64,000 nt of DNA from Leucosporidium creatinivorum. Taxonomy: Eukaryota; Basidiomycota; Microbotryomycetes; Leucosporidiales; Leucosporidiaceae. The stretch spans positions 396,041 through 460,040 of the forward strand of contig BCKL01000021.1 of assembly GCA_001600635.1 (NCBI GenBank). Reading direction: 5' to 3'. This document shows, in pieces, positions 1-64,000 of the stretch. Positions within the stretch are counted from its first letter, which is position 1. The number at the start of each line of letters is the position of its first letter. Both the position numbers and the translations under genes were made by a program. Under the pieces are notes generated by a model that saw only the letters and a program-made list of their open reading frames with translations, ran no database searches and was not told where the DNA came from.

Positions 1-240
1 TCTCTAATATGCTCTTTCGCTCGCTCAGGAGCACAGAGCTTTTTCGTCGTCCCGCCCGCCTTCCCTCGACGACGAAGGACTTAACACCTGGACCTAAGGG
101 CATGTGACGTTTCCTACGGGTTTTGCACGCTCCTCTGCCTTTTTGTAGTCGCCCCATTACGTTTAGCCTATTCGAAATGGATCGGCAGCAGCGCTCGCCT
201 TAACCGCTACTTCCCTTTTCGGTCTGCGCGAGCGCTCGGA
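1..240. other. upstream region of the first SANT gene
   Basis: No complete gene is visible. The frame of the first SANT gene stays open upstream of its first ATG at 241, so an earlier exon or start inside or before this stretch cannot be excluded. An ATG at 177 opens only an eight-codon frame. Probably promoter and 5' leader, possibly with an intron. Confidence 0.4.
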
Positions 241-2676
241 ATGTTAAGACTCGGCAACACCGAGCTTCTGCGCGCCGCCAACGGAGTGGTCCCCCGCGCC
301 CAATGGATCTCCGTCGCAGAGAAGCTGGAGCAAAGGTATCCCGCTATGCAGGGCATGGCACCGAGGACGGCTCAAGCTTGTCGGACGAGGTTCAGGCGAA
401 TTTCAAGTGAGTGAGCTGACTCGGCTTGCTCGCCGTCTCGAGCTCATCAGACTCTCATGACAGGTGTCACACCGACCGACGTCACCGCCTTAGCTACTCG
501 AGCATCTGCGCGTATCGAGTCCCATGCCACTCTACTCGGAGCTCAGTCTGAGGTCGACTCTTACGGCGAGGTTTCGTCCCCCGAGTCCGAGCCTATCAGC
601 GAGGGCTCCGAAGACGACTGGAACCCCCGCACATTGAAGAAGAAGCCTCGTCGCCGCTCTCCGGCTCGCTCCCGGTCCCCCTCCTCCGAATACGACCCCG
701 ACTGGCTCGCAACTCACTCGCTCCTCACCGGCAAACCTCTCTGGCGCGCGATGGAATGGTCGCCCGAAGACGTTGATGAGCTACTTGATGCGGTGGATGA
801 TGCTTGTGCGTTGATGGGAAGCGGTAGTAGGATGGGTGAGCTGAGTATGTCGACTTGGGACGAGATTGGGAGGAGCTTGCGGCCGGAGAGGACGGGGTTG
901 AGTTGTCGAGCCAAGGCGAGGAGGCTGAGGGTTGAGCAAGGCGGTGGGGTGGCGGAGGAGAAGGGAGATGCCATGGAGATTGATTGGAAGGATGAGCAAT
1001 CTGGTGAGCTGTCGGCTCCGAGCCCGGTGCCCCTTCGAGCAGCTCGCTAACCCTCGCTTTCCTAGTCGCTGCCGAAGCTCCCGCACCGGCGCCCGCTCCA
1101 GCTCCCACTCCTGCACCCCGTCCTACTCCTGCACCGAGCTTCGCCGAGCCTATCACACGAGCTCCTGCTCCCAAGATCCTCGCCCAAGACCTCGTCTCGG
1201 TCTCTCAACAGCCCTTCTCCTTCAAAGACGACGCCGAGATGCTGCGCCTCAACGATCTGTATCGAAGCGGACAATACAAAGGCATCTCGAGGATGTTGAA
1301 TCCGCCGAGACATAAGAACGATGTGGAGTCGAGGCTGAAGGAGCTGTGAATTTGAGGATCGTAAGGGGGATGAGCCGAGCTGATCTTTTTGACGACTCGC
1401 AGGCTCGCTCAAGCTCAGCCACAAGCTCGAGCTTCCCCGGACACCACCGTCGCTCAAAGCGTCTCCGGAATTATCGAGCAGCCCAGCATCGACTACGACG
1501 AGGATCCCGATGGTTATCGACCGAGAAGTGAGTCGAGCCTGGCTCGTCGAATCGTCGACTCGCAGCTTACGCTCCTCCTTCTGCACAGCTGCCACCCTCT
1601 CCAAGTCACCTCCACCTCGGCGCTACTTCGAACAATTTATCGACTCGGACGACGAGTAGCCTTCCTCAACCGGCGTCATCTACCACTGAGCCCAGTCCAC
1701 CGACACGGCATCGGCGAACCCTCATCGCGGGAAAGCAGGCGTCGGATACGCCTTCTCGCCAGAAGAGGACGCTATCCTCTGCAAGCACAAGCTCGGTCCA
1801 GCTTCCGAATGGCGTGGCTGGGAAGGCGTGGCGAGGGAGCTCGCCTTGAGCGCACCGCTGCCCTCTGGAGCTAAGCGGAATGGGAAGTCTTGCAGCAATC
1901 GATGGGTGATCCTATGTGAGCGAGTTCGCTGGCTACTTCTTTTCTCCAAGCTCTAAACTGACACCCTCACCTCTTCCAGCGAACAAGGAGCACAGAGCGG
2001 AGAAGCGACGCTCGGCGTCGACAGAGATGAGTGCAAAGCCGTTCGAGCTTGGTGAGTCGCCTCAGCGGTCTTCTTTCTTACACGAGCGCGACTGACACCG
2101 CGCTGATTCGGCACAGAGCTCTCTCCGAACCCTTCAAACGCCTCCTACGGCGTTCAACCCACCATTCCTCGCTCGTCCCATCCCTCTCGCGACGCACAGC
2201 CCGACTCCTCCAGATTCCACCCCGACCCCATTGTCAAACTCACGCCTTCATCAACCTCATTCGGGCCTCTACGAGCTGCCCAAGCTACTCAACAACCTCT
2301 CGACCGAGCACCTCAGCCTCAGCCTCTCCCTCACATCTCACCTCGCTCCTCTACCCACCCCTTCACCGCTCCACCCGTCCGAGCCATCACTGCCACTACC
2401 GCCGAGTACCATGGGTCTAGTATCTCGGGCTTTGAACCTCCCATCTCTCAGCTCCAAGTCCCCCCCGTCCTTCCTGCGCCTCGCCCCTGCCCTCCTCCTC
2501 AAACCCGAGTCGACCCTCCTCCGCCCGCGGTCGCTCCACTCGCTCAGCGTCAGGCTCGACTCGGCGATGGGGAGCACTGCAATTGCTCTGTACCGAGTCC
2601 GAAGCTGCAGGGAACGTTGGAGGAGGTGTTGGACATGTTTAAGAAGATGGAGGCGCCGAGGAGGAAGATCTTGTGA
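241..2676 (+). CDS. multi-SANT/Myb-module protein A
   Basis: Not a named family. Exons that keep frame: 241-406, 464-1003, 1066-1345, 1403-1527, then either a short terminal exon 1589-1659 (393 aa, ending FIDSDDE) or, by skipping to 1691, exons 1691-1915, 1980-2051 and 2117-2676 (655 aa). Modules in order: a SANT-like helix set in exon 1 (LLRAANGV to CRTRFRRIS); a second one starting MEWSPEDVDELLDAV; a type II module with GQYKGISRMLNPPRHKNDV; and, only in the long form, a third SANT domain YAFSPEEDAILCKHK to SCSNRWVIL. The long form ends with the helix GTLEEVLDMFKKMEAPR, matching the end of gene D (GTLEEALEGLAAFLE). A proline/alanine linker and basic RRRSPARSRSPS stretch suggest a nuclear protein. 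The N-terminal module lacks its usual tryptophan, so the true start may lie upstream. Function unknown; DNA or chromatin binding is inferred. Confidence 0.7.
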
Positions 2677-2858
2677 GGTGGAGGAAGGGTGGAGTGGGTT
2701 GATTGATAGGGAAAGAGGCTTCCAGGTCTGTAGTGCTGTAACCCTTGCTGTGCGACATCCTTGACCGAAGTCCGAGCGAGCAGAGAGTCGGCGCGGGAAA
2801 TCGAACTGCTTCTTGACCTTCCGCCATAACCTCGTCTCGCTCTCGCCCGCTGCTCAGG

Positions 2859-3687
2859 ATGGAGTCGCTCAACGTCGATCCTCCGCCGCTAGGCTACTTG
2901 ACTCCATACCTACACCCCATCGCTGCACCTCAACCCTCTCCTCTCCTCAGCTCGTCCTCGCCCGCCGTGCAACCCGCTCAGAAGGGTGCTCGTGGCTACC
3001 TCTGGCGACTGGAGGAAACAATGCACATCAGGGAGATGATCCAGGCGAGCCATGGAAATCGCGCCGACTGGAAGTCGATCGTCAAAGCGCTCGCCGAGCA
3101 GGTGCCAATGGGAGGCGGGCAGAGCAGGACAGCCGGGCAGTGCCAGTCGCATTGGAGGTACCGCAGTGAGCTTGAACATCTGTTACAGCCTAGGAGCGAG
3201 CTGCTCATATTGAGATTGGACAGGCAAGCCTCGTCCTTCGAGCAAGCGCGACGACGTCGACGACGACGACTCGGCGTTCGTGCCCAGGCTCAGCTCGGCA
3301 GAGGCACAGCAGTACGCCGCGCAGCCACGCTCCTCCCCTCGTACCCAAACCCACCGCGAGCAGGGCAAGCCTTCCCTCGCCTCGGTGGACGAGCAACCCT
3401 TCACGCCCGAGCAGGACGAGGCGCTTCTCGAGCTGTATCGAGAGGTCGGACCTGCTTACAAGGTTATCTCGAGGGAGATGGAGCCGATGAGACATATGGG
3501 CGAGGTGAAGGAGCGGCTCGAGTATCTGTACGTCGCCCGCTTGACGTGAGAGGCGTTCGCCGAGCTGATTCGTATCCTCGGTCCACCGCGCAGGCTGCAG
3601 CCCTACGACTTTTCCACCTTCTTCCTCGTCGTCGAAGATGCGGCAAATGAAGAACGAAAGGTCGATTTCGAGATGAAGGTCGAGTGA
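2859..3687 (+). CDS. two-module SANT/Myb-like protein B
   Basis: Three exons (2859-3165, 3224-3527, 3594-3687) join in frame to 234 aa. The first module (GYLWRLEETMHIREMI ... WKSIVKALAEQ ... CQSHWRYR) has the tryptophan and helix spacing of a SANT/Myb repeat and ends at a phase-1 intron. An acidic/basic linker follows (KRDDVDDDDSAF). The second module reads PFTPEQDEALLELYREVG then YKVISREMEPMRHMGEV and ends with RLEYL, whose last leucine codon is split by a phase-2 intron exactly as in genes A, C and D. The tail LQPYDFSTFF matches SQPYDFQPFL of gene C. Lies 182 bp downstream of gene A in the same direction, as expected of a tandem duplicate. Function unknown; a DNA- or histone-tail-binding role is inferred from the fold. 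Confidence 0.8.
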
Positions 3688-3983
3688 GGTGTGTTGACGC
3701 CTTCTCGCGGTCACGAAAGCTCGGCGCTGAGCTCGTTCGCTTCTCTCGAGCGCAGGGCGACTGGCGAGCACGGTCGAGGGAACGCATCTCACGTAAAGCG
3801 AGTGCACTGTAGCTCTGGTGAGGTCTAATGAGCAGCTATTCTCCCCTTCTGAGGACCTCATCGAAGCGAATTCGCTGTACTGTCTTCGGGCGAGGCGCGA
3901 TGGTTACTGACATCGTGTATATCGAGGAGCGAGAGCCAAAAGCCAAGAATACGAACTACAACAAGCTTCTACAACCTTTCCAC

Positions 3984-6049
3984 TCAGCATGCCTTCCCCG
4001 ACGCCGGCCCACATCCATTCGTCTGTCGAAGCGGCGGTGGAGGGGCGAAAGAGTGCTGCAGTCCGTTAGGTGAGGGCTGCTGCTGCTGCTGCTGGTACGA
4101 GGGCTGAAGCTGGTACTGCTGCGGCTCCGTCTTGACGCTCCCTCCTCCCATCTCCATCTCCCCTCCCGCCGCTCTCTCCAACTGGCCCTTGACCCCCTCC
4201 ACCGCCGACTGCTTGACCATGAACCCCAGCGTCGCCTCGCAGCGTACGTTGCGAGAGACGAGCGTGTCGACTCGGCGGGTTGAGGCGAAGGTGGAAGTAG
4301 GGGAGAGGTGCTCGAGGATCGAGTGGGCGAGGAAGGAGGGCGAGTAGCGGCGTCGGCTTTGGGGAGGAGGGTCGGTCGAATGGCGCTGTCTCTTGGCGTC
4401 TCGTTCATCCTCTGCTCCATCCTCCCTCTTCACCTCCACCCCACCATCCTCCTCACAAAACTCGCCCAACACTTCCCACGCCTTCTCCCCCGCGACCCAC
4501 CCATCCTTCATCACAGGCTTTCCATCAGCATCAAGGAACACCTGCTCCTCAAACAAGCTTCCCGTACAATCCACAATCCCACCACAGCATTCCTCGCCAC
4601 GGGGAGTGTTGAGCTGCATCTCTTCCTCGGGGGTGAAGGACTCGCGCTCGCAGGGTCCTTTGCCGGTGAGTTCGAGGCCGCGGAGAAGGGTGATGAGGAA
4701 GAGGCGGTAGGCGGGTGACGGAGGTGGAGAGGAGGAGGGGGAGGAGGAGTTGCTGGGCGAGGGGAGATGAGCGTAAAGTTCGAGGAATCGATCGATGAGG
4801 GGTGGCTCGGGCGAGGGAGGTCGGAGGGGGTGAGGACGGATGTAGGTCCCTAGAGCGGCGAGTGGGGAGAGGTCCAAGTCGGGGAGGGTTTGGCCCGTGG
4901 CGTCGAAGAAGCTTTGGATGGAGGGGAGGGGACCTCGACCGGTGGGAGGAGCGAGAGAGGAGGAGGTGATGGGCTTGAGAGGACCGCAGCCTCCGCTCTT
5001 GGGGCCGCACGACTTCGAGCTGGGCGCTGAGCTTGGGTCGGCGCCATTCTGTGTAGGAGGAGCGCAAGCCGAAGGAGGGCAGGCGCGCGAGTCGGGGCGG
5101 CAGGGGTTCGGCGGAGGAGTTGGAGTGTTGATTGGCTCGGAGCGGGTGAAGGAGGCTTGATGCGCAGGGCGGAAAGCTGAGGGTGAGCCAACGTCGGTAG
5201 GGCTACCGTGGTGCATGACGGAGAGGGGAGGAAGGCGAGTCGTAGGGTAAGGGAACGACGGCGAGGCTTGCGAAGGAGGGTAGGGGAGGACTGAGTGCTG
5301 CTGTGGCTGCTGAGGCTGGTAGGAGGGTTGCTGAGGGTACGGGTAGGAGGGTTGGTTGTTGTTGTAGTGCGAAGGGTGTTGTTGACCTTGGTAATGGCCA
5401 GAAGGAGGAGGAGGAGGGTACGGCTGAGGATGCGTAGCGAGGTCGGCGAGCATGTTCAGATCGGGCTGCTGCTGTGGAGGGTAGCCTGGCAGACCTCCCC
5501 ACTGCGGCGGCGGTCCAGCCGAGTACGGCCTGTAGCTAACCGGCGATGGGAGCTGTTGCTGTTGTTGAGGCGGGAGAGGCAGCTCCAACGGCGTAGGTCT
5601 CCAACCGGGCGAAACGCTCGGCGCCGGCGAGTAGGAGCTCATCCTTCCTCCTCCACCATCCCTCTCACTCGGCGTCCCATCCTCCATCTTCCCCACCCCG
5701 CTCCCAGCACTCTCCGACGGGCTCGCTCCCCTCCCACCAGCTTCGGCGCCTCCCGATGGCGGAGGCGTAGGCGGCCTTGCGCTCATCCCCAGCTGCGCGC
5801 GGAGCTCATTATTCTCCGCTTCCAATCGAACGACCTTGGCTTCCAAAGTAGCGAGGTGCTCTGCTTTGCGCGCTCGGAAGGCCCTTTGCATGTCCCGAGA
5901 GCGCTTTCAAGAGCAAGTCAGGGTTAGCTGAGGCTTCGACAGGGCGTCACGGGGAGCAGAAGACGTACAGATGGTGGTAATGTGTTATCCTGCTTACGCC
6001 CTCTCTTGGCTTTGGGCTTCTCCCCCGCCGCCGCTGCTGAATCCACCAT
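3984..6049 (-). CDS. bZIP transcription factor with cysteine-rich motifs
   Basis: Two exons: 6049-5969 encodes 27 residues with a basic KPKAKRGRK stretch, and 5903-3984 the rest (666 aa in all). The splice rebuilds the basic region PPSRSRDMQRAFRARKAEHL, followed by the leucine-zipper heptads LEAKVVRLEAENNELRAQL. Beyond this the protein is Pro/Gln/Ser-rich (activation-domain-like) and carries cysteine clusters: CRPDSRACPPSAC, CGPKSGGCGPLKP, EECCGGIVDC near the middle-to-C-terminal part, and CGPASGKAC at the very end. bZIP factors with such clusters include redox sensors (Yap1/Pap1) and iron regulators (HapX type); the CCGG-x3-C motif favours a metal- or redox-responsive role, but I cannot tell which. 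A 5'-leader intron is likely at 6162-6250. Convergent with gene B. Confidence 0.88.
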
Positions 6050-6161
6050 CGTGGGGCTGTTCTGGTCGAGTCGAGTAGAGCGAAGAGACGAGCGGGAAGG
6101 CCCTGCAGCAGTCTGTAGAGTAATACAGCTACACGAGCTATCTCGTCCTGCTGCGATTGGC

Positions 6162-6250
6162 CTGCTGATCGTCAACAACGGGGTCAGCATCTCGCTTTTC
6201 GAATTGCGCTCCCTCAGCGCTCCAGAAGGATGGGCTAACGAGCTGCTTAC
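6162..6250 (-). other. probable 5'-leader intron of the bZIP gene
   Basis: On the minus strand a GTAAGC donor at 6250 is followed by a GCTGACC branch-like site and a CAG acceptor ending at 6162, about 110 bases before the bZIP ATG. Spacing and signals match the coding introns of the window. No transcript evidence is available here. Confidence 0.5.
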
Positions 6251-7012
6251 GAGGTGAATTTAGGCTTGCCCTACAGCTGTACGACGTCCGAAGATCTCTG
6301 CTGTCCAGTCGAGTGTAGCGAGCGAGTGTAGGGACGAGCGCAAAAGGCCAATCGAGCAACGAGGAGGGGGAGAAGCACGAGATCGGAGAACGGGCTCTGC
6401 TCTCGTGGTCGACGTCTTTTGCCGTTGCGCTGTATGTAAGACATCGAGTTGCTCCCTTGTAAGGGTTGTTGGAACCTTCACTCGGATTTACAGGTGAAAC
6501 TATTGGCCAGCAGAAGTCGACCGAGCGAAGACGATCTGCACCGAGGTAGCTCGGCGCCGCGCTTCAGCGACCGCGGAAGCTCATTCCCCTGCAGGACGGC
6601 AACGATAATTCGTTCATGATACATCGTTCGAGTCTCTCACCCGCCCGTTCACCACGTTCCCCTCGCTCGGGAGGGACTCGCCAGTAGCCGCCACCTTTCG
6701 TCGAACGTTGAGCCTTCGGCGAACTCGCACCCCTTGCGCCGAAAAATCTCGGTCACCACTTGCCCGGTGGCGATGAAGTTTGGGTTAGTAGGGATCGCAG
6801 CACCTTGTTACTCTAAGTAGGGCTGCAGATTGAGCAGCAGCAGCAGCACCGCTTTCCAACGAGTGGCAGATGCCGCAAGACACGAGCGCCGAGCAGTCGC
6901 CGGCGGCCGGCCCATTCCCTGCTCCCTCCCAATCCTGCTCTGTTCACCTCTTAAGTAGCGACCCTCGCGAGCTATGCGCATGCGTCTTTGTTCCGTTCGA
7001 GTGCAGGCTTGT
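6251..7012. other. intergenic region, bZIP promoter
   Basis: About 760 bases between the bZIP 5' leader and the 3' end of the ABHD11-like gene. No coding exon, RNA gene or repeat array recognised; a short AGC run (6834-6850) is the only simple sequence. Expected to hold the bZIP promoter and the terminator of the next gene. Confidence 0.5.
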
Positions 7013-8684
7013 CTACTTGCAGAACTCTACCACCTCGTCGGCGAACTCTTTCGGCTTCTCGGCGTGCACTGTGGAGAAAGAGGGAGAGGGAGAGGTGAAC
7101 GGAGGTCAGCACTCGACATTGATGACACTCGAGGGAAACGAGTAGGAGTAAAAGGAGGTGATGGGGAACGGGAGATATGGGCCGTGGAGCATTGTATGGA
7201 GAGGGAGAGGGAGCCGAGCGAGCGCCGAGCGGCGAGAGAGAGAGAGAGAGGAGACTCACCCCAATGTCCCGCATCCAACGTCTTGAGCTGCATGTTAGGG
7301 AAGAAGCCCTCCAATGCAGGGATATTATGGCGATTGATGTACTTTGATTTTGCGCCTACTCGCGTATAGCAAGGGAGAGAGAGAGAGAGAGCGGTGTCAG
7401 CTCGGTGCTCTTCTCCCTCGAATTCCACCGCCGTCCGAAGGGAAGGAGAGGAGGGAGATACTGAAACGTACCCTTGAATACCAACGTAGGTCCCTCCCAC
7501 TTCCTCTCCCCCGCTGTATAAGGGAAATCGCCGATTTGCGCAATAGCGTCCGAGAAGTAGTGCAAAGGCAAGCGGAACTTGTAGGAGGGGGAGGTGGGGC
7601 TTTTCTCGAGGTTGGTGAGGAGGAAGGAGCGGACGCCGAAATCCTGTTGACGTTCAGAGGGGAGAAGAGGAAGGAGGGAGCGGAGAAGGTTAGCTCGGCG
7701 AGGAGGAACGGCTGCTCGGCTCGACCTTGCGCGTTGAGCGGGGAGATGACGGCGAAGGGAGGGGAGAAGCTGGAAGAGCGTGTGGTGTGGTGTATAGAGA
7801 GGACAAGCCACCAAAACTCACCGGCTCCGTCTTGGCCAGCAACTCATCCGCCTCCTTCCTACTCTTCACCTCGGCCGCATCAACGCTCTTCATAGCCTCG
7901 AGGTATTGGCTGAATTCGGGCGAAATCTTGCCGATGGCGGGGGAGATGTCGACCACTGTACATAACGCAGCGGAGGGGCGTCAGGTGGTGAGCTCGGCGC
8001 CGAGGGAGCAGAGGGAGGGCGACGAACCGATGAGACGCTGGATTGACGGGTGAGGAGCGAGGGTGAGGGCCATGGCTACTTTACCTCCCCTTCGAGTGGC
8101 GGTCAGGCGACCAAATGGGTAGCAGCGCGAGGGAGAGGAACGAAGAAGGGGAAGGGCGCCGAGGCGGATTGAACGGGCGAACGTCCGTCAGCGAGCGGCT
8201 CCTACAGCACAGAGAAATAGATGAATACCAACCTACATTGAATGTCCCAAGAGCGTCACCCCTTGCAACCGCTTCTCCTCCAGGAAAGCAGCAACATCCC
8301 CCGCCAACGCCTGGTAGCTCGCATCCTGCGCATGCGGGGAGGTGCCGTGATTCCGCAGGTCCTGCATTTGCTCACCAACATCAGCTCCTGCTCCCCCAGC
8401 CCGAGAGAGAAAGAAGGGAGGAGAAGAGCGGAAAGCGACTGGCTCACCAAAGCATGCACCTCCCTCCCCGTCTTGTTGGCCAATCCTTTGGCCAGGCTCC
8501 TCCAATTCTGTTTAGACCCGAATAGGCCGTGTAGGATCACCAGAGGTCCGGCGCCGTCGGAGCGAGGAGAGGAGGGCGTGTAAAGGTCGGAGGCGAGGGG
8601 GACTGTTGAGGAGCGGAGAGGGGAGGTGGAGAAGAGCCGGGCGGTGGGCCGGAGGAGGGAGGGAGAGGGACGGAGGAGAAGCAT
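7013..8684 (-). CDS. ABHD11/Imo32-like mitochondrial alpha/beta hydrolase
   Basis: A multi-exon gene starting with an arginine/serine-rich N-terminus (LLLRPSPSLLRPTARLFSTS) typical of a mitochondrial targeting peptide. Family landmarks in order: the oxyanion loop VILHGLFGSKQNWRSLAKGL, then ALDLRNHGTSPHA created by splicing 8448 to 8361, the nucleophile elbow LLGHSMGGKVAMAL created by splicing 8237 to 8089, VVDISPA, DFGVRSFLLTNL, and the catalytic histidine in LDAGHWVHAEKP at the 3' end. Length near 310 residues suits ABHD11 and yeast Imo32. Animal ABHD11 is a mitochondrial serine hydrolase that protects 2-oxoglutarate dehydrogenase lipoylation; the same role here is inference. Introns at 7233-7251 and 7375-7391 hold GA/CT microsatellites. 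Confidence 0.93.
7233..7391. repeat. two GA/CT microsatellites in ABHD11-like introns
   Basis: Uninterrupted or nearly uninterrupted GA runs at about 7233-7251 and 7375-7391. On the coding strand they are CT runs lying inside two different introns, so they act at most as extended polypyrimidine tracts. Confidence 0.8.
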
Positions 8685-8926
8685 CGTGCTGGGAGGTGTA
8701 GGAGAGCAGATGAGGCAGAGGAGAAGAGAAGCGAGGTCTGAACCGTTGAGAGGGGGGTCAGGACTGCTGTATGTTGGTGTTGATGCAAAGCGCAGGCTTT
8801 TTTAGAGCCCTGCAAGCACTTTCTGACTCTTTGCAGAAGCTCAATCGACCTTGAGAGCACTTCTCGGTGCTCGGCGCTGATGTCACTCATCTCTCTGCTC
8901 TTCATCCCGCTCAAACGTAGCTCCAA

Positions 8927-10769
8927 TTACCACATGAACCTCATCCTATCGACCCTCCCCTCCCAGTCAAACGGCCTCCCCACGAACATGCCGACCGTGA
9001 CAGCAGTAACAGCCAGATAACCCGCCGCCTCGAGCGCGAGTCTCCTCCTCCTCTCCCTGCCCGTCGTCTTTACTATCCTCAAATGCAGTCGGAGGATAAC
9101 GAAAGGAACAATAAAATACCGGGGCTCGATCAGCGGGCTTGGGATGAGCGTTAGAGCGAGGGAGAGGGCGTAGAAGAGGGAGGGGAGGAGGGTGAGAGTC
9201 TGACTCTGCGCCAGGCGGTCCCATAATAGACGGATGGCGAGGAGGTACAGAGGGGAGAGAGCGTAGCGCGCCCAGGGAGTTGGGTTTAGGAGCCGCCGGT
9301 AGAGGTAGAAAGTGTAGTGGCGGTTGTCGGAAAGGAGGAAGGCGTGGGTTAGGCTGAGAGGAGGGTGGTCAGCTTGGGAGGCAGGGAGAGGAAGGGAGAA
9401 GGAGGAAAGACAGGCGTACGTATAGTGCTTGATCGTCCAGCAAATACCGGCGAGAGTCATAGCTGAGTAGACGGCTCGTCTGGAGGAAGCCAGGTCAGCG
9501 AGAGGGATCGCCGAGCTGTGCAGGAGGAGGAGAGGGACTCACCTTGGGCTCCCGACAAGACCTAGGATCGCACGCTTCAATGAGGATGGCGAGAGGATGA
9601 TAGGCGCTAGGAAAGCAGCGCTAAATCCGCTGAAGTAGTACAGCTGGGTAAAGTGGAAGGTGGGGATATGGTTCGTCTTGTCGCCTGTGTCATAACATCC
9701 AGCGTCAGTGAGGTTCCTCGAATTCTAGTAGATTGAGACCAAAGCTCACCCAGCACGATCCCCCCGTTCCAGAGCACGAAACCCAAAGCTCCGAGGAAGA
9801 CGGGCACATAAGCTCGGAGGAGGGGCAAGATGGTGTGGATATTTGCGAGGGAGAGGGTGAGGAGGGAGTAGATGGATTTGGGGAGGTCCACTGTAGTATA
9901 ACGAGAGAGTCAGTCGATGTTCAGCGCAGCGCAGCGCAAGAGAGAGGAAGAAGCGACCGACCCAGCCGAGCCTGAGCCAGCGGGGGGTTATGCAGCTCTG
10001 TGAGAGGTTGCAGTCGCCGGACTACGCAGGTCGCAGCGATGAAAGCGAGCCAAATGATGTTGGTTTGGCGGAAGAAGAGGGAGGCGGCTCCTGCCTTTGA
10101 ATTGTCGGACGATTAGCTCGGCGATGCCTTCCCCCCCTCGATTCTAGACGACTTACTAAAGCAGAGTACCCCCATCTCTTCCTCAACCCCTCTCTCAAGC
10201 TCAGCATAACGAGCACCAACCCCCCCAGATCGGTATAATACAGCCAAGCGAAGAAGGCGGCGACGGGGAAGCAAGCGACGACCAATCCCTCATAGGCCTC
10301 CTCGTTATGCTCCTGCTTATCCTTTGCCGCTCGGGAAGGAGTGACTTTGCCTCGTGTTGAAGAGCGGAGGGTGGAATGCCGGATGAGGAGGAGTAGTTGA
10401 GAGTAGAGAGCCGGGAGGAGGAGGAGGAAGCCGACGTTGAGGAGGCGGAGGGAGGCTGTATGACAGGCTATTGGCTGAAGGAGGGGGAGGGAATGGGAGA
10501 TGAGGGAGGAGATGATGTATCTGTTTGGCGAGAGTTGTAGGGGATCAGCTCTCTCAGCGCGGCGAGCGAACGGGCCCCACGACGACTTACAGCCCCGGTG
10601 GAGTAGTCAACAATGGATCCCAATAGCTCCATTCCCCTCTACAATACGCTTGAGCTTGTGGTACATGTACTAGCTCGTCCATGTAAGGCTCTGGCACTTG
10701 GGTGTTGATTAGATGGCCTATCGACAGCGCTGACAAGCCGAATGCCCCGTACGCAAGAGCGCGAGCCAT
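8927..10769 (-). CDS. ALG10: dolichyl-P-Glc:Glc2Man9GlcNAc2-PP-dolichol alpha-1,2-glucosyltransferase
   Basis: ALG10 (yeast Die2) adds the third and last glucose to the lipid-linked oligosaccharide in the ER lumen, the signal for transfer by oligosaccharyltransferase. The first exon carries the signature VPEPYMDELVHVPQAQAYC followed by WDPLLTTPPGLY. Later exons give WLYYTDLGGLVLVMLSL, FFRQTNIIWLAF, FVLWNGGIVLGDKTNHIPT, FTQLYYFSGF, FLLSDNRHYTFYLYRRLL and IEPRYFIVPFVILRLHL, all landmarks of the family in the expected order. Many hydrophobic segments agree with a polytopic ER protein. At least seven short introns. Shares a divergent promoter with the mannosyltransferase gene at 11335, so two glycosylation genes start back to back. 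Confidence 0.95.
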
Positions 10770-11334
10770 CCTAGGGAGTTACAGAAGGTGCTGGTGCTCC
10801 CTGTAGTTGATTGGACGAGGCGAGAACGAGACGAAGGTGAGGGGCGAAAGGCAAGAAGCGGAGTGGGAGGCGGAGACGGGTTGGACTCGTGCAATTCGGC
10901 TCGGTCTCTTGACTTCGGCGTTTGAAGGAGTAGATCGAGGTACAGAGTAGCGCACAGTACTCAGGTAAGCTCTTCATCTCCCTCCTCCCACGCGGACACG
11001 ACACCTCGACGCGTTGGGCCGCTGGAGGGCTTCCACGCCCGCTGTTCGAGCTGAGGGCTGTAGAACGTTAGGTGGAGCAGCAACAAGAGGAGGTTGAAGC
11101 TCCGAGTGGCCCCACCTGCTCTACGTAGCCTCAAGCTGACCCAATCGGTACATCACAGCCTCAGCCAGCGCACACCTCTCGTCGCGTCGACTCTCCCTTC
11201 GTCTGGGAAGCGCCGAGCAGCTGTACTAGTGCGTGTGAACGCCGAGGTCAATCTTCAGCTGCTCCAAACTAACTCCTGCTCCCCTACAGCTCGCCCTTGC
11301 CCGTCGGCGGCCCATGCGCTGAGCCCTTCCTCTC
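10770..11334. promoter_or_regulatory. divergent promoter ALG10 / GT62 mannosyltransferase
   Basis: A 565-base gap between two outward-facing glycosylation genes. No ORF with coding character. It may serve both genes; a 5'-leader intron for the plus-strand gene is possible (CTAACTCC near 11269, acceptor-like CAG at 11288) but not certain. Confidence 0.5.
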
Positions 11335-12817
11335 ATGTTCTCCTCCTCCTCAAGCAAACGCCGACAAGCCCCCCTGCCCACCTCGACCAACTCTCGCAAC
11401 CCCTACATCTCCCACCGGGAGACGCGCGCGCCATCCCTCCGAGTGACCCTCGTTCAACTCTTCTCAAAGCCGAGAACCGTCCTCCTCGCCGTTGTCGGGG
11501 TTCTAGCGCTGGTGGTGTGGCTTGCTGAGGTGGGAAGGGGAGGGGAGAGGGTGAGAAGGACTGGAGGGAATAGGGTTGTCGCCAGGGATTGGGAGGAGAG
11601 GAGGGTCGTGAAGGTCAAGAGAGACGGCAAGGTCAAGCCCGATGAAATGGTTCTGGTCCGTCTCTTTCCCTCTCTCTTCCCTCCCTTCTCTCCCAAGCTA
11701 ACCAAGTGCGTGTGGCGGGTGGTGTACAGATCCTCTGCCCCATGAAAAACTCCCTCGAACACATCTGGCACTTCTTCCACCTCATCGACTCGCTCTCCTA
11801 CCCTCGTCATCTCGTTCAGATCGGGATCCTCGTCTCCGACTCCACCGACGCGACCTACTCCCGCGCCTTGGAACTAGCAGACGAGCGGCAATACACTCGC
11901 CCCAAGTCGGAGCGATACGACCGGATTTCAGTCTTCCGCAAGGACTTCGCCGAGGAGATGGGGTTCAGCGCCGAAGAACGAAACCTCGGAGGGAAGGATC
12001 GACATCTCTTCGAGGTGCAGATCAAGAGAAGGAAGGTGTTGGCTGTTAGTAGGACGTGGCTGCTCGGAGCGGCGATGAGGCCGGAGGTGGATTGGGCGTT
12101 ATGGATGGATGTCGACGTCGTGGAGTATGAGAGGGATTTGGTGCAGACGCTGCTGGGGTGGACGAGGAAGGAGGCGGTGGATGTCGTGGTGCCCAATTGC
12201 GCTTGGAAGACTTATAATGAAATGGGGTGAGGTCTGAGCGCCGAGCGCCGAGGTTGAGACTCGAGCGCCGAAGCTGACCCGCCCGAGGGTTCCATGGACA
12301 CAGGTCATACGACCGTAACAATTGGGCCGAGACGCCCGAATCCTTGGAGATGAAGTCGCATCTCTCCCCAGAGGACATCCTGATCGAAGGTATGGCATGG
12401 CCTTTCCCCCATCCTCCTGCTCGGCTGACCCCCTCTCTCCACTCCGACAGGCTACGCCTCCGACCTCCCGACCCACCGCCTAAACATGGCGGACCTCATC
12501 CCCGCCACATCCTCCACGCCCTCCTCCATGCCCCTCGACGGCGTAGGCGGCTGTACGGCCCTCGTTCGCGCCTCGCTGCATAGGAAGGGAGCAGTGTTTC
12601 CGGCGTGGCCGGTCGACCATCAGATTGAGACGGAGGGGTTTGCTCAGTTGGCGAAGGCGTTGGGTGGGCGATTGTTGGGGCTGCCCAAGTATTATGTTTA
12701 TCATGGTGGGTCGGGCTTTGTTTCTCCCTTGCTTTGAGCGCCGAAGGGGAACGCTGAACTAACTTCCTCTCTCCCTCGGTCTTGCCTTCCCCCCCTCGCG
12801 CAGGTCTTTACGGCTAG
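11335..12817 (+). CDS. Anp1/Mnn9/Van1-type alpha-1,6-mannosyltransferase subunit (GT62)
   Basis: Golgi mannan-synthesis glycosyltransferase of the GT62 family. It starts with a short basic cytosolic tail and one membrane anchor (about residues 43-66, VLLAVVGVLALVVWL), the type II Golgi topology. Splicing CTG to ATC at about 11655/11732 gives ILCPMKNSLEHIWHFFHLID, then GILVSDSTDATYS, FRKDFAEEMG, RTWLLGAAMRPEVDWALWMD with the metal-binding DVD, VVVPNCAW, and SYDRNNWAETPESL. The last exons give GVGGCTALVRASLHRKGAVF, WPVDHQIETEGFAQLAK, GLPKYYVYHG and LYG-stop, the conserved end of the family. Which yeast paralogue (Anp1, Mnn9 or Van1) is closest cannot be decided by eye. Confidence 0.93.
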
Positions 12818-12986
12818 AAGAGACATTAGCACTGCACTGTACCTCGACTTTCGCGCAGCTCAGCTTTTACGTTGCCTTCCTCAGCCGCCTCGTCTCGTGT
12901 CGTCTCACGTCGGCTCTCGAGAGACTTGGGTGAATAAAAGCTGACAGCGACAACAAGCACGCCTACGACTGATACGACAACACGCA

Positions 12987-14403
12987 CTACTGCACCCTCG
13001 CCCGCTTCCCACCCTCCCCAATCGCCTTCTGCCCTCCTCCCTCGCCGAGCTCGAGGTCGACGAGCTTCCTCTTCTTAGGCGAGACGAACAGCAATCCTCT
13101 CTTGACCCCTTCCTCTTCCGCTCCATTCTCCTTCCCCGCTCCTTCTTCCTCATTCCCTCCATCCACCAGCAGCTTGACCACCCCAACCTCGCGACGCTTC
13201 TTGGGCGACTCGCACACCTGCGCCAACAACTCCAACGCGGTGAACTGCTGCTGACGTGGGATAGTTTGGTCGTTGTCGGGGAAGGTGGGAGATGAGGAAG
13301 GGACACGGCGGGTGAGAGAGATGGGCGTGAGTTGCGGGCGGGGAGGGGTTCGCGGTTGAGGCTCGGCGCCGGCGCTCGGGGCGGAGTCTGAGGTGATAGT
13401 CTTGGGAGGCCGAGGAGGTCGAGGAGGAGAGAAGCCGAGCGATGATAGCGAGGAAGAGGAGGAAGGGTGTGCAGAGATGCTGTCGACGGCGACGGCGTTG
13501 GAGGAAGGCGGAGGGAGCGCCGAGTGGTAGAAGACGTCGTGAGAGATGATGGGAGGGGGGAAGAAGGTGCGAGGCTGGCGGTAGATGCTCGCTTTGTTCT
13601 GCTGCTCGATCCTGCGCGCACTCGACAGCGTCAGCTCCTCCCTCTCATGTTCCTCCTCGCCGAGCTCGGACTCACTCTCTCGCCCTCTCCTCCACCGCTC
13701 CTCTGTCTTTCCTCCTACTCACTCGTCCCCCAGCTCCGCCTCCATCACTACTATCAGCAATACGGCGCGAGAACTCGCTCCACCTCCTCTCAATTTCGGG
13801 GGGTGAGTGCCCTTCTTGGAGCAGTCGGAGGAGGAGGGAGAGCTCGAGGGGGGTGAAGAGGGCGGTTGAGATGGAGGAGGTGTTGCTGGTGGAAGTGGGA
13901 AGAGGGACCGCGGCTGTGAAGAGGTACAGAGTATCAGAGGGGGGGCTGCTGCAGCGAGCGAGCGAGCTAGGAGAGAGAGAAGCGAAGAGAGGGCGACTGA
14001 CCTCTTCCTCCGCTCGAGCTGCCCCTCCTCTCGCTGTTCGCCTTGCCTGCAGTACTCAACCCCGTACTCTTCTTCTTCTTCTTCTTCTCTCCCTTCTCCT
14101 CCTTTGGTCTGAGTACATCCTGCCATCTATGCCTACAAGACGAAGCGGTGCGAGTCTTGGTAAAGTGTAGGTCGGCGACCTCTTGAAAGGAGGGAGGGAT
14201 GGGGGAGGTGAGAAGGGCGGTGAGCTGTGGTGTTGGGGTACAGAAATATGCAGGGAGCGCGAGAAGAGAGGAAAGAGAGAGAGAGAGAGAGAGAGAGAGG
14301 GAAAGAGCAGAGGTTAGCGCTGAGAAGGGGGAGAGAGAGAGCAGAGCTGCAGGACTACAGAACTGACCTTGGCGTCCTCTTCTGCAGTCCAGGCGCCTCT
14401 CAT
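12987..14403 (-). CDS. Myb/SANT protein with two SP-KKR basic motifs
   Basis: The short first exon 14403-14368 (MRGAWTAEEDAK) splices to 14224 and completes a clear Myb/SANT repeat: W-T-A-E-E-D, LTALLTS, FQEVADLHF, SCRHRWQDVL. An acidic/lysine-rich linker follows, then after a second intron a shorter module ALFTPLELSLLLRLLQEG with EIERRWSEFSRR, resembling the type II module of the other SANT genes. The C-terminal half is Pro/Ser-rich and ends with CESPKKRREVG and VSPKKRKLVDLEL, which look like nuclear localisation signals next to S-P sites (possible CDK targets). The junction near 13626-13640 is unsure: the obvious acceptor gives the wrong frame, while a CAG a few bases on restores YRQPRTFFPPP. 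(GA)n tracts lie in its first intron. Divergent from the Mug190-like gene. Confidence 0.72.
14274..14299. repeat. (AG)13 microsatellite in intron 1 of the Myb gene
   Basis: Perfect AG dinucleotide run. On the coding (minus) strand it is a CT tract about 50 bases upstream of the acceptor of intron 1. A shorter GA run sits at about 14468-14483 upstream of the ATG. Confidence 0.9.
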
Positions 14404-14979
14404 CTTGAACGAGCGGGAGCGGGCGAGACGAGAGAGAGACGAGTTGAGACGATCAAGAGGGAGGGGAGAGAGAGAGAGAGAGAAGCGAGAGACTCAGCCG
14501 AGTCGGCGAGGGCGGGGAGAGCAGCTCGTCTCGCAACGTTTTGGTGCAGATGAGCTCGGTCGTATGTCTCGACGTGTCTTTGAGCTTTTAGATCTAGCTG
14601 CTCATCAATTTGAGCTCTCAAGTCCGGTTTTGATGCAGAACTACCTTCGCCGAGCAGCGTTCACCGCTGAGGCGCTGTTCCCAGCGCACCCAAGCACCAA
14701 GGGAAAGCGGCTAGTGCTGAATATCACACTTCTTTTTATCTCTTCGTTACATGAAGTGCACGAGACCCCTCCGCTCGCGCAACAGTATCTGCTCGGGGCT
14801 CGGCGATGGCTTCGCACGCCGCTCCTGAAGCCTCATCTCTTGTTTCTTGTCGCCGAGCTAGTCTCTCGTACCATGATGAGTTAGTCCGAAGCACTTGCGC
14901 CACTCTGTACCCAACTTTATCTACCATCCCTCACTCTCACACGCGTCATTTCTCCTTTCCCTCCGTCCTCCTCGTCTCA
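14404..14979. promoter_or_regulatory. divergent promoter Myb gene / Mug190-like gene
   Basis: A 576-base gap between outward-facing genes. A GA tract at about 14468-14483 is the only simple sequence. The last 100 bases before 14980 are pyrimidine-rich (CTCCTTTCCCTCC), typical of a fungal leader. No gene recognised. Confidence 0.5.
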
Positions 14980-17900
14980 ATGGCCAACTCACCACCAGCC
15001 GACGGCGACGAAGCAGCACCGCAGGCTAATACATCACAACCACCCACCACCAACCTGTTCGAGCGCCTCGACGTTCCCCCACCCGAGCCCTTCCTCAAAC
15101 AACTAGGAATCGACCTCGTCAATTACACGGAGCTGGACTTGCCGGCGGCGGAGTTGAAGGACTTTGAGGAGCATCTGAATGGGGTGGTGTGTCTCTCTCT
15201 GCTGTATCGAAGGCTGTAGAGAGTCAGCTGACAATGACGCCGCCGCCCCGCCTGACCCGTGCGCTGCGCTGAGCAGTGGATCAAGGGCACTGTCATCACC
15301 TGCAGCCTGGTCATACTACTCGGAGCTCTACATGCCTCACTAGCAATCTCTGTCGTCGTCGTTGGTCAGCTTCTCGCTGTTCTACAGCCCAAGATGGCGC
15401 TCACTCTCCCCTTTAAGCAGTGCTCGGCATCTTCATCGTCCGCCGGGTGGGCGAGAATGGAAGGAAAGACTTCTCGTGGGACGTGGAGCGAAGGAGAGGG
15501 ACTGAGCGGGTAAGTCCACTGTCTGGGACCATGCTCGGCGACCTTTCGAAGCAGCGCCGAGCTGAGCTGATCCCGAGTCGAACCGCGCAGAAACAAGCCT
15601 ACGAGTCGGTCGAGTGGCTTAACCATGTAGTCAAGAGCGTTTGGCCGATCTTGGACCCTGATATCTTTGTTGCGGGAGTGGATTTGTGAGCTCGGCGCTC
15701 TCCTCCCGTCGCTTCGAGCAGGCGGCTAACCCTTACTGCTCCTCCGCAGGCTCGAGGATTCGCTCAAAACCCTCTCACCGGCGGTCGTAGTAAGCGGCAC
15801 CACTCCTCTCTCCTCATCTCATCAGAGCTAACGCCCTCAACCAACCCGGACCCACAGCGAACCGTCCGCGTCTCCTCCGTCGACCAAGGCTCCAACTCCC
15901 TCCGTCTACTCGGCCTCCGCCATCTCCCCGACGACATGGACATCACCTCCCCTCCCCACCTAGGCGAGCATACCTCTTCCGATCCCACCGGCGCCCAAGT
16001 CCCTTTAGCAAAGGAAGCGGAAACGACCGACCCGGGCAAGTTCATCAACGTGGAAGCGACTTTCGCTTACAGGAGACTGCCGCCGCCGGCTAGTAAGAGT
16101 GCGAATGCGCATTTTTTGGTGCATATGGGGTTGGGGGTGGTGAGTGCTCTCTTTTCTTGAGGAGGGAGCTCGGGAGTCGGCGCTGGGGGAGATTGCTGAT
16201 ACCTCGCTCTCGGGTGAGCAGAAGAAGTTGATCAAGGTGGAAATGCCCGTTTGGGTCGAGCTGAGCGGGATTGTGGGGACCATTAGGTTGAGGTTGGAGA
16301 TGATCTCAGAGCCGCCGTTTGTTCGGCGTGAGTTGCTCGCTCGGCATTTCAACCTCGCTGCTTTGAGTCGAGCTGACACTTCGCGTGGACGCACAGATGT
16401 CAAGTTCTGCTTCCCCACCCTACCGCAAGTCGAGATTGTAGCGAAGCCTCTCGGGACTCTCGACATCATGACTCTACCGGGTCAGTCCTCTCACCCTCCC
16501 TCCCCGTCTCCACTTCCTCCTCGCCTCCCTTCCTTCCCTCTGCTACTCATACCCTCTCACTCACTCCAGGAGTAACCACCTACGTCACCGCCTCCCTTAA
16601 CACCGTGCTCAACTATTTCGTCGCCCCCAAATCCTACACCATCGACCTCTCGCGCTTCTTCCTCGGCAGCGACGTCGCGCTCAAGACTCGGTCCATCGGC
16701 GTCGTCTTTGTCGCGCTGCATGGTGCGATCAGGCTCAAGGCAGCGGATTTGGATGGCAAGGCGGATCCCTATGTGGAGATTAGTCTGGCGAATGTGGGGA
16801 GGGTCTTGTGAGTTCGTTTTTCCGCCCGCGATGCGGGGGTCGAGCGAGGAAGCTGATGCATGCTCGGGGCGGTGAGCAGATATACGAGCAAGATCAGACC
16901 GCATGAGCTGAACCCCGTTTGGGAGGAACTCGCTTGCTTTCGGATTGAAGTCGAATCGCTGGATGAGCAGGACAAGTGAGCTTTCCTCCTTCTTCTCCTA
17001 TTGCTCGAAGACATCGCTGAAGCTTGTGATTCTCTTGTAGGATCCGCCTCAATGTCCTCGACCACGACCGCTACTCTCGGAACGAGTGAGTTCGAGTCGA
17101 GTTGAGCTGCTCGGCGCAGCGTAGCGCCGCACAGCCCTTGTTCCTACTCGAGCTGGCGCTGACCTATACCTCTCGCAGCGCAATGGGATCGGTCCTCATC
17201 CCGCTTCAGCAGCTATCGTCGCGTGCAGGCGAGTGGGCGCATGAGACCTCGGAGTTGGAGACAGCAAGAGGGAGCAGCAATCCGAACGCGGGTCGATTGT
17301 CGTGGTCGGCAGGTAGGATGCTCGCTTCGCCCTTTCACTCTCAGTATCCTGCACGAGGCGCTGACTTTTCTCCTCCACAACAGCTTTCTTCGGGCTCGCC
17401 TCCCTCGCCCCTCCACCGCCTGCGCCGAAGACCGACACCGCTCTAGGCGCTACCTCCAGTCCCGTCAAGCCTACTCCCAAGGCATCAAAGCAGTCCTACA
17501 TGGATCGCGCAAAACCCGAGGAGGATAGTCGAGCAGCCGAGTACGCTCAGCGGATGAGGGAGATGGTACGCCTCTGGCTAGCGCCGAGCTCAGAGGGGAG
17601 AGCCTCGCTGACTTTGTCTCGTGGTTTTGCAGCTCGACGGCCGCGCACCAGCTTCTTCGGAGCAGAAGACGGGGATCCTCGCTTTTCAGGTGCATCAGCT
17701 TGCGGACTTGGAGTGCAAGAGGACCTTCACCACGAGGAAGGCGCACGAGGATTTGCCGTCGAGCTATGTCGGCGTCTTCTTGAACGACGAGAAGATCTTC
17801 CAGACAAGAGTGAAGCCGGTGCGTCGTGCTGTCTGCTTGTACGAGAGGAGAGCTGACGTGCTCTGCCGAACAGCTCTCGGCCGCGCCCTACGTCAATGCC

Positions 17901-19442
17901 GCCAGCGAGATTTTCTGCAGGGATTGGACGACGGCGAGGTTCGACTTTGCTGTGATGGACTACCGAGATCGAGGTGAGTTGTAGTGAGGACTCCGAGGAT
18001 TCAGGCGCTGACCCCTCCTGCACGACAGATCACGACGTCCTCATCGGCTTTGTCTCTCTTTCCCTCGACGAGGTCCTCTCGCAGCGGTCGCAGGTCACAA
18101 AGTAAGGCGCCTCCTCACAATTGATCGATTACTCGGCTGACGCGTCCTCATCTGTGCAGATGGGCGCCCATCCTCGGCGGTTCAGGTCATGGTCGGCTCC
18201 GCTTCTCGGTGCTCTTCAAGCCTCTGGACCTCGTTCTGCCTCGACGTGAGTCGCTCTACCCACAGTCGACGTACCATAGCTGATGACCTCCCGACGTGTA
18301 GCGTTCCTCGAGTGGAACGTCGGCACGATCGAGATCCTCGCAGCTCGGATCACTGGCTTCGACAGCGACCTCGGGGCTCGGCTGGCGTTCGAAGTCGAAA
18401 GCGGCGGCAAGGCTTCAGCTTCTAGCATCCTCGGTTTGAACCGCGATAGAGATGCTACAGGTACGCTGAACGAACGCTGAGCTCTCTCTGCCGCTGCTGA
18501 CCTGGCTTCGCTCTCGCAGACGGCGCCTCAATCCGAGAGCTCCAATTCTCCATTGACGAGCCTCTTTCCATCCCGGTGCTCACTCGCAGCGCGCCGATGG
18601 TCATCAAGCTCAATTCGACTCACTCGCTCCTCCGCCGCACGGATGCTGGTTCGGCTGCGCTGTGGCTCAACACGATCGCCGGCGCCGAGGGAGAGGGAGG
18701 GGTCGAGTTTCAGCTACCGCTTGACTCGTCAGTGCTGGTGTTGGACAGTCTGTATTGACCTCGGCTGATCTTGATTTTACTCTTGCAGCAAACACACGCC
18801 CTCAGCGCCTACCCTGCCCATCCCAGCCGACATTCGGCGCAAGAAACGCAAGCCGCCCGTCGAGAAAGCCGAGGAAACCAGTCGACCTTCCTCTCCTCGA
18901 GCATCTTCCTCCTCCTCCTCATCTCTTACGCATCCAACACTCCACCTCACCCTCCGCTGGCGCCCCGGCATGAACCCCTCCTCCCACGGCGACATCATCC
19001 TCGACGCTCCCGCCGCTGCTCGGGCTACTTTCCAGCTTGCGATCCATCGACTTGAGTATGAGGCGAGGGAGGCCGGGGTGTTGGATGAGGAAGGGAGGGG
19101 TGATGGTAAGCTCGAGCAGTGGGTTGAGAATGAGGGGGGAGAGGCCAGGTTGAAGAGCGTGCAGCATGTCAAGGGCAAGGTGAAGCGGTTTAAGCAGCAT
19201 GGGGGGACGATGAAGTGGTGAGTCGACTTTCTCCTAGCTGAAGATGCTCGTGCTGACTGCTTCACTTTTGCAGGATGGCTCATGGCGTGAAGGTGAGTCC
19301 TGCCGAGCGAGAGCCGAGCATACGCCGAAGCTGACCTTCTGCCCCTTCGTTTGCACAGCTGGCTTCGCGCAAAGTCAAAGGATCGAACAAGCACAACGTG
19401 AATGGTCCTGTACCGGAGACGGAGATTCAGAGTGTACTGTAG
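14980..19442 (+). CDS. mug190: Mug190-like SMP-C2 membrane-contact protein
   Basis: A large, many-intron gene of the tricalbin/E-Syt-related Mug190 type. After an N-terminal soluble stretch there is a strong membrane anchor (GTVITCSLVILLGALHAS and on). The lipid-binding SMP-like domain follows: SVEWLNHVVKSVWPILDPDI, VSSVDQGSNSLRLLGLRHLP, FINVEATFAYRR, AHFLVHMGLGV, VEMPVWVELSGIVGTIRLRL, FCFPTLPQVEIVAKPLGTLD and FVAPKSYTIDLSRFFLG. Two or more C2 domains come next: VALHGAIRLKAADLDGKADP with LNPVWEEL and LNVLDHDRYSRND, then ILAFQVHQLADLECKRTF with NAASEIFCRDW and VMDYRDRDHDVLIGFVSLSL. The basic C-terminus (KVKRFKQHGG) suits membrane binding. Known family proteins tether the ER to other membranes and move lipid; the exact site here is inferred. 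Confidence 0.88.
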
Positions 19443-19665
19443 GGAAGCGGGGAGGCAGAAAGGGGCTCGGCGCCAAGTTTAGAGTGTTGTATCGTTTTTG
19501 TAGACTAGCTGAGCCTGTCAAACACGAATCTTCGTATCATAGCGCCGTCTGTACGAAACCTCGACGCTTGACTAAGCTAGACTAAGCTCAGCATGTGCTC
19601 GCGTTCGGCCGACTTGCAATGCTCTCTCCCTCCTGTTCCTCTCGCCTCGTCTCGTCTTCAGCACT

Positions 19666-21570
19666 ATGGCATATCAGGACAGTCCCTGCAAGCTCTTCAG
19701 CTACCTGGAGACGGCCTCTTTCCCACCCTGCGCTGCTCCTCACCCGGCCCCACTGGAATCGTTTTGGACACGGCACTTCAACTCGCCTTTGACGAAGCGG
19801 AACAGCGAGGGCGCCATTCCCGAGGTTGCAGACGTAGTAGTCATCGGCTCTGGCATCACCGGTACCTGCGCAGCGACGAGGCTAGTCGAGCAGCTGCTGG
19901 CGGAGGACGACCGCGCGGCGAACGCTGAGCCGCTCGCTATCGTGATGCTGGAGGCGAGGGACTTCTGCAGTGGAGCGACAGGTGAGCTTTCGCCATACTA
20001 CTACTGCTCTCAGACCAGCTGTAGAGCTGCTACTCGCTGTTGCCGGCTAGCTCGGCGCCGCTCGCTGACCAATCTCGGTTGCAGGTCGAAACGGGGGGCA
20101 TGTCACTTCGATCCCCAGGGTGGAGTTCGACACTATCACTTCGACGTACGGCGTCCAAGAGGCCAAGCGCGCAGTTGAGCTGGAAGACCGAGCGGTCGAC
20201 TTCTTTCTGGAGACTTGCAAAGCCGAGGGATGGGAGAAGGAGGTCGATCTCGTACAGGGTGGGAATGTGTGTGGATAAAATCGCTATCAAACCGCGCCGT
20301 CATCAGCTGACTCTTCCCACCGCACAGATTCTCCTCTTCGACGACGAAGCGAGCGCCGAGGCTATCAAACTCGAGTTCAAAGCCGCCGAGAAGGCAGGGA
20401 TCGACGTCTCCAAGATCCATTGGCTCTCAGCGGATGAGCTACTCAAGCGAGTAGGCGCCAAAGCTCACGCCGGAGTCGCCATCCCCAGCGCAAACATCTA
20501 CCCCCTCCGCTTCGTTACCGCCCTCTTCCAACGAGCTCTTCGCCAGATCTCTTACGCAGGAGACAAGCCGCCAGTATCGCTCGACGTCTACACCCACACC
20601 GTCGTCTCCACCGTCGAGCCCTCCACCCACTCGCCCTACCGCTGGACGGTTCAAACCTCTCGAGGCCCAATTCTCGCTCGCTCCGTCATTCACGCTACCA
20701 ACGGCTACGCTTCCTCCATCGTCCCCTCCCTTTCTTCTGGACCCTCTCGCATCGTCCCTACTCGCGGTCAAGTCCTCGCCTACGCCCCTCAGCCAACCTC
20801 GAACCCTCGCTGGGCGACCGCCTTCTCGGGGCCTCAGGCCCGAGAGTACTTCTTCCAGAGGCCTGATGGCGGACCCGTGATCCTCGGTGGGGCACGAGCG
20901 GCTGCTGGGCCGCCGTTCGAGTTTGGCGTGTCGGATGACTCGCACGTGAATAAGCGAGTGGAGGCCGAGCTTCGAGAGTATTTGCCGAAGCAATTCCCTC
21001 GGTGGTTTGCGGATGGGAAGGAAGGACGAGTGGAGCAATCTTGGACTGGTATAATGGGCTACAGGGTTGGAGGAGTGCCGCTGGTGGGTCGCAGCTCGGT
21101 CATCGCTCTCGCTCGTCGTCCCTGACCTCGTTCGATCCACAGGTCGGCCAGCTGTATGTCGATGGCAAGGCGCTCGAAGGCCAGTTCATCTCGTGAGTTG
21201 CTCGATGTGCTTCGAGAGGTGATAACAAGCCAGGTGCACCGCTCGCTCTTAGCTGGTTCTCGAGCTTACTCGCCGCCTCGGCTTCGGCTTCGGTCCTTCG
21301 CAGTGCCGGCTACAGCGGTCACGGAGTAGTCCGAGCGCCAGTCTGGTGTGTTGTCCTCTCTCACGCCTCGCGCCGAACCGGATGCTGAAGCTTCTCACCC
21401 ACAGCGGTCAAGCCGTCGCCGAGATGGCCCTCGCCGAGCTGCGTGGGGAGTTGATCAAGATGCCCGACTGGTTGCCCGAGCACTTCCTCTCGACGCCTGA
21501 TGGCTCAATGAACAAGGCGGCCGTACTGGAGGGACCTGAAGTGCAAGGTTCGAAGTGCTTGGTGGTTTGA
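19666..21570 (+). CDS. FAD-dependent oxidoreductase (DAO family)
   Basis: The ADP-binding Rossmann motif VADVVVIGSGITGTCAATRL lies near residue 60, followed by LEARDFCSGATGRNGGHVTS, a family signature rebuilt by splicing near 19980/20084. Further landmarks: GVAIPSANIYPLRFVTALFQ, VIHATNGYASSIVPSLS, VPTRGQVLAYAPQ, WTGIMGYRVGGVPLVGQL and, near the C-terminus, SAGYSGHGVVRAPVCGQAVA, the conserved FAD-contacting end of DAO-type amine oxidases. Substrate unknown: the group covers amino-acid and amine oxidases of cytosol or peroxisome. The C-terminus (SKCLVV) is not a typical peroxisomal signal. Five or more exons with the usual short introns. Confidence 0.9.
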
Positions 21571-21847
21571 GAGCGCCGAAGTGGGTCGGCAAGGGGACTT
21601 CGGCGATGTAGATAAGAAAGCGTTGCTAGAGTAGATCGCATTAGTCGTTCAGCCTTGTAACCTTTTATTGTGCTGCACTCGCTCCGAGCTTACTGCTAGT
21701 CTTGCCCTCGAGCTCTGCGAGTTTTGCGAGCCTTAGCCGACCGATCCACCGCGCTCGTCTCTTGCGCTCCTACCTCGTCTGCGTCTTCTCGTCTCGGCTC
21801 CGACTCGCGGTGGCTCGGCTACAGCCACAAAGCAATACTCATTTAAG

Positions 21848-23378
21848 ATGACGTTCCCTAGTCGCCCTTGGTCCCCGCCCGAAGTCGACCACCTGCTTCA
21901 GGCCGTCCGTGACAAAGGCGCGAAGCCGGGAGGGGAAATGGGCCTCGAAAGGCCGGTTTGGGAGGACGTTGGAGAGAGCTTTGATCCTCCTCGCTCTGCT
22001 CAAAGCTGCAGAGTCAAGTACGGCCTGTGGAGGAAAGAGCAGCAGCGCACGGGAGCGAACGACGGCTCGACAGCTCAGATCAAGACACCTCGCTCCACTC
22101 GTTCTACAGCTACTGTACGTCTAGCATGATATGCGATCTAGTTCACACGATGAAGCTGACCAGAGTTAAGGTCTAGGCCGACTTCGAAGCTCCCACCGCT
22201 ACTTCGTCCCGATTCGGAGACGTCGAGCCGCCAGCATCGCGTCCCAAGTCGTCCGAAAGCGGGACTGAGCACGAAGAAGCATCGAAGGCTTCAGAGGGAG
22301 GTCGAGTGTGGCACCAGGAGCTGGATGGAGTGCTGAAAGCTGGTGAGCGGCTACCCCTTTCTCGGCGTCAGCTCGCCTCCCTTCTCCCGCGCACTAGCAG
22401 AGCTGATACTTACCTTCGTACCCATCTTAAAGCGCTCAAAGCGATCTCTAACATCGGACGTAGGAGTGCCGTCGTCGATGGCCGTGTCGTGGCGACCTGC
22501 CGACACCCGGTCATCTCGGAGTTGATCTTGCGCAGGACAGGCAAGATCAGAACCCGAACGCAGATTGCTTCTCGCATCCAGATCTTGAAGAATACCGCTC
22601 CTGTTGATCCAGAGTGTGAGTTCTCTCTTGCGCTTCTCTAGCGGGAGGGCGAAGACCGAGGATCCGAATCCGAATCGCTAACTGACATCAGTTTTCTCGT
22701 CGCAGTCGTGAGGCTGGTCAACGAGCCCATCATCGACGGTACCGCTTTTGGAGCTCTCGACTTTGCTACCATCCTCGGCCCTCCTTACCCTACGACTTTC
22801 TCCCCCAACGCCTCGGCTGGCTCATCGAGCGCCTTCCTCGGCCATCCTACCGAGACATACCCCAAGAACAGGGCTCATGTGGAGCACAACTTCCCTCCGA
22901 AGTCTGATGTGCCCCACGCACCCGACTCGATCGCCGCTGCTCGAGCGTTTGAGGTACAGGCGGAGCGGGCGCCGAGGTTGGCGATGGACCTCGATGAACC
23001 GGCGACCTCGACGCCGTCTTCAATAGTGGATACCGAAGCCTCGACGAATAGGAGCTCCTACCTCGATGAGAGAACCTCACATGCTTCGACCCTCGTCTCG
23101 ACCGACGAGCAGCCCTTCTCGCCCGACGACGACGAAGCCTTGCTCGAGCTTTACGCTGCTTATGGACCCGCCTACAAGACCATTGCTCGAGCTATCACCC
23201 CTCAACGGCATAAAAGGGAAGTCAACGAGCGTCTGGACTACCTGTGAGTGTGGTTCCCTTCCTTCTGTTGGCGAGGAAACTAACGCCGAGCTAACTTATC
23301 TCAACGTGCAGGAGTCAGCCCTACGACTTTCAACCCTTCTTACCGCAAGCCTCGGACACTTCTATGCAGATTGACTGA
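21848..23378 (+). CDS. SANT-TEA-SANT fusion protein C
   Basis: Five exons (21848-22114, 22177-22342, 22433-22615, 22706-23243, 23312-23378) join in frame to 406 aa. Residues about 7-67 form a SANT/Myb-like module (RPWSPPEVDHLLQAV ... VWEDVGESF ... SCRVKYGLW). Residues about 134-198, split by a phase-1 intron, are a TEA/ATTS DNA-binding domain: VWHQELDGVLKAALKAI, GRRSAVVDGRVV, HPVISELI and TGKIRTRTQIASRIQILKN, matching the usual GRRKI, GRNELI and TGK-x-RTRKQVSSHIQ pattern. Residues about 342-385 are the type II module (PFSPDDDEALLELYAAYG, YKTIARAITPQRHKREV, RLDYL) ending at the shared phase-2 intron, then SQPYDFQPFL. TEA proteins (Tec1, AbaA, Scalloped/TEAD) are sequence-specific transcription factors; combination with these modules is not one I know. 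Confidence 0.85.
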
Positions 23379-23797
23379 CCCGCCAGAGGAGACGAGCGGA
23401 GTATGGTGCTTTGTGACGGATGGGGAGCGAGGGTGCCGAGCTTGAAGAGGAGCGCCGAACGGGCAGCAGACAGCGTCTGAGCTGCTGTGCTCGCTGTAAA
23501 TACAGCCCAGCAACTCGTTACCACCGCAGCTCCGTACCGAGAGATCTAGGAGAGTGGTCTGCTCGCCTCGGACCTCGCAACTTCGGCGATGGCTGTTCAG
23601 CTGGCAGCTCTTCAGGCGGGAGAAAGAGCGACAGCAAGAGGAGACATTGCAAAGCTTTCGGTTCGTGGTGTAGCTTGTGTGTGAAAGCCAGATCTAAGTG
23701 AATGTACGCGCCCAAGTGCTCGAGCTCGAACCGCTCAGCCGCTCTTTCCTTTCTCCTCATCGCTCGTCTCGCTTCTTCGACTCGCCGCCTCGCTAGG
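23379..23797. other. intergenic region between SANT genes C and D
   Basis: 419 bases, no gene recognised. The last part before 23798 is pyrimidine-rich with TTTCTCCTC, as in the leaders of the other SANT genes. Terminator of C and promoter of D expected here. Confidence 0.5.
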
Positions 23798-26277
23798 ATG
23801 GAAGAATTCGCCACGGTCGATCCCTCACTGCTCATGCACCCGGCCTACAACGCTGCCCCGGCGAACAGTGGAGCTCTGATAGCGCCAACGCAACCTCGAC
23901 CCCGGAAGAACAGGCGCTGGCCGGACGACGAGTCGGAAGCCTTACGGGAGCTCGTTGGAACATGTAGGAACTCACTGGGTCAGACTGCGTGGGCGCCCGT
24001 GCTCGAGCAGCTCACTCAGCGCTATCCACCACCACCTACTTTCCCTCCCCGAACGAAGCGCCAGCTGCAAACTCACTGGACACAAATGAACATCAACGGT
24101 ACGAGCTCTCACTTCCATGAGTGGACGCCCCCTGCTTCCCGCCGGCTCCGACGCTGACCTCAGACGTTGCAGGCGAACCTCGGAAGCGACGGCGCGATAC
24201 TACGTCTACTCCAGCTGCTGCACCCAATGCTGTAGACGATAACCGACCTCCAAAAAAGACCCGAGTGTACTCTGAAGCCCCTTTCACGCCAACGGAGGAC
24301 GAAGAGCTGCTCGGCTTGAACCGACTTTGGACGGGCCAGTACAAGCGCATCGGCCGAGCTATGGAACCTCAACGTCGCAAGCAAGACGTTCGAGAACGAT
24401 TGGATCAGCTGTATGTATATACTTGACGCCGGCTGATTTTGGAATCGAGCTGAACCCGCTCATTCGCGCAGCCTTTCTCTTTCGCCGAGCTCGGCGCCTT
24501 CGACCTCGCCTGTTCTCGCTCAACCCCAACCTCATCAAGACGCACCAGTCGACGTCAAAAGCCTCTACAAGAATCTGCGCACTCAGTACGGGCGCCGTCG
24601 CTGCCCCAAAATCACCTTCGTGCTCGAGCTCTGCTCGGCTTCGCCGCTAAGCCGCCAGGAAGGCGAGCAAGCAGGGATCGTCAACCCAATCCGTGAGCCC
24701 CAGCTGTTATATGCCGATACGGCTCGTCACTGATGCACTCTACTCGATAGCCGCTACAAACCGTCGAGCGATGCCTCCTCCCTCCACGCCTCCCTCCGAG
24801 TCAGGCGGTTCTCGGTCTCCTCGAGCCGCCGTAGCATTCACAAGTCCACCCCCAACGCCCTTTCCATCCCCTTCTCTCAACTCAGCTTCCCCCACGCCCC
24901 CTCCCCCTAGCCCTCGCCCTTCGCGCAACATCAAGCTTCGAGTCTTCTTCGACGAGGAGCAGCACAACTCGCAGCCACCGACGCGACCAGGATCTACAAA
25001 GTGGCTTCCGAGCCATACTTCCAACCTCTCTCGCGCGGTGGACGCCGCGTCAACCCTCGTACAGAGCAGCTGTCTCTCCTCCGACGAATGGGACTCGCTG
25101 GGCCGCGAATTGGAACCGGCGCGAGCTGGTCCAGCCTGTCGTCGACAATGGTTCAAGATGCAGGCCGAGAGCAGCGGGCGAGACGGGTTTGCTGGGGAGG
25201 AAGACGAAGAGGAGGAGGACAGCGAGGAGGAGGAAGAAGATGGATTGTTCACGCCCGAGGAGGACGCCGAGCTACTTCGGCTCAACGACGCGGCACCATG
25301 GGGCCAATACCGTACCATCGCTGGCTCGCTGAGTCAACCTCGCGACTGGAGATACGTTCGGCGCCGTCTTGACCAGCTGTACGTCTTCGACCTGTCCCTC
25401 CCTGCCGCCCGTTCGCCGAATTTTCGCCATTGCAGCCTCTCGGTCCGCTCCAAGCTCGACTCAACCCCCCTTCGCATCCGTCTCAGCGCTCCTTCACCCT
25501 CCCTCAAGCGTCGCCTCTCTCAATCTGTGTCTCCCAGCCCTGCAGCGGTCGATCTCAACTCGTTCAAGCCTCGCAAGAGAAACGGCAACGGATGGCTCTG
25601 GATCCCCGAGGAGGATGCTGTACTTGAGCAAATGCAAGGTTTGCCCCCGTCTGAATGGCCTGGATGGGAGGAGGTCGCTCTCGCGCTGGCCGAGGAGGAG
25701 CCGATGCCGGATTATGCTTCGCCGAGGACGGCAGCGCATTGCATGGGTCGTTGGAGGTTTCTCGGTACGCTTCGATTTTTCTACTCTACGTGCGAGTAAC
25801 TTCCGCGGACCATCCCTCCGCTTCGCTCCTCCAGAAACTCGACGCTTGGACGAAGCCCGAGCTACCTCGGTCCAGAAGTCGGTGCACGCATCGGCATCTC
25901 TAGCTTCGGTGAGCATGTCCCTGCAATTCGGTATCTTGCTCACAGCTGACCGTGGTGCATCCATGACCTCTCAGCCGCCTTCTCGAGCCCCATCGCCGCC
26001 GATCACCCCCGCCGCGAAGTTCACCTTCGGCTCCAACAGCCACCTCTCCCTTCCATCTCCTACGCCCACTCCACTTCGCCAATATTCCGCCCACTCGCCG
26101 GCGCCGGCGCTCAGAACTCCAACTCAAGCATCCCTCATTCGTTCGCAAGTCGACTCCGCGCCGGCTCGCAACGTCGATGTCGTCAAGGGGCTTGCCTCTG
26201 GCGAGCGGGAGCGGAGAGGCACACTCGAGGAGGCGCTAGAAGGACTCGCAGCGTTCTTGGAGCCATGGGAAGACTGA
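23798..26277 (+). CDS. five-module SANT/Myb-like protein D
   Basis: Seven exons (23798-24098, 24173-24410, 24472-24692, 24751-25378, 25436-25764, 25835-25908, 25975-26277) join in frame to 697 aa, so the two apparent genes here are one. Module order: type I (RRWPDDESEALRELVG ... LQTHWTQMNIN), type II (PFTPTEDEELLGLNRLW, YKRIGRAMEPQRRKQDV, RLDQL), type I (WLPSHTSNLSRAVDAAS ... CRRQWFKMQAE), acidic stretch, type II (LFTPEEDAELLRLNDA, YRTIAGSLSQPRDWRYV, RLDQL), type I (WLWIPEEDAVLEQMQGL ... CMGRWRFL), Pro/Ser-rich linker, C-terminal helix GTLEEALEGLAAFLE. Both type II modules end at a leucine codon split by a phase-2 intron. It reads as an internal duplication of a type I-type II pair. Function unknown; nuclear DNA/chromatin binding inferred. 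Confidence 0.8.
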
Positions 26278-26488
26278 TGGGGAGGCTCAAGGGTTGTTGG
26301 AGGGCGTAAACCAGTGGCCGAGTTCTCAGACCGTCGTTGCGCAACGGGGCGAGAGCTGGTCATCTCGCTTGCAGTACATCCGTGCAGGAATTTAGTAGTA
26401 CATGTCATACGGTACTCTTGACAAGAGTCGGAGAAAATCTCGATCGCAGCCTCCCTCGAATCGACTCGACTCGACTCGGCGCTCCGCC

Positions 26489-27365
26489 TTACCAACTCAA
26501 AGTCACCTTCTTGCCAACCCAACGCTCCCGTTTCTGCTCCTGCACCACCTCTTCATACAACCACTCTCCCACATTCTCCCTTTTGATGCTGTAGCCAACC
26601 GCAGGCTTCCCACCCTCTCCCTCCCATCCAGCCCTCGTCGCCTTCCCTGTCGCCTCTCCATCCACGAGCAAACTCGGCTTGAGGATGACCCAATCCCTCC
26701 CCGACTCGATAAGGACGTCCTCCTTTTTTTGCTTGTCTTCGTGAGGGACGGCGAGCATCCAGTGGTAGAGAGGGACGAGGACGAGGGGGACGTCGCGAAT
26801 GGGTGAGCGAAGGCCGGTGGTGGAGATGCAGGCGATGGAAGGGCGTTGGTTGGTGTTGGAGAGGGCGGAGAGGATGGTGCACATTGCATTGCCGCAGATG
26901 TCGGGCTGGTCGAGGGTGAGGAAGAGGCGGAGAGGGTTAGAAGAGAAGGCAGGGGCTCCGCCTGAGCCGAGCGCCGAGAAACGGTCAGCGAGTGCTTGAC
27001 GAGTGTCAGGAGGAAGCGAAGAGCACAAGAGCTCACCGATGCCAAAGATGACGAGGGAGACGTTGACATTGAAGACCTGCCTGACAGCTTCGACGTCCAA
27101 AGCGTTGCCTTAGAGGACGACCAGATGCTTGTCGACCTTCGCCGAGCTGACTCCATGAGCGGCGAGAAGGTCCAGCAGCTTCTGAGGGGTACGAACGACT
27201 GTGGCAACGGAGAGAGAGAAGGGTGAGAAGTAGCTCATCAGAGAGGGAGGGACTCGACTCACGAGCTCGGCTGTCGATGCCGGCCTTGAGGGTGCGAACG
27301 AGGCAGGCGAGAGCGCAGCCTCCAGTAGCGCCGAAGAAGGCGATGGGATCTTGGGTGGAAGGCAT
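26489..27365 (-). CDS. atypical SDR / NAD(P)-binding (NmrA-like) protein
   Basis: The start PIAFFGATGGCALACLVRTL has the GxTGG dinucleotide-binding motif of extended/atypical SDR proteins. After a short intron come VRTPQKLLDLLAAHG, LVVLEGNALDVEAVRQVFN and SLVIFGIG, the typical second strand, acidic residue and fourth strand. The second half (IACISTTGLRSPIRDVPLVL, SGRDWVILKPSLLVDGEA, YSIKRENVGEWLYEEVV) matches NAD(P)H-binding family proteins. About 265 residues. No catalytic YxxxK is evident, so a redox-sensor role as in NmrA is as likely as an enzyme. Convergent with SANT gene D. Confidence 0.85.
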
Positions 27366-27922
27366 AGTGGTGGTCCGGAGTAGGGTGTAGGCTTGAGAAA
27401 GCTGAGAAGAGGGAGCTGGGAGACTGAGAGGGCTGAGAAGGGAGAGGGCCGGGAGGAGGTGGGAGATGGGAGCGGAGAGAGGGAGAAGGGGAGAGCTCGA
27501 CGAGGGTTCATATACCCTCTGCCCCCCCCCGAACAGCGATCCACGACCCCGAACAGCCTGCAGCGACCGCCCCGACTAGCAGAGCTCGGCGGAGCTTATT
27601 CGGGGAACTGCTCCTCGGTGTGACCTGAGCCGCCGTGAACGTCGCGAACACCGGCAGGTGTTCCCCGAATACCGGACAGCAGCTAGCGTAATTCGGCGAG
27701 TACCGACTGACGTCAACTGAGGTGCAAGCTTGCGCTGAGGCTGCCGAGCAGCGGCCGATCAAGATAGTGGGAGATGCGAGGTAGAGCGAATGCTCTGCTG
27801 TCGAGCTGCTCGCGTTAGACTCTGCCTGCGTTCGGAAGTATCTAGCGAATAGCACTGCTTTGATTGCGACCTTGTCAAACGCTTGCTACGTGATGGACCC
27901 TCAAAATTCAGCCTAAGTGCTC
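27366..27922. other. intergenic region upstream of the SDR gene
   Basis: 557 bases between two minus-strand genes: promoter of the NAD(P)-binding gene and terminator of citrate synthase. A C-run lies at about 27520-27530. No RNA gene or ORF with coding character. Confidence 0.5.
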
Positions 27923-30746
27923 CTACTTGTCCATCTTGACGGGAGAGCCGATAAGTTTGTTGACTGCGAGCATCGAAAGACTCTTTGGGCGCTCGAGAGG
28001 GAGTCCGAGAGCCTACAGGTAGATTGGTAGAGGTCAGCGAACGGCGCCGAGGGGGACAGACCAGGGCCGAGGGCCCGCGACGGCGACGAAGTCGGGCGAC
28101 CTCGCAACAAGCTCTGGAGACTTACACGATCCCAGACGACCTGCGAGAGGGCTCCCATGGAGCGGGAGGTTCCGAAGGTGACGGTGTAGAAGTCCTGCGA
28201 GGGTCGGATCAGCGACAGCTCGTTTGAAAATCGAGTGAAGGACTTACGAAGTTCTTCAATCCCTGTAAGCTCGACCACACAGTTCTGATCAGCTAAAGCT
28301 CGTCTGCATACAGGCAAAAGACTGACGAAGTGGTAAAGAAGCGATCCCGAAGCGGCATCGACGTTGGGGAAGGGGTTCTTGGTCTTGCCGTGCTCAGTAA
28401 GGACCTATAGAGTCGGAGTCAGCTACAGAACCACCAGAGCAATGTAGAGAGTCGATCGTACAGCGGGAGCGGTCTTGTAGAGGGCATTGACGTAGGCGAA
28501 GACGGGGTCCTTGGCGACCTCGGGGCGCGACTCTCCGAACTGCTGGAGGGCCATGAAGCGGGGGTCGGGCTTGCGGAGGACGGCGTGTCCGTAACCGGGG
28601 ATGACTGTCGAAATGCAGAGCGTGAGTTGATGAAGCTCAACAGACGTCACCGAAAGCGAGAAAGCTCACCCTGTCCCTTCTTGAGGGTCGACCAGATGAA
28701 CTCGACGATCTTCTCGTTGGAAGCTCCCTCTCCGATCTCCTTGACCATGTCGAGGATGAAGCGAAGAACCTCCTGGTTGGCGAGACCGTGGAGGGGTCCA
28801 GCGAGTCCGGCGAGGGCGGCCGAGTAAGAAAGGAAGGGGTCCGAGAGGGCCGATCCGACCAAGTGGGCGGTGTGGGCCGAAACGTTTCCACCCTCGTGGT
28901 CGGTGTGAAGAGCGTTGTAGAGACGGATGAGGTCAACGAGGCCCTCGGAGTGACCGAAGCCGATCTGGTTGACAAAGTTGAACGAGAGATCCTTGTCCAT
29001 CTGGAGGGCGGGCATGTCCTTGGCTCCTCCGAGGTAGGTGTTGCGGTAAATGCCTGTCCGGGTACGAGGATTAGGCTCGTCGAACCGGCGCCGAGAATTG
29101 CGAAAGCCGAGTCCCTGGCTCAAAACTCACGCGAGGCGATGGTGAAGGACTTGGCAACGCAGTCGAGGGAGTCCTCGAGGGTAGGGAGCCAGTAGTCGGA
29201 CTTCTTCATGCCGGCCTTGTACTGAGCGGCGAACTGGGAGTCGTGGCTGCGAGTAGCGAGGGTCAGCGATTGTCCGCTCGGCGTTCGGCACGATGGCTGC
29301 TACTCACTTGAGGGCGGCAACACCGATGACGAACTGGGTCATGGGGTGGAGGGTCTTGGCTGTACGCAAGGGAAAGCAGGGAGGTCAGCTCGCGAACGTC
29401 GGGTTCGGCGCCGAGTCGACGAAAAGACTCACGGAGAGCATCGAGGGTCGACTCGATGTGGGAGGGGAGGACGGAGCGCTTGACGAGCTCGTTCTGGAAC
29501 TGAACGGTCTCCTCGGCGGTAGGGACCTTTCCAGTGAGGAGGTACCAGAACATGGCCTCGGGGAGCATCTCCTTGCCGCCGGGGGCGGTGGGGAGGACAG
29601 CCTGGCACTCGGGAATGGTGCGGCCCCAGAAGCGGATGCCCTCCTCAGAGTCGAGGACTGAGGGCTCCCAGATCATGGCCTTGATGCCGCGCATTCCTCC
29701 GAAGACCTGCTCGACGGTAACCTCGCCGAGGACCTTGGAGCCGTGCTGGGTGCCTGTGTGGAGTTGGGTACAGGTTAGTGGCTTGTTGTCGAGTCGCGGG
29801 ATGTAGCTAAGTAGGCCTCACGGAGCTCCTTGGCGATGGCCTGCCTCTCGGGGATGATCTCGGCCATGGTCTCCTGGATGGTCTGTGATAAACAAGTTGA
29901 ACTAGAGTCAGCACATGTTGCATCGCCTTCTGATGTGTTGCTACAGCTCTGCAGAGCGTCGGCGACAGCAGGATAGCTCCACGAAGGCTCAGCGGAGTTC
30001 GAACGAACAGCTCCGCCGCAACGTCCCAGCCTTCAACAGCGATACCTCTCACTTGGAGAATACCCTCCTGTAGCTCTGCTCGGAGGTAATGCGTCGTCCT
30101 CGACCGCGAAAGGATTGCCGTCAACCGCGCGTGGTCCTGCTCCTCCCCAACGCGCGCAATAGGCGTCCTCCTGCAGCGATCCAGCGGGACCGGATCCACC
30201 GCCGAGAGTAGCACCGAGTAGACCTAAAGATATCAGGACGAGCAGCACCACCAATACCAGCGGTCGTCGCTGATATCTGGGGCTGCCACGAACCTTTATC
30301 CCTCGGTCTGCTCGTCGCCCGCATCGACCTGCCCTACTGCACCTCGATATCGCCGAGGGTATATCCATCGTGACAGCGAAATGCCAATGCTTCTCGATCC
30401 GATGTCGACCGAAGTCGAACCACACAAAGGCAGCAACCCTGGAAGCCGTCGGATCCAATCCTCCCTTTCGAACAGCGCCGGTCGACCAGCCGAGCGGGAG
30501 TTGTGGTCATGCAAGGAGCGTAGATTTACCTTGGTAGACGCATGGCGGACACCGGCGAGCCTGACGGCCGAGGCGAAGTTGCGCTGTTGGATGAGCCGGA
30601 CAAGATTGTTCGAGGAGGATGATGCATCGATGGACGGTTGGAGAGGGCGTGAGAGAATACAGAAGGTCAGCAAGCAGTTGCAGGAACATGCGCCGACTAT
30701 GTAGCGGTTTACTCACAGCAACAGACGAGCGAGAGACGGAGAGCAT
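27923..30746 (-). CDS. CIT1: mitochondrial citrate synthase
   Basis: Condenses acetyl-CoA and oxaloacetate at the entry of the TCA cycle. The ten-residue first exon ([10 protein letters not shown]) splices to [18 protein letters not shown], an arginine-rich matrix-targeting presequence; then after a 647 bp intron (29883-30529) comes [20 protein letters not shown]. Family landmarks: [118 protein letters not shown] and [17 protein letters not shown] (active-site histidines), and [20 protein letters not shown] with the catalytic aspartate. Ends VKMDK with no peroxisomal signal, fitting the mitochondrial isoform. Around ten introns, one unusually long. Confidence 0.97.
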
Positions 30747-31472
30747 GACTAGCGAGGGATGTGGGAGAAGGGAGAGCTGAGCTGGCCAAGTTCGAAACGA
30801 CCGGGATCCTGACCTCCGAGATTCTCCTCTGCTTCCTGCGCGCTGTACGATGGCAGTACTGTAATTTTTTTGCATCTGGCTATATCACAGAAACCCCCTC
30901 GGCCTGTTTCTGCACCTTGATAGGCGCTCGGTCCCCTTCTTTGCGAGCTCCGCTGCTCTTTCCGCGGTAGCTTCTCGCTGCTCTTCATCACGTCTTATGC
31001 TATCCAGCAGGCTCTCACTATCTCTATAACCCTACACTACCATCGGCGCTGCGACCCGCCCTCTCCCCGCTGCTCCAGCTCAACACCCCCGAGCTCTCCC
31101 GCCCCCGGCTTTCTCTCGCAAGTGGCCGGCAACCGAGAATACCGAGCAGTTCTCGAAGGATTGCATCGCAAATTGTAGGCAGATCTTCGAAGTGTGCAGC
31201 CAGATTATATAAAGCGAGCGCCGCGCTCTGTCTCTCGAGACTTGCCTCTCGCCGAGCAGCTCTCGGTCGTCTCAGAAAGCTAAACGAAGCTATGAGAGAA
31301 TTGCAAAGCATCTACTAGAAGCTAAAAAAGCGTGATTTGTTTATGTGGGGGGTCCAAAATCTATACAACAGAAGCGTCTTGTCTCAAGTCTCGAGAGGTA
31401 GGCAGCCCGGCCGAGCTCCTCCTCTCCTCTTCCTCTTCCTCCTTCTCCAACTCTCTACTCCGAGAATCCGTT
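30747..31472. other. intergenic region, citrate synthase promoter
   Basis: 726 bases between the citrate synthase start and the 3' end of the elongase gene, both minus strand. No gene or repeat found. A TATATAAAG-like stretch on the plus strand near 31204-31212 is of unknown meaning. Confidence 0.5.
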
Positions 31473-33196
31473 CTACTGCGCCTTGACACTCTTGGCCTTG
31501 ACTGCATCGGTGCGAGACTTTTGGTAGGACCTGATGAAGAAGCGGGCGAAGAGGAAGGCTGTGGGGGCGGAGAGTTGGATGTCAGCACCGAACCTAGCGT
31601 CTGAGCCCGTCCTGTCGCCGATTCGAGTGCAGAGGAAAAGCCCTCGGTGAAGGAACATGTAGTGAAGAATGGGCGGCGAAGAGAAGAGGGAAAGAAGGGA
31701 TGAAGTGGAGCTGCGGCAAAAGGCAGAAACGATGCGTTGGACGATCTGGACTTACTCAGAGGAATGAGATACAGAACATTGGCCATGACCGCCGCTTTTT
31801 GCGCGCCCGTGACCAAGCATTGCGTTCCAGCCCTTGCGGTGGCAGCAGTGCTGGCGTATTGTCCACGAGCGGCAGCCTCGAGCTGAGCGGCGAAGGCTCG
31901 GGTTTCGAGTTGAGCGGTCGTGAGGGTCTCGTTGAGGTCGTCGGGGAGACGGATGAAGAGGTAGGAGGCGGCAAGGGATCCTGTAGGGAGGCGACGGGTC
32001 AGAGAGTGAACTGCAAGAGGTCTCGATCGAGCAACGAGCCGAAGCGGCGAGGAGGGAAAATCGAAGCAAGGAGAGACGAAACGCACCACCAACGAGGAAC
32101 TGAGTGATCTGCATGCGAGTGATGTTCTTCTTGAGGACTTGAGGGAAGGGGAGCTTGAGCGACTTCATGGCGTAGTAGCCTGCGAGGAGAAGCCATGGTC
32201 AGTCGCGAGCTGGGAGGCCGAGGTGGACCGAGCTTCGACTCACAGTACATGATGCTGTGGATGAACGAGTTGAACACGACGAAGAGCCAAATGGGCGTAG
32301 CCGAGGTACGGAGGCCGGCAAACATGGTGAGAATGGCGCCTGCCGAGGGGAGCCCAACGAATCAGTCGCCGAGCGAAGAGGGCGGGTAGGGGGGAACTCA
32401 CCAAAATGGTGATACTCTTGCAGGCTAGAGACCTTCTTGCCCTTGGCGAGGATGATGGCGGTATCGACGATCTCGTAGAACTGCTCCAGTGGACAGGTCA
32501 GCGCCGAGCGGAGACTTATTTGAAGCGCCAAAACTCACCTTGCTGAGGTAGAACCAGAAAACCTGACGAGGGAAGTCGGTGTCGGTCCAAAGGTTGAACG
32601 ATGAGTCGCAGAAGGCGTGGAGGACACCTGTAAGAGCAATCGGGGTCAGCTTCGGCGATAGCAGCGAGCTTGATTTCGAGCACTCACCGGACCACCCATC
32701 AGCTACAAAGCCGCGGTAGAACGCTCCAAACATGATGGGAGCGGTAGAGAGGAAGCTGTACATCAAGAAACATCCCCAAGATCAGTGGCGGTTCGGACCC
32801 AACGCGAAAGGCGCTGGTGGGGGCGAGCTCGGAGGAGAGTACTCACGCCCAAATCGAGTACCCAGCAAGGAAGATGTTGTGTGCCAACACGGCCATATCC
32901 CAGCCCCATCCCTTGATGCGGTTCTTGCCATCCTGGCGCGAGGACAGGAAGAGCGAAAGCGCAAAGTAGCTGGCACCAAAGACGAGGGGAGTCCAGGGGT
33001 TCAAGAAGAAGGAGTCTGTAGTCCATTAAACGGTTAGCACGCTGCTCCGAAGCCCGTAGAGCTGTAGGAAGAGCTTACAGAGCTGAGGAAAAGGGACCGA
33101 GTCGGGGATGGGCGGCCGCGAGTGCCAATTGAAGAAGGTGTCGTGCTGCAGCTCTACGCGAGGGGAAGCAACAGGGCGAGTAGTCGTGGAGGCCAT
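31473..33196 (-). CDS. ELO-family fatty-acid elongase with QxxHH box
   Basis: A polytopic ER 3-ketoacyl-CoA synthase (ELO/GNS1-SUR4) that would extend long-chain acyl-CoA with malonyl-CoA. Landmarks in order: FFLNPWTPLVFGASYFALSL, WDMAVLAHNIFLAGYSIW, DSSFNLWTDTDFPRQVFWFY, KFYEIVDTAIILAKGKKVSS, LQEYHHFGAILTMFAG, NSFIHSIMYCYYAMKSLKLP, ITRMQITQFLVGGSLAASYL. The histidine box reads Q-E-Y-H-H; its first position is glutamine rather than the histidine of yeast Elo1-3, as in some PUFA-type elongases. A long loop rich in Ala/Thr/Gln follows (LTTAQLETRAFAAQLEAAA). The lysine-rich C-terminus (VKAKSVKAQ) resembles an ER-retention tail. Chain-length preference cannot be read from the sequence. Confidence 0.93.
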
Positions 33197-33875
33197 AGCT
33201 GCTGCGAGGAGCGACTACAGAGAGGGTGGAAGGAAAGAAAAAGATGCGTTCGGGACGGAGGCAAGAAGAAGCGAGGTCGCCGCTTGGCCCACATGATTCT
33301 GGACTCGTTGGGGGAGCCAAGCTGTTGGGAAGGGAACGAGACGTGCAGGTGCTGCTATATGCGTTCCGACCGAGGATGTATGAGAGGCGACTGCCCGCTC
33401 CTCTCTGACCTCGCTCCACCTCCGCCGAGAATGAGAGGAAAGGGGCGCTCAGGCCATCTGCATGCACTCAATGATTGAGCGATAGGCTTGCAGGTTGTCG
33501 GGCAGCAATCGTATGGAATCACGACAGCAGCAAGTCGTAGAAACGCAAGAGTCGAGCTGAGCTGCAGACGCGCCCGCCGAGAGAGTTCCGACCTCCCGAA
33601 GCTCCAAAAGCGAATGCCGAGCCGATTATCTTGCGCCATCGTGGGAGACTGCTGTCGAGCGGAAGAGAGGGTGCGTATAGATAGCAAGACGTGAGAGCTG
33701 ACTTTGTCAATGAAGGACCAAGCGAGCTCGACCTGCCGCTCTGATGACCCTCGAGCCTCGCCGGGATGTGGCCTCGACAACCATCGCCGAGCAGCTGAGT
33801 TGGCGCCCTCGAACGCCTCGACCTCGCACCGTTTACTGGAACATCAGACGGTCCATAAAGCCTTCCACCGCTTTA
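33197..33875. other. intergenic region, elongase promoter
   Basis: 679 bases between two minus-strand genes, reduced from a larger apparent gap after the last pICln exon was found. No coding exon, RNA gene or tandem repeat seen. Confidence 0.5.
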
Positions 33876-35181
33876 CTACACTGTCGCCTCTTCCTCCTCC
33901 GCATCCTCGACAGCATCGGCAGCTCCGTTGGTCGGCGCATCCGAGAAGCGAATCATCGACTCCAGCCGAGCTTGTGTCGTCTTGCGGTGTGAAGGATTAA
34001 TGTCGTGGCGCATTGTGCGAGGCGGAAGGCGATGATCGAGTGGGAGCGGTTGAGGAAGAATGGAAGGGGAGGAAGGTCGGCCGGGGTGGGGAGGAGAGTA
34101 GATGAGGATGAGGGGAGAAGCCGAGGGTACATGTGTAGACGGCGCATTAATAAGGGGCCTTCCTGGTGTTGCCAACGAAATCGCTCCTCACCCTGCCGGC
34201 GCTGCTCGGCTCCTCGACGTCTCCATCCATTCCCGGCCCAACAAGGTTGCCATCGGCGTCGGCGTAGACCATGGAATCGGGATCGAGTCCACCGAACATG
34301 CCTGAGCCGGAAGTGGCTGGAGGAGGGTGCAGAGCGGCGCAGGCCGAGAGGGTTTCGAAGATCTTGTCGACTGTGCGCCGAGGAGAGGGCAAAGGTCAGT
34401 GACGGGGCGTGGAAAGTGCGGCAAGCAAGAATGAGAACGTCAGGAGCTCAACTCACGAGCTTCAGGGTTGGAGGGGATGATGATGACCTCCCTCGTCTCG
34501 CCCTCCATTTCGTCGCTGTCCTCCAAAGCCTCGCTCTCGTCGACCTGGCAGTAGATGCAGGGTCCTCCATCGGCGGCTCCCGAGTCGGAGGAAGCGTTCA
34601 GAGGTGCACGAGAGATTGCGTGGAGGGTGAGATGAGGGAAGGGGATGGAGAGACCGGTCGAGGTCGAAGGGGAGTAGAACGAGACGGCGCTGTATGGTAA
34701 AAGGCTTGCGGTCAATATGGGAGCATTCGACAGGCATTTCTGTACATCAAGCGCGCGCTCGACCCGCCAACACACCGGCAGCAGGCCGCCACAGCTTGCG
34801 AATCGCTTCCCTAGTCAACAAGCTCCGCGCAGAGTTCTGTAGCTGTGATAGGAGCTCGCCCTAAAACGCCTGCAGCTTCAAGATGCAACTCCCCCGGCCG
34901 CCAGAACTGCGAGGTAGGACATCCTCACCAGCTCACAGCTTCCCAGCGCCCGCTCTCTCTCCCGGTGCAGCCCATCAAACTCACCCTTCGGTAATCCAAA
35001 GCTCTCCCTTTCCACCAGTGAATCCTTCGAATGCTGGGTCGACCGTCACTTCGACTGGTTCCTCCTTGTGACGAAGCAGCGGTGCGATTCCTTCGAAAGT
35101 TGAAGGAGTGGCCGCTGAGATCTCGGCAAGCTCCTCCTTGGAGAGAGCGGGCGGTGTATTAGTGAGAAGAGTGATGGCCAT
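33876..35181 (-). CDS. pICln-like methylosome subunit
   Basis: pICln is the chaperone that holds Sm proteins with the PRMT5 methylosome before snRNP assembly. Exon 1 (from 35181) gives MAITLLTNTPPALSKEELAE and ends GELWITEG; splicing across about 290 bases restores GAVSFYSPSTSTGLSIPFPH and LTLHAISRAP, the PH-like core of the family, then PCIYCQVDESEALED, EVIIIPSNPEALDKIFETLS and ACAALHPPP. A last intron 33981-34191 removes an in-frame stop and adds RTTQARLESMIRFSDAPTNG plus a very acidic end (VEDAEEEEATV), the expected acidic C-terminus. About 235 residues, like other members. Divergent from the FAH gene with only about 130 bases between starts. Confidence 0.85.
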
Positions 35182-35314
35182 TTTAGTGAGCTCAAGTTGC
35201 TGAAAACGAGACAAGACGAGCCAAGGTTGTGGGGGAAAGGCAATCCACCGGCCGGGTTGCAGCCTGCAGCTTGACCTCCTTCGCGCTACTCCTCGCTTCT
35301 CTCGACGTCACTAC

Positions 35315-36414
35315 ATGCTCCAGAGGCTGAATCGTGCCCTCCCGCTTCGCCGTACCATGTCAACCTACACCCGCCTCGTCCGCTTCCAGCCCAAAGCCAG
35401 CTCGACCCCACTAATCGGCCAACCGCGCGATTCTAAGCAGGATGTAGGACTCGCCTCGTACGCTGGAGAGAAGATTGAGGTGGATGTGTTCTCGGGCGAG
35501 TCGATTCTGGCGCCCGGAGAGCCTACAGGGGAGACTGCCGTCGTCGACGCGCTGCTCAGCCCGCTCGCTGCTCACGAGGTCGGCACAATCCGCTGCATTG
35601 GACTCAACGTGAGTCTCAGAGTACAGCGACAGTAAGCTACCTGCTCACCGATGCCTTCACAGTACGTCCGCCACGCCGAGGAGGTCAAGATGGGCCTTCC
35701 CGACATCCCCGTCCTCTTCATGAAGCCTTCCACCGCTCTCGCCGACCCTTACCCAGCTCCCACCATCCTCCCAAAAGCCTTCCTCAAGGACAACTCGGCC
35801 GACTACGAAGCCGAGCTCGCCCTCGTCATCGGCAAAGACTGCAAGAACGTCTCCGAAGCCGACGCTCTCGACTACCTCCTCGGCTTCACGGCTTCCAATG
35901 ATGTCTCGTCGAGGGTGCAGCAGTTTGCTCAGTCCCAGTGGGGCTTCTCCAAGTCTTTCGATGGAGCATGCCCCATTGGACCAGCGTTCGTGCACAAGGA
36001 TTCGGTCAAGAGCATCTCGGACCTCACCATTCGCGGCATCTACAACGACAAGACGGTGCAGGAGAGTGGTCTCGAGTGAGTCGAGCGACCTTTAGACTAG
36101 CTGAGTCGTACAGCATGCTGATCATCGCCTGTTCTCCTGCACAGCGACCTCATCTTCTCGCCGGCCAAGATCATCTCCTTCCTCTCAACCGGCACGACAC
36201 TCCCCGCCGGAACCGTCATCCTCACGGGGTGATCTTGACAGTCTCTCCTCTCTCTCCGCTTTCTTGCTGATCTCCCTCCTCGCCGAACAGAACTCCCGCC
36301 GGCGTCGGATGGACCTCTGAGCCTCGCGTCACCCTCAAACAAGGCGACGAGTTCCGTGTGTTCATTTCGCATGGTGTAGGAACGCTCATCAACAAGATCG
36401 AGGAGGAAAAGTAA
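35315..36414 (+). CDS. fumarylacetoacetate hydrolase-domain protein (FAHD1/FAHD2 type)
   Basis: Metal-dependent hydrolase/decarboxylase of the FAH family; close relatives act as oxaloacetate decarboxylase or acylpyruvase in mitochondria. Landmarks: TIRCIGLNYVRHAEEVKMGL (rebuilt by splicing), PVLFMKPSTALADPYPAPTI, DYEAELALVIGKDCKNV with the metal-binding glutamates, LLGFTASNDVSSRVQQF, WGFSKSFDGACPIGPAFV, SPAKIISFLSTGTTLPAGTV, ILTGTPAGVGWTSEPRVTLK. Two possible starts: ATG 35315 adds a basic MLQRLNRALPLRRT leader resembling a mitochondrial signal, and ATG 35357 would give a cytosolic form. Four exons. Which substrate is used is unknown. Confidence 0.92.
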
Positions 36415-36604
36415 CAAACCGGAGAAGTACCCATGCCGTTTGCCTCTTTCGCGACAGAGCGTTCGCCGAGCGCCGAGAGCCGAGAGCCGGGAGCAGCTGT
36501 GTCCTTGCTTGCACTCTCATCGGTCGCGGCAGCTTCATGAGACAGCGAACGGATGTGATTGCGATGTACAAGTGTAAGCGTCTAGGACCACCCTTTAAGC
36601 GAGT

Positions 36605-38890
36605 CTAATCCTCCCTCCTCGAGTTCTTGGGAACGACCGACCAAACTCCTCCCGCGATCACGCTGCAGACGATCTGCATGGTGGCAAGGTCAGCTTTATC
36701 GAGCCTCCGTCCCTTTGGAGTGGTCGACGGCTCACCAACACCGCCGGCAGCGAAGCGAGGTAGCCCTTTCCAGCTGCGATTCCGAAGAGCAGAGGCCCGA
36801 CTGCTGAGCCGATGAGACCCAGGCCGATAGTCATGGACATGGTGGAGCCTTTCAGTGAAGGAGGAACACGAGCAGAGACGGTGGAGAGGACTTTGGGCGT
36901 GACGGGTCTGCTCGGCCGCGGCGAAGGGGTTAGCTCGGCTCGCTCTCGCGCGCGCGATGGAGAGGCGAGGGGGAAAGACAGACGCACCCGAGGAAGAAGC
37001 CGACGAGCACGAGAGCTACTGCGTCGACGATGTAATTGCGAACGGCCCAGACGATGCCGAGCAGTCCCGCCGTGCAAGATAGCATGAGGATCGAGAAGGA
37101 CCGCTCTCCGAGTCGTTCGTCGAGGAAGTAGGCGAGGACTACTCGGCCGAGGGCGATTCCTGTTCAGCGTCACGGACCGGTCAGCGAAGCGGGCCGAGGG
37201 CACGGAGGGAGCCGAGAGACGATTCACCAGCCCAAAGCCCACTGAGGTTATACCTCGCGGCAGCATCCGGCATTCCCCTCTTCTCATTCTGGAAACTGAC
37301 CATCCATCCACTCAGAACGTCCGTCATGCCGAAAGCGAGAATAATGAGGAGGAACCCGACCCAAACGAAGGGCATCTTGAGCGCTCGGATCATGCGAGTC
37401 TGGACGGACATGGTGGCGCGTTGGCCGTGCGTCGTGCGCGAGGGGACGGCGTGAAGGGAGGAAGGAGCGGCCGTGTGGGAAGGGATCGTGGAGAGCTCGA
37501 GCTCGTGCGGGTGGGAGTGCTCGTCGGAAGGGGGTTGGACTGCGATTCAGGAGGGTCAGCGACAGCGTCGAGGGCAGACTGTAGTCAAGGAGCACACAAT
37601 TGCGGAAAGCGTAATGAGAAACAAGGGCGAGCAGGACCGATATTCCGAGTGGGCAGTAGTAGTATTTCTGGGCCAGGAGAATCAAAGGGTCAGCTTCGGC
37701 GCCGAGCGGGAAGCTCGCAAGAGCGTCATGAAGGTGGGCTCACGTTCCAGGGGTAGCCCTTGTCGACGAAAGATCCAATGATGAGTGGCGAGAACGTGGC
37801 ACCGACTGTTGAGCGAGCAGCAGGTCAGCTTCCCGTGCTCGACGCGAGTGCTCCGAGTCGGCGCGCCGTCATGCCCGGCGCTCCTCCCACGTTGGGCAGG
37901 GAAGGAGAAGGCTGAAACAGAAAGCTCGCCTCCAAAAAATGCATAGGTATAGGACATCAGAGCGCCGTCCTCCTCGTGGCTAATGATCGTCGTGATGGCC
38001 GCGTCGTAAAGTCCTCCGCCGAAGCCCATCAGCGCGACGGCGGCGATGAAAGCACCGAAGGGAGGCGCGAAGGAGAGGAGGAGGCAGCCGGAGGATAGGG
38101 AGAGAGCGGCGAGGTGCAAAGTGTAGCGAAGGCCGAGGTGGTGGGTGAGGAAGGAGGAGGAGAGGCAGGAGAGGAAGTAGCTGTGGACCGAGGGGGTTCA
38201 GCGCTGAGATGTAGGCGAGCGAGGAGACTCTAGGCGAGTTAGGCGATGCGACTCACCCGCCGACATTGGACAAGAATACGAGCGAGATGTAGTCGTAGCT
38301 GACCCCGTAGAACTCTTGCATCGAGGCGAGGTTCGCTCCGGTCGCCGAATCCTAGTTTCCAAGCACCGAGGTCAGCTCTCGGCTGTTCGGCTCAAGTGAA
38401 GAAAAACATCACTCACATTCATCCCAACGAGCCCAATCATCCCGAAACTGACGGCCAACTGCAGCTTCTCCTCACTGAGCTGCCAACGCTTCTTCGGCGC
38501 CTCAGCGGCAGCAGTGGGCCGAGCCCCACGCTCAACATGAGCAGCACTCGGCCTCCTTCCCCTCTCCTGCACACCCTGTCCCGCTCCCCCGCCGCCGCCG
38601 CCGCTCAACAACTCTTTCACTTTCTCCACCCATCCCGAGCTGGCTCCGACTCCTCCTCCTCGCCCAGCCCGTCCTTCGCGCTTGAACAAAGGGTCTTTGC
38701 TCCTCGAGCTGTTGCGAGTGGAGTAGGCTGATTCTTGACCTTGCTCTTGGTGTTGGTGGAAAGGGGAAGGCGCCGCAGAGGAGGAGCGGCTGGCGGAGAT
38801 TGTGGGAGAAGGAGGACGCGAGACGACGGGGGAGGTGGTCGTTGAAGTTGCTGGGAGGTGGGCTGCTGAAGGAGGAGAGGGGAGCTCCAT
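36605..38890 (-). CDS. MFS permease (general-substrate / BSC6-like)
   Basis: A long, low-complexity cytosolic N-terminus (Pro/Ser/Gly-rich, about 150 residues) precedes twelve or so membrane segments. Recognisable pieces: LQLAVSFGMIGLVGMNDSAT, GVSYDYISLVFLSNVGG, YTLHLAALSLSSGCLLLSFA, FIAAVALMGFGGGLYDAAIT, YTYAFFGVGATFSPLIIGSF, YCPLGISVLLALVSHYAFRN, then after a large loop with His/Ser/Pro residues, MPFVWVGFLLIILAFGMTDV and LSGWMVSFQNEKRG, GLWAGIALGRVVLAYFLDER, LVGFFLGPVTPKVLSTVSAR and GLIGSAVGPLLFGIAAGKGY. The pattern is that of the fungal FucP/BSC6-like MFS group, whose substrates are mostly unknown. Convergent with the FAH gene (190 bases apart). Confidence 0.85.
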
Positions 38891-39583
38891 TTTTGGGGGG
38901 GGGGTTGTAGCGTACTTATTCGAGCTTTTGCTGCTCCGGCGAGAGACGAGGATGAGGCGGGAGAAAGAGAGAGTCAAGAGCGAAAATGGGCGACCCAAGT
39001 CCGACGTCCGAAGCTGAAGATCAGCTGCTCTGAGTCGGCTGCCCGCCGGCCAAGGAGAGCACGATTGGCTGGGGCGAGTTTGCATTATGGTAGGCTGCCA
39101 TGATATTGCTCGCACAACGAGAGAGTGAACGATTGCTAGAAGTCGAGCAGGGAGCTGTAGAGCAGCTCGGCGGTACCTTCGCAGCTCGGCTTGATTCGAC
39201 CAGCGCCGAACGTCGAAAGAAAGCACACAAATGAAGAGCCTTGATATTGTCCGAGAAGCGCAGAACACACTACACCTTCTTTCTCTCCGTTCCCCTCAAG
39301 TCCAAGTCCTAACTCCCACCCTGCAACCCTCCCTCCCGTCATCGCCGAATGCCCCCGCCCAATCCTCCGACAGAGCCGAGTGGAGGTGAAGGTGGGAGAA
39401 GGCGGGAAAGGGGGTAGAGCGGGTGTGGGGGGCTTAAGAGCGAACGAAGGAACGACCGCTGTGGGTGGGCGAGCGAGCAAGGAAGCGCGAAGGGGGGAGG
39501 AAGGAGAGGTCAGCCAAGTTTCTCCGACACCCCTTCACTTGCGAGTTTCCAACTGCGCGCAGAGACGAAAGACGAAACGAAAC
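38891..39583. other. intergenic region, MFS permease promoter
   Basis: 693 bases between two minus-strand genes, holding the permease promoter and ARPC2 terminator. No further gene, RNA or repeat recognised. Confidence 0.5.
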
Positions 39584-41026
39584 TCACCTAGCAGTCTTCC
39601 TCTCCTTCTCTCGCGCCGGCTCGGGCTTGGCCCTATTGAGCACCTTCAAGAACTGAGCCACCCGCTGCCTCATCCTCGAGTGCATGTACGCCTTGGAGCA
39701 CTTGATGTGGTAGTGGAGGTAGTCGCGGAAGAGTTGGATTTGAGTGATGGTGCTGAATGCGAGCTCGGGGGAGGAAAAGTGGCGGGGGAAGAGGACTGCT
39801 CGGGTTGAACGGAACGAACGCTTCGGGGTCAGCACGCGAGGGAGGAGAGGCAGAAGGAGGGAGGGAGGGAGGGAGGGAGAGACCGGCCGCACCAAAAGTC
39901 ACATATCCCACATTCTCCCCATCCGCCAACCCCCCGAGATGCCTAATCTCCAATGGCGGCTCTCGGTTCGAGTAGAGGACCTGAGGCGCCGTCTGGCAGG
40001 AAGGCCTTCGTCGCGCGTCGACAAATTCTTGGAGGAAGACGCGGCCGAAGATCCGGTCCGTCTCTTCTTTGAAGACGGTCGAGAAGATGATGGTCACTCG
40101 GTCGGGGGAGGGGAGGAGGTAGATGGCCTCTTCGGGGCTGGGGGCGGGGAGGGGAGGCGATAGCGATAGCGCGCAGGGGAGGTAGTGACGGTGGTCGCAA
40201 TGGGAGGGACGGAGACATGTGATAGTATGGAGAGAGAGAGCAGAGTACAGCAAGGTTAGCGTCCGTGTTCTTCGAAGTCGAGCACTCCGCTCGGGCGCCG
40301 AGCGCTTCTCTCCTCGTTCTACGCGCTTCGAAGATCATCCAGACCCCACTCACCGGTAGTGCACACTCATCAAATCCTCCTTCTCGACCAGATCGTTCTC
40401 CCCAGGCGGTCCCTTTGCTTCCAACTCCTTCTGGCGAGCGAAGGCCCTCTCGAAAGGCGCGGCGAGGGCGTTGCGCTTGAGGAGCGAGAAGGAGGTGATG
40501 AGGGCGGTGCGGGCCTCTGTTTGGATGACAGACGGTTTGATTGGAAGGAAGGGAGCACGGCGCGGCGCGAGGAAGGGGAGAGAGCGAGTCAGCGCAGTCG
40601 TCCAGCAAAGACCGAGCCGGGCTCCCTCCCAAGCGGTCAACTCACCTCCAACCTCGGGGACCGTCTCGGTATCAATCAACAGACTGATGGCGTAATCCTG
40701 CTCAGTCTCGGTTACGAAAGCGCCGTACTCCCTGTTGATGACCTCCAAAGCACCATACTGGACCAACTCGCCCCAGCAGGGAATGTCCATCGACAGCAGG
40801 AGTTGGGTCTTCTTGACGGGGGTGGAGAGGTGATAGCGGACGGAATCAAAGTCGACGAAAGCTTGGTCCAGGGAGGAGGGCCTGTAGTTGTTACAGAGGG
40901 AGTTGTTAGCGAGAGCGGAGCAGCTGGAGGTGGAGAGGGAGAGGGAGAGGGAGAGAGGACGGACTTTTGTAATTTCTCGGTGAGGAGATCGTTGATGATA
41001 CGGTTGGCGGGCTCGAGGGCGAGCAT
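39584..41026 (-). CDS. ARPC2: Arp2/3 complex subunit 2 (p34-Arc)
   Basis: Structural core subunit of the Arp2/3 complex, which nucleates branched actin at endocytic patches. The start [20 protein letters not shown] is the family N-terminus. Further matches: [163 protein letters not shown] and [14 protein letters not shown]. About 330 residues with an inserted Pro/Ala-rich stretch before DRVTIIF, close to the usual 300-320. Five or more introns. Confidence 0.95.
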
Positions 41027-41705
41027 GATGGGCTACAGGCTGCTGCTGCTGCTGCTTGGGCGTGAGATGTGAGGAGAGAGGGAGGGTGACGCGCTACGTC
41101 GGGTTCAAGTTGAAAGGCTGTAGAGCGGTACCCGAAGAGAGAGAAAAGTCAGCTGACTGCAAGGAGCAAGCTGTAGCTCATCAAGACGTACAGGAGAAGG
41201 AGAAGCTGTAGGGCGGTAGGAAAGCGAGCGCAGAGTCGAGTGAGGTGGAGCGGGTGCGTGCTGGCAGTGTGGGAGAGAGTGAGCTGAGTTAACTACAGAA
41301 TAGGCTGTAAGGGGATCAGCTCGGGAACGACTCACTCACTGCTAGATCGAATTTGTAGTCGATCAGGTCGAAGCGAGATTTGGTAGGGAGCGTACAGCGA
41401 TTGCGCTGAGCCGTCTCTTGGCTTCCTGCTCGATTCCTGTACCTCTTCACATCGCCGATTGGAGAGCTACAAGGCAAACAGCTTCCTCTCTTTCCTGTAC
41501 GTGCTCTCTCTCTCTCTTCTGCACCCTTTACACCTACGCCGTTCGGCCTCATCTCCCGCCGTTCGCTCCGCTCGCCTGTCCAGCTACAGCACCTGCAGTC
41601 TCTCAACAGAGCAGCAGCTAACCTGCTCTCATCACAGCTACCTACCTACATCCTCCCTACAGCCTTTCAGCGTCTCCACAGCCCAGTTCAGCCACACACA
41701 CGAGC
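41027..41705. promoter_or_regulatory. divergent promoter ARPC2 / TMS1
   Basis: 679 bases between outward-facing genes. The half next to TMS1 has pyrimidine-rich leader sequence with CTGTAC- and CTACAG-type words. No gene recognised; a leader intron for TMS1 is possible. Confidence 0.5.
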
Positions 41706-44038
41706 ATGGGCGCGCTCCTCTCGATCCCTTTGCTGGGAGCTATCCCCGGTCTCGCTACTTCAGCTGCCAGTGCCTGCGTCGGGGGACTCGCCTTCTTCTG
41801 CACTGGACAAGCTGTACGTCCTCTCTCATCCCCTCTGCGCTCCGCCTTCCCATCTCTCGAGCCGCCTCGCCTCGCCGCGCTGTACCCCTCGCTAAACCTC
41901 GCTCCCCAATGTGATCTTGACTCCATACAGGCCTCCGCCCTAACCCGCTCCTGCAACTGCAACTCCTCCGTAGCCACTCGCGTCGGCTTCTCCCTCCTCT
42001 TCCTCCTCAACTCGCTTCTCGCATGGTTGATGCTCACCGATTGGGCCGTCAAAGCTATTGCCAAGTGGAGCTACGACTACATCAAGATGGACTGCGAGGA
42101 GGGGAGGTGCTACGGTGTCCTTGCGGTGAGTTGAAAGTGATGGCAGGCGCGATTCGAGGCGCTCGGCGATTGAAGCGGTCGCTGATTTTCGGCCCCCTCA
42201 CTTTTGGAACCCCTCCCTCCCGCTCAATCTCCGCCTTCACAATTTGCTCGATCCGCCCTTCACCGCACTATAGGTTCACCGCATTTGCTTCGCCCTCGCG
42301 CTGTTCCACGCCATCCTTGCCTGCCTCCTCATCGGCGTCAAGGATACTCGAACGAAGCGTGCGGCGATCCAGAATGGGTGCGCTCTTTCCTGTCCCCTTT
42401 GCTTTGGGAGAGCGGTGCTGGGAGAGCGGTGCTGATCAAGTGGCCGTTAACTTTACCTCGAACAGATGGTGGGGCCCGAAAGTAGCCGCCTGCATGCTCC
42501 TCACCGTGGCGGCCTTCTTCATCCCGAACGGCTTCTTCATGTTCTACGGCAATTGTACGTATCCAGTCTTGCATTCCTTCGCGACCTCGCTGACCCTCTC
42601 GCATCTCCCTTCGCTCGCTCACCTCCCGCTCGTCCATCATCACTCGCTTTCTCAAACCCCTCAGACATTTCCCTTCTCGGCGCCACCATCTTTATCCTAA
42701 TCGGCCTCGTCCTCCTCATCGATTTTGCTCACACCTGGTCCGAAACCTGCCTCACAAATTGGGAGGAGACCGACTCGCCCCTCTGGAAATGGACCTTGAT
42801 TGGCTCAACACTCGGGCTCTACATCCTCTCCATCGTCCTCATGGCGCTCCAGTACGCCTTCTTCTCGGGCAAGGGATGCGGATTGAACACCTTCTTCATC
42901 ACCGCCAACCTCGTCCTCTCCGTAATCGTCTCGGGCCTCTCCATCGCCCCAGCAATCCAAGAAGCCAACCCCCGCTCCGGGTTGGCTCAGAGCGGTATGG
43001 TCGTAGCCTACACTTCTTACCTCGTCACCTCGGCAATCGCAAACCACGACGATCCGACCGGCCAATCCTCCTCCTGCAACCCCCTCCAAGCTCGAGCGGC
43101 CGGAGCAAGGACGGGAATGGTCGTCCTGGGAGCGGTCTTCACCTTTCTTGCGATCGCTTATTCGACGAGTAGGGCGGCTACGCAGAGTAAGGCGCTGGTG
43201 GGTAAGGGGAGGAGGGCGAGTAATAAGGGAGTAGGAGAAGGATATGAGAGGCTGGATAGTCATGCCGAGATGGGGGATGTGGGAGACGCCAGTGTGAGGG
43301 AACAGCCTAAGAGGAAGGAGACTTTGAGGTATCAGGCTTTGATGGCTGCTGTCGCTGAGGGGTGAGTTCGGCTTTGAGTTGCCCTTGCCTCGCTTTTCCC
43401 AACTCTCGTCTCTGTTCGCTCGCTCGCTCGTCGACTGACCCTCCTACCTCCCTCTTATCACCAAACAGATCCCTCCCCGCCTCCGTCCTCGAAGAAGACG
43501 ACTCGGACGACGAGGATGACCATTCCCCCTCCTCGGACGAGCACGACGATGAGCGGTCTGGCACGAGGTACAACTATAGCTGGTTCCACGTCATCTTCAT
43601 CATGGCGACCATGTATGTTGCCATGCTGTTGACCAACTGGTGAGTCGATTTGCCCCCGTCGTCTTTTCGCCGCGCCGCGCCGCGCCGAGCTGGTCGAGCT
43701 CCCTCACCTAGCTGGCGCGTCGCGCGCTGAGCTTCCCCTCTCGCGCGGCGCGCGCACTTCCTCCTCCTCTGAGCGTTTCACTGACCCTCTCCCACCCACA
43801 CGCACACAGGAACGTCGTCTCCCCCGACCCCTCTCCCTCGCCCTCTCCCTCCTCCTTCACCTCCACCCTCCTGCACAACCTCCTCGACTCGGCTTCCGAC
43901 GCCGAAGCCACACCAGTCAAGATTGGCCGCTCCCACGTCGCCATGTGGATTCGGATCGTTAGCTCGTGGGTCTGTTTGGTGCTGTATGCGTGGAGTTTGG
44001 TCGCGCCGGTGGTGCTGCCGGAGAGATTTGGTGAATAG
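41706..44038 (+). CDS. TMS1: Serinc/TMS1-family membrane protein
   Basis: Polytopic vacuolar/endomembrane protein of the Serinc family. Landmarks: [180 protein letters not shown] and [20 protein letters not shown], then the last segment [20 protein letters not shown]. The acidic loop ([20 protein letters not shown]) before the C-terminal part is usual in fungi. About 515 residues, six or more introns. Serinc proteins were named for serine incorporation into lipids; fungal function is not settled. Confidence 0.95.
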
Positions 44039-44190
44039 GTGGGAGCTGGGAGGAGGGCGGAGGAGGAGGAAGGGCGTGTAGGACTAGGAAGAGGGAAGGA
44101 TATGCTATAGCGATTTTGTGTTGCCTCACGATTGGTCAGGAGGCGGAGAGCGAGAGACAGAGAGGGACTGCAGAAGCAGCCGTACGGCTT

Positions 44191-44553
44191 AAGGCTTCCA
44201 GAGTCTCAGCTTCGGCGCCCCTCCTTCCTCTTCCTCCTCGACGCCAACCTCGTTCGGCGGATTCGGGATCAAGCAGGAGGAGAGCTTCGATGATGATGAA
44301 GAGGACTTCGAGGAGGAGGATGGAGAGGATGGAGAAAAGGAGTATGAAGATTGGGAGGGAGAAAGCCAAGGAGACGAGGAGGAAGTTGGGCTCGACACCG
44401 TCAATGAAGAGGATGAGGAGCAGTAAAGCATAGTACACTGCATAAGATAGCTCAGGAAAGCTCGCTTTTCACCCTGCCCCTCGCGAGCTGTAGCAGAGAG
44501 CGAAAGGGAGTAGCAGATGGGCCCAGCTCAGTTCGGCGATAGCGCTCGCTCGT
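44191..44553 (+). pseudogene. duplicated 3' end of NUP159 (fragment, inverted copy)
   Basis: A near-identical copy of the last exon end, stop codon and 3' flank of the NUP159 gene (53498-53857), in the opposite orientation. It encodes FQSLSFGAPP to the acidic end NEEDEEQ-stop with at least two visible changes (an E to K and one extra serine codon) and then about 130 bases of matching 3' flank. It lacks the rest of the gene and any start of its own, so it is a fragment. Homology begins at AAGGCTTCCAG and ends at GCTCGCTCGT. The high identity points to a recent event. Confidence 0.92.
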
Positions 44554-44636
44554 CTTTCGCCATATTGCGCCATCACGCCGGCTACTGAACTATAGAGCTT
44601 TGATATGCACATACAAAGCTACTCTTCCTGCTCCTC

Positions 44637-46169
44637 TTACTGCCCCGCATCAGCCAGTGCCTCTCGGCGACTCTTGCTAGCAGGATCGAGGTACGGCACT
44701 TCTCCAACCGAGGAAGCGCGGTTGCCAGTGCGACGCCCTCCCATAACGGTGAGATCTGGAGTAGCGGCGTGGTAGACAGATCGGTTGTCCCACTGCGCAG
44801 GATGAGGCAAGCAGGAAGGCGGTCAGCTCGGTTCGGCGCCGGCTGAGAAGGCCGAAATAACCCACAAGAGCACAGTCGTTGTTGCCCCATTTGATCCTGC
44901 ACTGCAAGTCGTGGTTCCGAGTCAGAATGCGGAGGATATAGTCCCTGATGATAGCGTCCTCGGTGCCCGAGACGTCGTTGATTCGCGAGACGTGAAGCCC
45001 GACGGCGAAGACGCTCTTCCATCCGGTCACCTGCAGCCAGGTCGGGTCAGTGGTTGAAGAGCAAATTAAACGAGTGATGTATGCGCACAGGGTTGGTCCT
45101 CACGACAGGATGCGAAGGAGCAAAGTCATCGCCGACGTTGAGCGGGGAGCCCCTCGGCTCGACGACGGGGTATCCTCCAGCATCGGCGGTGGTCTTGAAG
45201 ACGGGCTGAGCGCATGTAGCGGTGAGAGTCTCGAGGTAGCCGCGGAAGGAGGGCGAGATGCGATCGTAGACCTCGGCTGAGGAGGAAAAGAGTCAGTGCC
45301 GAAGTCGGCCGGCGATTGAGCAACACTTACTGGCAGAGGCGAACATGGTGTCTCCTCCCGAGGAGGGTGTCTCGTGCAGCTTTAGGAAGGAGTAGTCGGC
45401 TGGGCATCGTTCGAAGGTGCAGTCGGTCTGTAGGGAACGGTGGAGTCAGCTCGGCTTCGATTTGCCATCGGGGCTGTTGAACTCGCATGCCACTGGTTGC
45501 TGCTGTCCTTCTCTTCCTGAGTTCTGTACTTCATGTGCTTGTAAAGCTTTGCTTGACTCTCACTGCTGATGACATAGATCTCCTTGTCCGTGTTGCCTTG
45601 CGAGTCGATCGCCGAGTTGTCGGGCGAGTTGAAGAGCGGGTGAGGGTGAAGACCATGGCCAGCTGGTCGCCCCGAGAGTCGACCGAGGGCGTCACAAAGA
45701 GCCTTCTGGGGCCCGACCGAGAGCTGTTGCTTGCGGAAGAAGACGACGCCTCGCTGCGAGATAATGATGGCGAGGTCTCGGATCATTGCTTCGCTGTTGG
45801 GGGCGTCTGGTCGGCAGTAGATGTGTAGGTCAGCGATCACTCAGATGTGCATGGGTCTATGAGTGGACTACAGCTGGCCCAAGCTGAGCTGAAGTCTATA
45901 GCCCTCGCCGCCAGCTCGGCGGAAGCAAGCACTCACCGATGATGTCCTGCAGCTGAGTCTCGGGGTACTCGCGACCGATGAGGGGTGTGACCTGTATATA
46001 TCGAGTCAGCGAACAGATGATGTGTATCTCGAATGCGACCGCTCACCTCAAAGTAGGGCAAATGGTCGAGCGTTCCGCTGTAGCGAAGCGGCTCCTTGAT
46101 GAGCTTGCCAGGAGTTGGTGCTTGCACTTGAGTAGGCATGTGGATAGTGTCGGATGCAATAGGTGCCAT
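44637..46169 (-). CDS. TauD/TfdA-type 2-oxoglutarate-dependent dioxygenase
   Basis: Fe(II)/2-oxoglutarate oxygenase resembling yeast Jlp1 (sulfonate/2-OG dioxygenase), which releases sulfite from taurine-like sulfonates. Landmarks: TLDHLPYFEVTPLIGREYPE, IISQRGVVFFRKQQLSV, LGRLSGRPAGHGLHPHPLFN, SNQWHTDCTFERCPADYSFL with the H-x-D iron ligands rebuilt by splicing, GGDTMFASAAEVYDRISPSF, HPVVRTNPVTGWKSVFAVGL and, near the end, DNRSVYHAATPDL with the distal histidine, followed by GRRTGNRASSVGEVPYL. About 390 residues. The substrate could be another sulfonate, a sulfate ester or an herbicide-like acid. Divergent from the MFS transporter across 349 bases. Confidence 0.9.
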
Positions 46170-46518
46170 GGAGATGATGTGAAGGAAGAAGAGAGAGCAA
46201 GGAAGCGCTGGTGAAGAGCGAGGTTTGGCTCCACCGATACGCCCGTTTCCCCACACCTATCCTCGTCTCTTCTCCTGCGCAAACCCCGTCCCACCTCTTC
46301 GTGCTGTTGGGAAGAACTTCTGCTCCGAATTTGGGCTCCAAGTCAGTCAGCTCACTCGCCTACAGGTGGGGGTGGAGGGAGCTCCTTCCGGGGCGCCGCG
46401 TGCACGGCCCCTTCGAATCCTTCTCTCCCTTCTTTCTCTTCTCCAATCATCTGCTCACCTTTCCACACCAGCTTCCCTCGCTCACCGTACTACAACTTAT
46501 CTTCAGAGCGCTTCCAGC
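46170..46518. promoter_or_regulatory. divergent promoter dioxygenase / MFS transporter
   Basis: A 349-base gap between an outward-facing dioxygenase and transporter, a layout that often means shared induction. No specific binding site can be named from the sequence alone. Confidence 0.5.
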
Positions 46519-49429
46519 ATGCCTCTCGGAGTTCTACAAGTCTGCTGCCTTCACACTCTCTCCTCGTTCACTCGCTGACTTTGGTTCGCAGGTTCAAGGT
46601 CACGTCCCCGGCACGGCCTTCCTCGACGACAGCAAGCAGTCTCATGTCGATGAGACTCTAGCAGCAGCTGGACAGCAGCTCAAGAAGGGTACAGGCCGGC
46701 ACAAGGACACCGTCTTGGTGAGCCTCATCTCCTCGCCGCCGAGCCGAGCTTCGCGCTCACCCATCACCATCAACTTGACAGGTCCCTCAACCTTCAGATG
46801 ATCCCAATGATCCTTTAAACTGGCCTCGTTGGAAGAAAGAGCTGTTCTTTGCCAACCTGGTCGCAGGTGGAGCGTTGACGGGTGCCATCGGTTGGTCGGC
46901 GCCGACCTCCGCCAGAGCATCGGGTGGCTGACTCAGCCTCGCTACAGGCCATCTCATCAATGCAGGCTTCAAGGTCATCGCTGTGCAATGGGTGAGTCTC
47001 GCCGTATCTCAATAGTCCCCAGTCGAGCTGATCTCGGCGCTCGCAGGGTGTTTCCGTCGACGCCGTCTCGTCTACCAACGCTTGGTGAGCTTGACCTAAC
47101 GAGATCAGCGACAAGAAAGGCTAACCATAGCCTCTCTCCACTAGGCTCAACCTAGCCACAGCAATCTACACCATCGTACAAGGAGCCCTGGCCACCAAAA
47201 TCGGTCGCCGCCCCATTTTCGTCTCAGCGTCTCTCATGCAGGTAGTAGCTACCATCTGGTCCGCTCGCTCCAACGGATACAACTCTTTCCTTGGTAGTCG
47301 GGTCATCTCGGGGTTGGGCATGGCTCCCTACCAGGGTCTAGCGTGGGTTCTGCCGACTGCTCGGCGCTCGCTCAGCTCGCTGATTCCCCTCTTTTTGACT
47401 GCGCAGTGGTGCCGCCATCGGCGACGTCTTCTTTGCCCATGAGCGTGGTCTTCGTGTTGCCATCTGGTCGTTCGCCATCGGAGGAGCGATCAAGTGAGTT
47501 GACTTTCTTCAACCTCGACCGAAGCTGACCGTCTTCTCGCGCCCTACAGCATCACTCCCATGATCAACGGGACCCGTAAGTGTCTTAAACCTTCTCTAAT
47601 TTCTCCCATGGCGTGTCAAAAGGTGGATGGGCGCTCTAGAGCGGGCTCGGCGCTGACCAGGCCTTCGCCGTCTCTCTCGTTCAGTCCTCGACAAGCCCGA
47701 CGGATGGCGTACTTGGTGAGCTACAGACGTTCACGAATGAGATGATCTCGAGCTGACCTGTTTTACACAGCTTCTACATCATCTTTGGCATCTTCTGTGT
47801 GCATTTCATCACCGTCCTCGTCTCCTTCCCCGAGTCCGCCGTAAGTCTAGCGCTCTCAAGAGCTTCCGTCCTCAGTTCTGCGCTCATTGCGCTTCTCTAA
47901 TGTCACAGTATCACCGGGCCGCCATCTACGAGATCGACCAAGGCGCCTCGGCCACTCAACTCGCCGCCGCCCGTCTCGCCGAGAAGCTCGAGCGCGCCGA
48001 AGAGCCACTGGAGAAGGAGGAGAATGGCCACTTCGTTGAGCGCGCTTCGAGGGAGTCTCTGCCGCTTGGCGAGACGTCGAAGAGGAAGACCTGGGTCCAG
48101 GAGCTGTCCATCTGGACCTACACCGGCAAGGATTCGCTGGCTCAGTTGCTCGTGCGCCCGTTCCGGTGAGTTCAATTGGTCTTGCGCTGTATGAGCCACT
48201 CTGAAGTGACTCTCTTCTTACAGATCCCTGCTCAATCCAATCGTCTGGTATGCGATCTTTGCCTGTGAGTTACTTGCTTTACAGTCGGAGATGTCTCGGG
48301 GTGCTCGGCGAAGGGCCGACGTCGTTTGGGGACCCTGTGAACTGACCTCTCGCATACTGAGCAGACGGGTTCATCGTCACATTCCTGTATGTTCCCTTGC
48401 CCCGCTCCACAACCAGCAAAAGCTCATCTCCTACCACTCACAGGGTCGTCATCTCGGTCGTCAATGCCACCATCTTCTCCCTCAAGCCCTACAAGTTCAA
48501 CGCTCGTCTCGTCGGCTTCACCTCGGCGGGACCGCTTGTCGGTGAGTGTACACACTTGCTTCCTCACGGGCCGAGAGCGCAGCATCCTCACGCTTCGCCG
48601 GTCAGAGCTCACCCGCCTCCCTCGGCGCACTTTCGCTCATCTCTTTCTCGACCCACAGGCTCCATCTTGGGCACGATCGTCGCGGGACCGCTAGTGGACT
48701 ACCTTACTAAATGGTTCGCCCGTCGCAACGGAGGTATCTACGAGCCCGAGAGCCGTCTCATCGCCAACATTTTCGCGCTCGTCTTCATGGCGGGAGGGTT
48801 GGGCGCCTGGGCTGGCTCGACACCCTACGACCCTCACTGGTCGGTTCCCGTGATTCTTTATGGAGTCATCAACTTTGGACAATGCATCGCAGCCGCTGCC
48901 GTGGCGACCTACCTTCTCGACGCGACAAAGCACAACTCGGCTGAATCGTTTGCGGTGAGTTTTGAGTCCCGTAGCTTGATGACGGGGGTGAATCGGTCTC
49001 GGACACTGACAAAGTGTACTGTTGGACTCAGATGATCAATTTTGCCAAGGTGAGTAGTGCCCTACAGCTCTGTTTTCACGGAAAATGCTCGGCGTCGCTT
49101 TCATCTTTGATGAGCATTTGCGGGCGACCCCACTTCAGGACGGCTACGAAGGCTTATTCGTATCTCCTCATTCAGGACATCATGTTGTGGGCAATGAGTC
49201 GCCGTTTTAATCTGTGGATCGTACAGCACGGCGTCCAAACCATGTTCGGAATTGTCAGTGGGATCTGTGCCTTCTGTATCTTACTCTCGGTCCCGTTGAG
49301 TCTTATCAAGTCATTTTTGAAGAGCACAAGCACGCCGCTGACCCCTCGCGCCCTCGTAGAATGTACATCTTCGGCAAGAAGACCCGCTCTTGGATCGCCG
49401 AGCACCCCTTCCTTTTCAGGACGAACTAA
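46519..49429 (+). CDS. MFS transporter (DHA1-like, DPNDPLNWP signature)
   Basis: The seven-codon first exon (MPLGVLQ) splices to VQGHVPGTAFLDDSKQSHVD. The signature VPQPSDDPNDPLNWPRWKKE just before the first membrane helix is typical of a large fungal MFS group (DHA1/Hol1-related). Following pieces: LFFANLVAGGALTGAIGPLI, VSSTNAWLNLATAIYTIVQG, ATKIGRRPIFVSASLMQVVA (the conserved loop motif), SRVISGLGMAPYQ, GAAIGDVFFAHERGLRVAIW, FAIGGAINITPMINGTL, YIIFGIFCVHFITVLVSFPE, NPIVWYAIFAYGFIVTFLVV, VGFTSAGPLVGSILGTIVAG, VILYGVINFGQCIAAAAVAT and YLLDATKHNSAESFAMINFA. Ends RTKSWIAEH-like. About 560 residues with many short introns. Substrate unknown; uptake of the dioxygenase substrate is a guess from gene order. 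Confidence 0.88.
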
Positions 49430-49871
49430 AGAGGGCTCCAAAGGGGTGTCAGCAAGTTGACAAGGCACCTATGTGATGTATTGAGCCTTCGCAAGTGACC
49501 TGCAGTGTAATCAGTGCCGCATTGAGTGCTCGAGACGAGCTCGGCGAAGAAGGGCGACAAAGGGGGCCTGCTGTTGCGTGAGCAGCCGTGTATGCCATAA
49601 CACTTAATGACCAGAGTGCATTCTCGCTGCGCTGTCTAAAGCTCTGCAGAGCTCATGCTTTGACAGCGAGCTTGAACCGGCTCATTTCCACGCTTCGGCG
49701 TTTCCCTCCTCCGCTTCCTGCCACCTCTCTCGTCTCACCTCGTCTCAACTTACAACAACTCGACAAAGCCCCACGTCCTTCGTCGTCGCCCGCAGCACCT
49801 GCACTCGCGCCCTGCGCACCTACCGCTCGCTCAGCTTAGGAAGCGCCTCATCTCAACTCGCCTTCTTTCAG
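49430..49871. other. intergenic region and 5' leader of the hydrolase gene
   Basis: 442 bases: terminator of the transporter and promoter/leader of the next gene. A pyrimidine-rich stretch (about 49700-49750) and TTTCAG before 49872 look like leader sequence. No gene seen. Confidence 0.45.
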
Positions 49872-50280
49872 GTGAGTAGAGAGAAGCAGGACGGGAGACT
49901 ACTGAGCTATGCGGAGCTGCAGGGGAGCTGCCGAACGGCGGTACACGAGCTACAGCATCGGAAGGGGGGAGGAGCTGGCATCATGGTCGTTTGCGGCGCT
50001 GCTGAGCTGTGCAGCAGCTTTCTGAGAGCACTGGCTACAACCTGAGCGCTATCGCTGCAGCCTCCATTGCTTCGTCGTGACCTGTAGGCCTTGAGGGGGG
50101 AGACAGGGACGGCGACCCGGCTGAGCGCTGAGCTCCGGCTCCCGATGGGAGACGTCTGCAGGCCGTTCAGCTGCTTATAGAGCATCGACAGGTCCCCTTA
50201 ATATCGACCCTGCTGTACCGAAGCATCAGCGGTTCTCGATCCATTAACAGCCGCTGACCCCTCACTTCCCCCTGCCGCAG
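49872..50280 (+). other. probable long 5'-leader intron of the hydrolase gene
   Basis: A consensus GTGAGT donor at 49872 and a CCGCTGACC branch site with a pyrimidine tract and CAG acceptor ending at 50280, two bases before the ATG at 50283. At 409 bases it is far longer than the usual 55-90 bases here. Inferred from splice signals only. Confidence 0.6.
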
Positions 50281-50282
50281 AA

Positions 50283-51474
50283 ATGACCGAAGCACTCTCC
50301 CTTCACGTCGGAGGCATCCAAACGCAGATCTATGGACTACAGCACCTCACCGCCTCGACCGAAGGCCTCGCCGTTCTCTTTTTCTTACATGGTCGATTCG
50401 GCTCGGCGGCCGAGCGCAACATGGTCAAATGGTCCAACTCGTTTGTCTCACACGCGGCTGCTGAACGAGAGAAGGCTGGTGGAAAGGGAAAGCAGCTCGT
50501 AGTCGTCACGTTTGACCAGCGGAACCATGGCGAGCGAACGGTCGACTCGGAGAAGAACAAGGGCTGGCGCGAGGGCAAGACCGAGGCGGAGGGGCTTGAC
50601 AATGAGGCGCATGCGGTCGACATGCTGGCTATCCAGAGTGAGTTCGACTTCCTTTCGCTGTCCGTAAGCTCAATGCTGACCCCATCCGTCGTTTCATAGC
50701 GGGCACTGCTCGGGATGTGTCCTTCCTCATCGACTTCCTCGAGCCTTCACTTTGGCCGAACGGCGAGCAGACCGTCACTGATTGGTGGTGCACTGGCGTC
50801 TCCCTCGGCGGACACTCGACCTGGCTCGCTTTGGCTCATGGTGGGTTCGGCGATGTCGCTTCTGCTCCACCTCGCAACCTCACGCTTCCGAGCCGTCATT
50901 AGCGGTGCGGCTTGCTATCGAGCTACTGATGCTAACCTCCCTTCTTCAACGTCCTCTCCATCTCCATCACTACAGAGCCACGCATCAGCCTCGGCATCCC
51001 CATCATCGGCTCTCCCTCAGTGCTCGACCTTCTCTCCCACCGCGCTGCCAACCTGCCAGCTCCCCACGGCCCGCTTCCAGTAGCAGCACCCTACTTTCCT
51101 GCATCCCTACTCCGTCTCATCAAGCGGGACGACCCCATCAACGTCCCTCGGGGGATCTGGAAGGGAAGGAAGATTCTCGTTCTGAGCGGAGGAGCGGACG
51201 ACTTGGTCAGCTATGTGCATGGAGCAACGAATCGACTCGTTGACGTGCTCAAGGGCGACCAGGGTGTTGGCAAGGATGGCGTGGTCGACGTCTGGGTGCA
51301 GGAGGGAACGTGAGTCGCTCGTTTGGCTTCGGCGGAGCAGAACTTGGTCGCTAATCTCCTTTCCTTCATAGTGGACACAAGTTCTCGAACGAGATGGTCG
51401 ACCGAGCCAACAGCTTCCTGTGGGAGCACGGGCTTCGATCGGCCGACTCGGCGAAGGCGGGCGCGAGGATGTAG
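50283..51474 (+). CDS. alpha/beta hydrolase (esterase-like)
   Basis: An alpha/beta hydrolase fold: GLAVLFFLHGRFGSAAERNM (oxyanion region), LVVVTFDQRNHGERTVDSEK, RDVSFLIDFLEPSLWPNGEQ, then the nucleophile elbow TGVSLGGHSTWLALAH with G-x-S-x-G-G. After the lid, ISLGIPIIGSPSVLDLLSHR, IWKGRKILVLSGGADDLVSY (acid residue region) and QEGTGHKFSNEMVDRANSFL with the likely catalytic histidine. About 320 residues, four exons. Resembles uncharacterised fungal hydrolases of the dienelactone/esterase type; the natural substrate is unknown. Follows the MFS transporter in the same direction. Confidence 0.88.
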
Positions 51475-51837
51475 GAATGGCTGACAGCTAGGCTGTATCG
51501 AACATTCTTTGCGATGGAGTTGCTCCGTATAGTGCTCGAGCGTGGGATTCAAGCGGTGCCGATGCCTGACTCCACCATGAGGTGAACGGGTCGTCGGCCG
51601 AGTATGGCTTGCGAGCAGCTCGGCGCAAAGTTCTGACATTGAAGATGGCCTCTGTTCGCCCAGTGAGCACCGAATCAGCTCTCTCACAGCTTTCTGTCTA
51701 GCCTCGGTGCGCATGTGGTGTATCACACTTCTTGAGCCGACGACTTGGTCCCGCTCGACCCCCGGTCGCCTTTCTCCCTCCCACCATCACCTCGTCGCTC
51801 CACCTCGCCGACTCGTCGACTACGGGAGCAGCTAGCA
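51475..51837. other. intergenic region upstream of SANT gene E
   Basis: 363 bases, no gene seen. The end before 51838 is pyrimidine-rich (CTTTCTCCCTCC), as in the leaders of the other SANT genes. Confidence 0.5.
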
Positions 51838-53409
51838 ATGGAACCCAGCTACTTCTTGCAGCCCAACAACCAGCTCGAGGACTTTGCTCAGCATTGGAGC
51901 AGCAATCAGCAGCAGCAGCTTGAACCAGCTCAGCAGACGAGGAGGAACGAGCTCGAGGACGCGTCGGCGGATCAATGGGCCGATTTTGGCGGAGCAGACA
52001 GCTACCTTGGTGGACAGGGAAGAACCAGATCGAGCTTGGGTACAGAGAGTGAGTTTGCTCGTGCTCGCGGGCCCCGAGCGTGTGAGAAGCGCGAGCCTGA
52101 AGCGGACGGAGGGCTGAGGGCTGACGGCTGGCTTGCTACGCTGCAGACCCGTACGAGCTACCTCCGGGGCAGATCGACCCTTCTCCCATGGTCCCTCGCA
52201 TGGTCTTCAGCGGCCCTGCGCCCACGCTAGCTTCGCCGAGTCCCATTCCAGCTGAGTCGGCGCCTCAACGTCAGCAAGGCTCCCACGTTTCGCTTTCGAG
52301 AGCTCTGCTGACGCTCTTTCACACTATAAAGAAACCCCCCAACCCGTCAAAACTGGGGCTTGGGACGCCGAGGAAACGAGCCGCCTCCTGCACCATGCCA
52401 GCTTCACCGAGACGAACTGCTGGAACGACATTTACCCTCAACTGCAGACGAACCGCACTCTCGAGAGCGTGAAAGGACAGCACGCGAGATACAAGATCTG
52501 CTACTACCATCCTGAGGGTGAGCCGGTCGCCCTCTCTATCCGACTCGAGGCTGAGCCGTTCCCCGCCCACAGTCACTCGCTCGTTCGACTCCTCACCGGC
52601 GCCGAGGATCATCGGTGGGCTCCTCCTACGTTGACTCAACTCGTCTGGTCCCAACTGACACACTTCTCTGCCTTGCAGGCCCCGCTCCATCGCCCGATTG
52701 GAAGCCATGGCACCCGACCGAGCACGAAACGTTGGTCGCCATGCTCAAACCCACTGGAAATCAGAACTGGAGCGCGATCCAGAAGGCTTTGGGGACAGGC
52801 AGGAGCGTTATGGAGCTTCAGCGTCACGTCGGGATGCGCAAGGGATCCCGCTCGGACGCTGCCAGTGAGTGGGCCCCGAGTTGAGGGTTTCGAGCTCTGA
52901 ATGACCCTGTTCTCTCCTCAGAGACCTTGGCTACCACCGCTACGAGCGTTGGATGCGTCGAGTCCACCCCCAACCGACCTGCCTCCCTTCCAGCACCTCT
53001 CAACGCCAACGTCGCCGAAGGAGGCGGAGCGGCACCCTCTCCGAACTCGGTCTACCAGGGCTCTGCGACAGCCGCCGCTCCTCCTCCTCACCATAGCACC
53101 ACCCTCCCTTACTTCCCTACGCCCCAAGCGATCGCCGCGCCCATTTCCGTCCCCGCCGCCCTCTACAACCTCCTCTCAGCCATCGCCGACATCCTCGCGC
53201 CGACCGAATCTTCCGCCTCCGAGCAGGCGCATCTGCCCCAGCTGTTGCTCTGCGGACGCTGCAGTAATCCGATTGTGGTGCTGGGAGAGAAACGTGGAAG
53301 TGAGCAGGAGGAAGGCGAGGGTGAGTCGACGAAAAGGAGGAAGGTCGGCGATCTAGGGAAGGAGGGAGCAGCGGGCGAGGATGGGCAAGATTTCGGGGGC
53401 TGGGCTTGA
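51838..53409 (+). CDS. two-module SANT/Myb-like protein E
   Basis: Five exons (51838-52048, 52147-52269, 52332-52517, 52679-52864, 52922-53409) join in frame to 397 aa. A Gln-rich N-terminus (HWSSNQQQQLEPAQQ) is followed by two SANT/Myb-like repeats: GAWDAEETSRLLHHASF with CWNDIYPQLQTNR and HARYKICYYH, then PWHPTEHETLVAMLKPTG with NWSAIQKALGTGRSVMELQR, the second having canonical tryptophan spacing. Each repeat ends at a phase-1 intron, as in genes A, B and D. The C-terminal half is Pro/Ala-rich, contains ALYNLLSAIADILAP and a CGRCSNPIVVLGE cysteine pair, and ends with a basic STKRRKV likely nuclear signal. No type II module. Probably a nuclear DNA-binding protein; target unknown. Confidence 0.8.
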
Positions 53410-53497
53410 GTGGGATTGTGCTTGCTGCTGAGAAGGATAGATACTGCGTGCGTTGCTTGAAATAAAGATTGGACTCGAAGGGACCTGTCGGCGCAAC

Positions 53498-53857
53498 ACG
53501 AGCGAGCGCTATCGCCGAGCTGAGCTCGGCCCATCTGCTACTCCCTTTCGCTCTCTGCTACAGCTCGCGAGGGGCAGGGTGAAAAGCGAGCTTTCCTGAG
53601 CTATCTTATGCAGTGTACTATGCTTTACTGCTCCTCATCCTCTTCATTGACGGTGTCGAGCCCAACTTCCTCCTCGTCTCCTTGGCTTTCTCCCTCCCAA
53701 TCTTCATACTCCTCTTCTCCATCCTCTCCATCCTCCTCCTCGAAGTCCTCTTCATCATCATCGAAGCTCTCCTCCTGCTTGATCCCGAATCCGCCGAACG
53801 AGGTTGGCGTCGAGGAGGAAGTAGGAGGAGCGCCGAAGCTGAGTGTCTGGAAGCCTT
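53498..53857 (-). repeat. NUP159 3' end segment duplicated at 44191-44553
   Basis: The parent copy of the inverted duplication: 3' flank, stop codon and the acidic C-terminal coding part of NUP159. The pair forms inverted repeats that bracket the 44554-53497 block. Confidence 0.92.
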
Positions 53858-56800
53858 GCACCTGCTTCGGCGGTGGGATCGACGAGGTGGTGGTCGAGGT
53901 GGACCAGAACGAAGCTGGGTCGACAGCAGGCGCCGATGGGGATCCGCCACTCCTCAGCTGAACGGCCGACGAATGAGCTCGAGATGAGCCGCTGCCTCGA
54001 GCTCGCGGGGCCGGAAGTGCTCCGGGGGTGGTGGGCGGCGAAGAGGTGGTGGTGGATGGAGCGAAGGAGAAGGAGATGGGAGCTTTGAAAGTGAGGGGAG
54101 GTGGGGTGCCCTCAGCTGGAGGGGGAGCGGCGGTGGGGAGGGTCCAGCTCGGCGTCGAAGCTTGAGGGGTCGTCGAAGGGAAGGCGGGGGAGCTGAAAGA
54201 CAGCTGAGTCGGCTTGCTCGAGAAGGAAGTAGTAGGCTTGACGGGAGTTGGCGCGACGGCTGAAGGAGGAGGGGGAGGGCGACGAGGGCGAGGCAGGCGT
54301 CCGGCGGTGATGGCACCTTGAGCGAAGGCGAGGTTGAGGTCGACAATGTCGTTGGTCGTCCTGGCACTCGAGGTAGACTCCTCGGCGGCTTGGTTGAAGA
54401 GTGGCGCCTTCCTCACGCTCAGCAGGGAAGCCTTGAGACCGGCGAGGCGACGCTCAGCCTCAAGTGCCCGCTTGGCAATCTGGACAGCTTCCGGCTTGAC
54501 GACGACCGACTTGGTCTTCGTGCTGGGCGAAGCTCGGAAGACGCTAGAGCTGAGCGAGTCCTCGGCGGTGGCGATGGAGGGCGAGCGGTGACGAGTCGAG
54601 AGAGCCACCGAAGAGGGCTGCAGGCGAAGAAGGTCGAGGCGGCCGGCGAGCGAGTCGAGCTCGAGTGCTTTCTCGTGAGCGGCAGCCGTGACGTTACGGA
54701 TTGAGCGATTGATGGTGTCGAGCGAGGGAGCTCTGTGAAAAGAAGCGGTCAGCAAGGAGCAGAACAAGGAGGAACAATGCCGAGCGAACTTGAACGACGA
54801 GCGACCGTTTCGCTCCTCCATCATCTTGTCCTTAAGAGAGACAACGTGATCCTCGACTTGCTCGACTCGGGTACGAACCGCCTTCGCAGAGAGGGAGGGG
54901 ACAGAGTTAGCTCTCGGCGGTGGTAACCAGGCGACGACGTGACTCACCTCCATGGCTAGACGGATCTTCTTCTGGTTCTCAACCTGCTCGGGACCGAGTT
55001 GCCTCACGCGCACCATCTTGGCGAAGACGGGGTCCGACCTCGCGCGAATAAAGCGGGCGGCTTCCTCGCGCTTCGTCTCGGCTTCGAAACGAAATGCTGG
55101 TCAGCGTAAGAAACTTGGAAGCAGTAAAACGAGAGCTCACCCTTCAGAATCAAGCTCTGCAGCTCTGCCGCTTGCCTCTTCTGCTGCTGAGCCTTCTCGA
55201 CCAACTCGCGCACGCTCGGCTCGATCTTCTTGGTCGCCTCCCTCAACTTACCCAAGTCGCCGAGGGACCAGTACTTGTCGTCGTAGTTGATGGGCTGGTC
55301 GTTCTCGGTGGGCTGGTACGCCTGTCCAATGTCCTTGACGAACGACTTGATGATGGTCGAGTTCTCGCGGAGCTGTTCAAGGAGAGGGCAGAGTCAGCGC
55401 TCGATCTCGACGTCGAAAGTAAGAGCAGAAGGCGACTCACAATCTCGAAGTCCTTCTCGACCCTCAGGTAGGCCTTCAAGAACTCTCCTGCCATGCCCGT
55501 CTCCTGCACTTGAGGCTTCTCGGCCTTGACGAGCGCTGAGCCGAGCTTGGGGGTCGAAGCTGAAGCGAGCGAGGGGCCGGATCTCTGCGGTGTGGCAGGA
55601 GCCGCGGTGGGTGCGGGCTTCGGTGTGGCGGTAGGGGCGAGAGTTTGAGCTTGGGCGAAGGGTGAGGGTGAGGAAGAGGTAGTCGGAGTGGCGAAGGGAG
55701 AAAGGGAAGGCGTAGGGAAGGCCATGGCGGGAGCGGGCGACGGAGCGGATGCTGCAGGCCTGGAGACGCCCTGGAACCCACCGAACATGGACGAAATGGA
55801 CGAAGGAGCAGGGCTCTGCGGCGCCGAAGGAGGGAGGGGAGTCTTGGTAGCTGCCGCCATCGGGGGAGCGAGAGCGAATGGCGAAGGCGTGGTTGAGGGC
55901 GCGGACGATGCGAAGCTGAGCGGCGACTTGATAGGAGGGACGGTGGTAGCTGAGGGGGCGAGGAAGCTGCTCGAAGGCCCCGCCGAAAGGGGCGAGGACG
56001 ATTTAGGCGCGTTGCTCTTGAGGTTGAAGAACGAGGCTGGCGCGGGTGCTGAGGTGGGAGTGGTAGTGGAGGGGGTCGAGCTGGCAAATCCTCCAAAGCC
56101 GAACGATGTGGCTGGCTTAGCGGCAGGTTCCTCCTTCTTGCCCTCGGCGGTCGGCTCCTTTTTCTCGCTCGTAACCGCTGGCGTTCTAAAGCCTCCGAAG
56201 AGCGACTTGGGCGCCTCGTCTTTCTTCTCCTTGTCCTCTGCCTTGACCGCCACGGTGGGAGTACCACCGAACCCACTGAAAGCGGGCTTCGATACCTCCA
56301 CAGCAGGAGCCGTCGACGCCGAAGCGAAGCTGAACGCTGGGGCCGAGACGGCGGGAGTGGTGGCCGGCGACGAGCTGGCGAATGCAGAGAAGCCGCCAAA
56401 TGGCGACGAGGCGGGCTTGTCGATCGTCGAAGCTGGGGTGGTGGAGGTGCTCGGCGAAGGAGTCGGTGCGAACGAGAAGGGCGACTTGGCGGCTGGGGGA
56501 GCCGAGGTGGCGAAGGAGAAGGCGGGTGCAGTAGTGGAAGCTGGAACTGGTGCGGGAGATGGCGAAGGGGAAGGGGAAGGAGAGGGAGGAGCTGGAGAGA
56601 GGCGGGAGAGGAGGGAAGGCGCCGCCGCTGGCGTAGGAGTCGATTCCCCGTCGTCCTTGCTCTCGTCTTGCTCTTGGTCGTCCTGATCGTCTTCCGACTC
56701 GCCCTCGTAGTGCACCTCCTCCTCAGGGTCCTCCCCATCATACTGACCCTCGCCCTCCTCCTCATCATACTCCTCTCCATACTCTTCTCCATCCTCATCA

Positions 56801-59800
56801 TCATACTCTCCTCCATCTTCCTCATCATACTGCTCCTCCCCCTCTTCATCTCCTCCTTCTTCTTGCTGCTCAGCCTGCTCAACTCTGCCCAACAAGCTGC
56901 CATGCTCGGCGGACGGGGTTTGAGGCGGCGAAGAAGCGAATCCGAAGAGGGACTTGGTCGTGCTGCTAGGAGTGGTGGTGGTGGTGGTGGTGGGGAGGGG
57001 GGCGGCAGTGGGAGTTGTAGGCTTGTCGGCGGGGGCAGGTGAGGAAGGAGGAGGGGTGGTCGATGGCTGCTGCGCAGAGAGGGAGTCAGCGAGCGACTCG
57101 AGCGTCACAGGAGTACGACGAGAGTGGAATCAGCGGACCTTGTCCTCCTGCTCGATCTCTTGCTTCTTCCCCCCCACCACCTCCTCATCCTTCTTCCCCT
57201 CCACCTTCGGCGCTGCGCTCCCAAACGAGAACCCCGCACTCGGCTTCAACGCCGAGCCAAACGTGCCAAATCCACCCGCTGGAGGTGTCTTGACCATCGT
57301 AGGTGTCGCCGCGCCAAAGATGGAAGTGCCGAGGGGCTGAGACGTCGCGGGTGAGGCAGAGGGAGCGCCGAAGCCGAGTCCGCCGAGACCGAATGCCGAA
57401 CTCGAGGGGGTGGTCATGGTCGAGACTGCTGTAGAGCATGGGGAGAGTCAACTCATCGCTAGAGGCACACGATACTAGGGTAGAACGAGAAACTCACCAT
57501 CCCCCTTCCCCTCCTCCCTCTTCTCCAAGCTCCCCTTTGCCTCCCTCATGCTCTGCATCAAGTCCAACCCCTCCTTCGTCGGCTCCAGATCGGGCGGCTC
57601 GTCCGCTCGGACCTTCTTCTCATCATCCTCATCTTCTTCTTCTTCTTCTTCTTCATCGTCGTCCGAGTCGGCCGAGGGACGCGACGAGAAGGGCGAGGAA
57701 GACTTGGAGGGCGTACCAGCTGGAGAGGCAGCAGAGGAGACGCCTCCAGCTCCGAACGCAGACCCCGAACCTCCGGAACCGAAAGCTGAGCCGCCGGTGC
57801 CGAACGCCGAGGGGCCGGTCGTAGTCTTCGGCGTGGTCGAGGATGCGCCGCCGAAGATGCTCTTGCCGCCTCGAGCCCCAGCTCCCGCGCTCGCGAAAGG
57901 ACTCGCTCCCCCCGCAGCAGAAGCGAACGGACTACCCCCTCCTCCTCCCGTCGAAGCGAACGGACTTGGCCCCGTCGGCGCAGAGGAGAAAGCAGTGGGC
58001 TTGGAGAAGGCGCCGAACCCGCCTCCGCCTGCGGTGGGGGAGGAGGAGGAGGAAGTAGCGGCGGCTACGGCTGCTGAGCCGAAGCCGGCGAAACCACCGC
58101 CTGAGGTGGTGCTGGAGGGAGTACCGAAGGGGGACGCGCCGAATGCTGGAGCTGAGGTGGCGGAGGGGGCGCCGAAGGGGGATTGGCCGAAGGCGGGCGT
58201 CGAGCTGGAGGGTTTGGACGTCGAGGGAGTGGCGCCGAAGGGGGAGGATCCAAACACCGGTGTAGAGGTCGTCGTCGTCGTTATCGTTGTCGAGGGCGCC
58301 GAGGAGAAAGCGGATGTCGCGGCGAAGGGAGAGGCGCCGAACGCCGGCGCCGGCGCTGTCGACGTCGACGTCGAGCCGAACGTCGGTGCTGGTGCCGATG
58401 CCGAGGTCGCCGCTGTACTCGAGGTCGGAAGAGCACTAGAACCAAACGCCGACTGTCCAAACGCCGGCGCCGCCGCCGCTCCAAACGCCGATCCTCCAAA
58501 CGCGCTGCTGCTCGTCTTGCCCGCTCCTCCGAACGCCGATCCTCCTCCTCCTCCTCCTCCTCTCCCAAAAGCGCTGGTCGTGGGCGCAGCAGGCGTCGTC
58601 GCCGCCGCCGCAGCCCCAAACGCAGGGGACGCAGCGAACTTGGTCCCACTGCCAAAGATACTGCCCCCTCCGCCTCCGCCTTCGGCTGGCTTGGGAGCAG
58701 CAGCGGCGGCGCCGAAGGGACTGGCACTCGCCCCTCCTCCTCCGCCGAAACCGGCGAACCCCCCTCCTCCTGCTCCGGCGGTGGGTGTAGCAGAGGGCGT
58801 AGCGCCGAAGGAGGCGAACCCCCCTCCGGCGGTCGAGGTGGTGGTGGTGGTGGAAGAGCCGCCGAAAGGGGAGCTACCGAACGCAGGCGTCGCGCTTGAT
58901 GGTGCGCCGAAGGGTGAGGCTCCGAAAGTGGGTTTGGCCCCGAAGGCAGGTGCTCCGAAGCCGGTTGAGCTGGAGGAGGAGGAGGGGACGGCGAAAGGCG
59001 AGGCTGAGGGGGCGCCGAATGGATTGGAGGTGGAGGTGGAAGTGCTGAAGGGGTTGGCCTGAGCTGTAGGAGCGGGAGTGGGAGCGGGAGTGATGCTCAT
59101 CGCTTCTGCGTCTCCCTGCTGTGACTGTGCGGCGACGGCGGGGGGAGCAGAGTCGGCCAGCTCCTCCTGACTCAACACGTCGAGCCAAGGGGCCCATCTC
59201 ATCCCCTCGTACTTCTCCTCCCCGTTCCCTCCGCTCGGCATCTCATTCCCCACGCGCCAGGAGACGAGCACGCCCTCGGAGGTATAGACCCATACCTCTG
59301 GCTTTCCTTGCCCTGCTCCAGCCTCAGAGCTGAGGACCAACTCGAGCGCGAGGGGACAGACGTCGGACCCTTCGTCGGTGAGGGGGAGGGAGGGGCGCGA
59401 GGTGTCGGGGAGGAGGAGGGAGGACCATGAGCTTCCGGATCCGGAGAGGGATTGGGATTGGGATTGGGATTGGGATTGGGATTGGGATTGCGAGAGGACG
59501 CCGACGTCGGTGGAGGGGGAGGAGGCGAGGAAGAGGAGGTGCGAGTAGGGGTTCCTATTGCCGTTCGCCCATGCCGCATCTGTGTCNGNGNGNGNGNGNG
59601 NGGGGGGGGGGGGGGGGCGGGCGAGAGAAGAGAGAGCGGAGAGAGAGAGAGAGCGGAGAGGCGAACGAGAAGGAGAGAGAGAAGAAACACTGGACGTACC
59701 AATTCCTGAACCGCCCAACCCACCTCCTCGGCCCTCTCTCCATCATCCCAAACGCCGGCGTCGGGTCCATAAACCTGGTATACTCGACTTCCCCTCCGAC

Positions 59801-61113
59801 ACTTTTACTAAGGACAAATACCTCCTCCTCGTGGTCCGGTTCGGCGCCTGCGCCCGGCTGCGAGGGCCGACCATAAATCACGAGCCAAACGGTATTCTCC
59901 AACCACTCGAGCGCTCGGACTTGCCACTGTCCTCCCATTTCGAGTAGCGAAGGTGGGAGAGGGAGTTGCGCGCTCTTCTGCTGGCCTTCGGGAGTCCATT
60001 GGCTGATCCCTCCCGATTGGGTGCCCAGCGTGACTTGCTTGCCCTTGACGGACCAGGCGAGCGCGGTGGGAGGGGAAGGGAGCGGAGGGAAGGGAGTGGT
60101 GAGGGCGAGGGTTGAGAGGTTGTAGAGGTGGAGGGTTTGGGAGGTGGAGAGACCGAGGAGGAGGGGGGAGGAGGGGGAGGGGCAGGGGAGGAGGTGGGTG
60201 AGGGGGGAGGGAAGCGAGGGTAAGAGGTGCGAGGGGGTGGGCTGGATTGTCGGTCGGAGGGAAGCGGGAGGGGGTTTAAGCGAACGCTCGTCGGCGCCGA
60301 GCTGGACAGCGACAAAACTCACGTTGCCTTCTACCAAACTTTTGAGCCTCCAGACGCCGAGGGTGCCGTCGCGGAGAGCAGCGACCACGGCTTTGTCACT
60401 CGTAGCGAACTTGAGGTGGTCTACTGGGGCTGTGGTGGGGATTTCGAGGGTGGGAGGGACGGTCGGAGTGGTGTGCGCGGGGGTGGTGCTGAAGGTGGAG
60501 AGGAGGAGGGAGAGGGGGAAGAGGGAGAAGCCTGTAGCATTGTATGGGGGGTCAAGGGAGTTAGCGGGTAGCTCGGTGTAGGGCGGTAGGTGAGGAGCGA
60601 GCAGCTGCCTCTGACGCGCGAAGGAGGCGGCCAGATCCGCCCGGGTGACTCCGTAGAGCACTGTAGCGAGCTGCAAGATCTTTTGGATCGTCCCGACTTA
60701 GCTCGGCAACTGCCTCTGCTCCGCTACAGCTTCCCCCATCCACTTCTTTCCAGCTCAACGCGTCCACCTCGTCTGGGCGCCCCCAGCTCCCTCTGTAGCG
60801 CATGCAATTCACCTTGATTGGTCCCAGCGACACACCAGCCAAAGGTATTGCTAACGGCGAGTAACGCCGCTCCCTGATTGTTGGTCCCATTGCCATTGGC
60901 ATTGGCAGGGCTGAGGATGAGAGGTTGAGGAGAGAGACGGAGCGTGACGCCTTGAGTTGGCGGGGTGAGGGTGAGGTACTGGAGAGGTACAGGGGAGTCA
61001 GCTGTGAGCTGGAGAGGTACAGAATGGGAGGAGAGAGGGGAAAGACTGACGGGAGCATCCTGTTCAACTGCTTCCACCTCGGTTGAAGAGGACGAGGTGA
61101 GTTGCACTTCCAT
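53625..61113 (-). CDS. NUP159: nucleoporin NUP159/NUP214 type
   Basis: Cytoplasmic-face FG nucleoporin that docks the mRNA export helicase Dbp5. The N-terminal part (from 61113) is a beta-propeller: AALLAVSNTFGWCVAGTNQ, DHLKFATSDKAVVAALRDGT, LGVWRLKSLVEGN, LALAWSVKGKQVTLGTQSGG-like strand pairs, EMGGQWQVRALEWLENTVWL and VIYGRPSQPG. The centre (about 59040-57600 and 57100-55600) is a long FG-repeat region (ASPFGAPSS, FAGFGGGG, AFGQSPFG), very Ala/Ser/Thr/Pro-rich. Then a helical part: FLKAYLRVEKDFEI, LGDLGKLREATKKIEPSVRE and LVEKAQQQKRQAAELQSLIL. The C-terminus is highly acidic (EESFDDDEEDFEEEDGED). Over 2,000 residues. An NG-ambiguous tract and a G16 run lie in an intron at 59587-59617, and the frame across that intron could not be closed. 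Confidence 0.9.
59447..59490. repeat. hexamer repeat coding for (Ser-Gln)n in NUP159
   Basis: About seven tandem copies of ATTGGG (plus strand). On the coding strand this reads TCC CAA and gives a Ser-Gln run at the end of the propeller region. Likely length-variable between strains. Confidence 0.9.
59587..59617. other. ambiguous (NG)8 tract followed by a G16 run
   Basis: Alternating N and G at 59587-59601, then sixteen G bases (59602-59617), inside a NUP159 intron. It looks like a poorly read dinucleotide/homopolymer repeat rather than a scaffold gap, as the Ns are not contiguous. Confidence 0.9.
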
Positions 61114-61417
61114 CTTGGGCTGTTGGGAGAGCTAGTAGCTGATCCTGTAGCCTTGTACCTCGCTGACCGAGTCGGATCAATTGCCGACGAGCGGGAACGG
61201 GCCAAAGGGAGAAAGACAAGCGAGCTCCTTCAACTTTCCAGCTTGACAATTGACAAGGCTCTGTACTCGACCAGATTTCTCTCTACTTTGCAAGCTGTCT
61301 TGCTACAGCTTATTTCGCTCGCCTATTTGCTACTATCGACCTACACCCCTCCTTCGCCTCCGCTTCTTCACCACTTCAGCTCCCCTCCTCCGTCGACATC
61401 GCTCCAAACGACGAATC
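61114..61417. promoter_or_regulatory. divergent promoter NUP159 / TRM1
   Basis: 304 bases between outward-facing genes of nuclear transport and tRNA modification. No gene; the TRM1-proximal half is pyrimidine-rich with TCTTCACCACTTCAG, possibly a leader acceptor. Confidence 0.5.
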
Positions 61418-64000
61418 ATGGCCTCCACTTCAACAACCGACCAGCACGTCTATGTAGCCGATGAGGACATGGAGATGCAACAGCAACAGCAGAGTAGCCC
61501 TGCTCAGCCACAGGGGGCTGTAGGTGAGTACTCCCTGCTCAAGAGAGCTAGCTGCCTGGGGCGCGTTTTCTTGGAGATCAATCGAGGAGGAGCTGCACGA
61601 GATGAGGAGGACACAAAAAGCTCCAGGGAGATGAAGAAGAGTGTATTGGACCTGCTCTGGCGCACAAAGAGCCGCTGGGCTGCTTCGACTGCGCTGCGCT
61701 GAGATGGCCAGCTCGTTCGCAACGAACGAGCAGCGGGCTGGCGACTCTATCGTTGGACCCGAAGGATCCAGCAGCTTCTCTGTAGGGCAGGACGAGGGCG
61801 TATGAAGCTACAGCTGGGTTCGCTGCTTGCTCCCTCGCTGGCTAGCTCTTCGTCCGTCGGTCGGAGAGCTGGCGGCGATACCGTATGAGCGAGGTACAGC
61901 TGCAGTGGAAGCTGGGAGCCTCGCTCTTGTTTCCTTCTCGCGGCTACACGGCTACCTGCGCCCAGCTCTGACCGAGCGGACCTCCCCTCGCTTGCTCTCT
62001 CTCGGCTTCGGTCGAGGGGGGGCGGCGATGGGTGGCGAGGACCGCAGTCAGAAGTGGTTCGGTACATCTGCTGGGAGGTGCAGCAGAACCGAATGGCAGG
62101 GTGCTATACCTCGCTGGTATAATCGGCGGCGCGGGTCTGCACCCTGATCTTCGACTTGTTGGCCTCCGAGCTTATCGCCGAACCTTGTCCTCTCAGCTAG
62201 CTCCATCTTCTTGACATCTCCTCCCTCAAGCCAACACTAACCCCTCTCTTTCCACCAGACCCGACCCACCCTCCCCCACCCCCGGGCTTCATCACGCACC
62301 GCGAATCCAGCACCTCAATCCTCTTCGCCCTCCCCCCGCACCTCCTCACCTCCGGCGACTCCTACAGCACCACCACATCCTCCACCGCCGGCGCGGGAGC
62401 AGCCAACGTCTTCCTCAACCCCGTGCAGGAGTATAATCGGGATTTGAGTGTCGTGGCGATTAGGACTTGGAGTGAGAGGAGGCAGAGGGAGAAGGCGGAG
62501 AAGTGGGAGGAGGGGGCCAGGAGGAAGGTCGAGAGGAGGAGGGGGAAGGGGAAAGGAAAGAGATTGGCCGAAGAAGATGTGGAGGGAGACGCTGGCAAGA
62601 AGGTCAAGGGAGCGGATGGAGAGGCGGTAGTGGTGGAGGGGGGAGAGCCGGAGGTGAGGTTAACTCACTTCACTTGGCTTCAAACTCGCACGCTCATCAT
62701 CGAGCTGACCCGGTTGTTTTCGTCGCATCGCATCGCATCGCATCGCATCGCAGACACCCGCCCTCCAGCAACAATCCGAGCAGAAGGAACCCGAAGCCGT
62801 CTTCACCGCGCCACAGTTCAAGTTCACTTTGCTCGAAGCCCTCTCGGCTACGGGTCTGCGAGCCATTCGCTATGCTAAGGAGATCCCACTGCTCCGGTAC
62901 GCTACGCCATCCCCTCCTTCCTTACTCTCCCTCGCGACGCTGACCCCCCCACCCCCACCCCGCTCTCTCTCCCCCCTCCCCCCTTGCCTCGCGGCGGTCA
63001 TTCGTTGACGAAACAGCTACGTAGTAGCCAACGACCTCTCCTCCTCCGCCGTTGAAGACATCAAGCGGAATATCGAGTATAATGGCCTTGCGCCGAAGGG
63101 AATGCCGGCGGTCAGCGGCGAGGAGGGCGAGAAGGAGAAGAAAGTGGTCATGAGTAAGGCCGAATTGGACGAGTTGACGTTGGGCAAGGTGAGGGCCAAT
63201 GAGGGGGACGCTTGGTGAGCTTTTCGGCCTCTTTCTTTCTGGCGCGGCGCTGGAGGAGGTGAGAGCTGACCCGAGCTGAGCGCTCGCTTTGTGTGGAAAC
63301 AGCGTCAAGATGTACTCGCACCGCACCGAGGCGACTCGGTTCGACTGCATCGATTTGGATCCGTATGGCAGTGCTGTACCCTTCTTGGATGCGGCGATTG
63401 GGGCTGTTGCTGATGGCGGTGAGTCTGGGTCGCGTAGGAGCCAGAACAGTGGAGAGCTGATGAGCTCTGCCTGCCTCGTCGCATCGCATCGTATAGGACT
63501 CATGTGCATCACTTGCACCGACATGGGCGTCCTCGCGGGCCATAATTACCCCGAGAAGTGGTGAGCCCCCGTCTCTCTCTGTGTCTCTCCTTCCTTCCTC
63601 CTCGCTGAGCTCGGCCCCTCATCGACCGACCGACCGACTCAACAGCTTCACCCACTACGGCGGCGTCTGCGTCAATGCGGAATACTCGCACGAAGTGGCC
63701 CTTCGCTTGGTCCTCAATTCCCTCGCTACCACTGCCGCCAAGTATGGCCGGCATATCGAGCCGCTGCTCAGTCTCTCCATCGACTTTTACGTCCGGCTCT
63801 TCATTCGCGTTAGTACGAGTCCCAAGGAGGTGAAACTGCTGCCGACGTGAGTTGGCTCTCTCTCTCACTCGTGTCTCGCTCGCCTTCCCCCTCGAGCGCG
63901 CGCCGAGCCGGAGGTCGCTGACTGCCCTCTCCCTTCCGACCAAACAGCAAAACCTCCCTCCTCTACTACTGTACCAACTGCCAATCGCCGCACATGCAAC
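61418..64000 (+). CDS. TRM1: tRNA (guanine26-N2)-dimethyltransferase, 3' truncated by the window
   Basis: SAM-dependent enzyme that makes m2,2G26 in cytosolic and mitochondrial tRNAs. Exon 1 ([20 protein letters not shown]) ends at 61523 and joins, across a 735 bp intron (61524-62258), to [20 protein letters not shown]. Then [20 protein letters not shown] with the family N-P-x-Q-x-x-N-R-D motif, a lysine-rich insert, [73 protein letters not shown] (SAM site and catalytic D-P-Y), [60 protein letters not shown] and [13 protein letters not shown] at the edge, where the zinc-type cysteines begin. The C-terminal part is outside the window. Confidence 0.96.
62722..62752 (+). repeat. CATCG pentamer repeat ending in a TRM1 splice acceptor
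   Basis: Six tandem TCGCA units run straight into the CAG acceptor of a TRM1 intron, so the acceptor AG is the end of the repeat. A short relic of the same pentamer (CGTCGCATCGCATCG) sits before another TRM1 acceptor at about 63477-63496. Confidence 0.88.

Follow-up and report, generated by a model that had tools for sequence, protein, structure and literature searches.

A gene on the forward strand of Leucosporidium creatinivorum contig BCKL01000021.1 (gene T, 21848-23378) appears to encode a single protein with two kinds of DNA-binding domain. In our splice model and Pfam searches of the window, the whole 64,000-nucleotide stretch that was analysed, T comprises five exons and 406 residues that carry a Myb-like repeat, a TEA domain and another Myb-like repeat. 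In fungi, TEA factors such as Tec1 and AbaA control filamentous growth and conidiation, and in animals TEAD controls growth. A protein that unites TEA with Myb repeats would bring a new domain architecture to this family. The domains, the exon structure, the relation of T to its neighbouring paralogues and the lack of a start codon of its own for the TEA frame were all seen in the sequence. We think it probable, with room for real doubt, that T is a single nuclear DNA-binding protein in which a TEA unit was joined to a Myb-repeat family, and that the TEA domain and its flanking repeats would together choose composite sites.

The exons of T (21848-22114, 22177-22342, 22433-22615, 22706-23243 and 23312-23378) splice to 1221 nt, which corresponds to 406 residues and a stop codon. 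All four introns (62, 90, 90 and 68 nt) have GT-AG ends, and the original prediction that five exons yield one unbroken 406-residue protein was reproduced when the model was rebuilt. Exon junctions were placed from the sequence alone. A codon score trained on our hand-built models of the paralogues A, B and D ranked the modelled frame best of three offsets in each of the five exons (in exon 3 with only 0.009 per codon). The score does not separate exons from introns: the best frame of intron 2 reached 0.118 and that of intron 4 reached 0.29. Intron 1 is the sole phase-0 intron of the four and contains a CTGAC branch-like site 16 nt before its end. Intron 2 (22343-22432) is 90 nt long, a multiple of three, is free of in-frame stops and splits the TEA match; its retention would add 30 residues within the first part of the domain. 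Exon 3 (22433-22615) is 183 nt long, has phase 1 on both sides and encodes the greater part of the TEA domain. A transcript that skipped this exon would stay in frame.

The TEA/ATTS domain spans residues 132-199 (22303-22596, interrupted by intron 2). Pfam TEA (PF01285) matches it over profile positions 3-68 of 68 with 52.1 bits (E = 8e-14), and the curated cut-off is 25.1 bits. The original prediction had placed the domain at about residues 134-198 and had named a score below threshold as a result that would count against it; the match is instead full-length and scores about twice the cut-off. A search of PDB sequences with T's TEA domain found TEF-1 and TEF-3 chains (best E = 2.5e-6), which make up five of the six sequences at E values up to 1. 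AlphaFold modelled exon 3, taken by itself, with low confidence (mean pLDDT 64.9). The 17 rows of a PDB search with that model included neither a TEA chain nor any match at E of 0.001 or below. Given this low-confidence model, the claim of a TEA fold is drawn from the sequence profiles. No second or degenerate TEA domain was detected in the window when T's TEA was compared by phmmer with the 1484 six-frame stop-to-stop ORFs of at least 25 residues (next best E = 1.1), a search with one query sequence that a very divergent TEA domain could escape. We considered a segment of paralogue D (24472-24690) as a degenerate TEA domain and set it aside; it matches no Pfam family.

Judged by its residues, the TEA domain of T is divergent. 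It is identical to TEF-1 at 22 of 67 aligned positions. The GRNELI stretch of TEF-1 reads CRHPVI in T, and in the recognition helix (RTRKQVSSHIQVL in TEF-1, RTRTQIASRIQIL in T) ASR stands in place of SSH, a stretch that is common to Tec1 and AbaA. Because the GRNELI and SSH stretches are altered relative to TEF-1, the domain may not bind the usual site. The same alignment shows RTGK, RTR and IQ conserved around helix 3. With a net charge of +10 and a pI of 11.8, TEA is the only strongly basic module of T. Neither strand of the four stretches scanned ahead of T, A, B and D carries a TEA-type CATTC[CT] site.

The two modules that flank the TEA domain are Myb-like. The N-terminal repeat, s1 (residues 8-65, 21869-22042), matches Pfam Myb_DNA-binding as a fragment with 19.0 bits (E = 0.0015), below the cut-off of 24.4. 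Its relative in gene A, a repeat at 757-939, shares 44% identity with it (tblastn E = 1.6e-7) and reaches 27.8 bits, above the cut-off. Module s1 is also weakly related to 24978-25187 (28%, E = 0.008). The C-terminal module, c (residues 340-385, 23107-23244), matches Myb_DNA-bind_6 (PF13921) as a fragment with 30.3 bits against a cut-off of 22.9, and Pfam places the repeat at residues 343-394. It is through this module that T counts as a Myb-like protein, if one repeat above a Pfam cut-off is taken as the mark of membership. An NCBIfam search gave no match near a cut-off. The original prediction described the modules as SANT-type and the second as family-specific. Myb-like is the better fitting term, as the Pfam families above cut-off are Myb families, and while the second module does belong to a local family, it is itself Myb-like.

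That these modules are part of a local gene family is borne out by relatives in three further forward-strand genes of the window. Gene A (241-1659), gene B (2859-3687; three exons, 234 residues, two Myb-like modules) and gene D (23798-26277; seven exons, several Myb-like modules, 697 residues in the variant used, one of four splice variants found) were modelled by hand, with intron ranges picked by eye. Pfam searches of A, B and D returned Myb-like matches and a TEA domain in none of the three, so that T alone among the four models carries one. The c module is present in five copies, once each in T, A and B and twice in D, and all five c-module exons are preceded by a phase-1 intron and followed by a phase-2 intron. 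Genes A and D have an s1-like repeat and then a c module, whereas T has the TEA domain between the two. Of the three paralogues, B is the one most closely related to T at the C-terminus. Forty of 69 residues agree between T and B across the c module, past a shared intron and into a QPYDF tail. Estimates for this pair (dN 0.36, dS 2.05; NG86) yield a ratio that is rough because dS is near saturation, pointing to purifying selection on the C-terminal region.

The earlier suggestion of domain shuffling within the local family fits these observations, in that A, B and D share the Myb-like modules and are without TEA. Exon 3, with its 1-1 phase symmetry and length of 183 nt, has the form that would be expected of a shuffled exon. 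A clean transfer of one exon does not explain everything, because the first TEA residues are encoded on exon 2. The change may have run either way, with a TEA domain acquired by a Myb-repeat gene or Myb modules acquired by a TEA gene.

Several features of the surrounding sequence are worth recording. Gene A may run on via a longer intron, to 2675, instead of ending at 1659; the region 1660-2675 holds a further Myb-like module at 1738-1914 (15.8 bits, below cut-off) and a tail that, by eye, resembles the end of gene D. In gene D, the intron that follows the second c module has no in-frame stop and may be coding sequence. The Myb-repeat genes form two forward-strand clusters (1-3687 and 21848-26277) about 18 kb apart, and at least three other genes lie between them, with matches to DIE2/ALG10 (8930-9460), Anp1 (11706-12227) and DAO (20331-21122). 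These are among 6 of 19 other ORFs scanned that match Pfam families, the rest being citrate synthase (28650-29123), Serinc (42466-43362) and NUP159/214 (59558-60676), which is ordinary content for a eukaryotic chromosome.

The five-exon model could falsely join a neighbouring Myb-repeat gene to a TEA gene. In favour of such an error, the phase-0 intron 1 of T has no counterpart after s1 in the paralogues, where A has a phase-1 intron and D has no intron before its c module. The ORF that holds the TEA frame (22177-22638), however, contains no ATG, and an in-frame TAG lies directly before it, at the splice acceptor. For the TEA frame to be read from an ATG, it must thus first be spliced to an exon further upstream, and we judged a separate TEA gene unlikely on this ground. 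The GT-AG ends of intron 1 and its branch-like site also speak against a false join, as does the homology of T's c exon to the c exons of its paralogues, with intron phases alike. Together, we regard a false join as very unlikely. We also considered intron 2 as coding sequence and rejected it: exons 2 and 3 score 54.5 bits against TEA when spliced, compared with 44.2 when intron 2 is kept in the same frame and 41.3 for exon 3 alone. Exon 2 alone gives no TEA match, and the TEF-1 alignment is ungapped at the intron 2 junction. Alternatively, exon 3 could be a cassette, such that alternative splicing of T would yield both Myb-only and TEA-containing proteins. The exon begins and ends in the same phase and its length is a multiple of three; intron 2 is likewise divisible by three and stop-free in frame. 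Yet lengths divisible by three are found in 7 of the 16 introns of the four models, so this property of intron 2 is nothing unusual, and chance alone may give an exon the same phase at both ends. A cassette role for exon 3 strikes us as improbable.

For a single protein that combines TEA with Myb-like repeats, the reading we prefer, the following course of events can be envisioned. A TEA coding unit would have been joined to a member of the locally duplicated Myb-repeat family to give gene T. The TEA domain, as the one strongly basic module, would most likely do most of the sequence-specific recognition, at a TEA-type site (containing ATTC). The flanking Myb-like repeats could add a second DNA contact or bind a partner, and T would in this way select composite sites. 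We infer the nuclear location of T, its binding to DNA, its choice of composite sites and the direction of the fusion. Both c and s1 are slightly acidic overall, which suits contacts with proteins as well as with DNA. In a bolder version, a TEA exon block entered the Myb-repeat cluster while it was duplicating and gave rise to a TEA-Myb factor, specific to this lineage, that reads composite TEA and Myb sites and whose skippable TEA exon switches it between two target sets; we would call this a long shot.

Two other accounts of how T works divide the labour among its domains differently. In one, the Myb-like repeats are SANT-like modules for contact with proteins or histones, the TEA domain alone reads DNA, and the role of T is to hold a chromatin partner at TEA sites. 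The net charges of c (-2) and s1 (-1) are consistent with this account, as is the position of s1, on its own, under the Pfam cut-off. When a profile of the five c modules was run against PDB sequences, five of the eight sequences matched were the splicing factor CEF1, and a role of the c module in protein contacts is possible because the matches after the best one are mainly to CEF1. That best match, however, is MYB21 (E = 0.00015), a DNA-binding Myb protein. The Pfam families that score above cut-off are, moreover, Myb DNA-binding families, and the presumed third helix of s1 (picked by eye) is basic, at +4, with +1 for that of c. We consider the SANT-like account possible but somewhat unlikely. 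In the other, the TEA domain of T is a relict, or has been re-specialised, and an ATTC-type site is no longer read. The low identity to TEF-1 and the altered GRNELI and SSH stretches would be expected of such a domain. Against it stand a full-length profile match with twice the cut-off score and the conserved RTGK, RTR and IQ around helix 3, and we are doubtful that the domain has lost its usual site. We continue to favour a protein in which TEA and the Myb-like repeats act together on composite sites. Paralogues that lack TEA, all within about 22 kb, are natural reference points for studying how domains come to be combined in this way and what the combination contributes.

T resembles the TEA/ATTS factors in its full-length TEA domain, recognised by profile and by PDB sequence matches to TEF-1 and TEF-3, and differs from TEF-1, the factor covered by our residue comparison, in the GRNELI and SSH stretches. 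To our knowledge, the known members of this family (Tec1, AbaA, TEAD/TEF) have no Myb repeats. In titles and the beginnings of abstracts from the literature on fungal TEA factors, surveys of fungal transcription factors and TEAD-DNA structures, we found no Myb-TEA protein, although protein databases may hold such entries. Searches for relatives of the whole of T in viral contigs gave 10 pattern matches, and searches for relatives of its TEA domain in prokaryotic contigs gave 521; none was confirmed in either set. Tec1 of Flammulina filiformis is likewise a TEA-family factor, from a mushroom, and its DAP-seq motifs include ATTC; Myb repeats go unmentioned in the available part of its description (PMC13117471). 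In another source, TEA and Myb are listed as separate fungal classes (PMC3998117).

TEA and Myb domains both adopt three-helix, homeodomain-like folds. A pairing of the two might, because of this shared fold, be left out by definition from a list that counts only domains of different classes. Fungal transcription factors that combine two DNA-binding domain types form an established group (PMC5415576). Table 3 of that survey gives 12 fungal dual types from 191 TFomes, TEA being in none of them, under criteria that call for domains of different classes and for types present in five or more genomes; the word 'myb' is absent from its main text (PMC5415576). Like the dual-specificity factors treated in that work, T has two DNA-binding domain families and relatives with only one, and at the level of the gene model both families are present in one polypeptide. 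The original prediction went further and proposed a new class of transcription factor. Its TEA domain and its architecture have held up; the new class is no more than a suggestion. It is plausible that T is a dual-domain transcription factor with a pairing of domains that we have not found in print. T is no less a relative of the Myb-like multi-repeat proteins (PF13921/PF00249), with which it shares two Myb-like repeats akin to those of A, B and D, and from which it is set apart by the TEA domain between them.
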